Translations under genes and position numbers: made by a program | In this document: one piece after another, positions 1 to 64,000 of the stretch | How the letters are laid out: the number at the start of each line of letters is the position of its first letter | How positions within the stretch are numbered: the first letter of the stretch is position 1 | The notes under the pieces: generated by a model | What the model saw: the letters and a program-made list of their open reading frames with translations, nothing else | What the model was told of the DNA's origin: nothing | The model's database searches: none | DNA from: Deltaproteobacteria bacterium | GTDB taxonomy: Bacteria; Myxococcota; XYA12-FULL-58-9 | Reading direction: 5' to 3' | Length of the DNA stretch: 64,000 nt | NCBI GenBank assembly: GCA_016218825.1 | Contig: JACRCV010000056.1 | Coordinates: forward strand, 1-64,000

Positions 1-40
1 CCGTCGGGGGCGGGATCGGGCGCGGCGCGGATGTACTGAG

Positions 41-87
41 GGGTGGGGGTGGGGTGCGCCGCGGCAGCCGCGGCGCGGGAATCAAAA
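41..87 (+). repeat. REP-like palindromic repeat, copy A
   Basis: The copy has a G-rich head TGGGGGTGGGG, a perfect 10-bp inverted repeat GCGCCGCGGC / GCCGCGGCGC with a single-base loop, and the tail GGGAATCAAA. It lies just past the bamA stop codon. Four related copies occur near 27.9, 33.5, 44.6 and 45.6 kb. The tail continues as AGCAGGTG, which is also seen at copy C. It might act as a 3'-end hairpin for bamA mRNA, but that is inference. Confidence 0.75.
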
Positions 88-103
88 GCAGGTGCAGAGC
101 GCT

Positions 104-2532
<2,429 letters not shown>

Positions 2533-2536
<4 letters not shown>

Positions 2537-3216
2537 GAACGCTCCTTCAGCAGGCCGCCCTCGAGCAGCAGGCGGCGCGGCATGCGATTGGCGAGGGACA
2601 TGTTGTGGGTCACGACGATCAGGGTCACGCCGCGGCTGCGGTTGAGCTCGAAGAGCAGCGTGTGGATCTCTTCGCCGGTCTTCTCGTCGAGGTTGCCGGT
2701 GACCTCGTCGGCCAGGAGCAGCGGCGGGTTCAAGACCAGAGCCCGCGCCAGCGCCACCCGTTGTTGCTCGCCGCCCGACAGCTCCCCAGGCCGGTGCTCG
2801 AGGCGGTGCGAAAGACCGACCTCGGCGAGCACCCTGGTCGCCGCGGTCTGGGCTTCGGCCCGCGGGGTGCGGCGGATCAGCGCCGGCATCATCACGTTCT
2901 CGAGGGCGGTGAACTCCGGGAGCAGGTGATGAAACTGAAACACGAAGCCGAGCTCGCGGTTGCGGAAGTCGGCGAGCTCGGCGCTCGAGAGCGCGAACAG
3001 ATCGCGGCCGTGGTAGTGGATGGTGCCCTTGTCCGGGGTGTCGAGGGTGCCGATCAAGTGCAACAGCGTGCTCTTGCCGGCGCCCGAGGCGCCGGTGACC
3101 GAGATCATGTCTCCCTGCATGAGGTCGAGCGAGGCGCCGGCCAAGACGTCGATCATCACCGGGCCTTTGGCGTACGCCTTGTGCAGGTTCTGGATCTGGA
3201 CGAAGCTAGCCGTCAC
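2533..3216 (-). CDS. lolD: Lipoprotein-releasing ABC transporter ATPase LolD
   Basis: This is the ATPase that powers extraction of outer-membrane lipoproteins from the inner membrane. Walker [10 protein letters not shown], signature LSGGE, Walker B LLLADE and the H-loop histidine (VVTHN) are all present. The usual ADEPTGNLD reads ADEVTGNLD here, a mild Pro-to-Val change. The ORF track extends upstream, but the GTG at 3216 gives 227 residues, the normal LolD size, and overlaps the lolC stop by 11 bases. The longer form would only add residues read out of frame from lolC. Its stop overlaps the bamA start. Confidence 0.93.
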
Positions 3217-4978
3217 GCAGCCCCTCGACCGGCGCCAGGCGAGAGCCACCCAAGGCCGGGAACACGGCGAAATCCCAAACAATGACGATGGCGGCAAACA
3301 CCACCAGCATCACGTCACCGGCGCCCACGTGCACCGGCAGAGAGTCGATATAGTAGACCTCGCCCGGAATCCCAAACCCAAAGCGCTTCAACAACAGCGC
3401 GGTGACCACCGCGGCGACGGCGCCAATCAACGTGCCGAAGGCGCCGACCAACATCCCCTGGACCAAGAACACCTTCATCACGCTGACGTCGGTGGCGCCC
3501 GTGGTCTTGAGGATGGCGATCTCCTTGCGTTTCTCGATGACCGACATCGTCAGGGTGTTGACGATCGAGAAGCTCGCCACCAAGATGATGAACGCCAGGA
3601 CCACGAACGCCACCACGCGCTCGAGCTTCAACGCCGCGAACAAGGTTTGGTTGCGACGCTTCCAGTCCAGCGCCTCGAGCATGCCGCTGCCCTCCGGATC
3701 GAGGGTCTTCAGGGCGACGGCGCCGATGGCGTCGGAGCGCTCCGGATCGGCGCCGGCGAGCTGCACGCCGGTCACCTCGTCGGCCCCGAGCTCGAAGAAC
3801 CGGCGCGCGGCGGGCAAGGTCGCGAACGCGTAACGGGCGTCGAACTCGTACATCTGGCTGTTGAAGATCGCCGCGACCCGGAAGTCGAGGCTCTTCGGCG
3901 CCGGCCCGACCGGCGTCAACACCTCCAACAACGGCGAGATGATCCGCACCCGATCCCCCACCTGGACGTTGAGGGTGCTCGCCATCTCCCGGCCGATCAC
4001 CAGGCCGGGCACCGGCGCCGGCGGCGCCAACCCGGTGTCGTCGTCGTCGGCGGCCGGCGGCGCTTGAGGTCGCAGCTCCGCTACCAGCGGCTCGAGGGAG
4101 CCCGTCGCGAGCTGAGTGAGGACGGTCAACACCGCGGGCGAGCGCACCGGATCCATGCCGTAGAGGATGCCGCCGGTGAAGTTGGACTGACTCGCGAGCG
4201 CGATCTCGCCGTCGATGGTCGGGGCGAACGCCGTCACCTCCGGCAGGTCCGCGAGCTGCCGCAGGCGCGCGCCGTCGAGCGCGAAGGGCAGGCTCTGGCG
4301 GTGGTGCACCACCACGTGGGCGTTGGCGCCGATGATCTTGCGCTGCAGATCGTCCTCGAAGCCCGAGAGCACCCCGAGCGAGATGATGACCAACCAGACC
4401 CCGAGGGTGACGCCGACCACCGAGATCGCGGTGACGGTCGACAACACCGTCGAGCTCTTCGACAGCAAGAAGCGGCGGCCGATCTTGCCCTCGTAGTCGA
4501 CGCGAGGCTCGAAGCGCCCCGCGCCCCACAGCAGATAGCCGAGCGAGGCGCCGAAGTACGCGAACAGCTCGAGCGCCGCCGGCACCACCAACAACGCGCG
4601 CAGCGGCGGCGCCGCTACTCCGGCCTTCGAGGCCGCCGCGAGCGCGAACAACACGCTCGCCAGGTACACCAGGCCCACCGCCAACAGCAGGTCGAGGCCC
4701 GGGAGCCGCCGGCTTTTCAACGCCGCGCCGAGGCCGGTCAGAGTGGCGGCGGTCACCACCCACCCCCAGAACAGCGGCTGCGAGCGCTCGAGGTCGAGGT
4801 CGAAGAGCGCGAACACCGCGAACAGCGCCAGACCGGCGATCGCCAGGGTCACGCCGGCGCCGGCGACGACGGCGAACGACACCCCGTGCCGACGCCAGTA
4901 GGTCCGAAAGCGCACGACAGCGAGCACCGCGCCGACGAGCACGCCCGAGACGATGTAGAACGACAGCGGCAGCGTCAC
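3206..4978 (-). CDS. lolC: Lipoprotein-releasing system permease LolC/LolE family, with N-terminal membrane extension
   Basis: This is the membrane subunit that works with LolD in lipoprotein release. The MacB/FtsX-type core starts near residue 161 ([13 protein letters not shown]), followed by the first core helix, a large periplasmic domain and three C-terminal helices. The GTG at 4978 overlaps the lysS stop as GTGA and gives 590 residues. Usual LolC/E proteins have about 400-415. The extra ~160 N-terminal residues hold about five hydrophobic segments (roughly 6-24, 34-57, 69-86, 95-117, 127-152). The 937-residue ORF in the track runs on upstream through lysS in another frame and is not the gene. 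No separate LolE is seen, so the complex may be homodimeric. Confidence 0.9.
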
Positions 4979-6507
4979 GTGTGCGGTCGGAGCTGAGGGA
5001 AGAGGATGACATCGCGGATCGAGGAGGATCCGGAGAGCAACATCACCAGCCGATCGATGCCGAGCCCGAAGCCGCCGGCGGGAGGCATGCCGTGCTCCAA
5101 CGCCCGGACGTAGTCCTCGTCCATCGCGTGCGCCTCGGCGTCGCCCTTGGCGCGGGCCGCGAGCTGCGCCTCGAAGCGCCGCCGTTGGTCGACCGGATCG
5201 TTGAGCTCGCTGAAGGCGTTGGCGATCTCGCGACCGCCGATGAACAGCTCGAAGCGGTCCACGTACCACGGATCGGCGGGCTTGTGGCGCGCGAGCGGCG
5301 ACACCGCGGCGGGATAGTCGTAGACGAAGGTCGGCTGGATGAGCTTGGGCTCGGCGAAGTGCTCGAAGAGCGCGACCACCCGCTCGCCGTCGTTCATCGC
5401 CGCGGCGTCGACGCCTACCCCCTTGAGGGCGGCGAGCGATCGGTCGGGGTCGCGGGCGTCGGCGGGCGCCGGGCCGCCGTGGGCGTGGATGGCCTCGAGC
5501 ATCGTCATGCGGCGAAACGGCCGCTTGAGCGAGATCTGCAGCTCGCCCCAGGTGACGTCGGTGCCGCCGGTCGCGGCCTCGGCGGCCCCGGACACCAGGG
5601 CCTCGCCGAGGTCCATCAGCTGCAGGTAGTCGGCGTAAGCCTGGTAGAACTCCAGCATCGTGAACTCGGGGTTGTGGACCGTGCTCACCCCTTCGTTGCG
5701 GAAGTTGCGGTTGATCTCGAACACCCGCTCGAAGCCACCGACCACCAGGCGCTTGAGGTAGAGCTCCGGGGCGATGCGCAGGTAGAGATCGACGTCGAGG
5801 GTGTTGTGGTGGGTGACGAAGGGCCGCGCCGCCGCGCCGCCGGCTATCGGGTGCATCATCGGGGTCTCGACCTCGATGAAGTCGCGCTCGGCGAAGAAGG
5901 CGCGCAGCCACTGGATCACCTTGGCGCGCAGTCGGAACACCCGCCGCGAGTCGGCGTTCATCACCAGGTCGAGGTAGCGCTGCCGGTAGCGGGTCTCGAC
6001 GTCGGAGAGCCCGTGCCACTTCTCCGGGAGCGGCCGCAGGGTCTTGGTCAGGATCCTGAAGCTACCGGCGAGCAGCGTCAGCTCGCCGGTCTTGGTTCGC
6101 ATCGGGGTCCCGACGACGCCGATGAAGTCGCCCAAATCGAGGCGCTTGAAGAGCTCGAAGCCGGCGTCGCCGACCACGTCCTTCTTGACGAACACCTGCA
6201 GGCGTCCGGCCGGCTCGCCGCCGGCGCTCGGGACGTCGCAGGAGCGGTCCTGAATGCGCAAGAACGCCGCCTTGCCGAAGGTGTTGATCGCCATCACCCG
6301 TCCGGCCACCGCGTGCCGGGTGGTGACGGCCTGCAGCGCCGCGGCGTCGGTCTCCGCCTGGTAGCGGCGCACGAACTCCGCGGTCGTGATCAGCGAGACG
6401 TCGGCGCCGACCCCGGGGAAGTCGTTGGCGTAAGGATCGATCCCAGCCTGGCGCAGCGCCTCGGCCTTGGCGAGCCGCTGCTCAAAGAGCTCATCCCGTT
6501 CAGTCAT
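4975..6507 (-). CDS. lysS: Lysyl-tRNA synthetase, class II
   Basis: It charges tRNA-Lys with lysine. An N-terminal OB-fold anticodon-binding domain (about residues 60-160) is followed by the class II catalytic core: motif 2 around RNEGVSTVHNPEFTMLE, and motif 3 GLGIDRLVMLL near the C-terminus. The 510 residues are typical. The ATG at 6507 is first in the run, so the promoter probably lies in the 105-bp gap to the divergent PEGA gene. The stop overlaps the lolC start by 3 bases, implying translational coupling. Confidence 0.97.
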   Translation of the reverse strand: MTERDELFEQRLAKAEALRQAGIDPYANDFPGVGADVSLITTAEFVRRYQAETDAAALQAVTTRHAVAGRVMAINTFGKAAFLRIQDRSCDVPSAGGEPAGRLQVFVKKDVVGDAGFELFKRLDLGDFIGVVGTPMRTKTGELTLLAGSFRILTKTLRPLPEKWHGLSDVETRYRQRYLDLVMNADSRRVFRLRAKVIQWLRAFFAERDFIEVETPMMHPIAGGAAARPFVTHHNTLDVDLYLRIAPELYLKRLVVGGFERVFEINRNFRNEGVSTVHNPEFTMLEFYQAYADYLQLMDLGEALVSGAAEAATGGTDVTWGELQISLKRPFRRMTMLEAIHAHGGPAPADARDPDRSLAALKGVGVDAAAMNDGERVVALFEHFAEPKLIQPTFVYDYPAAVSPLARHKPADPWYVDRFELFIGGREIANAFSELNDPVDQRRRFEAQLAARAKGDAEAHAMDEDYVRALEHGMPPAGGFGLGIDRLVMLLSGSSSIRDVILFPQLRPHT

Positions 6508-6612
6508 GTGCCGGATTGCCTCGGGAGGGTTTCATTCGAACCAGAGGGTCAAAGTCGTGGCAACCTATGCGGGCTCGTCTCGAGGGTCAAGGCTGTGCTA
6601 GAAACGGAGCTG
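6508..6612. promoter_or_regulatory. Divergent promoter region lysS / PEGA gene
   Basis: This 105-bp non-coding gap lies between two divergently transcribed genes and so must hold promoters for both. I cannot assign convincing -35/-10 boxes. A GGAG at 6606-6609 is the likely ribosome-binding site for the plus-strand gene. Confidence 0.45.
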
Positions 6613-8355
6613 ATGCGACACATGTCCTTCGCTGGATGCGCCCTGGTGGTCTTCGGGCTCTGCGGTGCGCCGCTCGCCCACGCGGCCCCGGGGATGGTTG
6701 ATGAGGTGGGCGCGGTGTCGGCCGCGAAGGCGGGCCGGTGGTTGGCCGAGGCCAAGGGGCGCGCCAAGGCCGGGCAAAAGAAGGGTGGCAAGGCGCGTGG
6801 CAAGGGCAAAGGCGCCGAGGGGCCGGCGACACCCGAGCCCGCTGCGGCCGAGCCCGCGGCCTCCCCTGCGGTGCCCGAGCCCCCCTCCGGCGTCCCGGCG
6901 AATCTTCCAGCGCCGCCACCCTTGCCGACGGGCTACAAGGCGGTGGCCGTCATGCCGGTGCGCGGCCAGGACGTGCCGGACGACCTGGTGCGCGGCCTCG
7001 AACAAGCCTTGATGGGCGAGGTCGACGAGACCGAGGGGATGCGCGCGGTCTCCCCGACCGACGTCAAGAACGATCTGGCGGCGCTCGGCTTCGACCCGGC
7101 GGCCTGCCAGGCGCAAGCCCTCTGCCTCGCGAAGGCGGCGCGCTACGCCCGCGCCCACGTGGCCTTCGACGTCAAAGTCGCGGCGCTGGGCGGCGCCTTG
7201 ACGATCTCGATGCGGCTCATCGACAGCGACAGCGGCGCCGAGCTCGGTCGCGTCGCCGATCCGATCTCCGAAGATCCGAAAGAACGGGCCCAGGAGGTCC
7301 ATCGCCTCGCGGTGCAGCTGTTGGCGCCCACCACCTACGTTGGGACGCTCACCGTTCAGATCACGGTCGAGGGCGCCGAGGTCTACGTCGACGATCGGCA
7401 GGTGGGCACGACGCCGCTCCCTGGGCCGCTCGATGGCCTGCGCGCCGGACCCCACATCTTGAAGGTCGTCAAGCCCGGGTTCGCCGACGTCAACCAGTTC
7501 GTCGACGTGGTCTACAAGCGCAACGCCACGGTGAGCATCGATCTCGCCAACAACACCATCGGCGGCCTGATCGTCGAGGTCGAGTCGAAGACCGGCTTCG
7601 GGAGCCTGTGGGTGACCGCGAACGCCGACGGCATCGAGATCCGCGTCGACGGCGAGCCGCGCGGCACCACGCCGCTGTCCGGCGTGATCTCGAAGGTGGC
7701 CGCCGGCAAGCGTCGCCTCTCGTTCCGCGGTCCGAAGATGGAGCCCCAGGTTCAGGAGGTGGAGATCAAGGCCGACACCCGCGCCGACGTCGCGCTGTCG
7801 GTCGACGGCGACCGGATCAAGATCGCCAAGATCAAAGAGGCGTCGCCGGACGCGCCGACCGCGAGCCACGACGAGATGCTGGGCCTGGCGCCCGGAGCGG
7901 CCCTCGCGGCCACGGCGCCGGCGGCCACGGCGTGGTCGCCGAGCTGGCGCACCTGGACCGGCGCGGCGGCCGGCGGCCTGGCGGTCGTGAGCCTCGCGGC
8001 GTCGAGCTACTTCGGCGTCAAGGTGGGCGAGCACAAGACCAACGCCAAGAGTCTGCGCGACCAATACGAGGCCGCGAACGGCAACGCCCCGGCGATCTGT
8101 TCCCGACTCAACGCCGACAACACCTGCGCCTCCGGATCGCTCGCCGACGAGGACAGCGCCGGCAAGCAGGCGCAGACTCGGGAGTTCGTGGCGATGGGCG
8201 CCGGTGGTCTCTTGGCGGCCGCCGCCATCGGCCTGGTGATCATGGACCTGTCGCGGGCGCCGGCGCCGACCGCCAAGACCGAGGTGACGGCGCTGGACCT
8301 CGGCCTCACCCCCGATCGCCGCGGCGCCTTCCTCAAGCTCCTGGCGCGTTTCTAG
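6613..8355 (+). CDS. Exported PEGA-domain protein with CsgG/TolB-like N-terminal domain
   Basis: Function is unknown; it is probably a cell-envelope protein. A signal peptide ends near AHA (residue ~24). A Lys/Ala/Pro-rich linker leads to a CsgG/TolB-N-like alpha/beta domain (about 108-235). Two PEGA beta-domains follow (about 244-312 and 331-398), with the motifs VYVDDRQVGTTPL and IRVDGEPRGTTPL. Two hydrophobic segments lie near 445-465 and 525-545. The ATG at 6613 is chosen over 6622. The longer ORF in the track enters lysS antisense and is rejected. The CsgG-like domain resembles the C-terminal half of the lipoprotein at 57579-58565. Confidence 0.82.
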   Translation: MRHMSFAGCALVVFGLCGAPLAHAAPGMVDEVGAVSAAKAGRWLAEAKGRAKAGQKKGGKARGKGKGAEGPATPEPAAAEPAASPAVPEPPSGVPANLPAPPPLPTGYKAVAVMPVRGQDVPDDLVRGLEQALMGEVDETEGMRAVSPTDVKNDLAALGFDPAACQAQALCLAKAARYARAHVAFDVKVAALGGALTISMRLIDSDSGAELGRVADPISEDPKERAQEVHRLAVQLLAPTTYVGTLTVQITVEGAEVYVDDRQVGTTPLPGPLDGLRAGPHILKVVKPGFADVNQFVDVVYKRNATVSIDLANNTIGGLIVEVESKTGFGSLWVTANADGIEIRVDGEPRGTTPLSGVISKVAAGKRRLSFRGPKMEPQVQEVEIKADTRADVALSVDGDRIKIAKIKEASPDAPTASHDEMLGLAPGAALAATAPAATAWSPSWRTWTGAAAGGLAVVSLAASSYFGVKVGEHKTNAKSLRDQYEAANGNAPAICSRLNADNTCASGSLADEDSAGKQAQTREFVAMGAGGLLAAAAIGLVIMDLSRAPAPTAKTEVTALDLGLTPDRRGAFLKLLARF

Positions 8356-8359
8356 ACCG

Positions 8360-9470
<1,111 letters not shown>

Positions 9471-9476
9471 GGCGTC

Positions 9477-11153
9477 CTAGTGCAAGGTCGAAGGTGGCTC
9501 CGGCGGCTCCTCGCCCACGGGCGAGCTTTGCCCTTGTGCGCCCGCAGCCGCGGTGTTGTCAACCGAGCGCCGCCAGCGCCGGCTTCGTCCCCAGCGGTCG
9601 AAGCGCCGCAGCAGCGCACCGACCACGCAGCCGATCGCCGCCGCCGGCAGCCAGTCGCCCAAGCGTACGTAGGGGGTCGTGGTCCGGCGCGGCCAGACGC
9701 GGGCGCTGACGATGGCCGCGGTGTTCAGCGTCGTCTGCTGGTGCGTGCGCCCGTCCGGGGAGATGAACAACGACAGGCCGTTGTTGGCGGCGCGCAGCAG
9801 GTGGCGATCGGTCTCGACGGCGCGCAGCACGTAGAAGTCGCGATGCTGAAACGGGGCGCTCGAGACCCCGTACCAACCGTCGTTGGTGAGGTTGGCGAGC
9901 AGCGTCGCGCCCGCCGCCGCTTCGGCGCGGGCGATCCCGGGGAAGATGCCGTCGAAGCAGATCAGGACCCCGGTGGCCGGGCTGCCGACAGGCGCGGCCG
10001 AGGCGCCGGCGGAGAAGTCCACCATCCCCGGCACCAGCTTCTCGACCGGCAACAGGAAGCGCAGCGGCACGTACTCTCCGAACGGCACCAGGTGCTGCTT
10101 GTCGTAGCGCCCGGCGATGTGGCCGTCCGTGTCGACCCACAGCGCCGAGTTGTACGCCGTGGTGTCGTCGCCCGCCCACCGATAGGTCGAGGCGCCGAGC
10201 AACGTCGGCACCCGGTTGTGGAGCTCGGTGAAGCGCGCGCGGCCGACGTCCACGTGCCCGGGCCACGAGGCCTCGGGCCAGACGACGAGCTCGGCGCCGG
10301 CGGCCTCCGCCGCCGCGCTCAGGCGCAGGTAGACGGACAGGATCTGGGCCCGAAACTCGCTGTCGCGGTTCTTCATCCCCTGCTCGATGTTCCCCTGCAC
10401 CAAGGTCGCCCGCACCCCGTCGCCCTCGTCGTCGGCGCGGGTCCACAGCAGCACCGCGCCGATCGCGTGCGCGCTCAGGAGCACGGCGCAAAGGCGGCCG
10501 AACAGCAGCCGCCCGCGTCGCGTCTTGCGCTCCTGCCACGCCTCGGCGCCGAGGCCCGCGGCCACCGCGAGCACGAACGAGATCCCGGAGACGCCCGCGA
10601 GCCGCGCCAACTGGAGGAGCGCCAGGTTGCGCGCCTGCGAATAGCCCCACAGACCCCAGGGGAAGCCGGAGAACAGCACGCCGCGCAGCCAATCCAAGAA
10701 CAGCACCGCGAGCGCAAACGCGATCGGCGGTCCGAGGCGCGGCAGCTCCTCGAGCCAGGCGCGAACGATCGGCAGCGCCCCCCAGTACAGCGCGCAGTAG
10801 CACACCAACAGGGCGAGCGCCGGCACCGCCTGCCATTGCGGCATGTGGCCGTAGCGAACCATCGCGATGTCGAGCCAATACAGCAGCAGCCCGAAGTGGC
10901 AGACGCCCGCCACGAAGCACGCGAGCACCCGCCCCCGGCGCCGTGTCGGGCCGCCGCTCAACCGGTACAGGATCGCGGCCGCCGGCAGGATCAGGAGCTC
11001 GCGCGGCAGCGCGTCCAACAGCGGCCGCGCACCGAGCCCCGGCAGCACGAACGGAAACGCCAGCGCCCCGAGGCCGCCGGCCAAGAGCGCCAGCCCGAGC
11101 TCGACGGCGCGGTCGAGCCCGCGCCCGCCGGTTGCAGAGAGCTCGCTCGACAC
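9477..11153 (-). CDS. lnt: Apolipoprotein N-acyltransferase
   Basis: It adds the third acyl chain to inner-membrane lipoproteins, the step before Lol sorting. About the first 210 residues hold six or more hydrophobic helices. A C-terminal nitrilase domain follows, with a Glu-Lys-Cys triad visible as WPEAS, YDKQHLVPFGEY and LICFDG. The usual ICYE context reads ICFD. At 558 residues it is slightly longer than usual because of a Pro/Gly-rich tail. The GTG at 11153 lies 3 bases after the ybeY stop. Confidence 0.93.
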   Translation of the reverse strand: MSSELSATGGRGLDRAVELGLALLAGGLGALAFPFVLPGLGARPLLDALPRELLILPAAAILYRLSGGPTRRRGRVLACFVAGVCHFGLLLYWLDIAMVRYGHMPQWQAVPALALLVCYCALYWGALPIVRAWLEELPRLGPPIAFALAVLFLDWLRGVLFSGFPWGLWGYSQARNLALLQLARLAGVSGISFVLAVAAGLGAEAWQERKTRRGRLLFGRLCAVLLSAHAIGAVLLWTRADDEGDGVRATLVQGNIEQGMKNRDSEFRAQILSVYLRLSAAAEAAGAELVVWPEASWPGHVDVGRARFTELHNRVPTLLGASTYRWAGDDTTAYNSALWVDTDGHIAGRYDKQHLVPFGEYVPLRFLLPVEKLVPGMVDFSAGASAAPVGSPATGVLICFDGIFPGIARAEAAAGATLLANLTNDGWYGVSSAPFQHRDFYVLRAVETDRHLLRAANNGLSLFISPDGRTHQQTTLNTAAIVSARVWPRRTTTPYVRLGDWLPAAAIGCVVGALLRRFDRWGRSRRWRRSVDNTAAAGAQGQSSPVGEEPPEPPSTLH

Positions 11154-11156
11154 GGC

Positions 11157-11633
11157 TCAGCGTTGACCGTCGGCGCGCAGCCGGCGAAGGAGACGGCGCT
11201 CGGCGCGCCGCATCGCGAGCGCGCGGCGCCGGCTGCCGACATGGTCGTACCCGAGCAGGTGGAGGACGGCATGCACCAGCAGCCGGTCGACCTCGGCCGG
11301 CAACGGGTGGCGGTAGCGCCGCGCTTGGCGACGTGCCGTGGGCGCGCTCAGGACCACGTCCCCGAGCAGCAACGAGCGTCCGCCGCCCGGCCCGCGGCGT
11401 CCGGGCGCGCGCGGCTGGTCGCCCTCGAGCTGCGAGAAGCTCAGCACGTCGGTGGTGCGGTCGATGCCGCGCCACTCGAGGTTCAAGCGGCGCATCGCGG
11501 CGTCGTCGACGACCGCGATCGAGAGCTCAGCGTCCGTCAAGTCCAAGGCGCTTAAGATTGTCCGCGCCGTCCGTCTCATCCGGGAGGCCGGCAGCCTCGC
11601 CGCGCCGCGGAGGTTTCGAATCGAGATCGCCAT
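11157..11633 (-). CDS. ybeY: Endoribonuclease YbeY (16S rRNA 3'-end maturation)
   Basis: This is a zinc-dependent endoribonuclease in rRNA maturation and ribosome quality control. The metal site HAVLHLLGYDH matches the family H3xH5xH pattern, and the DVLSF stretch is also typical. I choose the ATG at 11633 because it starts the first beta-strand (ISIRN) and has GGGGAAG upstream; the track start at 11651 is a TTG. The gene gives 158 residues and overlaps the 3' end of the HD gene by 107 bases in another frame. Confidence 0.92.
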   Translation of the reverse strand: MAISIRNLRGAARLPASRMRRTARTILSALDLTDAELSIAVVDDAAMRRLNLEWRGIDRTTDVLSFSQLEGDQPRAPGRRGPGGGRSLLLGDVVLSAPTARRQARRYRHPLPAEVDRLLVHAVLHLLGYDHVGSRRRALAMRRAERRLLRRLRADGQR

Positions 11634-14019
11634 TCTGCTTCTTCCCCGCAATGTCGCTCAGCAACCCCGGGTACTCCGGGCGGCCATGGTAGATCGAGCC
11701 CAGCACCATGCCAAAGGCCTTGGCGATCTTGTGCAGATCTTTCAGGGTCAGATCGCACTCCTCGAGCTGGCCGTCGCTGAACTTCAGGTTGATGATGCGG
11801 TTGATCACACCCTGGAGGCGGGCCGCGTTCGGATCGGCGAGCGAGCCGGCGGCGGCCTCGACCGCGTCCCCGAGCATGACCAGCGCCGCCTCGCGGCTCT
11901 GGGGCTTGCGGTGATCGTAGCGATAGTCGCTCTCCGACACCGGGTTGTTCTCGTCCTCCCCCTCCTTCGCCTTCTGGTAGAAGAAGTGGATCACCGTGGT
12001 GCCGTGGTGCTCGGCGATGCCGGCCATGATCTCCTCGCCGAGGCGATGCTCGCGGGCGATCTCGATGCCGTCGTCGACGTGGCGCTTGAGGATCATCGCG
12101 CTCATCGACGGCTTGAGCTTGTCGTGCGGGTTCTGGCCGTCGCGCTGGTTCTCGCTGAAGTAGCTCGGGTTCCGGCACTTGCCGATGTCGTGGTAGTAGG
12201 CCATCACCCGCGCCAACAGCGGGTTGGCGCCGATCTCCTCGGCCGCCGCCTCGACGATCGAGCCGACGATGACGCTGTGATGGTAAGAGCCGGGCGCCTG
12301 GACGATGAGCTCCTTGAGCGCCGGGTGATTGAGGTTGGCGAGCTCCAACAGCTGCAGGTTGGTGGTGTAGTCGAAGACCGCCTCGACCACCGGCGTCATC
12401 GCCAGCGCCACGACCGCGGCGATGAGTCCGCTCATGAACGCCGCCGGCATCGCGAGGCCGTAGGCCGCGAGACGGGCCTGGCCGTCGAACACCAACAGCG
12501 CCGTGGCGATGGCGGTCTGGCCGACGCCGACCCACAGGCCGGCCCGCAACAGGTCCGAGCGCCGTCCGAGGTTGCGGACCGCCGTCACCCCCAGCACCGA
12601 GCCCACCGTCGCGTAGTAGAGAAAGCCGCGGTGCGCCTCGACCATCAGGCCCAGCACCATGCTCTGGGCGATGGCGTAGATCAGCGCCACGTCCTGGCGC
12701 ACGCACAGGCGGACCACCATCGCGCCCGCGGCCACCGGGACGATGAACAAGAACACGTCGAGCGGTACCTTGGCGAGCGCCTCTTGCAGGTCGACCGTCA
12801 GCGCCAACCACAGCCTGGTGATCACCAGCGCCGAGCAGAACACCGTGGCCAAGAACGCCAGGTCGCGGTGGCGCAGGCGCCTGCCCCAGGCCCTCTTGCG
12901 CGCCAGCGCGAACGTGGTGCCGAACAGCACCAGCACCACCAGGGCGCCGCCGATCACCACGAACGCCGTGGTGGCGCTGCCCCGCCCCCGGTTGAGGGCG
13001 GCGAGGATGGCGAGATGATGCGGCGTGAAGCGTTCGCCGTCGCGGATGATCATCTCCCCCTTCTTCACGGTGATCGTGACCGGCTTGACGGCGATTCGCG
13101 TCAGTTGTCTCGCGACCTCGGTCGCGGCGCGATTGAAGGTCAGGTTGGCCGGCATCAGCTCGCTCGCCAGCGCGGCGACGCTCTGCTGCTCTTCGGCCTC
13201 CAGCTCCGGCAGCCGGAGCGCGATGAGCGGCGCCAGGTGCAGGCGCAGCGACTCGCGGTCGGCGATCGACTCCACCTTGTCGATGAAGAGCTCGCGGCTG
13301 CCGTCGCTCGGGACCCGCTGCACCGTGAGGCCGCGGTCGCGCTCGCCGGCCAAGGTCGCGACGTGATCGACGAACGGCGCCGCACCGGTCTGGGTCACTG
13401 CCTGCTGCAGGGCCTGTTCGATGCTGCGGTCGAACTGCTCGCGCTTCAGCAACGCCAGACCCGCTTGCGAGATGGTGGTCCCGAGGATCTTCTGCAGCTC
13501 GGGGCGGAGCTCGTCGACGACGCGCTCGACCTCGACCTCGGCGCGCTGCCGGGCGGTCTTCCCGAGCCTCGCCGGGTCGGCGGTGTCCGGGTCTTCTTCG
13601 TGCAGGCGGTCGAGGCGCTTGCGGGCGAGCGCGAAGGCTTCACCGAGCCGTCGCGCGAGCTCGGTCCCGGCGCGGACGTCGAAGTCGTAGACGCTCGGCA
13701 GGCGCTGCTCCGCCTCGCCCCGCAGGCGCTCGGTGGTCTCGGCGTCCTCGACCGTCACGTCGAAGGGCGCCTTGATGTTGTCCGCCGCCGGCGTCCCGAC
13801 CAACTCGACATCGGTCGAGAACACCCGCGGCGCCAGGCGCGGCGCCAGCACCAGCCCCGCGACCAAGACCGGCAACAACAGCGCCGCCGGCTGCAGCCAG
13901 CGCACGTGCTCGAGTCGGTCCCACAACGGCGCCCGTGGCGGCCGCCGCGTGGGCTTGAGGTGCTCGTCCGCCCGGGCGGGATCGTCCCCGGGGCCGGGGA
14001 CGTTCTCGACCTCGGTCAT
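11527..14019 (-). CDS. 7TM-HD family phosphohydrolase (PgpH-like, putative cyclic-dinucleotide phosphodiesterase)
   Basis: The product is an 830-residue membrane phosphohydrolase. One N-terminal helix (about 45-65) precedes a large extracytoplasmic 7TMR-HDED-type domain (to about 330) and seven helices (about 335-555). A cytoplasmic HD domain follows, with HHSV and MAYYHDIGK as metal ligands. In Firmicutes, family members hydrolyse c-di-AMP; activity here is inferred. Its ATG directly abuts the stop of the upstream small exported protein, and its tail overlaps ybeY. Association with ybeY is widespread in bacteria. Confidence 0.88.
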   Translation of the reverse strand: MTEVENVPGPGDDPARADEHLKPTRRPPRAPLWDRLEHVRWLQPAALLLPVLVAGLVLAPRLAPRVFSTDVELVGTPAADNIKAPFDVTVEDAETTERLRGEAEQRLPSVYDFDVRAGTELARRLGEAFALARKRLDRLHEEDPDTADPARLGKTARQRAEVEVERVVDELRPELQKILGTTISQAGLALLKREQFDRSIEQALQQAVTQTGAAPFVDHVATLAGERDRGLTVQRVPSDGSRELFIDKVESIADRESLRLHLAPLIALRLPELEAEEQQSVAALASELMPANLTFNRAATEVARQLTRIAVKPVTITVKKGEMIIRDGERFTPHHLAILAALNRGRGSATTAFVVIGGALVVLVLFGTTFALARKRAWGRRLRHRDLAFLATVFCSALVITRLWLALTVDLQEALAKVPLDVFLFIVPVAAGAMVVRLCVRQDVALIYAIAQSMVLGLMVEAHRGFLYYATVGSVLGVTAVRNLGRRSDLLRAGLWVGVGQTAIATALLVFDGQARLAAYGLAMPAAFMSGLIAAVVALAMTPVVEAVFDYTTNLQLLELANLNHPALKELIVQAPGSYHHSVIVGSIVEAAAEEIGANPLLARVMAYYHDIGKCRNPSYFSENQRDGQNPHDKLKPSMSAMILKRHVDDGIEIAREHRLGEEIMAGIAEHHGTTVIHFFYQKAKEGEDENNPVSESDYRYDHRKPQSREAALVMLGDAVEAAAGSLADPNAARLQGVINRIINLKFSDGQLEECDLTLKDLHKIAKAFGMVLGSIYHGRPEYPGLLSDIAGKKQNGDLDSKPPRRGEAAGLPDETDGADNLKRLGLDGR

Positions 14020-14511
14020 CTACTTGCGCTCGACGTATTCGGCTTCCCAGTACTTGCCCTTGTTTGCCCCCAGGCGGATCGCGACCTTGTCGCCCTTGCG
14101 CAGGTAGTAGGCGCCGGCGTTGACCACGGTGTCGGGGTCGGCGAGCGCCACGGTCTTGCCGTCCACCTTGAGCCTCGGGGCGATCACCAGCTTGTCGTTC
14201 TTCTTGACGTCCTTGCCGGCGCCGTCCTTCGCCGGCTGCAGCACGACGACGGTCAAGGCGACGAGCGGGAAGTCCCTGACAAGGACGGCGTCGATCTTCG
14301 CCTCGAGATTCTTCGGATCCTTGAGGCGCTTGCTCTGGGACATGTCGGGGTCCTTCTTGGCGCGGATCGAGCCGCCGCCCTCCGGCCCGGCGCCGGCGGC
14401 GTCATTGGCGAGCGCCGCGAGCTCCGCCATCGGGTCGGCCGCGGCTTCTTCGGCGCCGACCCCGGCGGCCAGGAACAACACCAGACCATTGGCGATGATG
14501 AACGAGCGCAT
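14020..14511 (-). CDS. Small exported protein of unknown function
   Basis: I do not recognise a family. The ATG at 14511 has AAGGAGA seven bases upstream and opens a clear signal peptide (MRSFIIANGLVLFLAAGVGA). The track start at 14583 lacks this logic. The mature ~143-residue part has an acidic/Gly linker, then a lysine-rich beta-type domain ending KGKYWEAEYVERK. It is adjacent to the 7TM-HD gene with zero spacing, so the two are probably co-translated. Confidence 0.75.
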   Translation of the reverse strand: MRSFIIANGLVLFLAAGVGAEEAAADPMAELAALANDAAGAGPEGGGSIRAKKDPDMSQSKRLKDPKNLEAKIDAVLVRDFPLVALTVVVLQPAKDGAGKDVKKNDKLVIAPRLKVDGKTVALADPDTVVNAGAYYLRKGDKVAIRLGANKGKYWEAEYVERK

Positions 14512-14616
14512 GTGGGTCTCCTTGATCGGGTTTCCTCGAGGAAGTCCCTCACGGGAGGGAAGCGGGCGCAGTCTCGCTCGCATCGGTGCCAGGATGCAAG
14601 GGGGGCCGCGAACGGC
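14512..14616. promoter_or_regulatory. Intergenic region with perfect 12-bp palindrome and hairpin
   Basis: A perfect palindrome TTCCTCGAGGAA spans 14532-14543. A 6-bp stem TCCCTC / GAGGGA with a four-base loop follows at about 14545-14560. The site lies about 20 bases upstream of the small exported protein start, where an operator or leader hairpin would sit. No T-tract follows, so a Rho-independent terminator is unlikely. Confidence 0.45.
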
Positions 14617-15111
14617 TCAGGGCGTGCCGCCCTGCCCCCCCTTCGGCGGATCCCGCAGCACCCCGTAGCGTTGCACCTTGAGCTCGCCGGAGACCAGCTT
14701 GTCGCCGGCGACCCACAGCTTGGCGCCGACCATCGTCCGCAGCCGCTGTTGGGTTCGCGGCTGCAGGCTCAACGGGATCGGGCTCCCGCTCCCGTCCTTG
14801 AGCGCCAACCCGGCCTCGGCCTCGACCAGGAAGCCGACGAGCGGCTTGCTGCCGCCGACGTCGATGATCGAGTAGGTCTGGAGGCGCAGGCGCTTGCCGT
14901 CCGGGTCGAGGACGCCGACCACCTCCACCTTGCTGCTCTGCAGGCGGGCGACCTCGAGGGCGAGCTCGCCCTGGAGCTCGATGCTCCCCTGCGCCCAGAC
15001 CACCGAGACCAACGGCGCACCGACGGCGCGCGTCAGGCGTACCTCGCCCTGGTAGGTGGCCGAGTCGCCGGCCGCGGCGCAGAACAGCAGCCCGAGATAG
15101 ACGCCGAGCAT
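14617..15111 (-). CDS. Secreted protein of unknown function
   Basis: The 164-residue product opens with a short hydrophobic signal (MLGVYLGLLFCAAAG). The rest is predicted mainly beta-strand, with no cysteines after the signal, and a Gly-rich C-terminus. No family is recognised. Its start overlaps the upstream metalloprotease stop by one base (TGATG), so the two are co-translated and may act together in the periplasm or outside the cell. Confidence 0.7.
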   Translation of the reverse strand: MLGVYLGLLFCAAAGDSATYQGEVRLTRAVGAPLVSVVWAQGSIELQGELALEVARLQSSKVEVVGVLDPDGKRLRLQTYSIIDVGGSKPLVGFLVEAEAGLALKDGSGSPIPLSLQPRTQQRLRTMVGAKLWVAGDKLVSGELKVQRYGVLRDPPKGGQGGTP

Positions 15112-16748
15112 CAGCGCACCCGCACCGCGCGGAGCTGGAAGTCGGCCGCCGCCTCGGTGTGGCCGGTGATCGAGGTCGTGCCGCCGGCCGCCCCCTGAAC
15201 CAGGAACAGGTAACTGCCCGAGATCGCGATGGAGTTGGTGTAGGGCTGGCTCAGGTCACCGAGGTCGTCGGTCGAGCCGTCGCCGAGCTTCGGCCCGGTG
15301 AGCGCCAGCTCGTTGCCGCGGGCGTCGACGAAGGTGCCGAACGGATCGAAGCCCACCGGCTGCCCGGCGCCGCCGTTGACCGGCGACAGGTACAAGGCGC
15401 TCTTCGCGGCGACCTCGGTGACCTCGAGGTTGTTCGTGGCGTAGGTCGCAAGCAGCCACGCGCCCAGGCCGTCGGCGCCGAACGTCTGCAGCGCCGGATG
15501 CAGGAAGCCGCGGGCACCGTCGGCGAGCAGGGTCTTGTGCAGCAGGACGCTCGTCGCCGCGGCCGCCGGGGTGCTGGCGCCCTTGGCCTTGCCGAGGGCG
15601 TCGACCAGGTAGCGCAGCACCAGGTACGCCTGGCCGCGCTGCGCGACCGAGTCGGTGGGGCTCGCGAAGGTCGCGCTCGGCCACTCGTCGAGGGCCACCG
15701 CCGCGGCGCCGATGTTCGAGGCCCCGTAGCCGGTGAGATCCTCCATCAGGTGCGCCATGCCTTCGTCGAGCCACAGCACCTCGTTGTCGGCGGGGGCGGC
15801 GCCGTTGGCGTAGACCCGGAGCGCGAAGTTCACCAGGTGGGTGTACTCGTGCACCAGCGTACCGATCGCGACCTCGGGGGTGATGACGTCGGTGGCGCAG
15901 CCGTTCGCCGCCGTGCAGCTGGCGCGGCTCTCGGCGCCCGGGACCTGGGCCCAGAGGATGTCGGCCTCGTTGCCGGTGGCCTGCGAGTCGGCGGCCGGCA
16001 GGAAGTCACGGTGCTCGAAGAAGCCGACGACGTCGCCCATGCTCGCGAGCTTGCTCGAGAACACCACGGTCATCCGGCCGTCCTGGTCGCGGTCGAGGGC
16101 GGCGCTGTGGCCGCCGCTCTGGCCCATCAAGGTCAAGGCGTTGGTGGCCGCGACCGCGAACGCATTCGCGGCGCCGGTCGCCGCCGTCTCGTTGCCTTGG
16201 TCGTTGTCGTCGAGGACGACGTTGACCTTGAAGGCGCCGCTGGTCACCGCGATCACGGTGGCCGCGACCGCGGTGCTGTCGGTGAACGTCAGCTCCGGTG
16301 TCGTGGTGCAGGCGCCCTTGAAGCACATCTGGTTGCCGGTGCACGCCGGGCTGCAACCCCCGGCCTGCCGCGGTGTCGCCGGGTGCAGCGTCCGGCGGCC
16401 GGCGCGGATGTCGGCTACCAGGCCGTCGATGGCGGCCCGACGTCGACCCTCGGCGACGATGCGCGCCTCGAGCGCGCCGCGATCGAAGCCGGTCGGCGGG
16501 GTGCTGCTCTTGCGGCCGAGCGTCAAGGCCGTGGCGTTGGCGCCGCCCTTGCTCAGCGAGAACTCCACCTGGCCACCCGGCGCCGCCTCGCCCCCCGGCA
16601 GCGAGTAGACGCTGAGCAGGTAGGCCTCGGTGCCGGTCGTGAACGCGAGGTCCACGGTGCCGAAGTCCCCCTTCGGCCCCTCTTCGGTGGGATTGCAGGC
16701 GAGCGGGCAAAGCCCGAGCGCGAACAGCGAGACCAGGTGGCGATGCAT
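15111..16748 (-). CDS. Putative secreted metalloprotease (M30-like gluzincin)
   Basis: This is a probable exported zinc peptidase. LVHEYTHLVNF supplies the HExxH zinc site near the middle, and about 35 residues later WLDEGMAHLMEDL gives the third-ligand glutamate of gluzincins. This layout resembles M30 hyicolysin-type peptidases; the family assignment is tentative. The ATG at 16748 has AAGGAG seven bases upstream and a signal peptide with a possible but atypical lipobox (CPLAC). A short Cys pair region (CSPACTGNQMCFKGAC) precedes the catalytic domain. The start at 16814 in the track has no signal logic. Confidence 0.75.
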   Translation of the reverse strand: MHRHLVSLFALGLCPLACNPTEEGPKGDFGTVDLAFTTGTEAYLLSVYSLPGGEAAPGGQVEFSLSKGGANATALTLGRKSSTPPTGFDRGALEARIVAEGRRRAAIDGLVADIRAGRRTLHPATPRQAGGCSPACTGNQMCFKGACTTTPELTFTDSTAVAATVIAVTSGAFKVNVVLDDNDQGNETAATGAANAFAVAATNALTLMGQSGGHSAALDRDQDGRMTVVFSSKLASMGDVVGFFEHRDFLPAADSQATGNEADILWAQVPGAESRASCTAANGCATDVITPEVAIGTLVHEYTHLVNFALRVYANGAAPADNEVLWLDEGMAHLMEDLTGYGASNIGAAAVALDEWPSATFASPTDSVAQRGQAYLVLRYLVDALGKAKGASTPAAAATSVLLHKTLLADGARGFLHPALQTFGADGLGAWLLATYATNNLEVTEVAAKSALYLSPVNGGAGQPVGFDPFGTFVDARGNELALTGPKLGDGSTDDLGDLSQPYTNSIAISGSYLFLVQGAAGGTTSITGHTEAAADFQLRAVRVR

Positions 16749-16865
16749 GGCGGGCTCCTTGATGAGTTCGAGGCGGTCGGCTGGAATCGACGTGCCGGCG
16801 CCGGCGATATTCATAACACAGGGGCGGTCGCGCCGGAACCGGAGTCGATGCGGTGGGTGGGCTTC
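16749..16865. promoter_or_regulatory. Intergenic region upstream of metalloprotease gene
   Basis: This 117-bp gap includes the only AT-rich patch nearby (TATTCATAACAC, about 16808-16819), which could serve as part of a promoter for the protease pair on the minus strand. It also holds the small palindrome GCCGGCGCCGGC next to it. Assignment is weak. Confidence 0.35.
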
Positions 16866-18098
16866 TCAGTAGAGCGGCCGCAGCAGGTCGTAGGTCGCGT
16901 CGCGACGCTGGTAGTAGTACGGCTGTTGCCAGGGGTAGCGCAGGTCGCGGCGTCGCAGCAGGCCCGCGGTCACCAGCTGGTTCAGGGTCTCGGGGTAGGC
17001 GCCCGCCTCGGCGCGGTAGACGGCGAGCGCGCGGCGGATGCGTCCGAGCTGCGCCCGCGCCAGCTCGCTCTGCAGATCCACCTGGGTGTAGCCGAGGATC
17101 TGGCTCGGTCGCAGCTGCTGCAGGTAAGCGGTCGGTGACAACCCGAGGGCCCACGCGCCCCACAACGCCGCGACCACGAGGGCCGAGGTGATGGCGACGC
17201 GGGTGACCGCCAGCGCCCAGGTCGAGCGGTGCGGCGCGTGGATGCCGCCGACCATCGCGTCGGCGCTCGGCTTGTGCGCCACCTCGGCCAGCGGTGCGAC
17301 AATGGCGGCGTCGATCAGGGTGACGAGGGCCTTGCAGGTCTCGAACTCGCCGAGACGCGACAGATCGATGATCTTCTGGACGTCGCGATCCGGGGTGATG
17401 AGGTGATAGACGATGCGTTCGTTCTGGCCGACGTTCTTCAGGCGCGGATCGCCGCCACTGCTGCCGCCGCCCAGATCGCCGAACGCGGCGTCGAGCCCGA
17501 GGTCGTCCCCGCCCCCGGCCGCCGGCGCCGGATGGGCCGCGGCCGAGGCGGTCAGCGCGTCCAGGTCCTCGAGCTTCTCGAACTTGATGCCGTAGCCGCT
17601 GATGCGGCGGCGGATCACCGGCCACTCGTCGACCTGGCGGAACCCCTCCATCAGGAGGTTCTCGGAGCGAATCGGATCGGTATCCTCGAAGACCACGACC
17701 TCGGCCTGCGCGAACTCGTAGGAGCCGCCGTCCCAGAGGAACAGGCGGTAGATGGTCTCGGTGGTCTGCAGCCGCGCGAAGGTGCGCAGGGTCTTGTGGT
17801 CCAGCGCCCCCGACGACACCAGGATGTCGCCGAGGCGCTTCAGGGTCTTCTTCTGGGTCTCGAGCGCCGCCGTCAGCTGCTCCTCGCGCACGACCTCGGC
17901 GCGCACCAGCATGCTGCCCAAAAGCTCGCGCTTCTGACGCGTCGAGGACTCGGCCCGCACGACGTTGCCGGTGTGGAACAAGACCGTGACCTCTTGATCC
18001 CGATGGTGAACCTTCAAGGTCCCGGTCTTCCCCTGGTGGCCGATCAGCTGAAAGATGTCGGCGATGCCGAAATCCTTGAGGGTACCCCTGAGCGCCAC
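16866..18098 (-). CDS. DUF4388 protein with transmembrane helix and GspG-like C-terminal tail
   Basis: Residues 1-~150 are a DUF4388 (PatA-N-type) domain, beginning with the typical LKDFGIADIFQLIGHQGKTG. A Gly/Ala/Asp linker and a further helical region precede one transmembrane segment near residues 300-325. The last ~65 residues (LAVYRAEAGAYPETLNQL, then PW..PYYY and YDLL) look like the periplasmic part of a type II pseudopilin such as GspG. This is an uncommon fusion. DUF4388 proteins are frequent in Myxococcota signalling, but the role is unknown. The GTG at 18098 has AAGGAG in the tail of the preceding gene. Confidence 0.8.
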   Translation of the reverse strand: MALRGTLKDFGIADIFQLIGHQGKTGTLKVHHRDQEVTVLFHTGNVVRAESSTRQKRELLGSMLVRAEVVREEQLTAALETQKKTLKRLGDILVSSGALDHKTLRTFARLQTTETIYRLFLWDGGSYEFAQAEVVVFEDTDPIRSENLLMEGFRQVDEWPVIRRRISGYGIKFEKLEDLDALTASAAAHPAPAAGGGDDLGLDAAFGDLGGGSSGGDPRLKNVGQNERIVYHLITPDRDVQKIIDLSRLGEFETCKALVTLIDAAIVAPLAEVAHKPSADAMVGGIHAPHRSTWALAVTRVAITSALVVAALWGAWALGLSPTAYLQQLRPSQILGYTQVDLQSELARAQLGRIRRALAVYRAEAGAYPETLNQLVTAGLLRRRDLRYPWQQPYYYQRRDATYDLLRPLY

Positions 18099-18102
18099 GA
18101 GA

Positions 18103-20103
18103 CTAGTGCTCCTTCCGCTTGGCGTCGTAGAGCCCGAGCACGAAGGCGGTGATCACCACGACGCCCATCACCACCGCGCTGGGGATGGAGAGGGCGCGCG
18201 CCATCACCGGCGCCGGCGTCGGCACCAGATCGAGGGCCAACACCAGGCCCAGGACCCCGGCGGCAAAGAGCGCGAACAGAGAGATCCCCCTGAGCGCCGC
18301 GCCGCCCGCGAGCTGCGCGGTCCCGGTCAACGTCAACGACAGCACCTGGCGCACCCGGAGGGTGCGGGCCTGGTGGCGGTGCACCTCGATCTCCTTGCGG
18401 ATCCGACTTTGGGGATCGACGCCCTCCCGAACCACGAACGCGTGGTAGCACTGGCCGCACTGCTTCTGATCCGGCATCTCCGGGTTGCAGCGCTTGCAGG
18501 CGGCCATGCCGCAGCGCGGACACGCGACCGACGGCTTGGCCGCGCCCCGCAGCCAGGCCATCACCGCGAGGAGCAGGAGCGCCGCGAGCGCTCCGGTGGC
18601 GAACACGAAGCGCGGCACGCTACGCGACGCAAACCACAACCACAGCTGGGAGACGGCGCGCTCGTGCAGGGCGTCCGCCGGCTGCGGCACGACCAAGAGC
18701 GACCGCGGCACTCCGGCGTTGACCAGGTACGTCGGGCCGACGCGCTTGGCGTCACGGGCAAAGGCCTCGACCAGCTCGTAGTCGACCGCGGTGGCGCGGC
18801 GGTGCGCCTCTCCGGCCTTCTGCTGCTCGGCGAGCGAGTAGTACACCCGCGACATGTTGAACAGCGCCACGACGCTGTCGGCGTCGACGCTGAGCGCCCG
18901 GTTGTAGTAGGCGATCGCGGCCTGTTTGTCGCCGAGCAGGTACTTGAGGTTGCCGAGGTCGACATAGAGCCGGGCGTCGGAGGCGCCCACCCTCTCGGCG
19001 CGGCTCAACAGATCGACGGCGCGGCGCAGATCGCCCTTCCACCGGGCCCGCAAGCCCAGCGCGTAGAGGTCCTCGGCGCGCGGGTCGGTGCTCGCCTCGA
19101 GGCGGAGAGCGGCGTCCTCGGCGAGCATGTCCCGGGTGGCGAGGTAGATCGCTTCGCTGCGCGTGCCGCTGTAAGACATCAGGCTGGTGACCCGCGGCAA
19201 CAGGACGGCGGCGCCGGCCAACGCCAACAACAAGACGAGCGCGGCGATACGCTCGCGACGCTCGTAGTACAGCCCCATCAATGCGATCCAGGCGACGAGA
19301 GTCGGCAGGATGCCGATCCGGAAGAACAACGGCGTCAGCAGGAACAGCACCCCGAACAGGCCGCTCTGCAGGCGCGTCGCGCCGTGCGGCAGCAGGTGAT
19401 GGAAGTCGTGCACCATCATCCGCGCGTGGCGGTAGAGCGCCATCAGCGCGAACAACAAGGTCGCTAGCACTACCACCGCCACGCTCGCGTTCAACACCAG
19501 GCCGAGCCGCGCCCGCAAGTACGGCGCCTCGATCCAGGTCTCGAGGTAGCCGTCGAGCCCGGCGGACACCGCGGCCAGGACATGGTCGCCTTGCGCCCAC
19601 AGCGCGCGCGCCAGCACCACGTGCGGCTGTGGCAGGTCCGGGGCCACGAGGACCGCGGCCTGGGCGAGCTCGACGCCACGGCCGACGTTGCCCTTCGTCG
19701 TCGCCTGCTCGCTCTCGCGCGCCAGGGCCTCGCCGTACGCGAAGATGTTGGGCCAACCGGCCTGATCCTTCACGACGACGAGCTCGCGCAGCGCGGCGTC
19801 GGCCCCCTGCAGGCTGCCCGCCGCGAGCGCCAGGCGGCGCGTCTCCCACAGCTGTGCGATCACGGTGTCGGTGGGTGGCGGTGGCGGCGGCGGTGCGGTG
19901 TCGACGCTCGGCACCGGGGCCGCGGGCTCGGTGGCCACCGAGCTCTCGAGCTTGGCCTCGCCCTTGGTGGCGTCGTCGGCGGCCGGCGTGGCAGCCTCTT
20001 CCGTGTCGCCCTCGTCCGGGGGCGCGGCATAGGGAATGCCGGCCTGGGCTTGTGCGAGGCTCGGCAGAATCATCACCAGGGGCACCGCCCACAGCCTTCG
20101 CAT
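18103..20103 (-). CDS. TPR-repeat membrane protein with zinc ribbon
   Basis: The 666-residue protein has a signal peptide, a Pro/Ala-rich stretch, and TPR-like helical repeats (about 80-200 and 345-450; clearest as NLKYLLGDKQAAIAYYNRAL). Helices cluster near 205-320, 500-525 and at the C-terminus. A CPRCGMAACKRC...CGQC zinc ribbon follows the helix at ~510. Function is unknown. It lies four bases upstream of the DUF4388 gene and carries that gene's ribosome-binding site, so the pair probably functions together. Confidence 0.75.
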   Translation of the reverse strand: MRRLWAVPLVMILPSLAQAQAGIPYAAPPDEGDTEEAATPAADDATKGEAKLESSVATEPAAPVPSVDTAPPPPPPPTDTVIAQLWETRRLALAAGSLQGADAALRELVVVKDQAGWPNIFAYGEALARESEQATTKGNVGRGVELAQAAVLVAPDLPQPHVVLARALWAQGDHVLAAVSAGLDGYLETWIEAPYLRARLGLVLNASVAVVVLATLLFALMALYRHARMMVHDFHHLLPHGATRLQSGLFGVLFLLTPLFFRIGILPTLVAWIALMGLYYERRERIAALVLLLALAGAAVLLPRVTSLMSYSGTRSEAIYLATRDMLAEDAALRLEASTDPRAEDLYALGLRARWKGDLRRAVDLLSRAERVGASDARLYVDLGNLKYLLGDKQAAIAYYNRALSVDADSVVALFNMSRVYYSLAEQQKAGEAHRRATAVDYELVEAFARDAKRVGPTYLVNAGVPRSLLVVPQPADALHERAVSQLWLWFASRSVPRFVFATGALAALLLLAVMAWLRGAAKPSVACPRCGMAACKRCNPEMPDQKQCGQCYHAFVVREGVDPQSRIRKEIEVHRHQARTLRVRQVLSLTLTGTAQLAGGAALRGISLFALFAAGVLGLVLALDLVPTPAPVMARALSIPSAVVMGVVVITAFVLGLYDAKRKEH

Positions 20104-20280
20104 CAGTCGCTACCCCGTGAATCTTTCCAGCGTCGCTCGTCCGGCGTGATACGCGCCTCGCCCGGCGGTACATGGCTAACACAGAGCCCCAGCGGCCATC
20201 AAGAACGGTATTTCCCTAGAACCGGGAGGCCTCGTTGTGCTACGGGAGCGGCGCGGCGACCGCGGCACCGGAGGTTGGTG
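20104..20280. promoter_or_regulatory. Divergent promoter region TPR gene / mazG
   Basis: This 177-bp non-coding gap lies between divergent genes. I see GGAGG at 20271-20275 as the mazG ribosome-binding site, and an imperfect inverted repeat around CGGTATTTCCCTAGAACCG. No confident promoter boxes are visible. Confidence 0.4.
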
Positions 20281-21075
20281 ATGGATAGACACGAGCGCGC
20301 TGGCGCAGCCTTCACGCGGCTGTGCGCGATCATGGCCCGCCTGCGCGCGCCGGGCGGCTGCCCGTGGGACAAGGCGCAAACGCTCGACAGCCTGAAGCCG
20401 TACTTGATCGAGGAGGCCTACGAGACCCTCGAGGCCCTCGAGGAAGGTGTCGCCGCCAAGCACTGCGAGGAGCTCGGCGACCTCCTGCTGCAGATCGTCT
20501 TCCAGGCGGAGATCTGCAACGAGACCGGCCGCTTCGACGCCGCGGCGGTGGCCGGCGGCATCGCCACGAAGCTCGAGCGCCGCCATCCGCACGTCTTCGG
20601 CGAGGTGCAGGTCCAGGGCGCCGCGGGGGCGCTCTTGAGCTGGGAGACCGTGAAGGCCACCGAGCGCGCCGCCGGCGAGAGCCGCCTGCACGGGGTGCCG
20701 AAGACCATGCCGGCGCTGCTTCGGGCCTACCGCACCGGCGAGAAGGCCGCGGCGATCGGCTTCGACTGGCCGGACAGCCACGCCGTCGCGCTGAAGGTCG
20801 AGGAGGAATGGAAGGAGCTCAACGAGGTGGTCGACAGCGACGCCGCCGACAAACAGGCGCGCTCGGCCGAAGAGCTCGGCGACTTGCTGTTTGCGTTGTC
20901 GAGCTACGCCCGCCACCTCGGCGTCGATCCGGAGGCCGCGCTCCGAGCCGCGACCGACAAGTTCGCCGGTCGCTTCCGCTACGTCGAGACTCGCCTCAAG
21001 GAGACCGGCCACGTCAAGGGCAAGGTCGCGCCCGAGCTCCTCGACGCGCTCTGGAACGAGGCCAAGAAAGCCTGA
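20281..21075 (+). CDS. mazG: Nucleoside triphosphate pyrophosphohydrolase MazG
   Basis: It hydrolyses NTPs to NMP and pyrophosphate, a housecleaning and stress role. Two MazG domains are visible: EEAYE with EELGDLLLQ (about residues 44-70), and EEEWKEL with EELGDLLFAL (about 175-210). Both keep the acidic magnesium-binding pattern. The 264 residues match the tandem E. coli-type MazG. The ATG at 20281 has GGAGG upstream; the ORF track begins earlier without support. Confidence 0.95.
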   Translation: MDRHERAGAAFTRLCAIMARLRAPGGCPWDKAQTLDSLKPYLIEEAYETLEALEEGVAAKHCEELGDLLLQIVFQAEICNETGRFDAAAVAGGIATKLERRHPHVFGEVQVQGAAGALLSWETVKATERAAGESRLHGVPKTMPALLRAYRTGEKAAAIGFDWPDSHAVALKVEEEWKELNEVVDSDAADKQARSAEELGDLLFALSSYARHLGVDPEAALRAATDKFAGRFRYVETRLKETGHVKGKVAPELLDALWNEAKKA

Positions 21076-21459
21076 GCGTTCGCCGTCCGGCCGATCACCA
21101 GCAATCTTTCGGTTTTTCGAGCGGTTGAAGATACCCCCAGGCGCCTGTGGATGGACCTGTGGACAACCCGCGCCAAACGCCGCCCCTGAAGAATGCCGAT
21201 ATTCCGAGAAGATGCCGGCCAGCAATAAATACATCGCAATAACAGCAACTTAAGACAATATCCTCGACCCCTTCGCAGGGAATCCAGCTATTTCCCGAGG
21301 TTAGACCTCTCATCCACAGGCCATGGTTTTGGAGGATGTGGGGTTCAAGCGTCTCCGGGCCATTCGTCTGTGGTGCCTTACAGCCGCAATGGTTTCCCAC
21401 TCGCGCCGGCGTCGAACGCTAGAGCGGCATTGGCCGGATGGGTCTCGGGCCCGTCCCGG
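21076..21459. other. AT-richer convergent intergenic region with DnaA-box-like sites
   Basis: This 384-bp gap lies between the 3' ends of mazG and murJ, so no promoter is required there, yet it is the most AT-rich part of the window. DnaA-box-like 9-mers are TGTGGATGG (21146-21154; two mismatches to the consensus on the other strand), TGTGGACAA (21158-21166; one mismatch) and TCATCCACA (21310-21318; one mismatch). All share the extended core TCCACAGG. Between them lies AGCAATAAATACATCGCAAT and more AT-rich sequence. The minus-strand 101-residue ORF across it looks non-coding. It could be an origin-like site, an unrecognised RNA or a relic. Confidence 0.45.
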
Positions 21460-23064
21460 CTAGCGGCTTCTCTGCAGCCGCCGTCTGAGGGCGCCGGTCA
21501 CCCGCGACAGCTCCTCGGCGCGAAAGACGGCTTGGACCGCGACGTAGGAGAGCGCGCCGAGCGCGACCAGGAGCGCCAGGGCCAGGACGTTCGCCGCGGA
21601 GGTCCCCTGCCCCCAGGTCCCGAGCACCCGGCTCAGCGCGTAGACCGCGAGCCCCATCAGCAGTGCCGCCGCGAGGTCGCGTCCCACGCCGGCGAGCACG
21701 TGGCGCAGCCCGAGGCGCCCGAGGCGGCGGCGCAAGAACACGAGCTGGGTCAGGAGCTGCACCCACGCCGAGAGGCTCACCGAGAGCGCCAGCCCCATGA
21801 ACCCCAAGCGCTCGGCCAGAAACGGCGCCAGCGCCAGGTTGGTGAACAGGCCGATGGCGCCGGCCGCGACCGGGGTCCGGGTGTCCTTGATCGCGAAGAA
21901 CGCCTGGCCGACCACGCGGATGCCGGAGACCGCGACCAGGCCGACGTTGAAGGCGACGAGCGCCGCGGCGGTGCGGACCGCGCTCTCGGCGTCGAAGCGG
22001 CCGTGCTGAAAGACCGTGGCGATGATCGGCAACGCCAGCGCGATCTGGCCGGCCGCCGCCGGCACGGTCACGAAGCTCATCAGGCGCAACGAGTCCCCGA
22101 GCGCCGCGATCAGGCCCTTGGAGTCGGCGGTGGCGCTGGCGTCGGAGAACGCCGGCAAGCTCGCGGTGGCGATGGCGATGGCGAACACTCCGAGCGGCAA
22201 TTGCAGGAATCGATCGGCGTTGTAGAGGTAGGTCAGCGCCCCCTCGCCGAGGTAGCTGGTGAACAGCCGCAGCGCCGCGACGTTGAGCTGATAGACCGCC
22301 AAGGCCGCGACCGCCGGCAGCATCAACCACAGGACCCGCCGCACCTCCGGCCCGAGCACGAAGCGGGGCCGCACGAGGAGGCCGGCGCGATAGAGGGCCA
22401 CGAGCTGCAAGGTGAGCTGCGCGCCGCCGCCGAGGAGCACGCCGAGCGCCACCCCGAGCATCGGCGGATCGACGACGCGCGCCAGGGTCACCATCGACAG
22501 GATGTGGATCAGGTTGAAGAGCGCCGGCGACGCCGCCGACGACGCGAAGCGCTTGCGGGCATTGAGCGCTCCCATCGCCAGCGCCACCATGCTGATGAGC
22601 GCCATGAACGGGAACATCGTACGGGTCAAGAACACCGTGAGCTCGAGCTTGCCCGGCACCGCGCCGTAGCCGCTCGCGAACACCCGGACGATCGGCTCGG
22701 CGCCGAGGATGCAGAGGAGCGCCAGGCCGACGCTGAGCACCGGGAAGACGCCGAGCGCCTCGCTCATGACCTGGCGCGCCTTGTCCTCGCCGCCCTTCCG
22801 CTGGGCCTCGTTGAACACCGGCAAGAAGGCCACGGTCAGCGAGCCCTCGGCGACCAGCATCCGGAAGGTGTTCGGGATCGTGAACGCCATCAGGAAGGCG
22901 TCGGTGGCGTTCGTGACGCCGAAGAGGTGGGCGAAGATCGTGTCGCGGACCAGGCCCAGCACCCGGCTCAGCATCGTATAGAGGCTGACGGTGCTCGCGT
23001 GCCGCGCCACGCTCGGCCCGGTCGACGCCACCGTCGCGCCGGAGCTGCCGCTCTTCGCCAACAC
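21460..23064 (-). CDS. murJ: Lipid II flippase MurJ
   Basis: It moves lipid II across the inner membrane for peptidoglycan synthesis. The 534 residues hold about 13-14 hydrophobic helices across the MVF domain, with family-typical stretches SRVLGLVRDT, GVTNATDAF and VAEGSLTVAFLPVF near the N-terminus. The GTG at 23064 is preceded by AAGGAG at close spacing; a TTG directly after it is an alternative. It stands back to back with rpsT, an arrangement also seen in gammaproteobacteria. Confidence 0.95.
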   Translation of the reverse strand: MLAKSGSSGATVASTGPSVARHASTVSLYTMLSRVLGLVRDTIFAHLFGVTNATDAFLMAFTIPNTFRMLVAEGSLTVAFLPVFNEAQRKGGEDKARQVMSEALGVFPVLSVGLALLCILGAEPIVRVFASGYGAVPGKLELTVFLTRTMFPFMALISMVALAMGALNARKRFASSAASPALFNLIHILSMVTLARVVDPPMLGVALGVLLGGGAQLTLQLVALYRAGLLVRPRFVLGPEVRRVLWLMLPAVAALAVYQLNVAALRLFTSYLGEGALTYLYNADRFLQLPLGVFAIAIATASLPAFSDASATADSKGLIAALGDSLRLMSFVTVPAAAGQIALALPIIATVFQHGRFDAESAVRTAAALVAFNVGLVAVSGIRVVGQAFFAIKDTRTPVAAGAIGLFTNLALAPFLAERLGFMGLALSVSLSAWVQLLTQLVFLRRRLGRLGLRHVLAGVGRDLAAALLMGLAVYALSRVLGTWGQGTSAANVLALALLVALGALSYVAVQAVFRAEELSRVTGALRRRLQRSR

Positions 23065-23080
23065 CCGCTCCTTACGCGGC

Positions 23081-23107
23081 TTGACAGTGGCCGCCCACCT
23101 CTGTTAC
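23081..23107 (+). promoter_or_regulatory. Putative promoter of rpsT
   Basis: A perfect -35 hexamer TTGACA at 23081-23086 is followed 15 bases later by a weak -10, TGTTAC, at 23102-23107. About 90 bases of leader precede the rpsT GTG. S20 commonly represses its own synthesis through its leader, but I see no specific site here. Confidence 0.5.
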
Positions 23108-23196
23108 CTCGCCGACTCCTGGCGTCGCCAGCCGACGAGTGTCGGTGACGAGACCGGGTTGTGTCAAAGGTCATTGGACTTTCTCGGGAGTGAATC

Positions 23197-23463
23197 GTGG
23201 CCAACCATCCATCAGCGGCAAAGCGGGCGCGTCAGGCGCTGCGGAAGACGGCGCGCAACCATCGGATCCGGAGTCGGGTGAAGACCTCGACCCGCGCGTT
23301 CCGCGACGCGATCACCGCCGGCGACAAGACCGCTTCGCTCACCGCGCTCGAGAGCGCCGCGAAGCAGCTGCGCCGGGCCGCGTCCAAGGGTGTGCTGCAC
23401 AAGCGCACCGCCTCGCGCCGCGTGTCCCGCCTGATGCGGGCCGCGAACAAGGCCGGGCTCTAG
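23197..23463 (+). CDS. rpsT: 30S ribosomal protein S20
   Basis: This primary 16S rRNA-binding protein has 88 residues, the typical size. It is Arg/Lys/Ala-rich and nearly all helical, starting ANHPSAAKRARQ, a very conserved S20 N-terminus. The GTG start at 23197 has GGGAG just upstream. It is transcribed alone from a probable sigma-70-type promoter. Confidence 0.97.
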   Translation: MANHPSAAKRARQALRKTARNHRIRSRVKTSTRAFRDAITAGDKTASLTALESAAKQLRRAASKGVLHKRTASRRVSRLMRAANKAGL

Positions 23464-23508
23464 AGCTTCGCAGTAGACGTGGTCGACGCCGGCGGCCTCG
23501 GGTCGCCG

Positions 23509-24615
23509 TCAGTTCGCGATCTCATCACCGTCGCCGTTGCCGAGCAGGCGGGCGCGCACCCGCGCCAGCTGCCGCTTCTTGTAGGCGGCGTGCGAGCTGT
23601 CGCCCTGGCTGTTCGCCAGCGCGGTCTTGACGTCGACGAGCTGGATCTCGGTCTCGACGAAGGCGATCGCCGGCGTGTGGCTCGGCGCCAGATCGTCGAT
23701 GCGGATCGGGATGTCGATCACCATGCTGACCGCGCGGTAGCCGGCGCCGGAGAACTCGTTCGACTCGGGCACCACCAGCGGCTCGCCCGGCGCGCCCGGC
23801 TGCGCCCAGAACCCTTCGACCACCCCCGGGTCCAGGCCGAGGGCCGTGGCGACGTGCTGCGGCGTGACGATCTTGTTGCGCGACTGCTCCGGCACCACGA
23901 AGTTGAACGGGAACAGGTTGTGCCCCAGATAGATCAGGGCGCGGACCAGCTCGGCTTCGCTCCTCAGCGTCACCGAGAAGCGCAGCTTGTCGAAGACGTG
24001 CGCGGTCACCGTCGAGCGGCGCGCCAGGAGCTTCGAGACCAGCGAGGTGCGCGACTTCTTGCCGCCCGCGAACTCGACGACGTCGATGCCGGCGGCCCGC
24101 ATCCGCTCGATCTCGGTGAACACCCGCGCCGACAGGCGCTCGAAGAGCTGCGCCTCGGAGACCGCGATCGCGAAGGTGAGCTCGCGGCCGCTCAGGTGGT
24201 GAATGATGTGCATCACCTTGAGCATCATGCAGGCGGTGCGCCGCAGCCGCGCCGGACCGCGGTTCGCGGCCAAGAACACCTCGTGGATCTCGGCCGGCCT
24301 TTCGAGCTCCGCCGGGAGGCGCAGGTGGTGGATGTCCGCGAGGTAGCCGACCGCCTCCTGGTGGATCTCCTTGAGGCGGGCGAGGTCCAAGGGGTTGTCG
24401 GTGTCGAACTGGTTGAGGCGGAGGAAGTGATCGACGCTGGCGCGGGAATCGAACGCCATGCGCGCCATGTCGATGACGCTCTCGCCGGAGAGCGCCAACC
24501 GCAGCGCCGCCAGGTCGCGCTGCAGCGCCGGCGTCAGGTCGAGGCCCGGCCGGCTCAAAGCGTTGCTGACGGCCATTGTCGGGATCCCCGCATCCTTGCG
24601 ATCTTGCACCAGCAT
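23509..24615 (-). CDS. Conserved hypothetical protein, TIGR04552-like
   Basis: The 368-residue soluble protein resembles a family I recall as TIGR04552, found mainly in Myxococcota and of unknown function. The central part (HVFDKLRFSVTL, then YLGHNLFPFNFVVPEQSRN) is reminiscent of RelA/SpoT-type nucleotidyltransferase folds, but I cannot confirm catalytic residues. The ATG at 24615 is preceded by GAGGGGG. The 680-residue track ORF extends into the next gene in a wrong frame. It is followed by convergent rpsT. Confidence 0.75.
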   Translation of the reverse strand: MLVQDRKDAGIPTMAVSNALSRPGLDLTPALQRDLAALRLALSGESVIDMARMAFDSRASVDHFLRLNQFDTDNPLDLARLKEIHQEAVGYLADIHHLRLPAELERPAEIHEVFLAANRGPARLRRTACMMLKVMHIIHHLSGRELTFAIAVSEAQLFERLSARVFTEIERMRAAGIDVVEFAGGKKSRTSLVSKLLARRSTVTAHVFDKLRFSVTLRSEAELVRALIYLGHNLFPFNFVVPEQSRNKIVTPQHVATALGLDPGVVEGFWAQPGAPGEPLVVPESNEFSGAGYRAVSMVIDIPIRIDDLAPSHTPAIAFVETEIQLVDVKTALANSQGDSSHAAYKKRQLARVRARLLGNGDGDEIAN

Positions 24616-24677
24616 GTTCCGCCCCCTCGGCGACCGCGGGACTATAGGATTCGAGCGCCGGTGCAGCAACAGGAAAG

Positions 24678-25517
24678 CTACCGTCGCGACGGCAAATCCT
24701 GGCGCAAGAGATCGTCGAACAGGGTCTTGACCTTCACCGGCAGGCGGCGCTCGCTCTCGACGGCGAGGCGGGCGAAGATCGTGACCGCGTCGTCGGCGGC
24801 GCGCTTCAGATCCGGGGTGGCGACGTCCAGCGCCTTGCGGGCCCGGCGCAGCTCGGCTTTCAGGTCGGCGAGGGTCGCGCCCGCGGCCAACAGCTGGCCG
24901 GTGAGCTCGCGCTCGTACTCCACGAGGCGCCGCACCCGCGGCACGCCGCCCTCGGTGAGGTCGGCGATGATCCCCTGCGCCTCGTCCGCGAACTCCAGGA
25001 TGCCTTCGAGGAGCACGGCGTCCTTCGGCAGGTCCGCGAGGACGAGCTCGAGGCCGCGGCGCAAATGGGCGAGCAGCGCCAGCTCGAGGCGGGCCTCCTC
25101 GCGCCGCACCGGGTGGGCGACGAGCACGCCGACGACACGGGTGTCGACCTCGGTCTGGGTCTTGGTCACCGCCGCGGCGATCAAGCTCGGGGTGACGATC
25201 AGGCGCGACGCGCCGGCGCCTCCGGGCGCCGCACCCGGCCCGGGCGCGCTCGCCGGCGGCCGCATGCCGATCTGGGTCCGACCGGCGCGGGTCAGCCGCG
25301 TCGAGGCTCTGCCGTCCCTGAGCAGCTGCCGGACGCGGTCCTGGGCGACGCGCGGGGATAGCTCGCCCTTCGCGAGCGCCGCCTCGACGTTCGCGAGCTG
25401 GCTCAAGCGCTCGTCGTACTCCGCGGTCAGCTCGTCGCGCCGGCCCCGGAGCTCGGCTTTGGCGGCGGCGATGTCGCGCGCCGCCTCCGGCAACAGCTGT
25501 GGCGCCTCTTTGCTCAT
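24678..25517 (-). CDS. Hypothetical coiled-coil protein
   Basis: This 279-residue soluble protein has no signal, membrane segment or cysteine. Helical, charged N-terminal (about 1-65) and C-terminal (about 130-265) regions flank a Pro/Gly/Ala linker near 85-105. No family is recognised. Its ATG overlaps the stop of the CBM9-like lipoprotein gene as ATGA. Confidence 0.7.
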   Translation of the reverse strand: MSKEAPQLLPEAARDIAAAKAELRGRRDELTAEYDERLSQLANVEAALAKGELSPRVAQDRVRQLLRDGRASTRLTRAGRTQIGMRPPASAPGPGAAPGGAGASRLIVTPSLIAAAVTKTQTEVDTRVVGVLVAHPVRREEARLELALLAHLRRGLELVLADLPKDAVLLEGILEFADEAQGIIADLTEGGVPRVRRLVEYERELTGQLLAAGATLADLKAELRRARKALDVATPDLKRAADDAVTIFARLAVESERRLPVKVKTLFDDLLRQDLPSRR

Positions 25518-26764
25518 CGACTGGTCCTCGCGGCGCGGTCGCCGCCGTCACTAAAGCACAAGTCGCCGAAGCGCTCCAAGTTGTGGAAGTCGCCGGCGAG
25601 CGGCGGTGACCAGGCGCTCTCGTCGGCGATCACGGCGCCGCCGGCTTGATCCTTGGCGATCCGGAAAAAGTTCACCTTCCAGCAGCTGCCGCGGGCGATC
25701 GGCGCCACCGCGTCGGGGACGGTCGCGAGGTCGAGCGCCCACTCGACCCCGAAGCCGTCGTCCTTGTCAGTCGAGTCGTTCAACGTGCCGCGCGCCGCGA
25801 CCGCGGCCACGAGCCCGGCGTCGTAGCGGCTGTCGAAGCCCTGGCGCGGGCCGCCCTTGAAGCGGGCGTCGAAGACGACACCCGCGGGGCTGGTCTGGAG
25901 CTCGATGTAGCTCTTGCCCGAGGCGGTGGGGTCGATGAACATCTCCACCGCCTCCTCGCGGTAGATCGGCTCGTCGCGGTTGCGATAGGTCGCGCGCAGG
26001 TCCGGATCCTCGGCCTTGAAGGCCACGTAGACTCGGGTGTCGTCCCAGACGACGTTGACCGCGGTCTCGAGCCTCGACGGCCGATCGCCGCGGCTGAGCA
26101 GGAACCCTTCGATCCACGGGCCCGAGGTCCACGCCGCGTCGTCGAGCTTGCCGTCGATCAGCGGCGCCTCCCGGACTTTCGACGCCTGGTACACCGGCCG
26201 CGGCATCGGCGTGCCGGCCACCTTGAAGCGGCCGGCGCGGAGGCGATCCTGGCCGTCCTGACTCGCCGGATCGTCCACCGGCAGGCGACGATCGCCCTCG
26301 TAGAGCCCCACCCGGAGCTCGACCGCGGCCGCCGGCAACAGCTCGGGGAGCGACAGCGAATGCTCGTCGCGGATCACCTTGCCCACCGGCCAGTGCTCGG
26401 GGCTCGGGATCGGGGCGTGGTCGCCGTGCGGGATCAGGCCGAAGGCGCCGTCGACGAGCGCGTGGACGAAGACGCGGTACGGTCGGTCGACCGGGCGCTC
26501 GGCCACCCAGTAGTGAACGACCCGCACCTCGCTCCCCGGCAGCGCCCCCTCGGGGAGCGCCTCGAAGCCGAGATAGCGGACGCCGCCGCCTCCGAGCGTC
26601 CTGTCCACGAGGTGTTGCTGCGCCTCGAGCCGGGCGCGCACCGACGCCGGCGGCTCGGCGAGGATGGTCGACGGTTGGCGCTCTGACACGCAGCCGAGGC
26701 CGAGCCCGACGCTCGCCAAAAAGACGCTCCCGGCGCTCCTTACGACGCGCTGCAGCTTTGTCAT
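25514..26764 (-). CDS. Putative lipoprotein with carbohydrate-binding-module-9-like domain
   Basis: The ATG at 26764 has GGAGG six bases upstream and opens a signal peptide ending GLGLGC, a plausible though non-ideal lipobox. The C-terminal ~210 residues fit a CBM9/DOMON-like beta-sandwich: APLIDGKLDDAAW, VNVVWDDTRVYVAFKAEDPD, and an EMFIDP region near the end. An N-terminal domain of ~170 residues is unassigned. Such modules bind sugars or haem; the ligand is unknown. The track start at 27034 overlaps the divergent rhodanese gene and is rejected. Confidence 0.78.
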   Translation of the reverse strand: MTKLQRVVRSAGSVFLASVGLGLGCVSERQPSTILAEPPASVRARLEAQQHLVDRTLGGGGVRYLGFEALPEGALPGSEVRVVHYWVAERPVDRPYRVFVHALVDGAFGLIPHGDHAPIPSPEHWPVGKVIRDEHSLSLPELLPAAAVELRVGLYEGDRRLPVDDPASQDGQDRLRAGRFKVAGTPMPRPVYQASKVREAPLIDGKLDDAAWTSGPWIEGFLLSRGDRPSRLETAVNVVWDDTRVYVAFKAEDPDLRATYRNRDEPIYREEAVEMFIDPTASGKSYIELQTSPAGVVFDARFKGGPRQGFDSRYDAGLVAAVAARGTLNDSTDKDDGFGVEWALDLATVPDAVAPIARGSCWKVNFFRIAKDQAGGAVIADESAWSPPLAGDFHNLERFGDLCFSDGGDRAARTSR

Positions 26765-26885
26765 CTCGCGCCTCCGCTCTTTGCTGACGGGCAACACCGG
26801 CAAAGCCCGAGGACTCGATCGCCGACCTGCTTTGCTGACGGTCCGCACTTTACTCCGAGCGCAGTCGGCGACAAACTCCGGCGCG
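26765..26885. promoter_or_regulatory. Divergent promoter region with 12-bp direct repeat
   Basis: The region separates the lipoprotein gene from the rhodanese/MauE/DsbA-like operon. CTTTGCTGACGG occurs twice in the same orientation, at 26779-26790 and 26830-26841, 51 bp apart (about five helical turns). This spacing suits a looping or cooperative regulator acting on both directions. The bound protein is unknown. Confidence 0.55.
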
Positions 26886-27422
26886 ATGCGCCTCGACCCG
26901 CCCCGGACGTCGCCGGCGACGCCCGACAGCCCCCGGCCGCTCCTGAAGCAGGCCGTGATCCTCGCGGTCACCGCGACGCTGTTGGCGCTCCTGGTGAACG
27001 CGGTGCGCCCCGACGGCCTGCCGCTCGTCGCCACGACGCCCTACGAGACCCTGGTCCCCTGTCCCGAGCCGCAAGGGGTGGTGGCGCCGATCACGGCCGG
27101 CGCCGCCCTCGCCGCCAAGGCGTTCTTCGTCGACGCCCGCGAGGCCGAGGCCTACGCCGACGCCCACCTACCGGGCGCCGTCAGCCTGCCGTTCGACTAC
27201 CTCGACGCGGTGCCGAAAGCGGCCCTCGGGGCCCTCACGCGGCAGATAGTCCTGAGCGGCGCGTCCCAGGTCGCGGTGTACGGCGACGGCGGCAGCCCCG
27301 ACTCCGGCGAGGAGCTCGCCAAGGAGATCGCCTTTGCCGGGATCAAGAACGTCACCTTCATCCAAGGCGGCGTCGCGGCCCTCGCGGCGGCCGGGGCCAT
27401 GGTCCCGGGGACGGCGCCATGA
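26886..27422 (+). CDS. Membrane-anchored rhodanese-like protein without catalytic cysteine
   Basis: The 178-residue product has one N-terminal hydrophobic helix (about 20-40) and an extracytoplasmic rhodanese domain (FVDAREAEAYADAHLPGAVSLP, the usual DxRxxxxYxxGHIPGA pattern). The loop that should carry the catalytic Cys reads VYGDGGSPDS, so persulfide transfer is unlikely; a binding role is possible. The stop overlaps the next start as ATGA. Confidence 0.82.
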   Translation: MRLDPPRTSPATPDSPRPLLKQAVILAVTATLLALLVNAVRPDGLPLVATTPYETLVPCPEPQGVVAPITAGAALAAKAFFVDAREAEAYADAHLPGAVSLPFDYLDAVPKAALGALTRQIVLSGASQVAVYGDGGSPDSGEELAKEIAFAGIKNVTFIQGGVAALAAAGAMVPGTAP

Positions 27423-27898
27423 CCGAGTCGGCGGCGCGCCTGCATCGGCGCCTCGCGGTGCCGATCCGTCTCTACCTCGGCGGCGTGTTCTTGTGGGCCT
27501 CTTGGCACAAGATCCTCGACCCGCACGGCTTCGCCCTCGACATCGCGACCTACGACATCCTGCCGCTCGGCCTCGTCAACCTGCAGGCGCTGTTGTTGCC
27601 GTGGATCGAGCTGGTCGCAGCAGGGGCGCTCATCGCCGGCCTCTGGAGCCGGGCGGCGGCGGTGCTGACGTGCGGCATGATGCTGATGTTCACCGTCGCG
27701 CTCGGCATCGCTCTCCATCGGGGCCTCGACACATCGTGTGGGTGCTTCGCCTCGACCCTCGAGGCCACCGATCCGATCTCGGGGTGGACCATCGCCCGAG
27801 ACTTGCTCTGGCTCGGTCTGGCGCTCTATGTCGCGGCCTTCGATCGCCGGCCGTGGGGGCTCGAGGCGCTGCTCTTTCGGAGGAAGGCAATCTCATGA
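27419..27898 (+). CDS. MauE/DoxX-like redox membrane protein
   Basis: The 159-residue product has about four hydrophobic helices and a CGC pair (DTSCGCFAS) near residues 100-110, typical of the MauE/VKOR-related family that passes electrons to periplasmic thiol proteins. It is translationally coupled on both sides, to the rhodanese-like gene and the DsbA-like gene, supporting a shared redox task in the envelope. Confidence 0.82.
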   Translation: MTESAARLHRRLAVPIRLYLGGVFLWASWHKILDPHGFALDIATYDILPLGLVNLQALLLPWIELVAAGALIAGLWSRAAAVLTCGMMLMFTVALGIALHRGLDTSCGCFASTLEATDPISGWTIARDLLWLGLALYVAAFDRRPWGLEALLFRRKAIS

Positions 27899-28611
27899 GG
27901 CAAGAAGATCCTCGCCACCCTTTGATCCCCGCGCGGCCGCGACGGCCGCGCTCCCCACCCCCAGCCAACCTAGCAGGGGGGCCGGCGATGCTCGCGCTGG
28001 CGCTGTTGGTCGCGGCGCCGGCGCAGGGCGCGTCGGTCGCGGACTTCGATCTGACCCGGACGCCGGCGGCCGGGGACCAGAACGCCGGGGTCGTGGTCGT
28101 CGAGTACGCCTGCGCCCGCTGTCCGTTTTGCGCCCAGTTGACGCCGGCGCTGCACGCCGCGGTCGAGACCGGGGCGCTGAAGGGCAAGGCGCAGCTGTAC
28201 CTGAAGATCTTCCCGATCAAAGGCCACGCCGGCGCCAAGGAGGCGGCGATGGCGTTCGTGGCGGCGCACGAGCTCGGCAAGTTCTGGCCTTACGCGCTCT
28301 ACGCGTTCCGCCACTTCAACGAGTTCACGGTCGACAAGCTCGCGACCTGGGCACAGGCGTTGGGGCTCAATCAGGAGGCGTTCGCGCGCTTGTCCCGCGA
28401 CCCCAAGCTCGCCGACCTCCTGGTCGCCAACAAGAAGGAGGGCATCGCGCTCGGCGTCGACGGCACCCCTACCCTGTTCATCAACGGCCGGAAGTACGTC
28501 GGCAAGAACACCCTCGAGGACATCATCGCCGCGATTCAGGCCGCGCCGCCGCTCGCGAGCCGCGAGCGCCTGCGGACCGGCGCCGCAAAAGAAAGCCCTT
28601 CAGTCCCCTGA
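27895..28611 (+). CDS. DsbA-like periplasmic thioredoxin-fold protein
   Basis: The thioredoxin fold carries active site CPFC (ACARCPFCAQ) and the cis-proline loop DGTPTLFING, followed by the usual helical tail. The ATG at 27895 overlaps the mauE-like stop and has GGAGGA ten bases upstream. Its first ~31 residues are odd: they come mostly from palindromic repeat copy B, ahead of the hydrophobic core LALALLVAAPAQGA. An alternative ATG at 27988 (AGGGGGG upstream) would give 207 residues. In the frame +1 to this ATG, the bases encode KKILATL, like a lost signal-peptide start. The 3' end overlaps the convergent amidase by 12 bases. Confidence 0.85.
   Translation: MRQEDPRHPLIPARPRRPRSPPPANLAGGPAMLALALLVAAPAQGASVADFDLTRTPAAGDQNAGVVVVEYACARCPFCAQLTPALHAAVETGALKGKAQLYLKIFPIKGHAGAKEAAMAFVAAHELGKFWPYALYAFRHFNEFTVDKLATWAQALGLNQEAFARLSRDPKLADLLVANKKEGIALGVDGTPTLFINGRKYVGKNTLEDIIAAIQAAPPLASRERLRTGAAKESPSVP
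27921..27964 (-). repeat. REP-like palindromic repeat, copy B (inside dsbA-like 5' end)
   Basis: Read on the minus strand: TGGGGGTGGGGA head, a perfect 9-bp stem GCGCGGCCG / CGGCCGCGC with a three-base loop, and tail GGGGATCAAAG (one base off GGGAATCAAA). It is the only copy that falls inside an annotated reading frame. Confidence 0.72.
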
Positions 28612-30258
28612 CGCCGAGGCCTCGCTCAGGTGCAGGACGATCGCGTCGGCGATGCCGCCGGCGAGCGCCTCCCGGTAGCTGCTGTCGGCGAGCAGCGCGC
28701 CCTCGCGCTTGTTGGAGAGGAACCCGACCTCCAACAGCGCCGCGGGCATTCGCGTGCCGACGAGCACGTAGAACAGCGAGCCTTTGACTCCGAGGTCCCG
28801 GATCTGCGGGTTCTGCGACCGCGCCGCGGCGACCACGCCGGCTTGCAGGGCCTTCGCCAGCGCCAGCGAGCGCTCGGTGTTCATCTTGGTCGCGAGGTCG
28901 GCGAGGATGAGCTGCAGGTCGCTGACCTGCTCCTCGTTGGTCTGGTTCTCGACCGCCGCCAGGCGCAGCGCGTAGGCGTCGTCGGTGGTGTCGAGGTAGT
29001 AGACCTCGACGCCATGGACGCCCGCCTGGGCGTTGGCGTTGGCGTGGATCGAGACGAACACGTCGCCCGCCACCCGATTGGCGATCGCGGTGCGCTCTTC
29101 GAGGGCCATCGAGAGGTCCCGGTCGCGGGTCAAGGTGACCTCGACGCCGCGCCCCTCCAGGCGTCGCGCCACCGCCTGCCCCAAGGCGAGGACGATGTTC
29201 TTCTCCAGGCTCGCGCTCGCGCCCCGGGTGCCGCCGTCCTTGCCGCCATGTCCGGGATCGAGGACGACGTGGCGGCCGCGCACCGCCGCCGCCACGTCGG
29301 CTTGGGCCGCGGTCCGGTAGGCGTCGATGACGACGCGGTACGGATTCTCCATCACCAACAGCCGGGCGGTCGCGGGCACGCGGGTGGCGAGGACGGCGCG
29401 GACGGTGCCTGGATCGTGCGCGCCAAGCTCGAGGCCCGCCAACAGCCCGACGCCGGCGATGTCCGGGGCGCGTGCGTCGCCGCGCTCGGCCTTGGCGATG
29501 TCGACCACCAGCTCGCCGCCGGCACCCTGCGGCCCGGGCATGCTCCCCATCTGCGCCTGCGCCGGCCCGCTCAGGTAGATGGCGACGCGGGCGTAGTCCG
29601 GCTCGTTCCAGGCCTTGAGCTCCAGCACCTTCGGGATCGGCCCGGCGCTCTCCCGCCGTCCGACGAGCGTGCCGGTCGCGATGGCGCCGGCCACCGCGTC
29701 GGTCTCCGGCTCGGCGGCGGCTGCCGTCCCGACGTCGCCGATCAGGGCGGCGAGCGCCCGGGCCTTCGCCGCCATGTCGCCTTTGCCCCAGCGCCCGAGC
29801 AACACCTGAACCTCGCGCGCCGCCCGCGGCCGGTCCTTGAAGCGGCGCAGGTAGAGCTGCGCCCGCTCGTAGGTCGCGTCGTCGCACAACGAGCTCTGCG
29901 GGTAGCGGGCCACCACCTGGGCATAGGCGGCGAGCGCCTGATCGACGTCGCTGTCCCTGCCCGAGATCCGCGCCAGATCGGCGAAGAGCTCGGCGGTGGT
30001 GTAGAGCGCTGCCGCGGCCTCGCGACCGGTCGGGAACCGACTCTCGACCTCGCGGAACGACGCGATGACCCGCAGCCAGTGGTGGCGGTACTTCTGGCGG
30101 GCGCGGCTCGCCTTCAGCGCGAAGTAGTCGCCGCGGGCCCGCTCGTAGGCGCCCTGCGACGACGCCTTCGGCGCCGCCGCGACGCTCAGGGCCAAGAACG
30201 GCAGCGCTGCGGCCCACAGCCACCGGGCACGACGCCTGGCCACCACGACCGCGGTCAC
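28600..30258 (-). CDS. amiC: N-acetylmuramoyl-L-alanine amidase (AmiC-like, Amidase_3)
   Basis: This periplasmic zinc amidase cleaves peptidoglycan side chains. The C-terminal Amidase_3 domain shows LDPGHGGKDGG, EKNIV, VSIHANAN and LLEVGFLSN, supplying the His/Glu/His ligands and the catalytic Glu. An AMIN-like beta-domain (around VLELKAWNEPDYARVAIYL) precedes it. The N-terminal ~150 residues after the signal form helical, TPR-like repeats, a layout common in Myxococcota amidases. I use the GTG at 30258, which starts the signal peptide and clears the upstream gene. No strong ribosome-binding site is seen, so the start is uncertain. Confidence 0.9.
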   Translation of the reverse strand: MTAVVVARRRARWLWAAALPFLALSVAAAPKASSQGAYERARGDYFALKASRARQKYRHHWLRVIASFREVESRFPTGREAAAALYTTAELFADLARISGRDSDVDQALAAYAQVVARYPQSSLCDDATYERAQLYLRRFKDRPRAAREVQVLLGRWGKGDMAAKARALAALIGDVGTAAAAEPETDAVAGAIATGTLVGRRESAGPIPKVLELKAWNEPDYARVAIYLSGPAQAQMGSMPGPQGAGGELVVDIAKAERGDARAPDIAGVGLLAGLELGAHDPGTVRAVLATRVPATARLLVMENPYRVVIDAYRTAAQADVAAAVRGRHVVLDPGHGGKDGGTRGASASLEKNIVLALGQAVARRLEGRGVEVTLTRDRDLSMALEERTAIANRVAGDVFVSIHANANAQAGVHGVEVYYLDTTDDAYALRLAAVENQTNEEQVSDLQLILADLATKMNTERSLALAKALQAGVVAAARSQNPQIRDLGVKGSLFYVLVGTRMPAALLEVGFLSNKREGALLADSSYREALAGGIADAIVLHLSEASASGD

Positions 30259-30272
30259 GGCGCCCGTGCCAC

Positions 30273-30761
30273 TCAGGCCGGCGCGTCTGGATCGCCCAAG
30301 AACAGCCCGCACTCGGGACACTCCGCGACGTCGGCCGGCATGGCGGCGCCGCACGCCGGGCAGGTGCCCTCGTGCGCCGCGAGGTCCTTCGCGAGCATGA
30401 TGCCTTCGGCCGCGAGGCCGCGCGCCCAGCGTTTCTCGAAGAAGGCCCGGATCTCGCCGAGGCGTTCCGCCTCCACCATCAAGAACAGGCGGGCGTGCAG
30501 CCCGGCCTCGATCTCCGTCGCCGCCTCGCCGGCGATCACACTCGGGATCCGCTCCTTCGCGAGCAGGCGTTGCTGCTCCGAGAGCGCGACGTAGTTGCCG
30601 ACGACCACCGCCTCGAGCTCCCTATCCTTGAGGAGCCGCGCCATGCTCTCGGGCGAGGCGAAGTCGTCTTCAGGGGGGAGATCCGCCAAGAGCGGCACCT
30701 CGCAGTTGCCGCAGCGCAGGACGCCGGCCACGAACTCCGCACGACACTTGGGACAGAACAT
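30273..30761 (-). CDS. Small protein with zinc ribbons at both ends
   Basis: The 162-residue protein has an N-terminal CPKC...CGNC ribbon and a C-terminal CPAC...CPEC ribbon. Between them lies an alpha/beta stretch (LEAVVVGNYVALSEQQRLLAKERIPSVI) like the DUF2007 'putative signal transducing protein' fold. Function is unknown. The ATG at 30761 is chosen over the GTG three bases earlier because AGGA is eight bases upstream. It sits between mutS and amiC in the same direction. Confidence 0.75.
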   Translation of the reverse strand: MFCPKCRAEFVAGVLRCGNCEVPLLADLPPEDDFASPESMARLLKDRELEAVVVGNYVALSEQQRLLAKERIPSVIAGEAATEIEAGLHARLFLMVEAERLGEIRAFFEKRWARGLAAEGIMLAKDLAAHEGTCPACGAAMPADVAECPECGLFLGDPDAPA

Positions 30762-30783
30762 CACACCGTCCTTTTCTCGCCCC

Positions 30784-33408
30784 TCAGGGTTGGACGAGCT
30801 TCTGCAGCCGGAACAGCTCGTTGAGCGCCGCGATCGGGGTCAGGCGCGACAGATCGAGCGCCGCGAGCTCGGCGGCGACGCGCGCCGCCTCGGGATCCTC
30901 CGGGGTCGGCGCGGCGACCGCCGGCGATCCGCGGCGCGAGGCGGCGAGCAGCGGCATACCCTGGGCGTCGAGCTCCCCGGCCTCGAGGTTCGCGAGGACC
31001 TCGCGGGCCCGGGCCAGCACCACCTCCGGCAGCGCCGCCAGGCGCGCCACCTCGATGCCATACGAACGGTTGGCGGGCCCAAGGGCGAGCTTGCGCAAGA
31101 AGACGATGGCGCCCTGCTCCTGCTTGACCGCGACGTTCCAGTTGACGATCCGCGGCCGCTCGCGCGCCAGGTCGGCGAGCTCGTGGTAGTGGGTCGCGAA
31201 CATCGCCCGGCAGCCGATGCGGTCGTGGAGGTACTCGGCCACCGCCCAGGCGATCGAGACCCCGTCGAAGGTGCTGGTGCCGCGGCCGATCTCGTCGAGC
31301 AGCACCAGGCTCGCCGCGGTCGCGTTCCTCAAGATGACCGCGGTCTCCATCATCTCGACCATGAAGGTGCTCTGGCCGCGGCCGAGGTCGTCGGCGGCGC
31401 CGACCCGGGTAAAGATCCGGTCGCACAGACCGATCCGAGCGCGCGTCGCCGGCACGAACGAGCCCATGTGGGCGAGGATGACGCTCAGCGCTGCCTGCCG
31501 CATCAACGTCGACTTGCCGGCCATGTTCGGGCCGGTGATCACCGCGAGCTGCGTGGTCGCGGCGTCGAGGGCCAGGTCGTTTTGGACGAAGCGCTCGCCG
31601 CCCGGCATCAGGCGCTCGACGACCGGGTGCCGACTGCCTTCGAGCTCGAGGACCGGGGCGCTGCAAAGCTCCGGTCGCACGTAGCGGTGCAGGTCGGCGA
31701 CCGCGGCCAGGCTCGAAGTCGCGTCGGTCAGGGCGAGCAGGCGCGACAGGGTCCGCAGCCGCACCGCCTGCGCCGAGACCTGCTGCACGAGCTCGTCCCA
31801 GAGCTCGGCCTCGAGCGTCGCCCGCGCCAGGTCGGCGTGCGTCACCTGGTCCTCGAAGCGCTTCAGCTCCTCGGTGATGAAGCGCTCGGCGCCGACCAGG
31901 GTCTGCTTGCGGACGTAGTCGGCCGGCACCTGGCGGAGGTTGGCGCGCGTGACCTCGATGTAGTAGCCGAACACCCGGTTGTAGCGCACCTTGAGGTTGG
32001 CGATGCCGGTGCGCTGGCGCTCGCGGCGCTCCAGCTCGACGAGGACCTCGTGGCCCTGGCCGGCGGCGCTCGCAAGCTCATCGAGCTTCGCCGAGTAGCC
32101 GGCGCGAAAGATCCCGCCGTCGGCGGCCGCGGCGGGCGGCGCGTCGGCGAGCGCGGGCGTCAGGAGCTCGGCGACGTCGGCGACCAGATCGGCCGCGGCC
32201 CAACGCCGGCCCAGCTCGCCGTCCAAGGTGACCAGCTCCGCCTGCAGCCTCGGGGCCGCTTGCAGCGCGCTCCTTACCAGGGCCAGGTCGTGCGGCGTCG
32301 CCCGGCCGATCGCGAGCCGGCCGAGGAGGCGCTCCAAGTCGCGCACGCCGTCGAGGGCCTTGTCGGCGGCGGTCCGCACCTGGCGCTTCTCGCAGAGCAG
32401 CGCCACGGCGTCGAGGCGGCGGTTGATCTGGCTGCTATCGGCGAGCGGAAAGAACAACCAGTGGTGCAACAGCCGCGAGCCCATCGCGGTGCGGCAGCGG
32501 TCGAGGTGCGCGAGCAGCGACCCCTGGCGCCGCCCTTCCCGGAGCGTCTGGGCGAGCTCGAGGTTCCTGCGGGTGGCCTGGTCGATGGCGAGGAACTCGG
32601 TCGCGCGGTAGGCGCAGGGCGGCATCAGGTGCCGGAGGACGCGGCGCTGGGTGGTGTCGGCGTATTGGACCAGGCGGGCGAGCGCTCTCTGCTCGTGGGT
32701 GGCGTTCGACTCGAGGCTGACGGCTTGGCGGCCGAAGCGCTGCGACAGCAGCGCCCGCGCCGCCTCGGGGTCGAGGTCGGCCGCCACCACCGTGAGCGGC
32801 AACCGATCGGCGGTGCGCGCCCGCACCGAGTCACGGCTCGTCGGATCGACGAGGACCTCCCGCACCCCCATGCGGTCGAGCTCGTCGGCGAGCCCCTCGG
32901 CGGCGGCGCGGGTGACGAGCAGCTCGCCCGCGAGCAGGTCGAGCATCGCGACCGCGAACGTGGTGGCGGCGGGGGTGAGGGGGACGAGGCTCGCGACGTA
33001 GCTCGGCGCTACCGGGTCCAAGGCCTCGAGGTCGGACACCGTCCCGGGGGTGACGACCCGCGTGATCTCGCGCTTCACCAGGCCCTTGGCCAGGCGCGGG
33101 TCCTCCACCTGATCGCAGATCGCGACGGTGTGCCCGTGGTCGACGAGCCGGGCGATGTACGAGGTGACCGCGTGGTGCGGCACGCCGGCCATCGGGATCG
33201 CGGCCTCGCCTTTGTCCTTGTCTCGGCTGGTGAGCACCAGATCGAGCTCGCGCGCCGCGACCACCGCGTCGTCGAAGAACATCTCGAAGAAGTCGCCCAT
33301 CCGGAACATCAGGATCGCCGCCGGGTGCTCGGCCTTGGCGGCGAGGTACTGCTGCAGCATCGGCGTCAGCTTGCGATCGCCGGTGAGAGTGGGCGCAGCG
33401 TCGGTCAT
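30784..33408 (-). CDS. mutS: DNA mismatch repair protein MutS
   Basis: It recognises mismatches and starts repair. The 874 residues match the MutS1 family. The N-terminal mismatch-reading motif (FRMGDFFEMF, Phe-x-Glu), lever and clamp domains, and the C-terminal ABC-type ATPase are visible, with Walker A TGPNMAGKST and LLDEIGRGTS. The ATG at 33408 is supported by the conserved start TPMLQQY. Palindromic repeat copy C lies immediately upstream. Confidence 0.97.
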   Translation of the reverse strand: MTDAAPTLTGDRKLTPMLQQYLAAKAEHPAAILMFRMGDFFEMFFDDAVVAARELDLVLTSRDKDKGEAAIPMAGVPHHAVTSYIARLVDHGHTVAICDQVEDPRLAKGLVKREITRVVTPGTVSDLEALDPVAPSYVASLVPLTPAATTFAVAMLDLLAGELLVTRAAAEGLADELDRMGVREVLVDPTSRDSVRARTADRLPLTVVAADLDPEAARALLSQRFGRQAVSLESNATHEQRALARLVQYADTTQRRVLRHLMPPCAYRATEFLAIDQATRRNLELAQTLREGRRQGSLLAHLDRCRTAMGSRLLHHWLFFPLADSSQINRRLDAVALLCEKRQVRTAADKALDGVRDLERLLGRLAIGRATPHDLALVRSALQAAPRLQAELVTLDGELGRRWAAADLVADVAELLTPALADAPPAAAADGGIFRAGYSAKLDELASAAGQGHEVLVELERRERQRTGIANLKVRYNRVFGYYIEVTRANLRQVPADYVRKQTLVGAERFITEELKRFEDQVTHADLARATLEAELWDELVQQVSAQAVRLRTLSRLLALTDATSSLAAVADLHRYVRPELCSAPVLELEGSRHPVVERLMPGGERFVQNDLALDAATTQLAVITGPNMAGKSTLMRQAALSVILAHMGSFVPATRARIGLCDRIFTRVGAADDLGRGQSTFMVEMMETAVILRNATAASLVLLDEIGRGTSTFDGVSIAWAVAEYLHDRIGCRAMFATHYHELADLARERPRIVNWNVAVKQEQGAIVFLRKLALGPANRSYGIEVARLAALPEVVLARAREVLANLEAGELDAQGMPLLAASRRGSPAVAAPTPEDPEAARVAAELAALDLSRLTPIAALNELFRLQKLVQP

Positions 33409-33457
33409 CGGCGTCGATGGTTACCAGATACGACTGACAGTCTGGGCGCAATTCTCG

Positions 33458-33534
33458 CCCCCGCCCCACCCGGGGGCGGGGGTCGGGGGGTGGGGGTGGG
33501 GAGCGCGGCCGCAGCGGCCGCGCGGGAATCAAAG
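33458..33534 (+). repeat. REP-like palindromic repeat, copy C (two hairpins)
   Basis: The first hairpin is CCCCCGCCCC / GGGGCGGGGG with loop ACCCG (33458-33482). Then come a G-rich spacer with TGGGGGTGGGG, the second hairpin GCGCGGCCGC / GCGGCCGCGC with a one-base loop, and tail GGGAATCAAA. The flank continues GGCAGGTG, as at copy A. It lies between the HIT gene stop and the mutS start. Confidence 0.78.
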
Positions 33535-33549
33535 GCAGGTGAAGGAGGC

Positions 33550-34041
33550 CTAAACGCGAAAGCCCGGCTCGAGCTGGTCATAGGTGTCCCGGATGTGCTG
33601 CGAGATGATCTTGGTCTCGGAGAGCACCGGCATGAAGTTGGTGTCGCCCGACCAGCGCGGCACCACGTGGTAGTGCAGGTGATCCGGGATGCCGGCGCCG
33701 GCGGCCGGGCCGAGGTTCATACCGACGTTCATCGCGTGTGGCTCGAGGATCTTCTGCAACACCGTCACGGCCACGAGCAGCGTCTGGTGCAGCTCGGTGA
33801 AGGTCTCCGGGTCGAGAGCGTCGAGCCGCCCGGCGTGAGTGAGCGGCAACACCAGCAAGTGCCCGTTGTTGTATGGGTACTTGTTCATCAACACGAAGGT
33901 CTTGCGGCCGCGATAGAGAACCAGCCGCTCGCGGTCGTCACCGGGGCTCGCGAGCGCGCAGAAGACACACGTCTGCGGCGGCTCCCGCACGGAGTCCTTG
34001 ATGTACTCCATGCGCCAGGGAGCCCAGAGGCGTTCAGTCAC
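33550..34041 (-). CDS. HIT family hydrolase
   Basis: This 163-residue HIT protein carries HLHYHVV (HxHxH), the nucleotide-phosphate-binding triad. A CVFC pair near residue 25 resembles the zinc-binding N-terminus of many bacterial HIT proteins. Substrates are probably dinucleoside polyphosphates or nucleoside phosphoramidates. The start is a GTG at 34041 with a weak ribosome-binding site. It lies 11 bases after ihfB, in a likely rpsA-ihfB-HIT-mutS transcript. Confidence 0.9.
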   Translation of the reverse strand: MTERLWAPWRMEYIKDSVREPPQTCVFCALASPGDDRERLVLYRGRKTFVLMNKYPYNNGHLLVLPLTHAGRLDALDPETFTELHQTLLVAVTVLQKILEPHAMNVGMNLGPAAGAGIPDHLHYHVVPRWSGDTNFMPVLSETKIISQHIRDTYDQLEPGFRV

Positions 34042-34052
34042 GAGGGGGAGAG

Positions 34053-34406
34053 CTATGCGGAAGCCGAGGTCTCGGACTCGTCGTCGTCGTCCTCGGCGCG
34101 GTTCTTGACGATGGGGTACTTGAGGCGGCCGTCGTTGACGCGCTCGCGCAGCTCGTGGCCGACGGTGAAGAACGGCACCCGCTTGGGAGGCACCGCGATC
34201 GAGTCGCCGGTCTTCGGGTTGCGGCCCATCCGTGCCCTGCGATGCCGGACGGAAAAGCTCCCAAACCCGCGGATTTCGATGCGGTCACCCTTGCCCAGAG
34301 CGTCGGTCATCGAGTCGAAGATCGTGTTCACCACGATCTCGACATCGCGGGCCGACAGGTGCGGCATCTTGGTCGCGACGGCTTGGATCAAGCTACTCTT
34401 GGTCAT
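34053..34406 (-). CDS. ihfB: Integration host factor beta subunit
   Basis: This is a nucleoid protein that bends DNA. The HU/IHF signature RGFGSFSV followed by GRNPKTG is clear, and the sequence around IEIRGFGSF resembles IhfB more than HU. The 117 residues include an unusual acidic tail (AEDDDDESETSASA) beyond the ~95-residue core. Position directly after rpsA matches the common rpsA-ihfB order. Confidence 0.9.
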   Translation of the reverse strand: MTKSSLIQAVATKMPHLSARDVEIVVNTIFDSMTDALGKGDRIEIRGFGSFSVRHRRARMGRNPKTGDSIAVPPKRVPFFTVGHELRERVNDGRLKYPIVKNRAEDDDDESETSASA

Positions 34407-34470
34407 AGTCGCTCAAGCCTCCATACGGGCGCATACCATTGCTCGAAGTTCAGGACAACCAGGGTCGGTC

Positions 34471-36192
<1,722 letters not shown>

Positions 36193-36223
36193 CACACGCT
36201 CTCCGGCACTATGCAGTGCAACA

Positions 36224-36269
36224 TCCCGGCCCTAAAGCCGGACCGACGTTTAGCGGCGAAAAGCGCCGC
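36224..36269 (-). promoter_or_regulatory. Tandem hairpins between rpsU and rpsA
   Basis: CCGGC-CCTAAA-GCCGG (about 36226-36241) and GCGGCG-AAAAG-CGCCGC (36253-36269) are two compact inverted repeats in the rpsU-rpsA gap, 30-80 bases upstream of rpsA. S1 leaders often fold for autoregulation, so an rpsA leader or attenuator is plausible. Neither has a T-run of terminator quality on the minus strand. Confidence 0.45.
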
Positions 36270-36357
36270 AGACACTGCGCCGTAGCCCACGCGCAGGTGC
36301 ACCCGTCGGGATTGGGGTTTACGAATCAGGCTACTCGATCGACATGACGGCCGCATG

Positions 36358-36555
36358 CTATCGGCGCGTGCGGCTCATGCTGCGGCGCCGTCTCTTCTCG
36401 GCAGCGCGCTGCTTCTCTTTCTTGCGGATCGAGGGCTTCAAGTAGTGCTCGCGGCGCCGAACCTCTTTCAGAATTCCGGCGGCCTCGACCTTCTTCTTGA
36501 AGCGCTTCAGGGCCTTCTCAAACGGCTCCCCCTCTTTCACTACAACCTTGGTCAC
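36358..36555 (-). CDS. rpsU: 30S ribosomal protein S21
   Basis: This 65-residue basic protein fits S21: [29 protein letters not shown] and an Arg-rich tail. The GTG at 36555 is preceded by AAGGAGG, ten bases away. The longer ORF from 36618 only translates the leader. It heads the rpsU-rpsA-ihfB run. Confidence 0.93.
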
Positions 36556-36682
36556 GCTCGACGATCCTCCTTCCGAAATACTCTCGCCCCACGGATCCCC
36601 CGTTGAGCGGCGGCGCATTGTACGTACCTGAGACTGAAATGCAAGCAGAAACGGCGGAAAAGCGGTGCCGACGCCGCCTCGA

Positions 36683-38563
36683 TCACTTCGGCAGCTCGAT
36701 GCCGGTCACCTTCACCACCTCCTCGGCGGTGGTGAGCCCGAGCGCCAGGCGCTCCAGGGCACACGCACGCAGCGTCCGCATCCCGGCCCCGAGCGCCGCT
36801 TGGCGCAGCGTCAGCTCGGTGGCCGCCTCGGTCACGAGCGCCGCCAACGCCGGCGTCAGATCGAGCATCTCGAAGATGCCGACGCGCCCGTAGTACCCGG
36901 TGCCGCGACAGGTCACACAACCGGCGCCCTCCATCGTGCCGGCGTAAGTGCCCCGCGTCTCCTCGCGGATGCCCAGCGCCAACAGCTCTTGCGCCGACAG
37001 CGGCGCCGGCCGCTTGCAGTCCTTGCAGATCCGCCGCACCAACCGCTGCGCCATGACCCCGATGACCGACGACGCGATGAGGAAGGGCGGCACCCCGAGG
37101 TCCTGCAGGCGGGTGATCGCCCCCACCGAGTCGTTGGTGTGCAGGGTCGACAGCACCAGGTGCCCGGTGAGCGCCGCCTGCACCGCCATCTCCGCGGTCG
37201 GCTTGTCGCGGATCTCGCCGACCATGATGATGTCCGGATCCTGGCGGAGGATGGCGCGCATCGTGTCGGGGAAGTCGAGGCCGATCTTCGGCTGCGCCGC
37301 GGTCTGGTTGAAGCGGTCGGTGATCATCTCGATCGGATCTTCGACCGTGGTCACGTTGACGCTCTCGTCGGCGAGGGTCTTCAAGGTCGCGTAGAGCGTC
37401 GTCGTCTTGCCGCTGCCGGTCGGGCCGGTGATGAGCACGAGCCCGTGCGGTAGGTCGATCCAGCGCTTGAAGACCGCGAGGTCGGAGGCGTCGAAGCCCA
37501 AGTCCGGCAGGTCTTGCAGCAGGTTCTCCGGATCGAAGATGCGGATCACCACCTTCTCGCCGAAGGCGGTGGGCAAGGTCGACACCCGCAGCTCGACCTC
37601 GCGCTCTCCCATCATCGTCTTGATGCGGCCGTCTTGCGGCCGGCGCTTCTCGGCGATGTCCATCCGCGACAGGGTCTTCACCCGTGACACCATCGCCGGC
37701 ACCACGGCGCGCGGGATGGTGTGGGTGTTGTGCAGCACGCCGTCGATCCGCAGCCGCACCTGGGCGTCGCCCTTCTTCGGCTCGAGGTGGATGTCGGAGG
37801 CCCGCTGATCGAAGGCGTAGCGCAGCAGGAAGTCGACGGCGTTCACCACGTGCTGGTCGGAGGCCTCGATCTCGCCGACGTTGCGCAAGCGCACCAGCTG
37901 CTCGAAGTCGGCGAACGGATCGCTTTGCCGCCCCGACTCGCGCGCCGCCGACTCGACGCTCTTCCTGAAGCCGTAGATCTCGGTGAGCGCCTTGACGATC
38001 TCCTTCTTCGCGGCCACCACGCGCCGGACCTGGCGACGGGCGATGCGCTTCAGGCTCTCGACCACCTCCTGATCGAACGGGTTCTCGATCGCGACCGTGA
38101 GCTCGGTCGCGGTCTCGGCGATCGGCAACACCACGTGGCGCAGCGCGAACGGCCGCGACAACGTCCGGGTCACGAGCGCCATGTCGAGGGCCAACGGATC
38201 GATCTTGTGGAAGCTCAGACCCACGGCGTCGGCGACCAGCGCGCCGAGCTCGCTCTCCCCCAGGCTCTTGCCGTCGGCGAGCGTCAACCCGAACGACGCG
38301 ATGAGCTCCACCGGGCTCACCTGATAGCGCGCCGCCGCGGCGCTCGAGCTGTCACCCTGCTCCTTGGCGTGCTGCAGCGCCACCCGGGCCCGCTGCGCCG
38401 GGGCCTTGACCTCGAGGTCGCGGCGCAGGCCGGCGCTGATGAGCGAGCGGGCCTCGAGCAGGCTCAACAGCCAATCGACGGTGAACGCCGGGTTACCGGC
38501 CGTCGGCGTCACGCCGACCATCACGGCTTGCTGGGTCAGATCGATGGCGGGCGGCTCGGCCAC
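36683..38563 (-). CDS. Type II secretion / type IV pilus assembly ATPase (GspE/PilB family)
   Basis: The 626-residue secretion ATPase has an N-terminal MshEN/T2SSE-N-like region (about 85-200), Walker [14 protein letters not shown], an Asp box around VEDPIEM, Walker [10 protein letters not shown], the His box LSTLHTND, and a zinc-binding CKDC...CVTC. No pilin or secretin gene is adjacent, so its partner machine is elsewhere. The GTG at 38563 lies 10 bases after the cyclic-nucleotide-domain gene stop. Confidence 0.9.
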
Positions 38564-38573
38564 GGGGGCAGCG

Positions 38574-39884
38574 CTACATCAAGACGAGGCCGTCGTCGCC
38601 GAACTTCAGCTGCCCGGCGAGGATCGCTTGGGTGGTCTTGGCGCGCTCTTCGGAGAGCTCGCTGATGTGGGCCAAGAGCTGCGGGTGGGTGGAGACGATC
38701 TCGGAGAAGGTCTTGCGCGGCAGCTTCAAGATGATCGACTTGCGGATGGTCTTGATGCTGGCAGACACCGGCTGGTTCGTGAGCAACGACATCTCGCCGA
38801 ACACGTCGCCCTCTTTGAGGTGGGCCAAGACCTGCTTCTTGCCGTCGGTCTTCTTCGCGACCTCGACCTTGCCGGCGAGCAACATGTAGAGCCCGTCGCC
38901 CTTCTGGCCCTCTTCGAGGATCTTCTCGTTCGCCGGCACCTCGCGGCTCTTGAACTTCTCGACCAGTGACTTGCGCTGCTCGCCGTCGAGCGGCTTGAAG
39001 ATCGGCGAGGTCGCCATCAGGTTCGACAGCAGCCGCTGGCGGTAGAACTTCAACAGGATGTTCTTCACCGACGGGAAGTTGGCGACCACCTGGTCCAAGA
39101 CGTCGCGCGACACCTCGAAGAGCAGGGTCTCCTCGGCGGCGATGACGCTCGCGGAGCGTGGCGCCTCCGAGAGCAGCGCCATCTCGCCGAAGAAGGTGCC
39201 GTCGCCCAGGTGAGCCAGGATGACCTCGGAGCCCTTCTCGCTGGTCTTGGTGATCTTCACCTTGCCGTGGGAGATGATGAACATCGAGGTGTCGACGTCG
39301 CCCTCGCGGATGACGACCTCGCCCGGCAACGTCGAGCGCATGCGCATCTGCTCGAGCAGCTGGATGAAGGCGTTCTTCGGCAGGTCGGAGAACAACGGGA
39401 TCGTCGGCAGCTCGGGCGGCGGCGGGGTCTCGGCCTCGACCACCACGACCTCTTCGTCCGACACCGTCGGGATCTCGTCGCCGGCGGCGCGCGGCAACGG
39501 CGGCGGTGCGGCGACCGGCGGTGGCGCGGTGAACCCGGCCGGCAACGCGGTCGCGGCGCGGCCGGTCTTCTTGGCGTAGAGATCGGCGAGCATCGCCTGG
39601 GTCGCGGTGTGCTGCGGATCGATCTCGAGGATCAGCTTGCAGGCGGCGATCGCCTTCAACAGCAGGCCGTCGGCGCCGTAGACCTCGGCGACCTTGGTGT
39701 ACGAGCCGATGGCCTCGGCGCCGCGATCGAGCTTGCGCAGGATGTCGCCGCACTTCAGCTGCGCGGTGAGGTCGTTCGGATCCTGCTCCAGGACGACCTT
39801 GTAGACCTCGAGCGCCTTGTCGAGCTTGCCCTTGACCACCAGACCGGCGGCGTCGTCCTTCAGCTTGCGGAGCTTGTCACTCAT
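38574..39884 (-). CDS. TPR protein with two cyclic-nucleotide-binding domains
   Basis: TPR helices (about residues 1-105), a Pro/Ala linker, then two CAP-ED folds (about 160-290 and 300-420). Each fold has the phosphate-binding cassette pattern: FFGEMALLSEAPRSASV and VFGEMSLLTNQPVSASI. Because both cassettes keep the Arg or an equivalent only partly, nucleotide binding is likely for the first and less certain for the second. The ATG at 39884 replaces the upstream track start. It is co-directional with the PilB-type ATPase, suggesting second-messenger control of that system. Confidence 0.85.
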   Translation of the reverse strand: MSDKLRKLKDDAAGLVVKGKLDKALEVYKVVLEQDPNDLTAQLKCGDILRKLDRGAEAIGSYTKVAEVYGADGLLLKAIAACKLILEIDPQHTATQAMLADLYAKKTGRAATALPAGFTAPPPVAAPPPLPRAAGDEIPTVSDEEVVVVEAETPPPPELPTIPLFSDLPKNAFIQLLEQMRMRSTLPGEVVIREGDVDTSMFIISHGKVKITKTSEKGSEVILAHLGDGTFFGEMALLSEAPRSASVIAAEETLLFEVSRDVLDQVVANFPSVKNILLKFYRQRLLSNLMATSPIFKPLDGEQRKSLVEKFKSREVPANEKILEEGQKGDGLYMLLAGKVEVAKKTDGKKQVLAHLKEGDVFGEMSLLTNQPVSASIKTIRKSIILKLPRKTFSEIVSTHPQLLAHISELSEERAKTTQAILAGQLKFGDDGLVLM

Positions 39885-39906
39885 CGGCGGTTGACCCCGG
39901 GCTCGT

Positions 39907-40746
39907 TTAGCGCGGCCGTCTTTGCCGGTCAACCGGCCGGTGCGCCTTCGGCGCTCGTTCGGGCGCCGCCGCCTTGCCGACCCAGCTCTGCAGCCGGCGG
40001 ATCTCGGCGTTGGTGAGGAAGCGCCAGGCCCCGGCCGCGAGCGGCTCCAGCGTGATGCCGCCGAAGTCGGTGCGGATCAACCGGATGACCCGGTGGCCGA
40101 CCGCCTCGCACATCTTCTTCACCTGATGGTGGCGGCCCTCGACGATCACCAGCTCCAGCCAGGTGTTGGCCGGGCTCTCGCGGACGATGCTCGCCGACGC
40201 CGGCGCGGTCGGCGGCGAGCGCGAGCCGTCCTCCTGGCGCAAGCGGACGCCGGCCTTGAGGCGCTCGATGGCCTTGGGGTCGACCTTGCCCTTGATCTTC
40301 ACGACGTAGGTCTTCGGGACGTGGTGCCGCGGGTGCAACAAGGCATGCGCCAGCTCGCCGTCGTTGGTGAGCATCAGCAAGCCCTCGGCGTCGAAGTCCA
40401 GGCGCCCCACCGGGTAGACGCGCGGCATCTCGCCCTCGTGCTGGCGCGGTCCCACCGCCCGGCTCATGCCGAGCACGTCCATCACCGTGGTGCGGCCCTC
40501 GGGATCGCTGACCGTGGTGACGACGTTCTTCGGCTTGTGCATCGCGATGTAGACCTTGGCCTGGGCCTCGAGGACGCCGTGGCCGTCGACCGCGATCCTG
40601 TCCACCGCCGGGTCGGCCTTGCTGCCGAGCGTCGACACCACCGCGCCGTTCACCTTGACCCGACCCTCTTTGATGTAGCGCTCCGCGGCGCGTCGCGAGG
40701 CGATGCCGGCCTGCGCCAAGATCTTCTGCAGTCGTTCACTCGCCAT
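39907..40746 (-). CDS. rluB: 23S rRNA pseudouridine synthase, RluB family
   Basis: It modifies 23S rRNA uridines. An N-terminal S4 domain (SERLQKILAQAGIASRR) is followed by the RsuA/RluB catalytic domain with GRLDFDAEGLLMLTNDG, which contains the catalytic Asp, and the late motif LIRTDFGGI. The product has 279 residues with a basic tail. The ATG at 40746 is chosen from the S4 alignment. It is the last gene of M50-trpS-scpA-scpB-rluB. Confidence 0.93.
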   Translation of the reverse strand: MASERLQKILAQAGIASRRAAERYIKEGRVKVNGAVVSTLGSKADPAVDRIAVDGHGVLEAQAKVYIAMHKPKNVVTTVSDPEGRTTVMDVLGMSRAVGPRQHEGEMPRVYPVGRLDFDAEGLLMLTNDGELAHALLHPRHHVPKTYVVKIKGKVDPKAIERLKAGVRLRQEDGSRSPPTAPASASIVRESPANTWLELVIVEGRHHQVKKMCEAVGHRVIRLIRTDFGGITLEPLAAGAWRFLTNAEIRRLQSWVGKAAAPERAPKAHRPVDRQRRPR

Positions 40747-40792
40747 GGGGGTCGCCTGTAACACCCGCCTCCGACAGCGGTCAATGGAAGGC

Positions 40793-41626
40793 TCAGTCGG
40801 GCTTCGCCGGCGGCGGCGGCGTCACGGCCTCGGGCTCGCCCGGTCCCGGCTCCACCGGCTCGTCGCCGGCCTCGTCCTGCAGCGCGATGCCTTGCGCCGC
40901 CAACGACTCGCGCGTCCGGCTCTCGGTCTCTTTGAGCCCGGAAACCGCCGACTCCAGCTCGAGGACCGCGGGCTCCTCGTCGAGCTTGAGCTTCTTGGCG
41001 CTCTCCGACAGATCCTTCAACGACAGCTGCGCCTCGAGCTCGTCGACCTCGGCGCGCGACTCGTCGGAGAGCTCGTGATACTCCTGCAAGGTTGGCAGCT
41101 GCGCCAGGTTGCTGATGTTGAAGAAGCTCAAGAACTCCTTGCTGGTGCCGTACAACGTCGGTAGCCCCGGCTCCTGCTTCTTGCCGACCATCCGCACCAG
41201 GTTGCGCTCGAGCAGCAGGTGCAAGGTGGCGGTGCAGTCGACGCCGCGGACGTGGTCCATCTCCGGCTTGGTCACCGGCTGGCGGTAGGCGATGATCGCC
41301 AGGGTCTCGAGCGCCGCCTTCGACAGCCGCACCGGCCGCTCCTCGCGCATCGCCCGGAGGACCGCGGCGTAGCGCACGTTGGTGCGAAACGAGATCCCCT
41401 CGGCGACGTCGACGAGCTGGAAGCCGCGGCTCGCCTCGGGGTCGCTCCACTTCGCCTTGAGCTCCGTGACCGCGGTGTTGACCGCCGCAGAGACTTCCTG
41501 GCGCTCGGCCTCGGGCAGCCCCGCCTGCAGTCGTTCGTAGACGTGTCTGATCTCGGTGAGGGTCAACGGCCCGCCGGCCGCGAACAACATCGCCTCGATC
41601 GCGTTGACCATCTCTTTCGGGTCCAT
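40793..41626 (-). CDS. scpB: Segregation and condensation protein B
   Basis: This partner of ScpA and SMC in chromosome condensation has paired winged-helix domains over about residues 1-175 (ALETLAIIAYRQPVTKPE is typical). A ~100-residue acidic, Pro-rich tail extends beyond the usual family length. The start lies 3 bases after the scpA stop, so expression is coupled. Confidence 0.93.
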   Translation of the reverse strand: MDPKEMVNAIEAMLFAAGGPLTLTEIRHVYERLQAGLPEAERQEVSAAVNTAVTELKAKWSDPEASRGFQLVDVAEGISFRTNVRYAAVLRAMREERPVRLSKAALETLAIIAYRQPVTKPEMDHVRGVDCTATLHLLLERNLVRMVGKKQEPGLPTLYGTSKEFLSFFNISNLAQLPTLQEYHELSDESRAEVDELEAQLSLKDLSESAKKLKLDEEPAVLELESAVSGLKETESRTRESLAAQGIALQDEAGDEPVEPGPGEPEAVTPPPPAKPD

Positions 41627-41629
41627 GGC

Positions 41630-43582
41630 TTATCCCGCGAGGAGCGTCTCGTCGCTCACGTGCTGCAGACGCTCGTTGGCCTCGGCCTCGCTCGCGAAGC
41701 GCGCCGCCAGGTAGAGCTCGCCGGTGTCGGACTCGTAGACCCGCAACAGCTGCAGCCGGGTCATCTCCAACAGCGCCAGGAAGGTCACGACGATGTCGAG
41801 GCGGGTGCCGAGCGGACCCAAGAGCTCCTGGAAGTTCACCGGACGCTGGCCGCTGATGGCGGTCACCAGGGTCCGCATCCGCAGCGCCACCGAGGCCTGC
41901 TCCATCACGACCTGATGGCGGAACTCGGGCTTCTGCCGCGAAAGCACGGCGTCGAAGGCCTCGATCAACGCGAAGATGCTGACCTCTTTGAGCGGCACGT
42001 CGCTCTTGTCGAACACCAGGCGCTCCGGCTCGCGGCCGAAGGTGTCGCGACCGAACCAATGGAAGCGATCGAGGGTCTCCGCGGCGCTCTTGAACTTCTG
42101 ATACTCGAGCAGCCGCCGCACCAGCTCGGCCCGCGGATCGACCTCTTCTTCGTCCTCGACGTCGTCGGTCGACGGCAAGAGCATCCGCGACTTGATGTGC
42201 AAGAGCTCCGCCGCCATGAACATGAACTCGCTGGCGACGTCGATGTTCAGATCCTCCATGACCTTCAAGTACTCGAGGTAGCGCTCGCAGACGAACGCCA
42301 TCGGGATGTCGAAGACGTCGAGCTCGTGGCGGCGGATCAGGAACAGCAGCAGATCCAAGGGCCCCGCGAACGAGTCCAGATCCACCTGGTAGAGGGCGTG
42401 GCCGCTCTCCGGCGCCGGCACGTAGTCCTTCGGCACCTCGATCGCCGCCTTCTTCGCGGCGAGCTGCGCGGCCTGGCGCGCCGCCTCTTCTTCGACCGCC
42501 TTGCGGGCCGCCTCCTCTTCGGCCGCCTTGCGGGCCGCCTCCTCTTCGGCGGCCTGGCGCGCGGCGGCCGCCTCCATCGCCGCCACTTCCTCGGCGTGTT
42601 TTTCGGCCGCGGCCCTGAGCGCCTGCTCCAAGGCGATGCGGGCGGCCTCCTGCTCCGCGGCGATGCGGGCGGCTTCCGCGGCGGCTGCCCGCGCCTGCTC
42701 CGCCGCGACTGCCGCGAGCCGCTCGGCTTCGGCCGCTGCCGCGCGCGCCTGTTCCTCCGCGGCGCGACGTGCGTGCTCGGCCTCGATCGCCGCGAGCCGG
42801 GCTCGCTCTGCCTCGGCGGCGACCCGTGCCGCTTCTGCCTCGGCCGCCTGGCGGGTCCGTTCGGCTTCGAGCGCCTGGAGCCGCTCCCGCTCGGCTTCGG
42901 CGGCCTGGCGCGCCTCTTCCTCGGCGGCTTTGCGGGCCCGCTCGGCTTCGAGGGCCGCGAGCCGTGTTCGCTCCGCTTCGGCGGCCTGGCGTTGCGTCTC
43001 CACCTCGATGGCTGCGCGCCGGGCTCGCTCTGCCTCGGCGGCGACCCGTGCCGCTTCTGCCTCGGCCGCCTGGCGGGCCCGTTCGGCTTCGAGCGCTTGG
43101 AGCCGCTCCCGCTCGGCTTCGGCGGCCTGGCGCGCCTCTTCCTCGGCGGCTTTGCGGACCCGCTCGGCTTCGAGGGCCGCGAGCCGTGCGCGCTCCGCTT
43201 CGACGGCCTGGCGTTGGTTCTCCGCCTCGATGGCCGCGCGCCGCGCTCGCTCTGCCTCGGCGGCCTCGCGTGCCTCGCGTGCCTCGCTCTGCCGGACCGC
43301 TTCCTCGACCGCCTGGCGCTTGTTCTCGGTTTCGAGGGCCGCGCGTCGCTCCGCCTCGCGCCGGGCGCTGTCGCGCGCCGCCTCGTCCTTGGCCGCGTCG
43401 ATCTCTTCGAACTCGGCGTCGACGACGTTCCCGGCCGCGGTCGCGGTCGCCGCGAGCTTGGGCGCCTCTTCGGGGCCGGCGCCGAGGGCCTGCTGGGATG
43501 TCGGCTTCCGGCCGAACCATCGTCCAAACACTCTGAGCGCGACGGCCTTGACGCGCCGAAAGAGAGCCACAAACCGGTTCAA
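41630..43582 (-). CDS. scpA: Segregation and condensation protein A with long repeat coiled-coil N-terminus
   Basis: The ScpA kleisin core occupies roughly the last 245 residues, starting YQVDLDSFAGPLDLLL and continuing VASEFMFMAAELLHIKSRMLLPS. Normal ScpA is ~250 residues; this one is 650. The N-terminal ~400 residues are Ala/Glu/Arg heptad-like repeats (AEAERARRAAIEAE and similar), predicted as a long coiled coil, including a 74-residue near-identical duplication. The TTG start at 43582 overlaps the trpS stop. A later internal start is possible, but the whole frame is open. Confidence 0.9.
   Translation of the reverse strand: MNRFVALFRRVKAVALRVFGRWFGRKPTSQQALGAGPEEAPKLAATATAAGNVVDAEFEEIDAAKDEAARDSARREAERRAALETENKRQAVEEAVRQSEAREAREAAEAERARRAAIEAENQRQAVEAERARLAALEAERVRKAAEEEARQAAEAERERLQALEAERARQAAEAEAARVAAEAERARRAAIEVETQRQAAEAERTRLAALEAERARKAAEEEARQAAEAERERLQALEAERTRQAAEAEAARVAAEAERARLAAIEAEHARRAAEEQARAAAAEAERLAAVAAEQARAAAAEAARIAAEQEAARIALEQALRAAAEKHAEEVAAMEAAAARQAAEEEAARKAAEEEAARKAVEEEAARQAAQLAAKKAAIEVPKDYVPAPESGHALYQVDLDSFAGPLDLLLFLIRRHELDVFDIPMAFVCERYLEYLKVMEDLNIDVASEFMFMAAELLHIKSRMLLPSTDDVEDEEEVDPRAELVRRLLEYQKFKSAAETLDRFHWFGRDTFGREPERLVFDKSDVPLKEVSIFALIEAFDAVLSRQKPEFRHQVVMEQASVALRMRTLVTAISGQRPVNFQELLGPLGTRLDIVVTFLALLEMTRLQLLRVYESDTGELYLAARFASEAEANERLQHVSDETLLAG
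42780..43265 (-). repeat. scpA: 222-bp tandem repeat within scpA
   Basis: The blocks starting at 42801 and 43023 are 222 bp each, with only about a dozen differences. A third partial copy begins at 43245 and diverges after ~25 bases. The period is exactly 74 codons, so frame and heptad phase are kept. Confidence 0.88.
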
Positions 43583-44571
43583 AGTCCCATCGCCTCCCGC
43601 ACGCGCTGCATCGTCGCCTGCGCCTCGTGGCGCGCGGTGCTATTGCCCTTTGCTATCACGTCGTCCGCCAGGCCGGAGGCCATGACCTCGGCCTTCTTCG
43701 CACGGATCGGAGCCTGGATGATCTCCAGCCGGCCCAAGAGCCGCTTCTTGCAGTCGACGCACCCTATACCAGCGGTCCGACATCCGTGGGCGATCTCCTC
43801 CAGGTCGGTTTGCGGCTGCACCACGCGATGGTAGGCGTAAATATTGCACTTTCCCGGCGTGCCCGGGTCGGTCCGCTTGACCCGCGCCGGGTCGGTGGGC
43901 GCCGGCATCACCTTCTTTTTGACCTCTTCGGCGCTCTCGGTCAGGTAGATCGCGTTGTTGTACGACTTGGACATCTTGCGGCCGTCAAGCCCGGGCAGGC
44001 GCCGGACCTTGCTGACGATCGCCTTGGGCTCCGGGAAGATCTCGGCGTAGTAGGCGTTGAAGCGCCGCAGCACCTCGCGCGACAGCTCGACGTGCGCCAC
44101 CTGATCCTCGCCCACCGGCACCGCGGTGGCGCGGTAGATGCTGATGTCCGCGGTCTGCAACAACGGGTAGCCCAGAAAGCCGATGGTCGACAGGTCGCGG
44201 TCCACGAGCTCGGCCCGGGTCTCCTTGTAAGACGGCACCCGCTCGAGCCACGGCACCGGCGTGAACATCCCGAACAAGGTCGACAGCTCGGCGTGCTCCG
44301 GCACCGCGGCCTGCGCGAAGATCGTGACCTTCGCCGGATCGAGCCCCACCGCCAGCCAATCGGCGATCATCTCGCGGCGGTAGCGCTTCAGGTCCGCGGT
44401 GTCGCGGTAGCCGGTGGTCAGCGCGTGCCAGTCGGCGGAGAAGAAGAAGCAGCGGTAGTGGCCCTCGTTCTGCAGCTCGATCCAGTGCACCAGAGGGCCG
44501 AAGTAGTGCCCGAGGTGCAAGGCCCCCGTGGGCCGCATTCCCGACAACACCCGAGGCTCGAACGTAGGCAT
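43579..44571 (-). CDS. trpS: Tryptophanyl-tRNA synthetase
   Basis: This class I synthetase charges tRNA-Trp. The HIGH-type motif is GALHLGHYFG and the KMSKS motif is GRKMSKSYNN. The product has 330 residues. A CVDC pair near the C-terminal third (GIGCVDCKKRLL) is seen in some bacterial TrpRS forms. The ATG at 44571 is preferred over the adjacent GTG from GGAG spacing. Confidence 0.96.
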   Translation of the reverse strand: MPTFEPRVLSGMRPTGALHLGHYFGPLVHWIELQNEGHYRCFFFSADWHALTTGYRDTADLKRYRREMIADWLAVGLDPAKVTIFAQAAVPEHAELSTLFGMFTPVPWLERVPSYKETRAELVDRDLSTIGFLGYPLLQTADISIYRATAVPVGEDQVAHVELSREVLRRFNAYYAEIFPEPKAIVSKVRRLPGLDGRKMSKSYNNAIYLTESAEEVKKKVMPAPTDPARVKRTDPGTPGKCNIYAYHRVVQPQTDLEEIAHGCRTAGIGCVDCKKRLLGRLEIIQAPIRAKKAEVMASGLADDVIAKGNSTARHEAQATMQRVREAMGL

Positions 44572-44603
44572 CACACTCTCCGGCTAGGGCTCTCTCCACA
44601 TGA

Positions 44604-44684
44604 TTTGATTCCCGCGCCGCGGCTGCCGCGGCGCTCCCCACCCCCACTCCCCTAACCCCTCGCCCCCGGGTGGGGCGAGGGGAA
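44604..44684 (-). repeat. REP-like palindromic repeat, copy D (two hairpins)
   Basis: On the minus strand the first hairpin is CCCCTCGCCCC / GGGGCGAGGGG (11 bp, loop ACCCG). It is followed by TGGGGGTGGGGA, hairpin GCGCCGCGGC / GCCGCGGCGC (10 bp, one-base loop) and GGGAATCAAA. It lies in the M50-trpS gap and is in the opposite orientation to copies A and C. Stem bases differ from copy C in a compensatory way. Confidence 0.78.
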
Positions 44685-44717
44685 CGGAATCCGCGCCAGT
44701 GCAAGTGTGTGCAGTGG

Positions 44718-45401
44718 TCAAAACAACACTCGCATCGGCACGCTGAAGAGCGTCGTCAGGCCGCCGAGCACGGTCGCGAACGGCATCGCCATCAGACGGC
44801 CGCCGAACACCATCACCCCGATCAACAGCCAGGTACCGTACTGCATGTTGAAGCGCTCCCAGGCGAGCGCCGCGTTGCCCGACAGCAGGCCGGTGACCAC
44901 CTTCTGGCCGTCGAGCGGCCGCACCGGGATCATGTTGAAGACCGCGAGGCTGATGTTGATGAGCACCATGCGCGACATCAGATCCCGCGTCGTGACGAGC
45001 CCCTGCAGCCAGCCGCCGTGGTAGGCGGCGGCGAAGAGCCCCATCATCAGCGTCGCCATGATCAAGTTCGAGATCGGCCCGGCCGCCGCAGTGATCATCA
45101 TGCCGGTGCGCATCGACGTCTTGCGCGAGAAGCGCGCCGGGTTTACCGGCACCGGCTTCGCCCAGCCGAAGAAGAAGCCGCCGCCCCACATCAGCATCAT
45201 GATCGGCAACAGCACCGTGCCGATCACGTCGATGTGCGCGAGCGGATTGAGGGTCAACCGCCCCATCATCTCGGCGGTGTCGTCCCCGAGCTTCTTCGCG
45301 GTGAACGCGTGCGCGAACTCGTGCACCGTGAGCGACAGGATCATCGGCACCAGCACCAGGCCGGCTTGCGCCAATTGGTGCACTAGATCGTCAGGCCGCA
45401 C
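44718..45401 (-). CDS. Site-2 protease family (M50) membrane metalloprotease
   Basis: This 227-residue membrane zinc protease shows HEFAH (HExxH) in the first helix region and NMIPVRPLDG (the NxxPxxPLDG third-ligand motif) further on, with about five hydrophobic helices and no PDZ domain. Its substrate is unknown; such minimal S2P enzymes may cleave membrane regulators. It heads the trpS-scpA-scpB-rluB run, though repeat copy D lies between it and trpS. Confidence 0.92.
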   Translation of the reverse strand: MRPDDLVHQLAQAGLVLVPMILSLTVHEFAHAFTAKKLGDDTAEMMGRLTLNPLAHIDVIGTVLLPIMMLMWGGGFFFGWAKPVPVNPARFSRKTSMRTGMMITAAAGPISNLIMATLMMGLFAAAYHGGWLQGLVTTRDLMSRMVLINISLAVFNMIPVRPLDGQKVVTGLLSGNAALAWERFNMQYGTWLLIGVMVFGGRLMAMPFATVLGGLTTLFSVPMRVLF

Positions 45402-45613
45402 GCCTCGCTCCTCGACGAGCCCCCACCCGTCTTTCGCCCTACTCTAGTAACGAACTCGAGCGGGCGGGGGTCTTTTCCCTTGGGCGGCGGCGAAGATCAA
45501 GGGCAAGCGGTGCCGATCCCAGGGCAGTCGAGCTCTCGCGTCGTTGATTCCCGGCGGGCGCTTCGCGCCCGTCCTCCGTGACCCCCACCCCGGAGCGTCG
45601 CCGCGTGAAGCCG
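45402..45613. promoter_or_regulatory. Intergenic region upstream of M50 gene
   Basis: This 212-bp gap lies upstream of the M50 gene and downstream of the coiled-coil protein gene. It contains repeat copy E and, nearer M50, a less GC-rich patch (CTACTCTAGTAACG) that could hold the operon promoter. Nothing else is recognised. Confidence 0.35.
45544..45590 (-). repeat. REP-like palindromic repeat, copy E (divergent)
   Basis: On the minus strand: GGGGTGGGGGTC, a seven-base spacer, stem CGGGCGC / GCGCCCG with a three-base loop, then CCGGGAATCAA. Head and tail match the family, but the stem sequence is entirely different. Confidence 0.6.
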
Positions 45614-47170
45614 TCAGCCGCCGCGCTTGAAGCCCGAGCGTGCGAGCGACTGCCGGTCCACCATCTCCAGGACCGCCTTGGCCGCGAGGTTGCGGGCCTC
45701 GTCCGCCTGGACCCGCCCGTCGCGCGCGAGCTGCTGGTCGGCGCGATCGCCGGCCATCGTCACGTACAGAGGATCCAAGAGCTCTTTCTGGCGCGCCGCG
45801 TTGCGATCGGCGAGGCCCGCGGTTTGCTCGTAGCCGCGCGCGTCGCGCGCCGCCTGCCTGGCGTCGTTGTAGGCGCTCCAGATCAGGTTCGCCTGGTTGA
45901 GCTTCTCCATCGCGTCCAGCATCTTGCCGCCGGCGCTCATCAGCATCGGCGTCACCTGGTCGGCGAGCCGGTCGAGTTCGACGTTGGTGCCGCTCGCCCC
46001 GCCGAGCATCTTGCCGAGCGCGCCGCCGCCCGCCCCGCCCGACGCATACGACGCCCCCTCGAGGCTGTCGCGCACCAGGGCGCGCACCTCCTCTTCGTCG
46101 GCGGCCGCGAACGCCTGCAGGATTTCGCCCTCGATGCCGGCCGCGTCGTCGTTGCTCTTCACGGCGGCGGCGAGCTCCTCGGCGCCGAAGCCTTGCTCCA
46201 GGATCTGACTCGGATCGGCGTCCTGCGAGAGGATCGCCAGATCGTCCGGGTGCGCCGCGAAGTAGCGCGCCAGGATGTCACGATCGCCCTTGCCTGCCTG
46301 CCGGCTCTCGACCGCGGCCGTTTCGAGGGCCCGCGCCCGCTCGTCGGTCCCCGGAATGCCGACGATCTCGAACGCGGCCTTCAAGCTCCTCTCGGCGGCG
46401 GCGAGCTCGACCTCCTTGGCCTCGGCCCCGGCGCCGTCGCCGAGGGCGCGCAGCCGATCCACCTCGGCCCGCAGCGCCGCCGCTTCTTTGATGTCGCCGA
46501 TGAGCGAGTCGAACGCCGCCTTCCAGGCGCCGGCCTCGACCTTCGCCGACGGCGCGTTCGGATCGGCCGCGCCGGTGCCGGTGAGCGTGCTGCCGCCGAC
46601 GCCGGTCGCAAGGCTCGCGCCGGCCTCGCCCTCGACCGGCACCGTGCCGGTGTCCATGCCGGTCATCGCGCGGTCGAGCTCGAGCTCGGCGTCGTCTTGG
46701 AGCGCTTGGGCTTCCTGCCGCAACGACTGGACGTCGTCGAGTCGATGCTCGAGCTGGCGCTCGAGGTTCAAGGCCGCCACCCGCAGCTCGTGGCGCGCGG
46801 CCTCCAGCTGCGCCTCGATGTCCTGCCCCAGGCTCGCATCCTGGGTCTGTAGCTTCATGAACGCGGCCACCAGATCAGCGCCGCCGAGGCCGACGTCGGA
46901 CCTCAGGCTCAGACTCGTCAGCTGGTTCGCGAACGCCAGCGCCCCCTGCTGCCCTTCCTGGCTGAGACTCGTCGTCGGTGGCGACGGCGGCGGCAAGCTG
47001 CTCGCCTCGACCGGCGCCGCGGCTCTCTGCGTCTTGGCGCCGGCGCCGAGCTCGGCGACGTCGCGCACGCTCGCCGCCTGGCGGATCCGCTGGGCTCGGG
47101 CGGTCCCTGCAGTGGTGTCAGGCGAGGCAGCGGCCCCGGACGGTTGGGGCTTGATTTCCTTGATGTTCAT
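45614..47170 (-). CDS. Hypothetical coiled-coil protein
   Basis: The 518-residue Ala/Asp/Glu-rich protein has no signal or membrane helix. Long charged helices (about 100-170, 225-330 and 445-510) suggest an elongated coiled-coil structure; the middle is Gly/Thr-rich. No family is recognised. The ATG at 47170 has GGAG eight bases upstream. An effector- or translocator-like role is possible from composition alone, but nothing specific supports it. Confidence 0.7.
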   Translation of the reverse strand: MNIKEIKPQPSGAAASPDTTAGTARAQRIRQAASVRDVAELGAGAKTQRAAAPVEASSLPPPSPPTTSLSQEGQQGALAFANQLTSLSLRSDVGLGGADLVAAFMKLQTQDASLGQDIEAQLEAARHELRVAALNLERQLEHRLDDVQSLRQEAQALQDDAELELDRAMTGMDTGTVPVEGEAGASLATGVGGSTLTGTGAADPNAPSAKVEAGAWKAAFDSLIGDIKEAAALRAEVDRLRALGDGAGAEAKEVELAAAERSLKAAFEIVGIPGTDERARALETAAVESRQAGKGDRDILARYFAAHPDDLAILSQDADPSQILEQGFGAEELAAAVKSNDDAAGIEGEILQAFAAADEEEVRALVRDSLEGASYASGGAGGGALGKMLGGASGTNVELDRLADQVTPMLMSAGGKMLDAMEKLNQANLIWSAYNDARQAARDARGYEQTAGLADRNAARQKELLDPLYVTMAGDRADQQLARDGRVQADEARNLAAKAVLEMVDRQSLARSGFKRGG

Positions 47171-47260
47171 GGGGTTTCGCTCCTGTGCCCCGAAGGTGGT
47201 GCGCCCTCCTACATACACACCATGCCGCCCTGCGGGATGCGGCGCTCGGCCCGGAGCGCG

Positions 47261-50200
47261 TCACGGGCAGCGGTACATGTGACGGAAGTCCGCCCGCGTC
47301 GCGTCGTAGTAGACGATCGACACCGCGCCGCTCGGGTGGATCGCCACCGAGGTGTACAGGCCGACCTCGCCGTCGCCGTCCAGCACCGATGCCGACCAAC
47401 TGCCGTCCGCCGGCGACCGCACCGCGACCGCGAGCTGCGCGGTGACGCCCGCCAGCGCGCCGTACTGGTCGTAGGTCGGCGCGCCCTTGCGATAGCTGGC
47501 GTAGGCGAGGCCGCTCGGCGCGTACGCCAGGCTCCCGTACTCGCCGGCGAAGCCGCCGTCGACGGTGGCGAAGGTCCACAGCCCGCCGCTGTCGCGCATC
47601 GCCTCGCGCAGGGTCTCGGTCGCGGCGCCGCCGGTGGTGCTCATCGAGGTGACGTGCACCAGGCCCGCGCCGTCGACCGCGATGGCGCTGTACCTGCCGG
47701 CGTTGCTGGCCGTGTCCGCGGTGACCGGGGTCCACGTGGTGCCGTCGGCGGAGGAGGCATAGCGCAGGTCCTCGTTGGCGTTGCTGGCGTCGTAGTAGCT
47801 CGCGTGGAAGCCGTTCGCGGCGTCGGCGACCAGCGCGGCGTACTGCCCGACGTTGGCGCTGCCGGCGTCGACGTTGCCCACCGAGAAGCTGCCGCCGGCC
47901 GGCTTGAAGGCGTACTTCAGGTCGGTGTTGGTGAGGTCGTAGTAGACGATCGCCAGGTCGCCGTCGCCGGCCACCGCGATGGCGCTGTATTGGCCGACGT
48001 TGGGGCTGCCGGCCACGTCGTCGACCGCGGTGCCGGCCGCGTCGCAGCTGCCGCCGGCGCTGCAGTGGATGTACTTCAGGCCGGTGTTGGTCTCGTCGTA
48101 GTAGCTGAGGTGAGCGCCGCCGCCGGCGTCGACCGCGACGTCACAGTACTTGCCGACGCTGCCGCCGGTGTCGATCGCCGCCACCGTCCAGACACCGCCG
48201 GCGGATCGAAACGCGTAGCGCAGCACGCCGGCGCCGGCGTCGTAGTACGCCACGTGGGTGGCGCCGCCGCTGTCGGCCGCGACCGAGCCGTAGCTGCCGA
48301 CGTTCCCCACCGAGTCGATGACCGAATCGATCCACGCGCTCGTGCCGGCGGGCCGGTAGGCGAACTTGAGATCGCGGTTGTCGGCGTCGTAGTAGGTGAT
48401 CTCGACGTCGAGCGCGCCGTCCACCGCGATCGAAGCCGCGGTGCCGACGTTGCCGTTCGCCGACACCGTCACCGGGGTCGACCACGGGACCGCGGCGCTC
48501 TGCCGATAGGCGTACTTCAGATCGTGCTTGCCGCTGGTGGCATCGTAGTAGGCGACGTGCACGCCGTCGTTCTTGTCGATCGCGATCGCGGCGTGTTGCC
48601 CGACGTTGCCGACCGCGTCGACCACCGCCCCCGCCCAGTTGCCGCTCACCGCCGGATCCAACAGCGGCGCCAGGTAGCGGTAGTTCAGGTTCACGTTGGC
48701 GGCGTCGTAGTAGACGACGTGCACGCCGCCCGTGGAGTCTACCGCCAGCGCCGAGTACTGGCCGGTGCCGGTCGCAGCGTCGACCTGCGCCGGCGCCGTG
48801 AAGCTGCCACCCTTCGGCTTCCTGAGGTAACGGAGCACCGCCGCCGACGCGTCGTAGTAGCTGATGTGGACCGCGCCCGTCTTGTCGGCTGCGATGCTGG
48901 TGTGCTCGCCGACGTTGCCCGCGGTCACCAACGCCGGCGACAGGGTGAAGGACCCCGCGGTCGCGGCGCGGTAGGCGTACTTCAAGTCCTGGTTGCTGGC
49001 GTCGCGGTAGGCGATGTGGACGCCGCGGTCGGGGTCGACGGCGATCGACGCGAACTGCCCGACGTTGCCGTCGGTGTCCACGGTGCTGAAGCCCCAGGAG
49101 CCGTTCGCCGCCTTGTAGGCGTAGCGCAGATCCCTGGCGGTCGCGTCGTAGTAGGCCAGGTGCACGCCGCTGAGGTTGTCGACCGCGACCCGGCTGTAGG
49201 GGCCGACGTCGCCGGTGCGGTCGACGACCGAGCGCACCCAGAAGCCGGACGGGGCGTGGAACGCATACATCAGATCGCGGGTCGCGGAGCTGGTCGCGTC
49301 GTAGAAGCACGCGTGCACCGCGCCGCTCGCCGCCACCGCCACCTGGCCCCATTGGCCGACGTCGCCGTCGGCGGCGATGGTCTCGCTCACCCAGGTGCCG
49401 GACGGGCAGCCACACCCGGGGTCGACGACGCCGTCACAGTCGTTGTCCTTGCCGTCGCAGACCTCCGGCGCCGGGCCGGTCTCGCCGTCACAGACCGCGG
49501 CGAAGAACCCGTCGATGCAATGGTTCAAGCCCTTGACGCACTCGCCGACGTCACTGCCGCAGCTGCGGGTCGCGTTGCCGGTGCAGTTGCCCGGGTCACA
49601 GACGCGGCCGGCGCAGATCCCGGAGGCGCAGTCGCCGTCACGGCTGCAGCCGGCGCCGTTCGCGCAGCGCGGACAGCTGCCGGCGCCGCCGCAGTCGATG
49701 CCGCTCTCCAGGCCGTTCTTGACCCCGTCGACGCAGGTCGCCGGCTGACAGGTGCCGGCACAGACCCGCGACACGCAGGTCAGGCTGTCACTGCAGGGCT
49801 CGCCGTCGGCACACAACGAGCAGCCGCCGCCGCAGATCGCCCCCGGCTCGTTGGTGCAGCTCTGGTTGACACAGGTGTCGCGCGAGCAGCTGTCGCCGTC
49901 GTCGCACTGTGGGTCCTCGGTGCACGGGGCGCAGACGCCGTCGTGGCCGCAGTAGCCGTTCCAGGCCTCGCCGTTGTCCATCACGCCGTTCTGATTGCCG
50001 TCGTCGCCGACGAGCGGACACAGCGGTTGGGGATCGGCGCTGCCGGTCGACCACACCGGGTCGTAGCGGCACAGGCCGCCGCGGCACGCCGGCCTTTGGC
50101 ACAGCGTCGTCGCCCGACAGTCCGCGTCCGCGATGCACTCGGTGTTGACCGGCAGGCACACGCTGTCGACGCACGCCAGCGCCTTTGGACAGCCGTAGTC

Positions 50201-50365
50201 GTCACTGCACACCTGGCGGCAGACGTCATCCAGGCACAGGAAACCCTGCTGGCAGACGCCGGAGCCGCCACACGGCTCGCCGGCGCCGCCGGCAGGCGAG
50301 TGGGTGCAGGCTGCGGCCAAGAGCCCCGCTCCGATCACCGTGGCCTTGAGACCTTGCCTCACCAT
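47261..50365 (-). CDS. Large surface lipoprotein with Cys-rich region and ~14 propeller-like repeats
   Basis: The ATG at 50365 opens a lipoprotein signal with a good lipobox (LAAAC). Residues ~25-310 are rich in paired cysteines, including the MopE-type metal-binding motif EVCDGKDNDCDG. From about 320 to the end there are about 14 repeats of ~50 residues built on VGxYxSIAVD...GxVHIAYYDA...DLKYAYR, a beta-propeller-like pattern. Total 1034 residues. It is probably exposed on the cell surface; the ligand is unknown. Confidence 0.85.
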   Translation of the reverse strand: MVRQGLKATVIGAGLLAAACTHSPAGGAGEPCGGSGVCQQGFLCLDDVCRQVCSDDYGCPKALACVDSVCLPVNTECIADADCRATTLCQRPACRGGLCRYDPVWSTGSADPQPLCPLVGDDGNQNGVMDNGEAWNGYCGHDGVCAPCTEDPQCDDGDSCSRDTCVNQSCTNEPGAICGGGCSLCADGEPCSDSLTCVSRVCAGTCQPATCVDGVKNGLESGIDCGGAGSCPRCANGAGCSRDGDCASGICAGRVCDPGNCTGNATRSCGSDVGECVKGLNHCIDGFFAAVCDGETGPAPEVCDGKDNDCDGVVDPGCGCPSGTWVSETIAADGDVGQWGQVAVAASGAVHACFYDATSSATRDLMYAFHAPSGFWVRSVVDRTGDVGPYSRVAVDNLSGVHLAYYDATARDLRYAYKAANGSWGFSTVDTDGNVGQFASIAVDPDRGVHIAYRDASNQDLKYAYRAATAGSFTLSPALVTAGNVGEHTSIAADKTGAVHISYYDASAAVLRYLRKPKGGSFTAPAQVDAATGTGQYSALAVDSTGGVHVVYYDAANVNLNYRYLAPLLDPAVSGNWAGAVVDAVGNVGQHAAIAIDKNDGVHVAYYDATSGKHDLKYAYRQSAAVPWSTPVTVSANGNVGTAASIAVDGALDVEITYYDADNRDLKFAYRPAGTSAWIDSVIDSVGNVGSYGSVAADSGGATHVAYYDAGAGVLRYAFRSAGGVWTVAAIDTGGSVGKYCDVAVDAGGGAHLSYYDETNTGLKYIHCSAGGSCDAAGTAVDDVAGSPNVGQYSAIAVAGDGDLAIVYYDLTNTDLKYAFKPAGGSFSVGNVDAGSANVGQYAALVADAANGFHASYYDASNANEDLRYASSADGTTWTPVTADTASNAGRYSAIAVDGAGLVHVTSMSTTGGAATETLREAMRDSGGLWTFATVDGGFAGEYGSLAYAPSGLAYASYRKGAPTYDQYGALAGVTAQLAVAVRSPADGSWSASVLDGDGEVGLYTSVAIHPSGAVSIVYYDATRADFRHMYRCP

Positions 50366-50450
50366 GCGACCCCCTCGGTTGCTGCCGTGCGCGCCGATAC
50401 CGAAGTGTATTCGATGGCTCTGGGGGCGGCAAACGCCGCCGGCCACGAGC

Positions 50451-50534
50451 TCAACCGGGGCCGCGCGGCCCCAGCGGCTGAGGGGTGTCGACCGCGGCCT
50501 TCAGCTGCTCGCGGTCGACGTGGGGGGAGATCTA
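50451..50534 (-). pseudogene. Decayed C-terminal end of the XerC/D-type recombinase
   Basis: After the TAG at 50534-50532 the same frame stays open for 26 codons, to a TGA at 50453-50451. It reads ISPHVDREQLKAAVD, clearly the XerC/D tail. Relative to the family QIYTHVDRE, the Gln codon is now TAG, the catalytic Tyr position is Ser (TCC) and Thr is Pro. Confidence 0.75.
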
Positions 50535-51353
50535 GGTGGTGGAGATTTCGGCGTGGCCGAGGAGCTCCTGCACCGAGCGCAAATCGGCCCCGCCTTGCAG
50601 CAGATGGGTGGCGCAGGCGTGGCGGAGCTTGTGGGGGGAGATCGCCTTGCTGATCCCGGCAGCCGCGGCGGCGTGCCGCACGATCTTGAACAGCGCCATC
50701 CGCGACAACGCCCGGCCCCGATTGCCGATGAAGACGTAGCTGGTCGGCCGGCCCTTGAGCAACGCCTTGCGACCGTGCTCGAGGTAGCGGCCGAGCGCGG
50801 CCGCGGCAGGTCGGCCGAGCGGCACCACCCGCTCCTTGTCGCCCTTGCCCCGCGGCCGGACGATGCCGTGCGCGAGGCTCAGATCGTCGACTTGCAGCAT
50901 GCAGAGCTCGCTGGCCCGCAGCCCCGAGCTGTACAACAGCTCGAGCGCCGCGCGGTCGCGCTCGCCGCGCGGTCCTCTGGTGTCCGGGGTTTCGACCAAG
51001 GCCGCCATGTCGGCGCGCGACAAGACCACCGGCAGCGTCCGCCGCCGGGCCGGACCGGTGATCACCACGGCCGGATCGGCGCTGAGCGCGCCCTCGCGGA
51101 TCAGGAACGCGAACAGCTGCCGCGCCGCCGACAGCGCCCGGCTCTGGCTCGCCGGCTTCAGACCGCGACCGGCGAGCGCCCGCAGCCACCGGGCCAGATG
51201 GACGCCGCTGACGTCCTTCGGCCGGCGGCACCCGGCCTTGTGGAGCTCGGCGCACAGCGAGCGCAGATCCCCGGCGTACGCCTCGACGGTTCGCGGCGAG
51301 AGGTTGCGCTCTACCCGCAGGTGATCGAGGTAGAGATCGACGGCGCGCTCCAT
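50532..51353 (-). CDS. XerC/D-type tyrosine recombinase lacking its catalytic tyrosine
   Basis: It belongs to the family that resolves chromosome dimers. The N-terminal SAM-like domain (about 1-90) and most of the catalytic domain are intact: RASEL (first Arg), HKLRHACATHLL (HxxR) and LLGHAEISTT. Translation then stops at TAG, before the tyrosine nucleophile. The ATG at 51353 gives 273 residues; XerC/D proteins are ~300. Either this is a recent pseudogene, or another copy supplies recombination. A sequencing error is possible, but three separate substitutions would be needed. Confidence 0.82.
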   Translation of the reverse strand: MERAVDLYLDHLRVERNLSPRTVEAYAGDLRSLCAELHKAGCRRPKDVSGVHLARWLRALAGRGLKPASQSRALSAARQLFAFLIREGALSADPAVVITGPARRRTLPVVLSRADMAALVETPDTRGPRGERDRAALELLYSSGLRASELCMLQVDDLSLAHGIVRPRGKGDKERVVPLGRPAAAALGRYLEHGRKALLKGRPTSYVFIGNRGRALSRMALFKIVRHAAAAAGISKAISPHKLRHACATHLLQGGADLRSVQELLGHAEISTT

Positions 51354-51459
51354 CGCCACGAGCTTAGACCCGACCTCGGCAGCAGGCAATTTCGTCGGCG
51401 GCCCGCCCGCGCCTTGCCTCGCCTTGCCATTCGAGGCGATCATTCGCCCGAGGCGCGCG

Positions 51460-52047
51460 ATGGCGGACGACGACCGGGTGGAGAGCGAGATCGCGGCGCT
51501 CATCGAGAGCGGCGGCCCGATCTCATTCTACGACGCGATGGGTGTGGTGCGCTCGGCGCGCGCCGAAGGCGACCTGCGGGAGCCGGCGCTCGCCGCCCTC
51601 ATCGGCCTGCACGACTCCAATATCGCCACCGACGGGGCCCGCGAGGTGCTCGGCGAGTTTCTGCGGGTGTGCGCCGGCCGGGTTCAAGAAGAGCGGGCCC
51701 GCGCGGCGCGTACCATCACCCTCGACGACGACGGCATGACCGCCCGCGCCACCGCCGGCGCGACCTTGGCGCTCACCTTGGATGAGCGCGCCGGCAGCGG
51801 CCACCGCTGGGAGGTCACGAAGGTGCAAGGGCCGGCGTACGTCGACCGCTTGCCGCGCGATCCTGGCGGCGTCGCGGCGCCCCCGGTCGCCCGGTTCCGG
51901 GTGCGGCTGCCCCGCGCCGGGCTCGTGCAGCTGTCGTTCGCCGAGGCGCCGCCGCCGGGCACCGAAGCCGACGACGACTCGCCGGAGCCCGGGGGCGACG
52001 CGGGGCCACGGACCTTCGTGCTGCGGGCGGTGGTCGATTCGGGCTGA
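51460..52047 (+). CDS. Hypothetical protein with chagasin/I42-like C-terminal domain
   Basis: The 195-residue product has a helical N-terminal ~85 residues. A beta-rich domain follows (AGATLALTLDERAGSGHRWEV, later PRAGLVQLSF) that resembles the chagasin-type cysteine-protease inhibitor fold: the GSGHRW loop fits the NPTTG/TGYxW pattern only loosely. There is no signal peptide, unlike secreted inhibitors. The ATG at 51460 has GAGG six bases upstream. It is convergent with the DUF1302 gene. Confidence 0.65.
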   Translation: MADDDRVESEIAALIESGGPISFYDAMGVVRSARAEGDLREPALAALIGLHDSNIATDGAREVLGEFLRVCAGRVQEERARAARTITLDDDGMTARATAGATLALTLDERAGSGHRWEVTKVQGPAYVDRLPRDPGGVAAPPVARFRVRLPRAGLVQLSFAEAPPPGTEADDDSPEPGGDAGPRTFVLRAVVDSG

Positions 52048-52058
52048 GCGCGCCGGCG

Positions 52059-53930
52059 CTAGAACGCGAAGGTCGCCCGACCCCAGGCCAGCGAGCCCCC
52101 GGCCGCCGGATCCCCGAACTTGCTGTAGTCGGGGCCGAGCTGCAGCAGCGCGCCGGCGGCCAACGTCAAGCCGTCGCCGAAGCTGTACTCGAGCGCCGGG
52201 TAGAGCACCGCCGACCAGCCGGCGGCGCTGTAGAACGAGCGGTGCCGCCGCAGCCGGGCGCCGCCGTCCTCGTCCCACGAGGTCTCGGTGACGCCGCCCA
52301 GATCCCAGATCGAGAACAGCCGCAACAGGCCGCGGCCGTCGGCGAAGCGCACGTCGACGCCGACCACCGCGTAGTCGCCGATTCGATGCCGCAGCCGCTC
52401 CTCCGCGCACGCCGTGCCGTCCCGGTTGACGACGCAGATCTCGACCTGGGTCTGGTCGGCGCTGCTGCCGCTCGTCCGCACCGCGGCGCCGCCGTGAAAG
52501 AAATCGCCGGCGCCGAGCTCGTCGGGCATGCCGTGCACCCACATCAGGTTGGCGTAGACGTGACGGCCGAAGGAGTAGTCGATGCCGGCGACCCACTTGG
52601 CGAACGGCTTGGAGTCGAGCACCAGCGGCCGCTCGCCGTCCGGCAGCCGGTAGTCGTACTCGCCGGCCGGCCGGTTGAGCCCGAACAGCACCACTTCCCC
52701 TTGATCGATCCGCATCCGCCGTTGCTCCGGCACATAGAGCCCGACCTCGAGGCGGTAGCCGAACGGGTGGATGCCGCGCGAGATGAAGCCGAGGGGGTTG
52801 AGCTCGCCGGCGACGTTGAGTCCCACCACCTGCAGCCGCGGGAACTGCAGCACGACGTCGGTCGTCAGGGTGCCGGCGACACAGGCGGCGGCGTCGTTGG
52901 GATCGCAGCGCGCGTCGGCGATCTGGGTGATCCGGCTCTCGGCCGGCAGCGGGACGTCGCTGCGGCCGCGGTAGTACGACAGCGCCAGATCCTGCCCAAA
53001 GAGGCTGCCACCGACGCGCACCGCCCACGGCATGTTGGCGGGCGTGGTCGCCGGCAGCTGAAAGACCGCGCTCCGGACCACCGTCGGGTAACCGGCGCGG
53101 GCGGCGAGCTCACGTTCTGCCGCGAGGCGCCAGCGCAGCTCGTCGGCGACGAAAGGCAGTCGATCGACCGCGGTGATCCCGAGCGCTGCCGAGGCCGGCA
53201 ACACCGCGGGCTTGAACACCGGCACCAACACGCCGGAGAAGGACCAGGAGCCGGCCCCGTAGTCGAGCCGCACGATCTCGTTCGCCACCTGGCGACCGAA
53301 GAACAGCACGTTCTCGAGGTCGTTGGCGTTGACGTTGTTGGTCGGGTTGAACTGGTCGCCGACGCCCCATTGAACCACCTGTTGCCCGACGCGCAGATCG
53401 AGGTCCGGGAGCAGCAGATCGGTGACCTCGAGGTAGAGCGCGTGCGCCTGCAGCCGGTAGGGCGCGACCTCTTGATAGCGCGACAACGCCGCCAGGTCGC
53501 TTTGCGACCCGGCGATCCCGAGCCAGTCGAAGTCGACGTCACCGACGAAGGTGGCGCTGCCGGAGCCGGCGTGCAGCTTGAGGTTGAGCTTGTTCTCGTT
53601 GCGGCAGAACCCCTTCGCGAGCTCGGCGCGGTTGTAGAACGCCCCGCTGGTCTTGGCGCGCGTCCGATAGTGGGTCTCGCTCTGCACCGCGCCGCCGAGG
53701 TCGAGCTTCCCCCGCCCCGGGCTCTCGGGGCCGCGCGGCGATTCGTCCGCCTCGTCGCGATCATCTTGCCCCGGTGGCGAGCGTAGCGGCACGAACTGGG
53801 TCGGCGCCGCGAGCCGTGGATCGGTGGCGGCCTCGGCGTCCGCCGCGGCCGCGGCCTCCTGCGCCGCCGCCGGGGCCGCCGCTGTCAGCACCCCGGCCAA
53901 GGTCACCGCGGCGCGCCAATCGATGTACAT
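52059..53930 (-). CDS. DUF1302 family outer-membrane protein
   Basis: The 623-residue protein has a signal peptide (ends near AAAQ), an Ala/Asp/Pro-rich linker, and a long beta-strand-rich region ending in Phe (RATFAF), as outer-membrane barrels do. Local features such as DLRVGQQVVQWG and NPTNNVNANDLENV are typical of DUF1302. The ATG at 53930 has GAGG eight bases before it. It lies directly downstream of LolA-like and RND genes, suggesting an outer-membrane acceptor or channel for their cargo. Confidence 0.85.
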   Translation of the reverse strand: MYIDWRAAVTLAGVLTAAAPAAAQEAAAAADAEAATDPRLAAPTQFVPLRSPPGQDDRDEADESPRGPESPGRGKLDLGGAVQSETHYRTRAKTSGAFYNRAELAKGFCRNENKLNLKLHAGSGSATFVGDVDFDWLGIAGSQSDLAALSRYQEVAPYRLQAHALYLEVTDLLLPDLDLRVGQQVVQWGVGDQFNPTNNVNANDLENVLFFGRQVANEIVRLDYGAGSWSFSGVLVPVFKPAVLPASAALGITAVDRLPFVADELRWRLAAERELAARAGYPTVVRSAVFQLPATTPANMPWAVRVGGSLFGQDLALSYYRGRSDVPLPAESRITQIADARCDPNDAAACVAGTLTTDVVLQFPRLQVVGLNVAGELNPLGFISRGIHPFGYRLEVGLYVPEQRRMRIDQGEVVLFGLNRPAGEYDYRLPDGERPLVLDSKPFAKWVAGIDYSFGRHVYANLMWVHGMPDELGAGDFFHGGAAVRTSGSSADQTQVEICVVNRDGTACAEERLRHRIGDYAVVGVDVRFADGRGLLRLFSIWDLGGVTETSWDEDGGARLRRHRSFYSAAGWSAVLYPALEYSFGDGLTLAAGALLQLGPDYSKFGDPAAGGSLAWGRATFAF

Positions 53931-53939
53931 CACGGCACC

Positions 53940-54701
53940 TCACCCGCCCCGCTGCAGCGCCCGCACGGTGAACAGCGAATCGGGGACCCCGCGGTTCACC
54001 TGCCAGTCCTTGAGCAGCATGCGCGACTTGAGCTCGCCGCGGCTGTGGTCCACCATCTCCACGGCCCTCGGGGTGCAGAGCTTGCCCTGGCAGGTGAAGT
54101 CGGAGCGGGTCTCGGTCTTGGCGTTGACCCCGGCGTCATTGAAGTAGCGGATCTCGATCGGTTGGTGCAGATCCTTGCGCACGTCCACCTCGAGCCGCGG
54201 ATAGAGAAACGCTTGATCGGCCTTGCGCTCGAGCGTCAAGGTCAGGGTGGCGCCGTGGTCGGCCACCGCCGTGGCACGAAACACCTTGCCGAACACCGCG
54301 AGCGCGATCTCGTCGTGGTCCCAAGCCGAGCCCATGAAGCCCTGCTCCTTCACGTGGGTGGCGATCCGCCGGACCTTCCGGTAGGCGGGCAGGTAGATGT
54401 ACATCTGGTCGACGCCCAGCACCAAGACCCGGGTGCCCTTGACGTCGGCCGGCGCCAGGAACTCCACCCGCCGCCATGCGGTGCCCTTCACCGTGGCCTC
54501 GAAGGTCAGCCGCCGCTCGGCCTTGCCCGGCTCGTTGGTGACCATCTCCATCACCACGGTCTGGTCGCTCATGCCGCCGATGGTGGCGTCGACGGCGGCG
54601 AGCTCCTCGTCGGCGCTCGTCGCAGCAACGACCGGCGGCGACAGCAACAGCCCGCCGCAGGCAAAGAGCGTGGCGCGAAAGACGTCCTTGGACCTGATCA
54701 C
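53940..54701 (-). CDS. LolA-like outer-membrane lipoprotein-sorting family protein
   Basis: The 253-residue periplasmic protein has a signal peptide followed by a LolA/LolB-like single beta-sheet fold (EATVKGTAWRRVEFLAPADVKGTRVLVL, MYIYLPAYRKVRRI). It matches the LolA_like family found with RND exporters. The two C-terminal cysteines (FTCQGKLC) may pair. The GTG at 54701 has GGAGG five bases away. It lies between RND and DUF1302 genes and may carry a lipid or lipoprotein between them. Confidence 0.82.
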   Translation of the reverse strand: MIRSKDVFRATLFACGGLLLSPPVVAATSADEELAAVDATIGGMSDQTVVMEMVTNEPGKAERRLTFEATVKGTAWRRVEFLAPADVKGTRVLVLGVDQMYIYLPAYRKVRRIATHVKEQGFMGSAWDHDEIALAVFGKVFRATAVADHGATLTLTLERKADQAFLYPRLEVDVRKDLHQPIEIRYFNDAGVNAKTETRSDFTCQGKLCTPRAVEMVDHSRGELKSRMLLKDWQVNRGVPDSLFTVRALQRGG

Positions 54702-54710
54702 CGAGGCCTC

Positions 54711-57533
54711 CTATTTCCGTGGCGCAGGCTTGTGCGCGGCGGTGGTTCGCGGATCGAGCACGACGGCCGCGGCGCTGTCGGCCGCCGTCGCCCGGGTCGC
54801 CCCCAGGATTTCGTAACGCCGGCGACCAGCGAGCGCCGGCACCGCCAAGAAGGTCGCGAGCGCGGCCAACAACATCGAGGCCGCGGTCAGCCCGCCGATG
54901 TTCTGCAGCGGCTTGGCGTCGCCGAGAGTCAAGACCGAGAAGCCGGCCGCCACCATCACCGCGTTGGTCCAGACCCCGGGTCCGGCCGCGCAGCCGGCGT
55001 CGTGCGCGGCGTCGGCAGCGCTGCCGCCGGGCGGGGCGCGCCAGCTCGCGAGCAGGTGGATGGCGTAGTCGACCCCGGCGCCGATCACCAGGCTCGCCAG
55101 CATCGAGGTCCCGACGTCGAGGCGGATGCCGAAGACCCCCATGGCGCCGTAGACACACAACAGCGTCAGCACCGTCGGCGTCAGCGCCAGCAGCCCGACC
55201 CACAGCGAGCGGAACAGGGCCGCCATGATCAGCAAGACCAGCGCCGCCGACGCGATCAAGCTGACGATCTGATTGCGGCTGACGCTCTGCGACAAGCCGC
55301 GGTGCATCACCGGCAGCCCGTTGACCGCGATCGCCACCGGCGCGGCGCCGCCTGCCGCCGTGGCGCCGTCTTCGAGATCCAGCATCGCCTGGGTGACGTC
55401 GGCGGCGAAGCGCCCGACAGCGTCGGTAGCGGGCGCGGCCAGCCCGAGCGTCGACACCAGCTGGTCCCGGCGCCAGGCGGCCCGCGCCACCGCCCAGGTT
55501 TCACGCAGCGGGGTCGAAACCGAGAGCGCCAGATCCTCGGCGTCGCTCGGCGGCCGGGTCGGAGAGAGGCTCGCCGCCACCGTCGTCGTGAGCTCGGCAA
55601 CGGCCGTTCGGTCGCCGAGCGTCACCAGGGCCGAGGCCACCCGGGCGGCCTCGGCGTCCGGCAGCACGACCGCGTTCTCCTCCGAGCCGAGGAAACGGCG
55701 GAGCTCGGCTTCGACCACCGCCACGTCCGGCCGCGGCGTGCCGTGGTCGATCAGCGCTTGCAGCCGCTCCGGGCTCGCGCTCACCGTCAAGTGGTGTTGG
55801 TGCGCCAACGCCAACACCCTCCAGGCGACGTCACCGGCCGGATTCGACCCGGCCCCTGTCGCCCCCGCTTCGCTGGCGATCGCGTCGAGGCGCGCGAGGA
55901 CCGGCGCGACCTCGGCCGCCCGATCCGAGGCCAGCCGGATGTGGATCAGGCTGTGCGCGTGGTCGCGGGTGACGAACTGGTCGAGCACCGGGTCGCCCAT
56001 GAATGAATAGAGCACGCTCACCTGGGCCGCGGTCTCGGGGATCCGCGCCTGTCCGGCCAACACCGCGTTCGCAGTCGCGACCGCTTGGCCGATGTGGCTG
56101 ACCCCGGTGACCCCGGGCTCGAGGGCCGCCCGGTCGGCGATGCGCCGCACCAGCCGGAGGTTCGCGGGCTCGCGCATGTCGCCGGAGATCTCGATGAAGG
56201 CGAACTGGCTACCGCCGAAGTGGGCGCGCATGAACGCCTCGGCCAGGGCGGGCGGACTGCCGGCGTTGAAGAACGCGCCGGCGTCGACGCTCGAATCCAG
56301 GCGGGTCGAGGCCGCCGCCCCGAGAACGGCGACGAGCGCCAAGGCGGCGCCGAGCCCGAGCCGATGCCGTGCCGCGCCCCGGGTCAGTCGCCCGATCGCC
56401 GCCGCCACCGCGGTGGAGCTCGAGGGGTGGTGGTGAACCTTCAACAGCGACGCCAGCGCCGGCACGAAGGTCAACGACAGGCCCATCGCCAGGAAGATGC
56501 CGACGCCGGCGAACAGGCCGAAGATCCGGAGCGGGTGCACGTCCATCCCCAGGTAGGAGGCGAGGCTGACGACGGTGGTGAGCCCCGAGCCGATGATGAC
56601 CGGCCCGGTCTGGTGGATGGCCTGGGTCAGTGACGTCGTCGGCTCCAGGCGCTCGTTCAGGGCGTAATAGCGCGCCAGCAGGTGCACCCCGTAGGCGCTG
56701 CCGATCGCGAACAGCACCACCGGCATCCCCGCGAGCACGATGTTGAACCGGACGCCGAGAGCGGCCATCAACCCCAAGGTCATCGCGATGCTGAGGGTGG
56801 TGGCGACGAGGACGATCGAGATCCCCACCGGGTCCCGGAACGTCACCATCAAGATCAGGATCACCGCGAGCACCGCCCACGGCGTGAGCAGCAACAGGTC
56901 GTGCTGGGTGGTGTTGAAGACGTAGGTCGACACGAACGGATCGCCGGCCCAGTAGAGGGTCTCGGTCGGAAAGGCCTTGGTCACCACCGCCTGGATCTGC
57001 GCCGCCACCGCCCTGAGCGGCGCGCCGGCCGCGAGCATCGCGACGATCGCGACCGCGCGACCGTCGGCGGCCACCAGGTTGCCGACCACCTGGTCGCGGC
57101 TCATCACCTTGGTCCGGAGCGCCTGTTCGTCGACGGCGTTGGCCGGCAGCCGGTCGACGAGGGCGGTGGTGACGACGCCGCCGCGGCCGGGGTCCGGGGT
57201 GAAGTCGCCGGTGTTGGCGAGCGACAAGACGTGGTTGAGAGACCCGAGGCCCTTGAGCTCCTCGGTCGCCTGCTGCAGCCGCTTCAGGAACGAGGCCGCG
57301 AACGGGTCATCGGTCTCGATGCCGACGAGCGCGATCTCCGTGGTGCCGAAGCGGCGGGAGAGCTCGGTGAACTTGGCGACCGCGAGGTTGCCGCGCGGCA
57401 AGAACTCCAGCAGGTCGTCGGACTGCTGCAGACGGGTGGCCTGGAACGCCGACGCGACGCCCAGGCCGACGGTGACTACGACGATCCACACCGCGGCGGC
57501 GCGGTTCGCGATCAGACGCGCGAGCAGATCCAT
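54711..57533 (-). CDS. RND superfamily (MMPL-type) transporter
   Basis: The 940-residue inner-membrane exporter has the RND duplicated plan: helix 1 at residues 12-30, a large periplasmic loop, a block of five helices (about 220-370), a second half beginning near 395, another loop, and a final helix block. No outer-membrane channel or adaptor of the TolC/MFP type is present. Instead LolA-like and DUF1302 genes follow within 10 bases each. Hydrophobic cargo is likely. Confidence 0.9.
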   Translation of the reverse strand: MDLLARLIANRAAAVWIVVVTVGLGVASAFQATRLQQSDDLLEFLPRGNLAVAKFTELSRRFGTTEIALVGIETDDPFAASFLKRLQQATEELKGLGSLNHVLSLANTGDFTPDPGRGGVVTTALVDRLPANAVDEQALRTKVMSRDQVVGNLVAADGRAVAIVAMLAAGAPLRAVAAQIQAVVTKAFPTETLYWAGDPFVSTYVFNTTQHDLLLLTPWAVLAVILILMVTFRDPVGISIVLVATTLSIAMTLGLMAALGVRFNIVLAGMPVVLFAIGSAYGVHLLARYYALNERLEPTTSLTQAIHQTGPVIIGSGLTTVVSLASYLGMDVHPLRIFGLFAGVGIFLAMGLSLTFVPALASLLKVHHHPSSSTAVAAAIGRLTRGAARHRLGLGAALALVAVLGAAASTRLDSSVDAGAFFNAGSPPALAEAFMRAHFGGSQFAFIEISGDMREPANLRLVRRIADRAALEPGVTGVSHIGQAVATANAVLAGQARIPETAAQVSVLYSFMGDPVLDQFVTRDHAHSLIHIRLASDRAAEVAPVLARLDAIASEAGATGAGSNPAGDVAWRVLALAHQHHLTVSASPERLQALIDHGTPRPDVAVVEAELRRFLGSEENAVVLPDAEAARVASALVTLGDRTAVAELTTTVAASLSPTRPPSDAEDLALSVSTPLRETWAVARAAWRRDQLVSTLGLAAPATDAVGRFAADVTQAMLDLEDGATAAGGAAPVAIAVNGLPVMHRGLSQSVSRNQIVSLIASAALVLLIMAALFRSLWVGLLALTPTVLTLLCVYGAMGVFGIRLDVGTSMLASLVIGAGVDYAIHLLASWRAPPGGSAADAAHDAGCAAGPGVWTNAVMVAAGFSVLTLGDAKPLQNIGGLTAASMLLAALATFLAVPALAGRRRYEILGATRATAADSAAAVVLDPRTTAAHKPAPRK

Positions 57534-57578
57534 GGCGGAGGGAGGCAGACGTCGGCGTCGACGGTCTCGACCCCGGGG

Positions 57579-58565
57579 CTACAGCCCGGAGCGCTCGACG
57601 AGCTCTTGCACCGCCTCGCCGATGAGGCGCGGCAGCGTCGACGGCCCGCCGTCGGCGATCTTGTTGGCGCGCGCCAGGACCTTGGTCTGGCGGACATCGA
57701 AGAGCTTCAACGTCAGGACCATCGAGCCCTCGAGCTTGGCGACGTTGCCCGCCGCGAGGTAGTCGACCCCGAGGGCGTTGCCGAGCTCGGCGACGCAGGT
57801 GGCGTCGTCGCAGCCCACCGCCTCTTTGACCTTCTCGAAGCCGATCATCGAGTTGATGTCGTCGGGTCCGATCGCCTCGAAGCCGGCGTTCTGCAGCTCG
57901 GTCAGGAAGACCTCGTCCATGATCAGCGCCACCTCGTCCGGCACCTCCTTGGACTTCACCTTCATCGGAATGGCGGCGCACTTGGTGCCCGGGCTCTTCA
58001 GCTTGCGCCGCGGGCCCTGGTACTGCTGCACCGACGACGACCCGGGCGCCGCCGGCTGCGAGTAGCTGCCCATGCCCGTCGCCGCGACCGTCGAGCCCGG
58101 AGGTGCGGCGAACGTGGTGTTGACGTTGCCCGGTCCGGTCTTCGGCTGACCGACCGCCATCGGCTGGATGTCGACGCGCATTCCGCCGGAGTAGACGCCG
58201 TCGAAGCGCACGTAGAACCCGGGAGCGTTCACGAAGCCCGGGCCGTTGGTGCCGAAGCTCACCTTCTGCTTGGCGCGCGGCGAGATCCGCACCATCTCAC
58301 CCTTGCCGCTGCGGTAGTGGTCGACGCCGTCAGCCCCGACCGCCGCGATTTGATTGCGGTTCACGAGGACGTCCTGACCCAGGTCGTTGTAGACCATCAA
58401 CGCCACCTCGACGGTGGCGCCCTTGTTGCGCGCGGTCAGGAGCTCGATGCGCACGCCGTTGCCGGCGGTGGGCGGCGCCGCCATCACTTTGCCGCGGCGG
58501 CAGGCGGCGTGCGGGAGTGCGACACCGAGGATCAAGGCCAACGTGAGAATCGCGCGCTTGTTCAT
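57579..58565 (-). CDS. Exported protein with CsgG/TolB-like C-terminal domain
   Basis: The ATG at 58565 gives a signal peptide with Cys at the expected position (LPHAAC), so it may be a lipoprotein. Residues ~35-140 look like a beta-sandwich; a Gly/Ser/Pro linker follows. Residues ~196-315 resemble the CsgG/TolB-N-like domain of the PEGA protein at 6613-8355, sharing the C...CVAELGNALGVDYLAAGNVAKLEG-type pattern. It starts 45 bases upstream of the RND gene, so it may be part of that system. Confidence 0.78.
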   Translation of the reverse strand: MNKRAILTLALILGVALPHAACRRGKVMAAPPTAGNGVRIELLTARNKGATVEVALMVYNDLGQDVLVNRNQIAAVGADGVDHYRSGKGEMVRISPRAKQKVSFGTNGPGFVNAPGFYVRFDGVYSGGMRVDIQPMAVGQPKTGPGNVNTTFAAPPGSTVAATGMGSYSQPAAPGSSSVQQYQGPRRKLKSPGTKCAAIPMKVKSKEVPDEVALIMDEVFLTELQNAGFEAIGPDDINSMIGFEKVKEAVGCDDATCVAELGNALGVDYLAAGNVAKLEGSMVLTLKLFDVRQTKVLARANKIADGGPSTLPRLIGEAVQELVERSGL

Positions 58566-58676
58566 GGAGTGCCCCATAGCTCGTGATACCGACGTGAGTC
58601 AACGACGCCGAATTCACCGCGCCGCCTCGCCCTCGCCCTGCCCTTCTTGGGCCGGCCCGCCGCCGGAGCCTCGACC
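58566..58676. promoter_or_regulatory. Intergenic region upstream of the RND operon
   Basis: This 111-bp gap lies between the giant Cys-rich gene stop and the CsgG-like gene. It must hold the RND-operon promoter, or be a terminator region for the upstream gene, but I see no clear motif besides GC-rich inverted repeats (GGCCGGCCCGCCGCCGG). Confidence 0.3.
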
Positions 58677-61600
58677 TCAGAAGATCGTGCACTCGCCGCC
58701 GAAGCAGACGAGGGGCGCGCAGCAGTCGCTGTCCCGGACGCAGTCACCGCAGCGGTGGTCGACGCACGATTGGCTCGGGCACTGGGAGCACAACGAGCAC
58801 TCGTAGCAACCCGAGGTGTCGAAGCCGTCGCAGGTCGGCTTGCAGACCAGCCGGCCGCCGGCGCCAAAGCCGCGGGACGCGCAATCGGCGCCCGCCAGAT
58901 CCTGGCCATCGCAGAGCTCGGCGCCGTTCTTCTTGCCGTCGCCGCAGTACTCGCACTGCGACACGTCGAGGGTGCAGTCGGTGTTGCAGCCGATGGTGCC
59001 GCTCGTGAACCCCTGGCCGATGTTCTGGCAGGTGCGACCCCCGAGCGCGGTGCCGTCACACAGCTCGCCGGCGTCCAAGGCGCCGTTGCCGCAGCTCGCG
59101 ACGTTGCAGCCCGAGAGGTCGAAGCTGCAGTCGGCCTTGCAGCCGAGTCCGGTGACCGACGGAAAGCCCAGGCTGCCGCAGGTGGCCGAGCCGCAGTCGG
59201 CGCTGACGCCACACGGGCCGACGCCGTCGCAGGCCTCGACGCCGTTCTTCGTGCCGTCACCGCAGCGATAGCAGCCCGAGGTGTCGAGCCTGCAGGTCGC
59301 GACCTCGCAGCCGAGCGTGCCGCCGGCGAAGTCCCCGGGCTCGTTGTGGATGCCGTTGCCGTTCAGGTCGGTGCAGGTCCGGCCGCCGAGCGACGCGCCG
59401 TCACACTGCTCACCCCCGGCCGAGGTCTGGACGATGCCGTCGCCGCAGTAGGCGGCGCGGCGGCAGCTCGAGGTGCAGGTGCCGTAGGCGCCGTTGTTGA
59501 CCCCGTCGTCGCAGGCCTCGCCGTCCGCGAGGTCCAGGTTCCCGTCACCGCAATAGGCGGCGTGCTCACAGGTCGCGGTGCAGCCGCCGTAGCTGCCGTC
59601 GTTGACGCCGTCGTCGCAGGTCTCGCCGAAGACGCTCTGGACCACGCCGTCACCGCAGATCGCGGGCAGCGTGCAGTCCGGCTTGCAGCCGTCGTACGCC
59701 CCGGTGTTGTTGCCGGTGCCGAGGTCGCACTGCTCGTAGGGTGCGTCGGTGTTGGCGTCGCCGCAGAACGCGGTCCGGCTGCAGTCGGGGTTGCAGGTGC
59801 CGTAGGCGCCGTTGTTACGCCCGTCGTCACACTGCTCGCCGTTCGCCGGCTGCACCGCGCTGTCGCCGCAGCGCGGCCCGAGCTGACAGTCACTCTCGCA
59901 GCCGCCGTAGCCGCCGGTGTTGCGGCCGGCGCCGCGGTCACACTGCTCGAAGGGCGCGGTGGTGACGCCGTCGCCGCACCAGGGCGCCAGCGTGCAGGTG
60001 CCGTTACAGCCGCCGTAGGCGCCGGTGTTGTTGCCGGGGCCGAGGTCGCACTGCTCACCGACGTACGGGTTGACGACGCCGTCGCCGCAGACGGTGGGCA
60101 ACGAGCAGTCGGGCATGCACGCGGTGCCGTCGTTGACGCCGTCGTCGCACTCCTCGCCGAAGGCGATGTCGATGAAGAGGTCGCCGCAACGTGGCGGGAA
60201 GGTGCAAGCGGCGCTGCAGGTGTTGTAGCCGCCGTTGTTGACGCCGTCGTCGCACTCCTCGCCGCTGTTGGCGACGCCGTCGCCGCAGAAGTCGGCGCGG
60301 CTGCAATCCGGGTTGCAGCCACCGTAGGCGCCGGTGTTCTGACCCGGGCCCAGATCGCACTGCTCGTAGAGCGGTTGGAGCGCGCCGTCGCCGCAGCGCG
60401 GCGCCGCCGCCCGACAATCGGTGCTGCAGGAGCCGTAGCCGCCGTTGTTGACGCCGTCGTCGCAGACCTCGTTGTAGCCCGCCTGAACGACGCCGTCGCC
60501 GCAGCGCGCGGGGAAGCGACAGTCGGCCTTGCAGGCGTTGTAGGCGCCGGTGTTCAACGCCGTTCCCAGATCGCACTGCTCGCCATAGGTCGGCTGCACC
60601 CGCTGGTCGCCGCAGGCCGGCGCCGAGGTGCAGTTCGGGTTGCAGCCGCCGTAGCCGCCGGTGTTGTTGCCCGGCCCGAGGTCGCACTGCTCGCCGACGA
60701 AGGCGTTGACGATGCCGTCGCCGCACACCGCCGGCAGCTTACAGTCGGAGAGGCAACCGACGCCGTTGTTGACGCCGTCGTCGCACTGCTCGCCGAAGAC
60801 CGCCTGGACGACGTTGTCGCCGCAGCGCTCCGGGTAGCTGCAGTCCGCCTCGCAGGTGTTGTAGGCGCCGGTGTTGGCGCCGTCGTCGCACTGCTCCGGC
60901 GGCGCCTGCACGCCGCCGTCGCCGCAGACCCCTCCCGAGGTGCAGTCGCTGTTGCAGCCGCCGTAGGCGCCGGTGTTGAGGGCGGTGCCGAGGTCGCACA
61001 CCTCATAGAGCGGCTGCAGCACGGCGTCGCCGCAACGCTCGGCGTAGGCGCGGCAATCGAGGCTGCAGGAGCCGTAGCCGCCGTTGTTGACGCCGTCGTC
61101 GCAGAGCTCGCCCTCGCCGCCCTGCAGCAGAGCGTCGCCGCAGCGCGGCGGGAACCGGCAATCGGCCTTGCAGGTGTTGTAGAGGCCGGTGTTCGCCGCG
61201 GTGCCCAGATCGCACTGCTCGCCGGCCGCGATCTGCACGACTTGGTCGCCGCAGCGCGGCGCCAGGGTGCAGTTGGCGTTGCAGCCGCCGTAGCTGCCGG
61301 TGTTGTTACCGGGGCCGAGGTCGCACTGCTCGCCGGCGAAGGGGTTGACGATGCCGTCACCGCAGCTCACCGGCAGGCGGCAGTCGCCGAGGCAGCCGGC
61401 GGTGCCGTCACACTGCTCACCGAAGGCCGCCTGGACCGTACCGTCGCCGCAGGCAGGCGCGTTGCCGCTGCAGTCGATCAGGCACGAGCCGTAGGTGCCG
61501 TCGTTCTTGCCGTCGTCGCAGGTCTCACCGTCCCCGCCCTGCACGACGCCGTCGCCGCAGCGCGGCCCGAGGCCACAGGTCGGCGAGCAGCCGCCATAGG

Positions 61601-64000
61601 AGTCGTCGTTGGCGCCGTCGTCACACAGCTCGAACGGGGTGTCGATGTAGGCGTCGCCGCAACGGGCCGCGAGGCTGCAGTTGGGGTTGCAGGTGCCGTA
61701 GTTGCCGTTGTTGGTGCCGTTGTCGCACGCCTCGCCCGGATCCGGGAGCCCGTCGCCGCAGCGCGCCGGGTAGGTGCAGTCGGCGTTGCAGGTGTCGTAC
61801 AGGCCGGTGTTGCCCGCGGTCCCGAGGTCGCACTGCTCGCCGTTGCCGACCTGGACGATCTGATCGCCGCAGCGGGTCGGATAGGTGCAGTTGGCGTTGC
61901 AGGTGTCGTACAGACCGGTGTTGGCCGCGGTCCCTAGGTCGCACTGCTCGCCCAGCGCCGGGTCGACGAAACCGTCGCCGCAGGTCGCGGTGCTGGTGCA
62001 GTTGGCGGCGCAGCGGTTCGGCGGCAGGCCGGTGTTGCCGGCGACGCCGAAGTCGCAGTCCTCGTAGCTCGGATCGCGCACCGCGTCACCACAGACGTTG
62101 GCGCGGGCGAGACAACCCGGCATGCAGGTGCCGTAGGCGCCGTCGTTGATGCCGTCGTCGCAGACCTCGGGGCCGTTCAGGGCGCCGTCGCCGCAGCGCG
62201 GCCCCAGACCTCGGCAATCGACCGCGCAGTTGCCGGCGGCGCCGTAGCTGCCGTTCGCCGCGCCGCTGTCGCAGACCTCGCCGAGCGCGCCCTGGGTGTA
62301 GCCGTCGCCGCAGCGGGCGCTCTGACAGCCGGTCGTGCACAGGCCGGTGTTGCTGTTGCTGACCCCGAGGTCGCATTGCTCGCCGAGATCGACGATGTGG
62401 TTGCCGCAAGCCGGCGCCCGGCAGGCGCTGTTGCAGGTGGCGGTGTTCCTGACCGTGCATTGGTGCAACGGCGTCGCGGCGCAGTCGGTCGCCTCCGTCG
62501 GCACCAGGCAGGCCGTGACGTCGTCGTCGCAGGTGCCACCCAGGTCGCAGGTCTCCGGCGCCTGGACCACGCCGTCGCCGCAGTTGAGGAGCTGGCAGGT
62601 GGCGCTGCAGTTGGCGCCCGGCGGATCGCACTGCTCGGGCCAGGTGACGAGGCCGTCGCCGCACACCGTTTCGATCGTGCACGTGGCGCTGCAGCCGTCA
62701 CCGCTGCGCGCCGTACACGGCAGCGCCGCGCCGCAGTCGGCGGTCGCCGCGTCCACGCTGCAGGTCGCGTTGTCGGTGCACCGGCCGGCGTCGTCGCACT
62801 GCTCGGTGCCTTGGACGATGCCGTTGCCGCAGTGGCCGGTGCAGGTGGCGGTGCCGGTGTTGAGGAAGCCGGCCAAGGTCAGCATGTAGTTGGACTGCGT
62901 CGTGTGCCGTTCGGCGTTGAAGAAGTCGATGGCGTACAACCCCTTCTCGTAGATGCCGAAGCGGTTGTCGGTGATGATCTTCAGGGTCGGATCGACGGCG
63001 CTCGACAGCGTCACCGACCCGCCCGCGGGCCCGTGCACCCCACCGATGTCGACCGCCAGCACCCCGTTGATGTACACCCAGACGTCGTCGTCGCCGGTGA
63101 AGCTCAGGGTCTCGCCGCCGCGGTACTGGAAGTAGGTGTGGAACTCGCTGGTGAAATGGAAGTCCCGCGTCCGGCCGCGGGTGTTGCCGAAGCCGTCGGC
63201 GACGCAGTTGCCGCCGTGCGCGGTCGCGCAATCGGAGTTCTGGGTGCAGAGGAAGCCGTCGAGGCATCGGCCGCCGACGCAGCTGCCCGCCCCCCCGTGG
63301 GTCCGGCAGTCGGAGTTCTGAGCGCAGACGAAGTTGTCGGCGCAGCGGCTCGCGATGCAGAGCGCGGCGTCGTGGGTCAGGGCGCAGTCCGAGTTCTGGA
63401 CGCAGATGTAGCCGTCGGCGCAACGGTTGAGCACGAAGAAGCCACCGTCGTTGCCCTGCGAGAAGTCCGCGGAGTCGTAGCGGTAGGTTCGGCCGGAGGC
63501 GTCGAGATCGACGCGCTGCCGGACGTGGATCGTCCGCTGCACCGTTTGGTTGACGCCGGCGGTGTCGTGATACCAGGGGGCAAAGCTGGTGGCGCTGGCG
63601 ATGCACGCCGTCGGGCCGCTGCAGGTGTTCGGGGTGCAGTCGGCGTTCACCGCGCACGCGGTGTTGGTGACGGTGCAGCGGAACGGCGCGTAGGTCGGCG
63701 TGCTGTCGGCGGCGGTCCGTGGCTGCACCAGCCCGGTGTAGTTGCCGCAGATCCCGGTCTGCTCGAAGTCGGGGTGGCCGTAATAGAAGCAGCGGGCGCT
63801 GTCGCAGCGGGTGACGCAGCGCTCCAGGCACCGGCGCCGGCACTGCTGGTCACCGCCGTGGCCGGTGCATTGGCCGGCGGGGTTGGTCGAGCAGTTGAGC
63901 CCGTCGGCACACTCGCGCTGTCCGGAGGTGCAGTCGGCGTCCTGGGTGCAGGCGGTCGTCATGTCGCCGCAGAACCGCCCCACCGCCTTGCCGAAGCAGT
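58677..64000 (-). CDS. Giant Cys-rich secreted protein: fibro-slime domain plus 35 DUF4215-type repeats (5' end beyond window)
   Basis: The frame is open to the window edge (CFGKAVGRFCGDM precedes the track Met), so the true start and signal lie outside. The visible 1770+ residues hold an N-terminal Cys-rich part and a fibro-slime/PA14-related beta-domain (SFTGDDDVWVYINGVLAVDIGG, YAIDFFNAERHTTQSNY). I then count 35 CGDG...GEQCDDG...YGxCxxxC modules of the DUF4215 Myxococcus type, and a final Cys cluster. The modules probably form calcium- and disulfide-stabilised rods. It is likely a surface adhesin or matrix protein. Confidence 0.88.
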   Translation of the reverse strand, partial: CFGKAVGRFCGDMTTACTQDADCTSGQRECADGLNCSTNPAGQCTGHGGDQQCRRRCLERCVTRCDSARCFYYGHPDFEQTGICGNYTGLVQPRTAADSTPTYAPFRCTVTNTACAVNADCTPNTCSGPTACIASATSFAPWYHDTAGVNQTVQRTIHVRQRVDLDASGRTYRYDSADFSQGNDGGFFVLNRCADGYICVQNSDCALTHDAALCIASRCADNFVCAQNSDCRTHGGAGSCVGGRCLDGFLCTQNSDCATAHGGNCVADGFGNTRGRTRDFHFTSEFHTYFQYRGGETLSFTGDDDVWVYINGVLAVDIGGVHGPAGGSVTLSSAVDPTLKIITDNRFGIYEKGLYAIDFFNAERHTTQSNYMLTLAGFLNTGTATCTGHCGNGIVQGTEQCDDAGRCTDNATCSVDAATADCGAALPCTARSGDGCSATCTIETVCGDGLVTWPEQCDPPGANCSATCQLLNCGDGVVQAPETCDLGGTCDDDVTACLVPTEATDCAATPLHQCTVRNTATCNSACRAPACGNHIVDLGEQCDLGVSNSNTGLCTTGCQSARCGDGYTQGALGEVCDSGAANGSYGAAGNCAVDCRGLGPRCGDGALNGPEVCDDGINDGAYGTCMPGCLARANVCGDAVRDPSYEDCDFGVAGNTGLPPNRCAANCTSTATCGDGFVDPALGEQCDLGTAANTGLYDTCNANCTYPTRCGDQIVQVGNGEQCDLGTAGNTGLYDTCNADCTYPARCGDGLPDPGEACDNGTNNGNYGTCNPNCSLAARCGDAYIDTPFELCDDGANDDSYGGCSPTCGLGPRCGDGVVQGGDGETCDDGKNDGTYGSCLIDCSGNAPACGDGTVQAAFGEQCDGTAGCLGDCRLPVSCGDGIVNPFAGEQCDLGPGNNTGSYGGCNANCTLAPRCGDQVVQIAAGEQCDLGTAANTGLYNTCKADCRFPPRCGDALLQGGEGELCDDGVNNGGYGSCSLDCRAYAERCGDAVLQPLYEVCDLGTALNTGAYGGCNSDCTSGGVCGDGGVQAPPEQCDDGANTGAYNTCEADCSYPERCGDNVVQAVFGEQCDDGVNNGVGCLSDCKLPAVCGDGIVNAFVGEQCDLGPGNNTGGYGGCNPNCTSAPACGDQRVQPTYGEQCDLGTALNTGAYNACKADCRFPARCGDGVVQAGYNEVCDDGVNNGGYGSCSTDCRAAAPRCGDGALQPLYEQCDLGPGQNTGAYGGCNPDCSRADFCGDGVANSGEECDDGVNNGGYNTCSAACTFPPRCGDLFIDIAFGEECDDGVNDGTACMPDCSLPTVCGDGVVNPYVGEQCDLGPGNNTGAYGGCNGTCTLAPWCGDGVTTAPFEQCDRGAGRNTGGYGGCESDCQLGPRCGDSAVQPANGEQCDDGRNNGAYGTCNPDCSRTAFCGDANTDAPYEQCDLGTGNNTGAYDGCKPDCTLPAICGDGVVQSVFGETCDDGVNDGSYGGCTATCEHAAYCGDGNLDLADGEACDDGVNNGAYGTCTSSCRRAAYCGDGIVQTSAGGEQCDGASLGGRTCTDLNGNGIHNEPGDFAGGTLGCEVATCRLDTSGCYRCGDGTKNGVEACDGVGPCGVSADCGSATCGSLGFPSVTGLGCKADCSFDLSGCNVASCGNGALDAGELCDGTALGGRTCQNIGQGFTSGTIGCNTDCTLDVSQCEYCGDGKKNGAELCDGQDLAGADCASRGFGAGGRLVCKPTCDGFDTSGCYECSLCSQCPSQSCVDHRCGDCVRDSDCCAPLVCFGGECTIF
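60070..61345 (-). repeat. Higher-order six-module repeat (636-639 bp period)
   Basis: Within the giant gene, the module CGDGIVN...GEQCDLGPGNNTG recurs starting near 61345, 60706 and 60070 (spacing 639 and 636 bp, six modules each). Each time it is preceded by the short GCLxDCxLP module. Blocks 14-19 and 20-25 match position by position, showing duplication of a six-module unit. Confidence 0.8.

Follow-up and report, generated by a model that had tools for sequence, protein, structure and literature searches.

Among described systems, those nearest to the locus presented here share parts of its make-up. AmeABCD of Castellaniella defragrans is an efflux system for apolar monoterpenes that protects the cell against them (PMC6394551), and it brings together in one cassette an HAE-3 RND protein, a periplasmic protein of the LolA superfamily and a DUF1302 barrel. 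BstABC of Methylococcus capsulatus, whose three proteins bind 4-methylsterols (PMC10942540), likewise combines an RND protein with a periplasmic carrier (a PhnD-type binding protein) and an outer-membrane component (BstC, a TPR-type lipoprotein). HpnN, a hopanoid transporter and RND protein of the HAE-3 fold and class, acts with no dedicated partner in the periplasm or the outer membrane (PMC6394551). In Thalassolituus, C28 alkane induces an MMPL-LolA protein together with the porin next to it (PMC6304351).

Here, we describe a related locus in a 64,000-nucleotide stretch of Myxococcota DNA (the window). We propose that three of its genes, for an RND pump, a LolA-like protein and an outer-membrane barrel (the triad), form an export module for a hydrophobic small molecule or lipid, probably a polycyclic or terpenoid-like or other unusual lipid, and not for lipoproteins. 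We put the probability of this reading at about 0.6. The genes are as follows:

52059-53933, minus strand: DUF1302-like outer-membrane beta-barrel, 624 aa (AlphaFold2, Foldseek, PF06980 in homologs, alignments)
53940-54701, minus strand: LolA-like periplasmic carrier, 253 aa (PF17131, PDB 3bk5, alignment)
54711-57533, minus strand: HAE-3/MMPL-type RND pump of the inner membrane, 940 aa (PF03176, TIGR00921, NPC1, motif comparison)
57579-58577, minus strand: probable lipoprotein ("CsgG-like"), 332 aa, accessory and outside the core (domain searches, ortholog neighbourhoods)

The four co-directional ORFs occupy 52059-58577 of the minus strand, with the transcription order probable lipoprotein, RND, LolA-like protein, barrel and intergenic gaps of 45, 9 and 6 bp. 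This agrees with a preliminary description of the locus as four genes in one direction whose RND protein comes without TolC or an adaptor, neither of which is seen among the neighbouring ORFs. The conserved unit, nevertheless, is the triad and not the four genes. The product of the first gene has an N-terminal Ig-like domain fused to a C-terminal domain like those of the TolB_N/DUF2380/CsgG superfamily, with profile matches to TolB_N, DUF2380, FlgO and CsgG that are all marginal. Calling it "CsgG-like" holds as a weak superfamily-level resemblance of that domain but not as a family assignment, as PF03783 (CsgG) does not match the window's domain and is marginal in two of six homologs (best 0.021). 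A PDB search with the protein gave nothing useful, and its AlphaFold model (mean pLDDT 47) is of use for the N-terminal beta domain only. At the triad, the gene recurs only in the sister family (locus L058, genome G002), solely as the N-terminal lipoprotein domain, which bears out the earlier suggestion of a lineage-specific addition. The closest copy of the C-terminal domain in G002 (59% identical) sits on another contig in a PEGA-like lipoprotein (PEGA judged by eye), and the domain family has 32 matches in the window's genome and many in relatives. Because the C-terminal domain is not conserved with the triad, we rejected this protein as a fourth core component.

How tightly do the other three genes belong together? 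Among 58 relatives from the phylum, the RND (ortholog threshold E < 1e-160) and the LolA-like protein (E < 1e-50) have their orthologs in an identical set of 13 genomes, nine of them from one family, and the barrel is present in all 13 (in G009, G018 and G033 the triad is divided by contig breaks). A barrel-alignment scan of named genomes found 58 loci, nearly all in Myxococcota or "Deltaproteobacteria" and including Polyangium and Minicystis rosea. Counted by eye, the triad is complete at 38 of these loci, and at 36 its genes follow one another as RND-LolA-barrel on a single strand; Polyangium fumosum and Minicystis rosea both carry triads, and standalone barrel homologs also exist (e.g. L075, L083, L084). 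In RefSeq-annotated plasmid records, Prevotella nigrescens (L138) has MMPL-LolA-like-DUF1302, which is the window's gene order, and Haliovirga abyssi (L134) has DUF1302-MMPL-LolA-like, both with barrels that match PF06980; an annotated Ilyobacter plasmid carries a LolA-like gene, an unassigned protein and an RND. A plasmid search with one homologous barrel gave no match. The four-gene linkage expected in the preliminary description thus stands for RND, LolA-like protein and barrel, which are linked in Myxococcota, Bacteroidota and Fusobacteriota and so well outside this strain, but not for the "CsgG-like" gene. That gene, not conserved as a whole, is what a chance neighbourhood of the four would predict; for the triad, the exact match between the genome sets with RND and with LolA orthologs, the presence of the barrel in the same genomes and the occurrence in three phyla refute chance, to which we give practically no weight, and the linkage is far beyond it.

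The triad belongs with the RND-LolA-like-DUF1302 export modules, defined by an HAE-3/MMPL RND, a LolA-superfamily protein and a DUF1302-like barrel. Modules of this kind are widespread and already visible in annotation, and the variant described here is new in Myxococcota; our literature search found no report naming such a system in Myxococcus. Its spread is patchy and it is dispensable across relatives, with a same-genus relative (G001, 86% complete) having neither the triad nor BstB. No fourth cassette gene is conserved at triad loci. Nor did the neighbours give a consistent biosynthetic signal that would name a cargo: an aminotransferase, an OlsE-like hydroxylase, peptidases and further genes each appear at single or few loci.

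The RND identity given in the preliminary description is confirmed, with the MMPL/HAE-3 type as its best match. The protein matches PF03176 (6e-30), has a sterol-sensing domain match (1.7e-10), and finds its best NCBIfam model in TIGR00921 (HAE-3; 185 bits, E 1.6e-54, with a curated cut-off of 351.9), no NCBIfam subfamily model reaching its own cut-off. HAE-3 ranks first by similarity, followed by HpnN/BstA and by NPC1, its sole sequence relative in the PDB (1.5e-5). The protein is nonetheless neither BstA (NF045600, 38 bits against a cut-off of 1400) nor HpnN (TIGR03480, 78.8 bits against 751.85). We compared its motifs with those of 14 orthologs and three BstA proteins. In the window RND, TM10 retains its Asp (GVDYAIH) and TM4 has lost it (GSAYGVH), and the same state, a TM4 Asp-Tyr pair without the Asp and a retained TM10 Asp, is found in all 15 triad RNDs, whereas the BstA proteins have Asp at both positions. 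Should proton coupling follow the pattern of other RND pumps, the triad subfamily would rely on a single Asp.

For the barrel, the AlphaFold2 model of the window protein is a beta-barrel (pLDDT 81, pTM 0.79) whose best Foldseek match in the PDB is AlgE (E 2.6e-11); a PDB search with the barrel profile gave nothing useful. The C-terminal residue is Phe and a GQQVV.WG.GDQFNPTNN signature is conserved. As for its earlier label of DUF1302 outer-membrane protein, the barrel fold and the 20 of 28 homologs that match PF06980 (best 3.3e-8) speak for it, but for the window protein itself the affiliation is weak (E 0.037, 13.5 bits, under the gathering cut-off of 23.2). The LolA-like fold proposed for the carrier is borne out by PF17131 (3.9e-29) and by solved relatives that include PDB 3bk5 (5e-10). 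A signal peptide was judged by eye, and alignment of the carriers shows a conserved LPA-Y-RKVRRIA-H-QGFMG signature and two common cysteines, C204 and C209, possibly forming a disulfide. A single-sequence scan of the named genomes with this protein found no match.

Does such a carrier point to lipoproteins? The preliminary description saw a second envelope trafficking route. Taken as lipoprotein sorting, it would have the RND replace LolCDE, the LolA-like protein act as chaperone and the barrel as surface acceptor. The carrier does come from the LolA superfamily and has a LolA-type fold, the predicted fold and AlgE match place the barrel at the outer membrane, and Myxococcota have many predicted lipoproteins. 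However, the genome already has a Lol set of its own. LolD and LolC/E lie in the window, as had been noticed, at 2536-4978 and adjoining BamA; LolA is absent from the window, as also stated, but not from the genome, where two PF03548 genes lie on contigs C49 and C32. The PF03548 search did not report the triad carrier, and the triad has an RND where the Lol pathway has an ABC release complex and a barrel where it has LolB. Moreover, the pump resembles exporters of lipids and hydrophobic compounds, nearest to HAE-3, and the triad is linked to homologs of sterol-transport genes (BstABC, below). Since the triad is sporadic and missing even in the 86% complete same-genus relative, a general role in lipoprotein transport is unlikely for it, and we regard the lipoprotein reading as very improbable.

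The plasmid operons raise another question, that of metals. In Porphyromonas and Prevotella, low iron raises homologous MMPL/LolA-like operons 13- to 223-fold (PMC10434189), and under limited hemin these operons rank with the most raised genes (PMC10470040), which would fit a hydrophobic metabolite related to metals or haem as the exported cargo. The Prevotella and Haliovirga operons have the same three families as the window, but their RND proteins (773-805 aa, against 940) and barrels (412-435 aa, against 624) are shorter, and the RND proteins are 21-23% identical to that of the window. The Prevotella operon, whose relatives are iron-regulated, also differs in its ABC/TetR neighbours, and no iron-related neighbour was recognised at the Myxococcota loci. 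For the triad, a metal or haem cargo is therefore quite improbable, as much so as lipoproteins.

A further reading, suggested for AmeABCD, is efflux that protects the cell from hydrophobic toxicants (terpenes, solvents, aromatic metabolites) and has no part in building the envelope. Deletion of AmeABCD lowers monoterpene tolerance and increases net influx of Nile Red (PMC6394551), the distribution of the triad is patchy, and two-component regulators lie upstream of it at several loci (L069, L070, L080, L105, L111), all of which would suit this reading. We draw a distinction, however, between the triad and AmeABCD, to which it does not belong: AmeB is a 451-aa DUF1329 protein and the triad carrier a 253-aa PF17131 protein (DUF1329 match of E 0.013 only), and neither AmeC (COG4447) nor catabolic genes were recognised near the triad, which has other neighbours and is linked to BstABC instead. 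We consider pure efflux unlikely, though less so than a lipoprotein or metal cargo.

The link with BstABC is new and gives a testable cargo class. At four loci (L060, L069, L072, L105), a convergent BstC-BstB-BstA operon follows the barrel. The NCBIfam models NF045600-602 score 1180, 332 and 263 bits for BstA, BstB and BstC in L060, and 1080, 343 and 280 bits in L069, all somewhat under the equivalog cut-offs (1400 for BstA, NF045600); those in L072 and L105 were assigned by tblastn at 48-53% identity. This adjacency in family f8 could be synteny inherited from one event. In a different family (L071, L076), a BstB-like gene lies immediately upstream of the triad RND (in L076 the two genes share 4 nt), and in L090 a gene for a BstC-like TPR protein takes that place. 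A BstB homolog (>100 bits) is present in 12 of the 13 triad genomes and in one of 45 others (Fisher p 1.9e-10, or 0.002 when collapsed by family, the genome counts not being phylogenetically independent with nine of 13 carriers in one family); among 174 genomes the figures are 10 of 11 carriers and 4 of 163 others. In the window's genome, a BstA-like gene (487 bits) and a BstB-like gene (157 bits) stand as a pair at the truncated end of contig C106. The 92% complete triad genome G002 has no BstB, and the Polyangium and Minicystis triads have no Bst neighbours. BstABC homologs thus abut or co-occur with a triad that itself departs from BstABC in its carrier, its outer-membrane component and its RND, which is without the TM4 Asp.

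In light of these comparisons, what might the export module carry? The RND family, the linkage, and the analogy with HpnN, BstA and AmeD argue for a hydrophobic small molecule or lipid. A hopanoid or sterol made by the cell itself is unlikely as the general cargo, because squalene/hopene cyclase, found in triad genomes G039, G024, G033 and G023, is absent from several others and a family search with PF13243 had no match in the window's genome, a further difference from HpnN; for the same reason we rejected the cyclase as a predictor of the triad and a marker of its cargo. Cargo probably differs between lineages, to judge from the unlike cases of AmeABCD (monoterpenes), Thalassolituus (C28 alkane) and Porphyromonas/Prevotella (iron and hemin responses). 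By homology, the HAE-3-type RND would be proton-driven and would lift its cargo, the hydrophobic molecule or lipid, from the inner membrane; the soluble LolA-fold carrier would then receive it and shield it across the periplasm, and the DUF1302-like barrel would take it over at the outer membrane, to be inserted or released there. In Myxococcota, co-inheritance and frequent adjacency suggest that the triad acts in the same lipid-handling setting as BstABC. Going further, the triad and BstABC may be two arms of one lipid-trafficking system that share periplasmic carriers and handle a sterol-like or undescribed polycyclic lipid, taken up or modified, in bacteria often without cyclases of their own. 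The BstB-like and BstC-like genes directly before the RND in other lineages would then reflect recruitment. We offer this extension tentatively and hold it to be doubtful.

Little is understood of how unusual lipids and other hydrophobic molecules reach the outer membrane of Gram-negative bacteria, and modules of the RND-LolA-like-DUF1302 kind are widespread. Sterol binding by BstABC, together with its linkage to and co-inheritance with the triad, turns the cargo of one such module into a testable class, and cultured carriers of the triad exist in Polyangium and Minicystis rosea.

Several genomes carry a divergent second triad of RND pump, LolA-like carrier and barrel, at about 30% identity and with the gene order LolA-barrel-RND (loci L054 in genome G018, L055 in G009 and L057 in G041), and this second triad is a paralogous module. 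A tandem second LolA-like gene was also seen, following the barrel at L070 of G024, where its identity to the window carrier is 38%:

L070, 11005-11679, second, tandem LolA-like gene
L124, 560-1300, second, tandem LolA-like gene

At L069, L070, L080, L105, L111 and L078, genes assigned by eye to a sensor kinase of PAS/GAF-like type and to a response regulator lie upstream of the RND gene; in most of these six loci a peptidase-T-like gene, likewise assigned by eye, comes before them. The kinase and response regulator are a possible regulator of the triad module.

Just upstream of the window triad and the probable lipoprotein gene beside it lies a gene that was seen at none of the other triad loci. 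The probable lipoprotein gene holds a domain resembling TolB_N, DUF2380 and the CsgG superfamily (motif GCDDATC):

58677-63983, DUF4215-repeat protein with a PA14-like stretch, at least 1768 aa
57579-58037, minus strand, window copy of the TolB_N/DUF2380/CsgG-superfamily-like domain

This domain is massively expanded in the organism's own genome (32 matches) and in relatives, and is apparently joined to diverse lipoprotein N-termini, such as a PEGA-like one in G002.

Separately, three Acinetobacter baumannii records catalogued as plasmids (NZ_CP077849, NZ_CP104448 and NZ_CP064203; 3.7-4.1 Mb) resemble chromosomes.

In two other Myxococcota families, genes resembling BstC, the TPR-type lipoprotein of the Methylococcus capsulatus sterol transporter, score 70-89 bits and share a contig with a squalene/hopene-type cyclase, at a distance of up to about 12 kb (genome:contig G060:C60, G059:C175, G058:C116, G065:C126, G066:C206, G020:C6, G075:C1 and G068:C1). 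This proximity hints at Bst-type transport beside triterpenoid synthesis in those two families.
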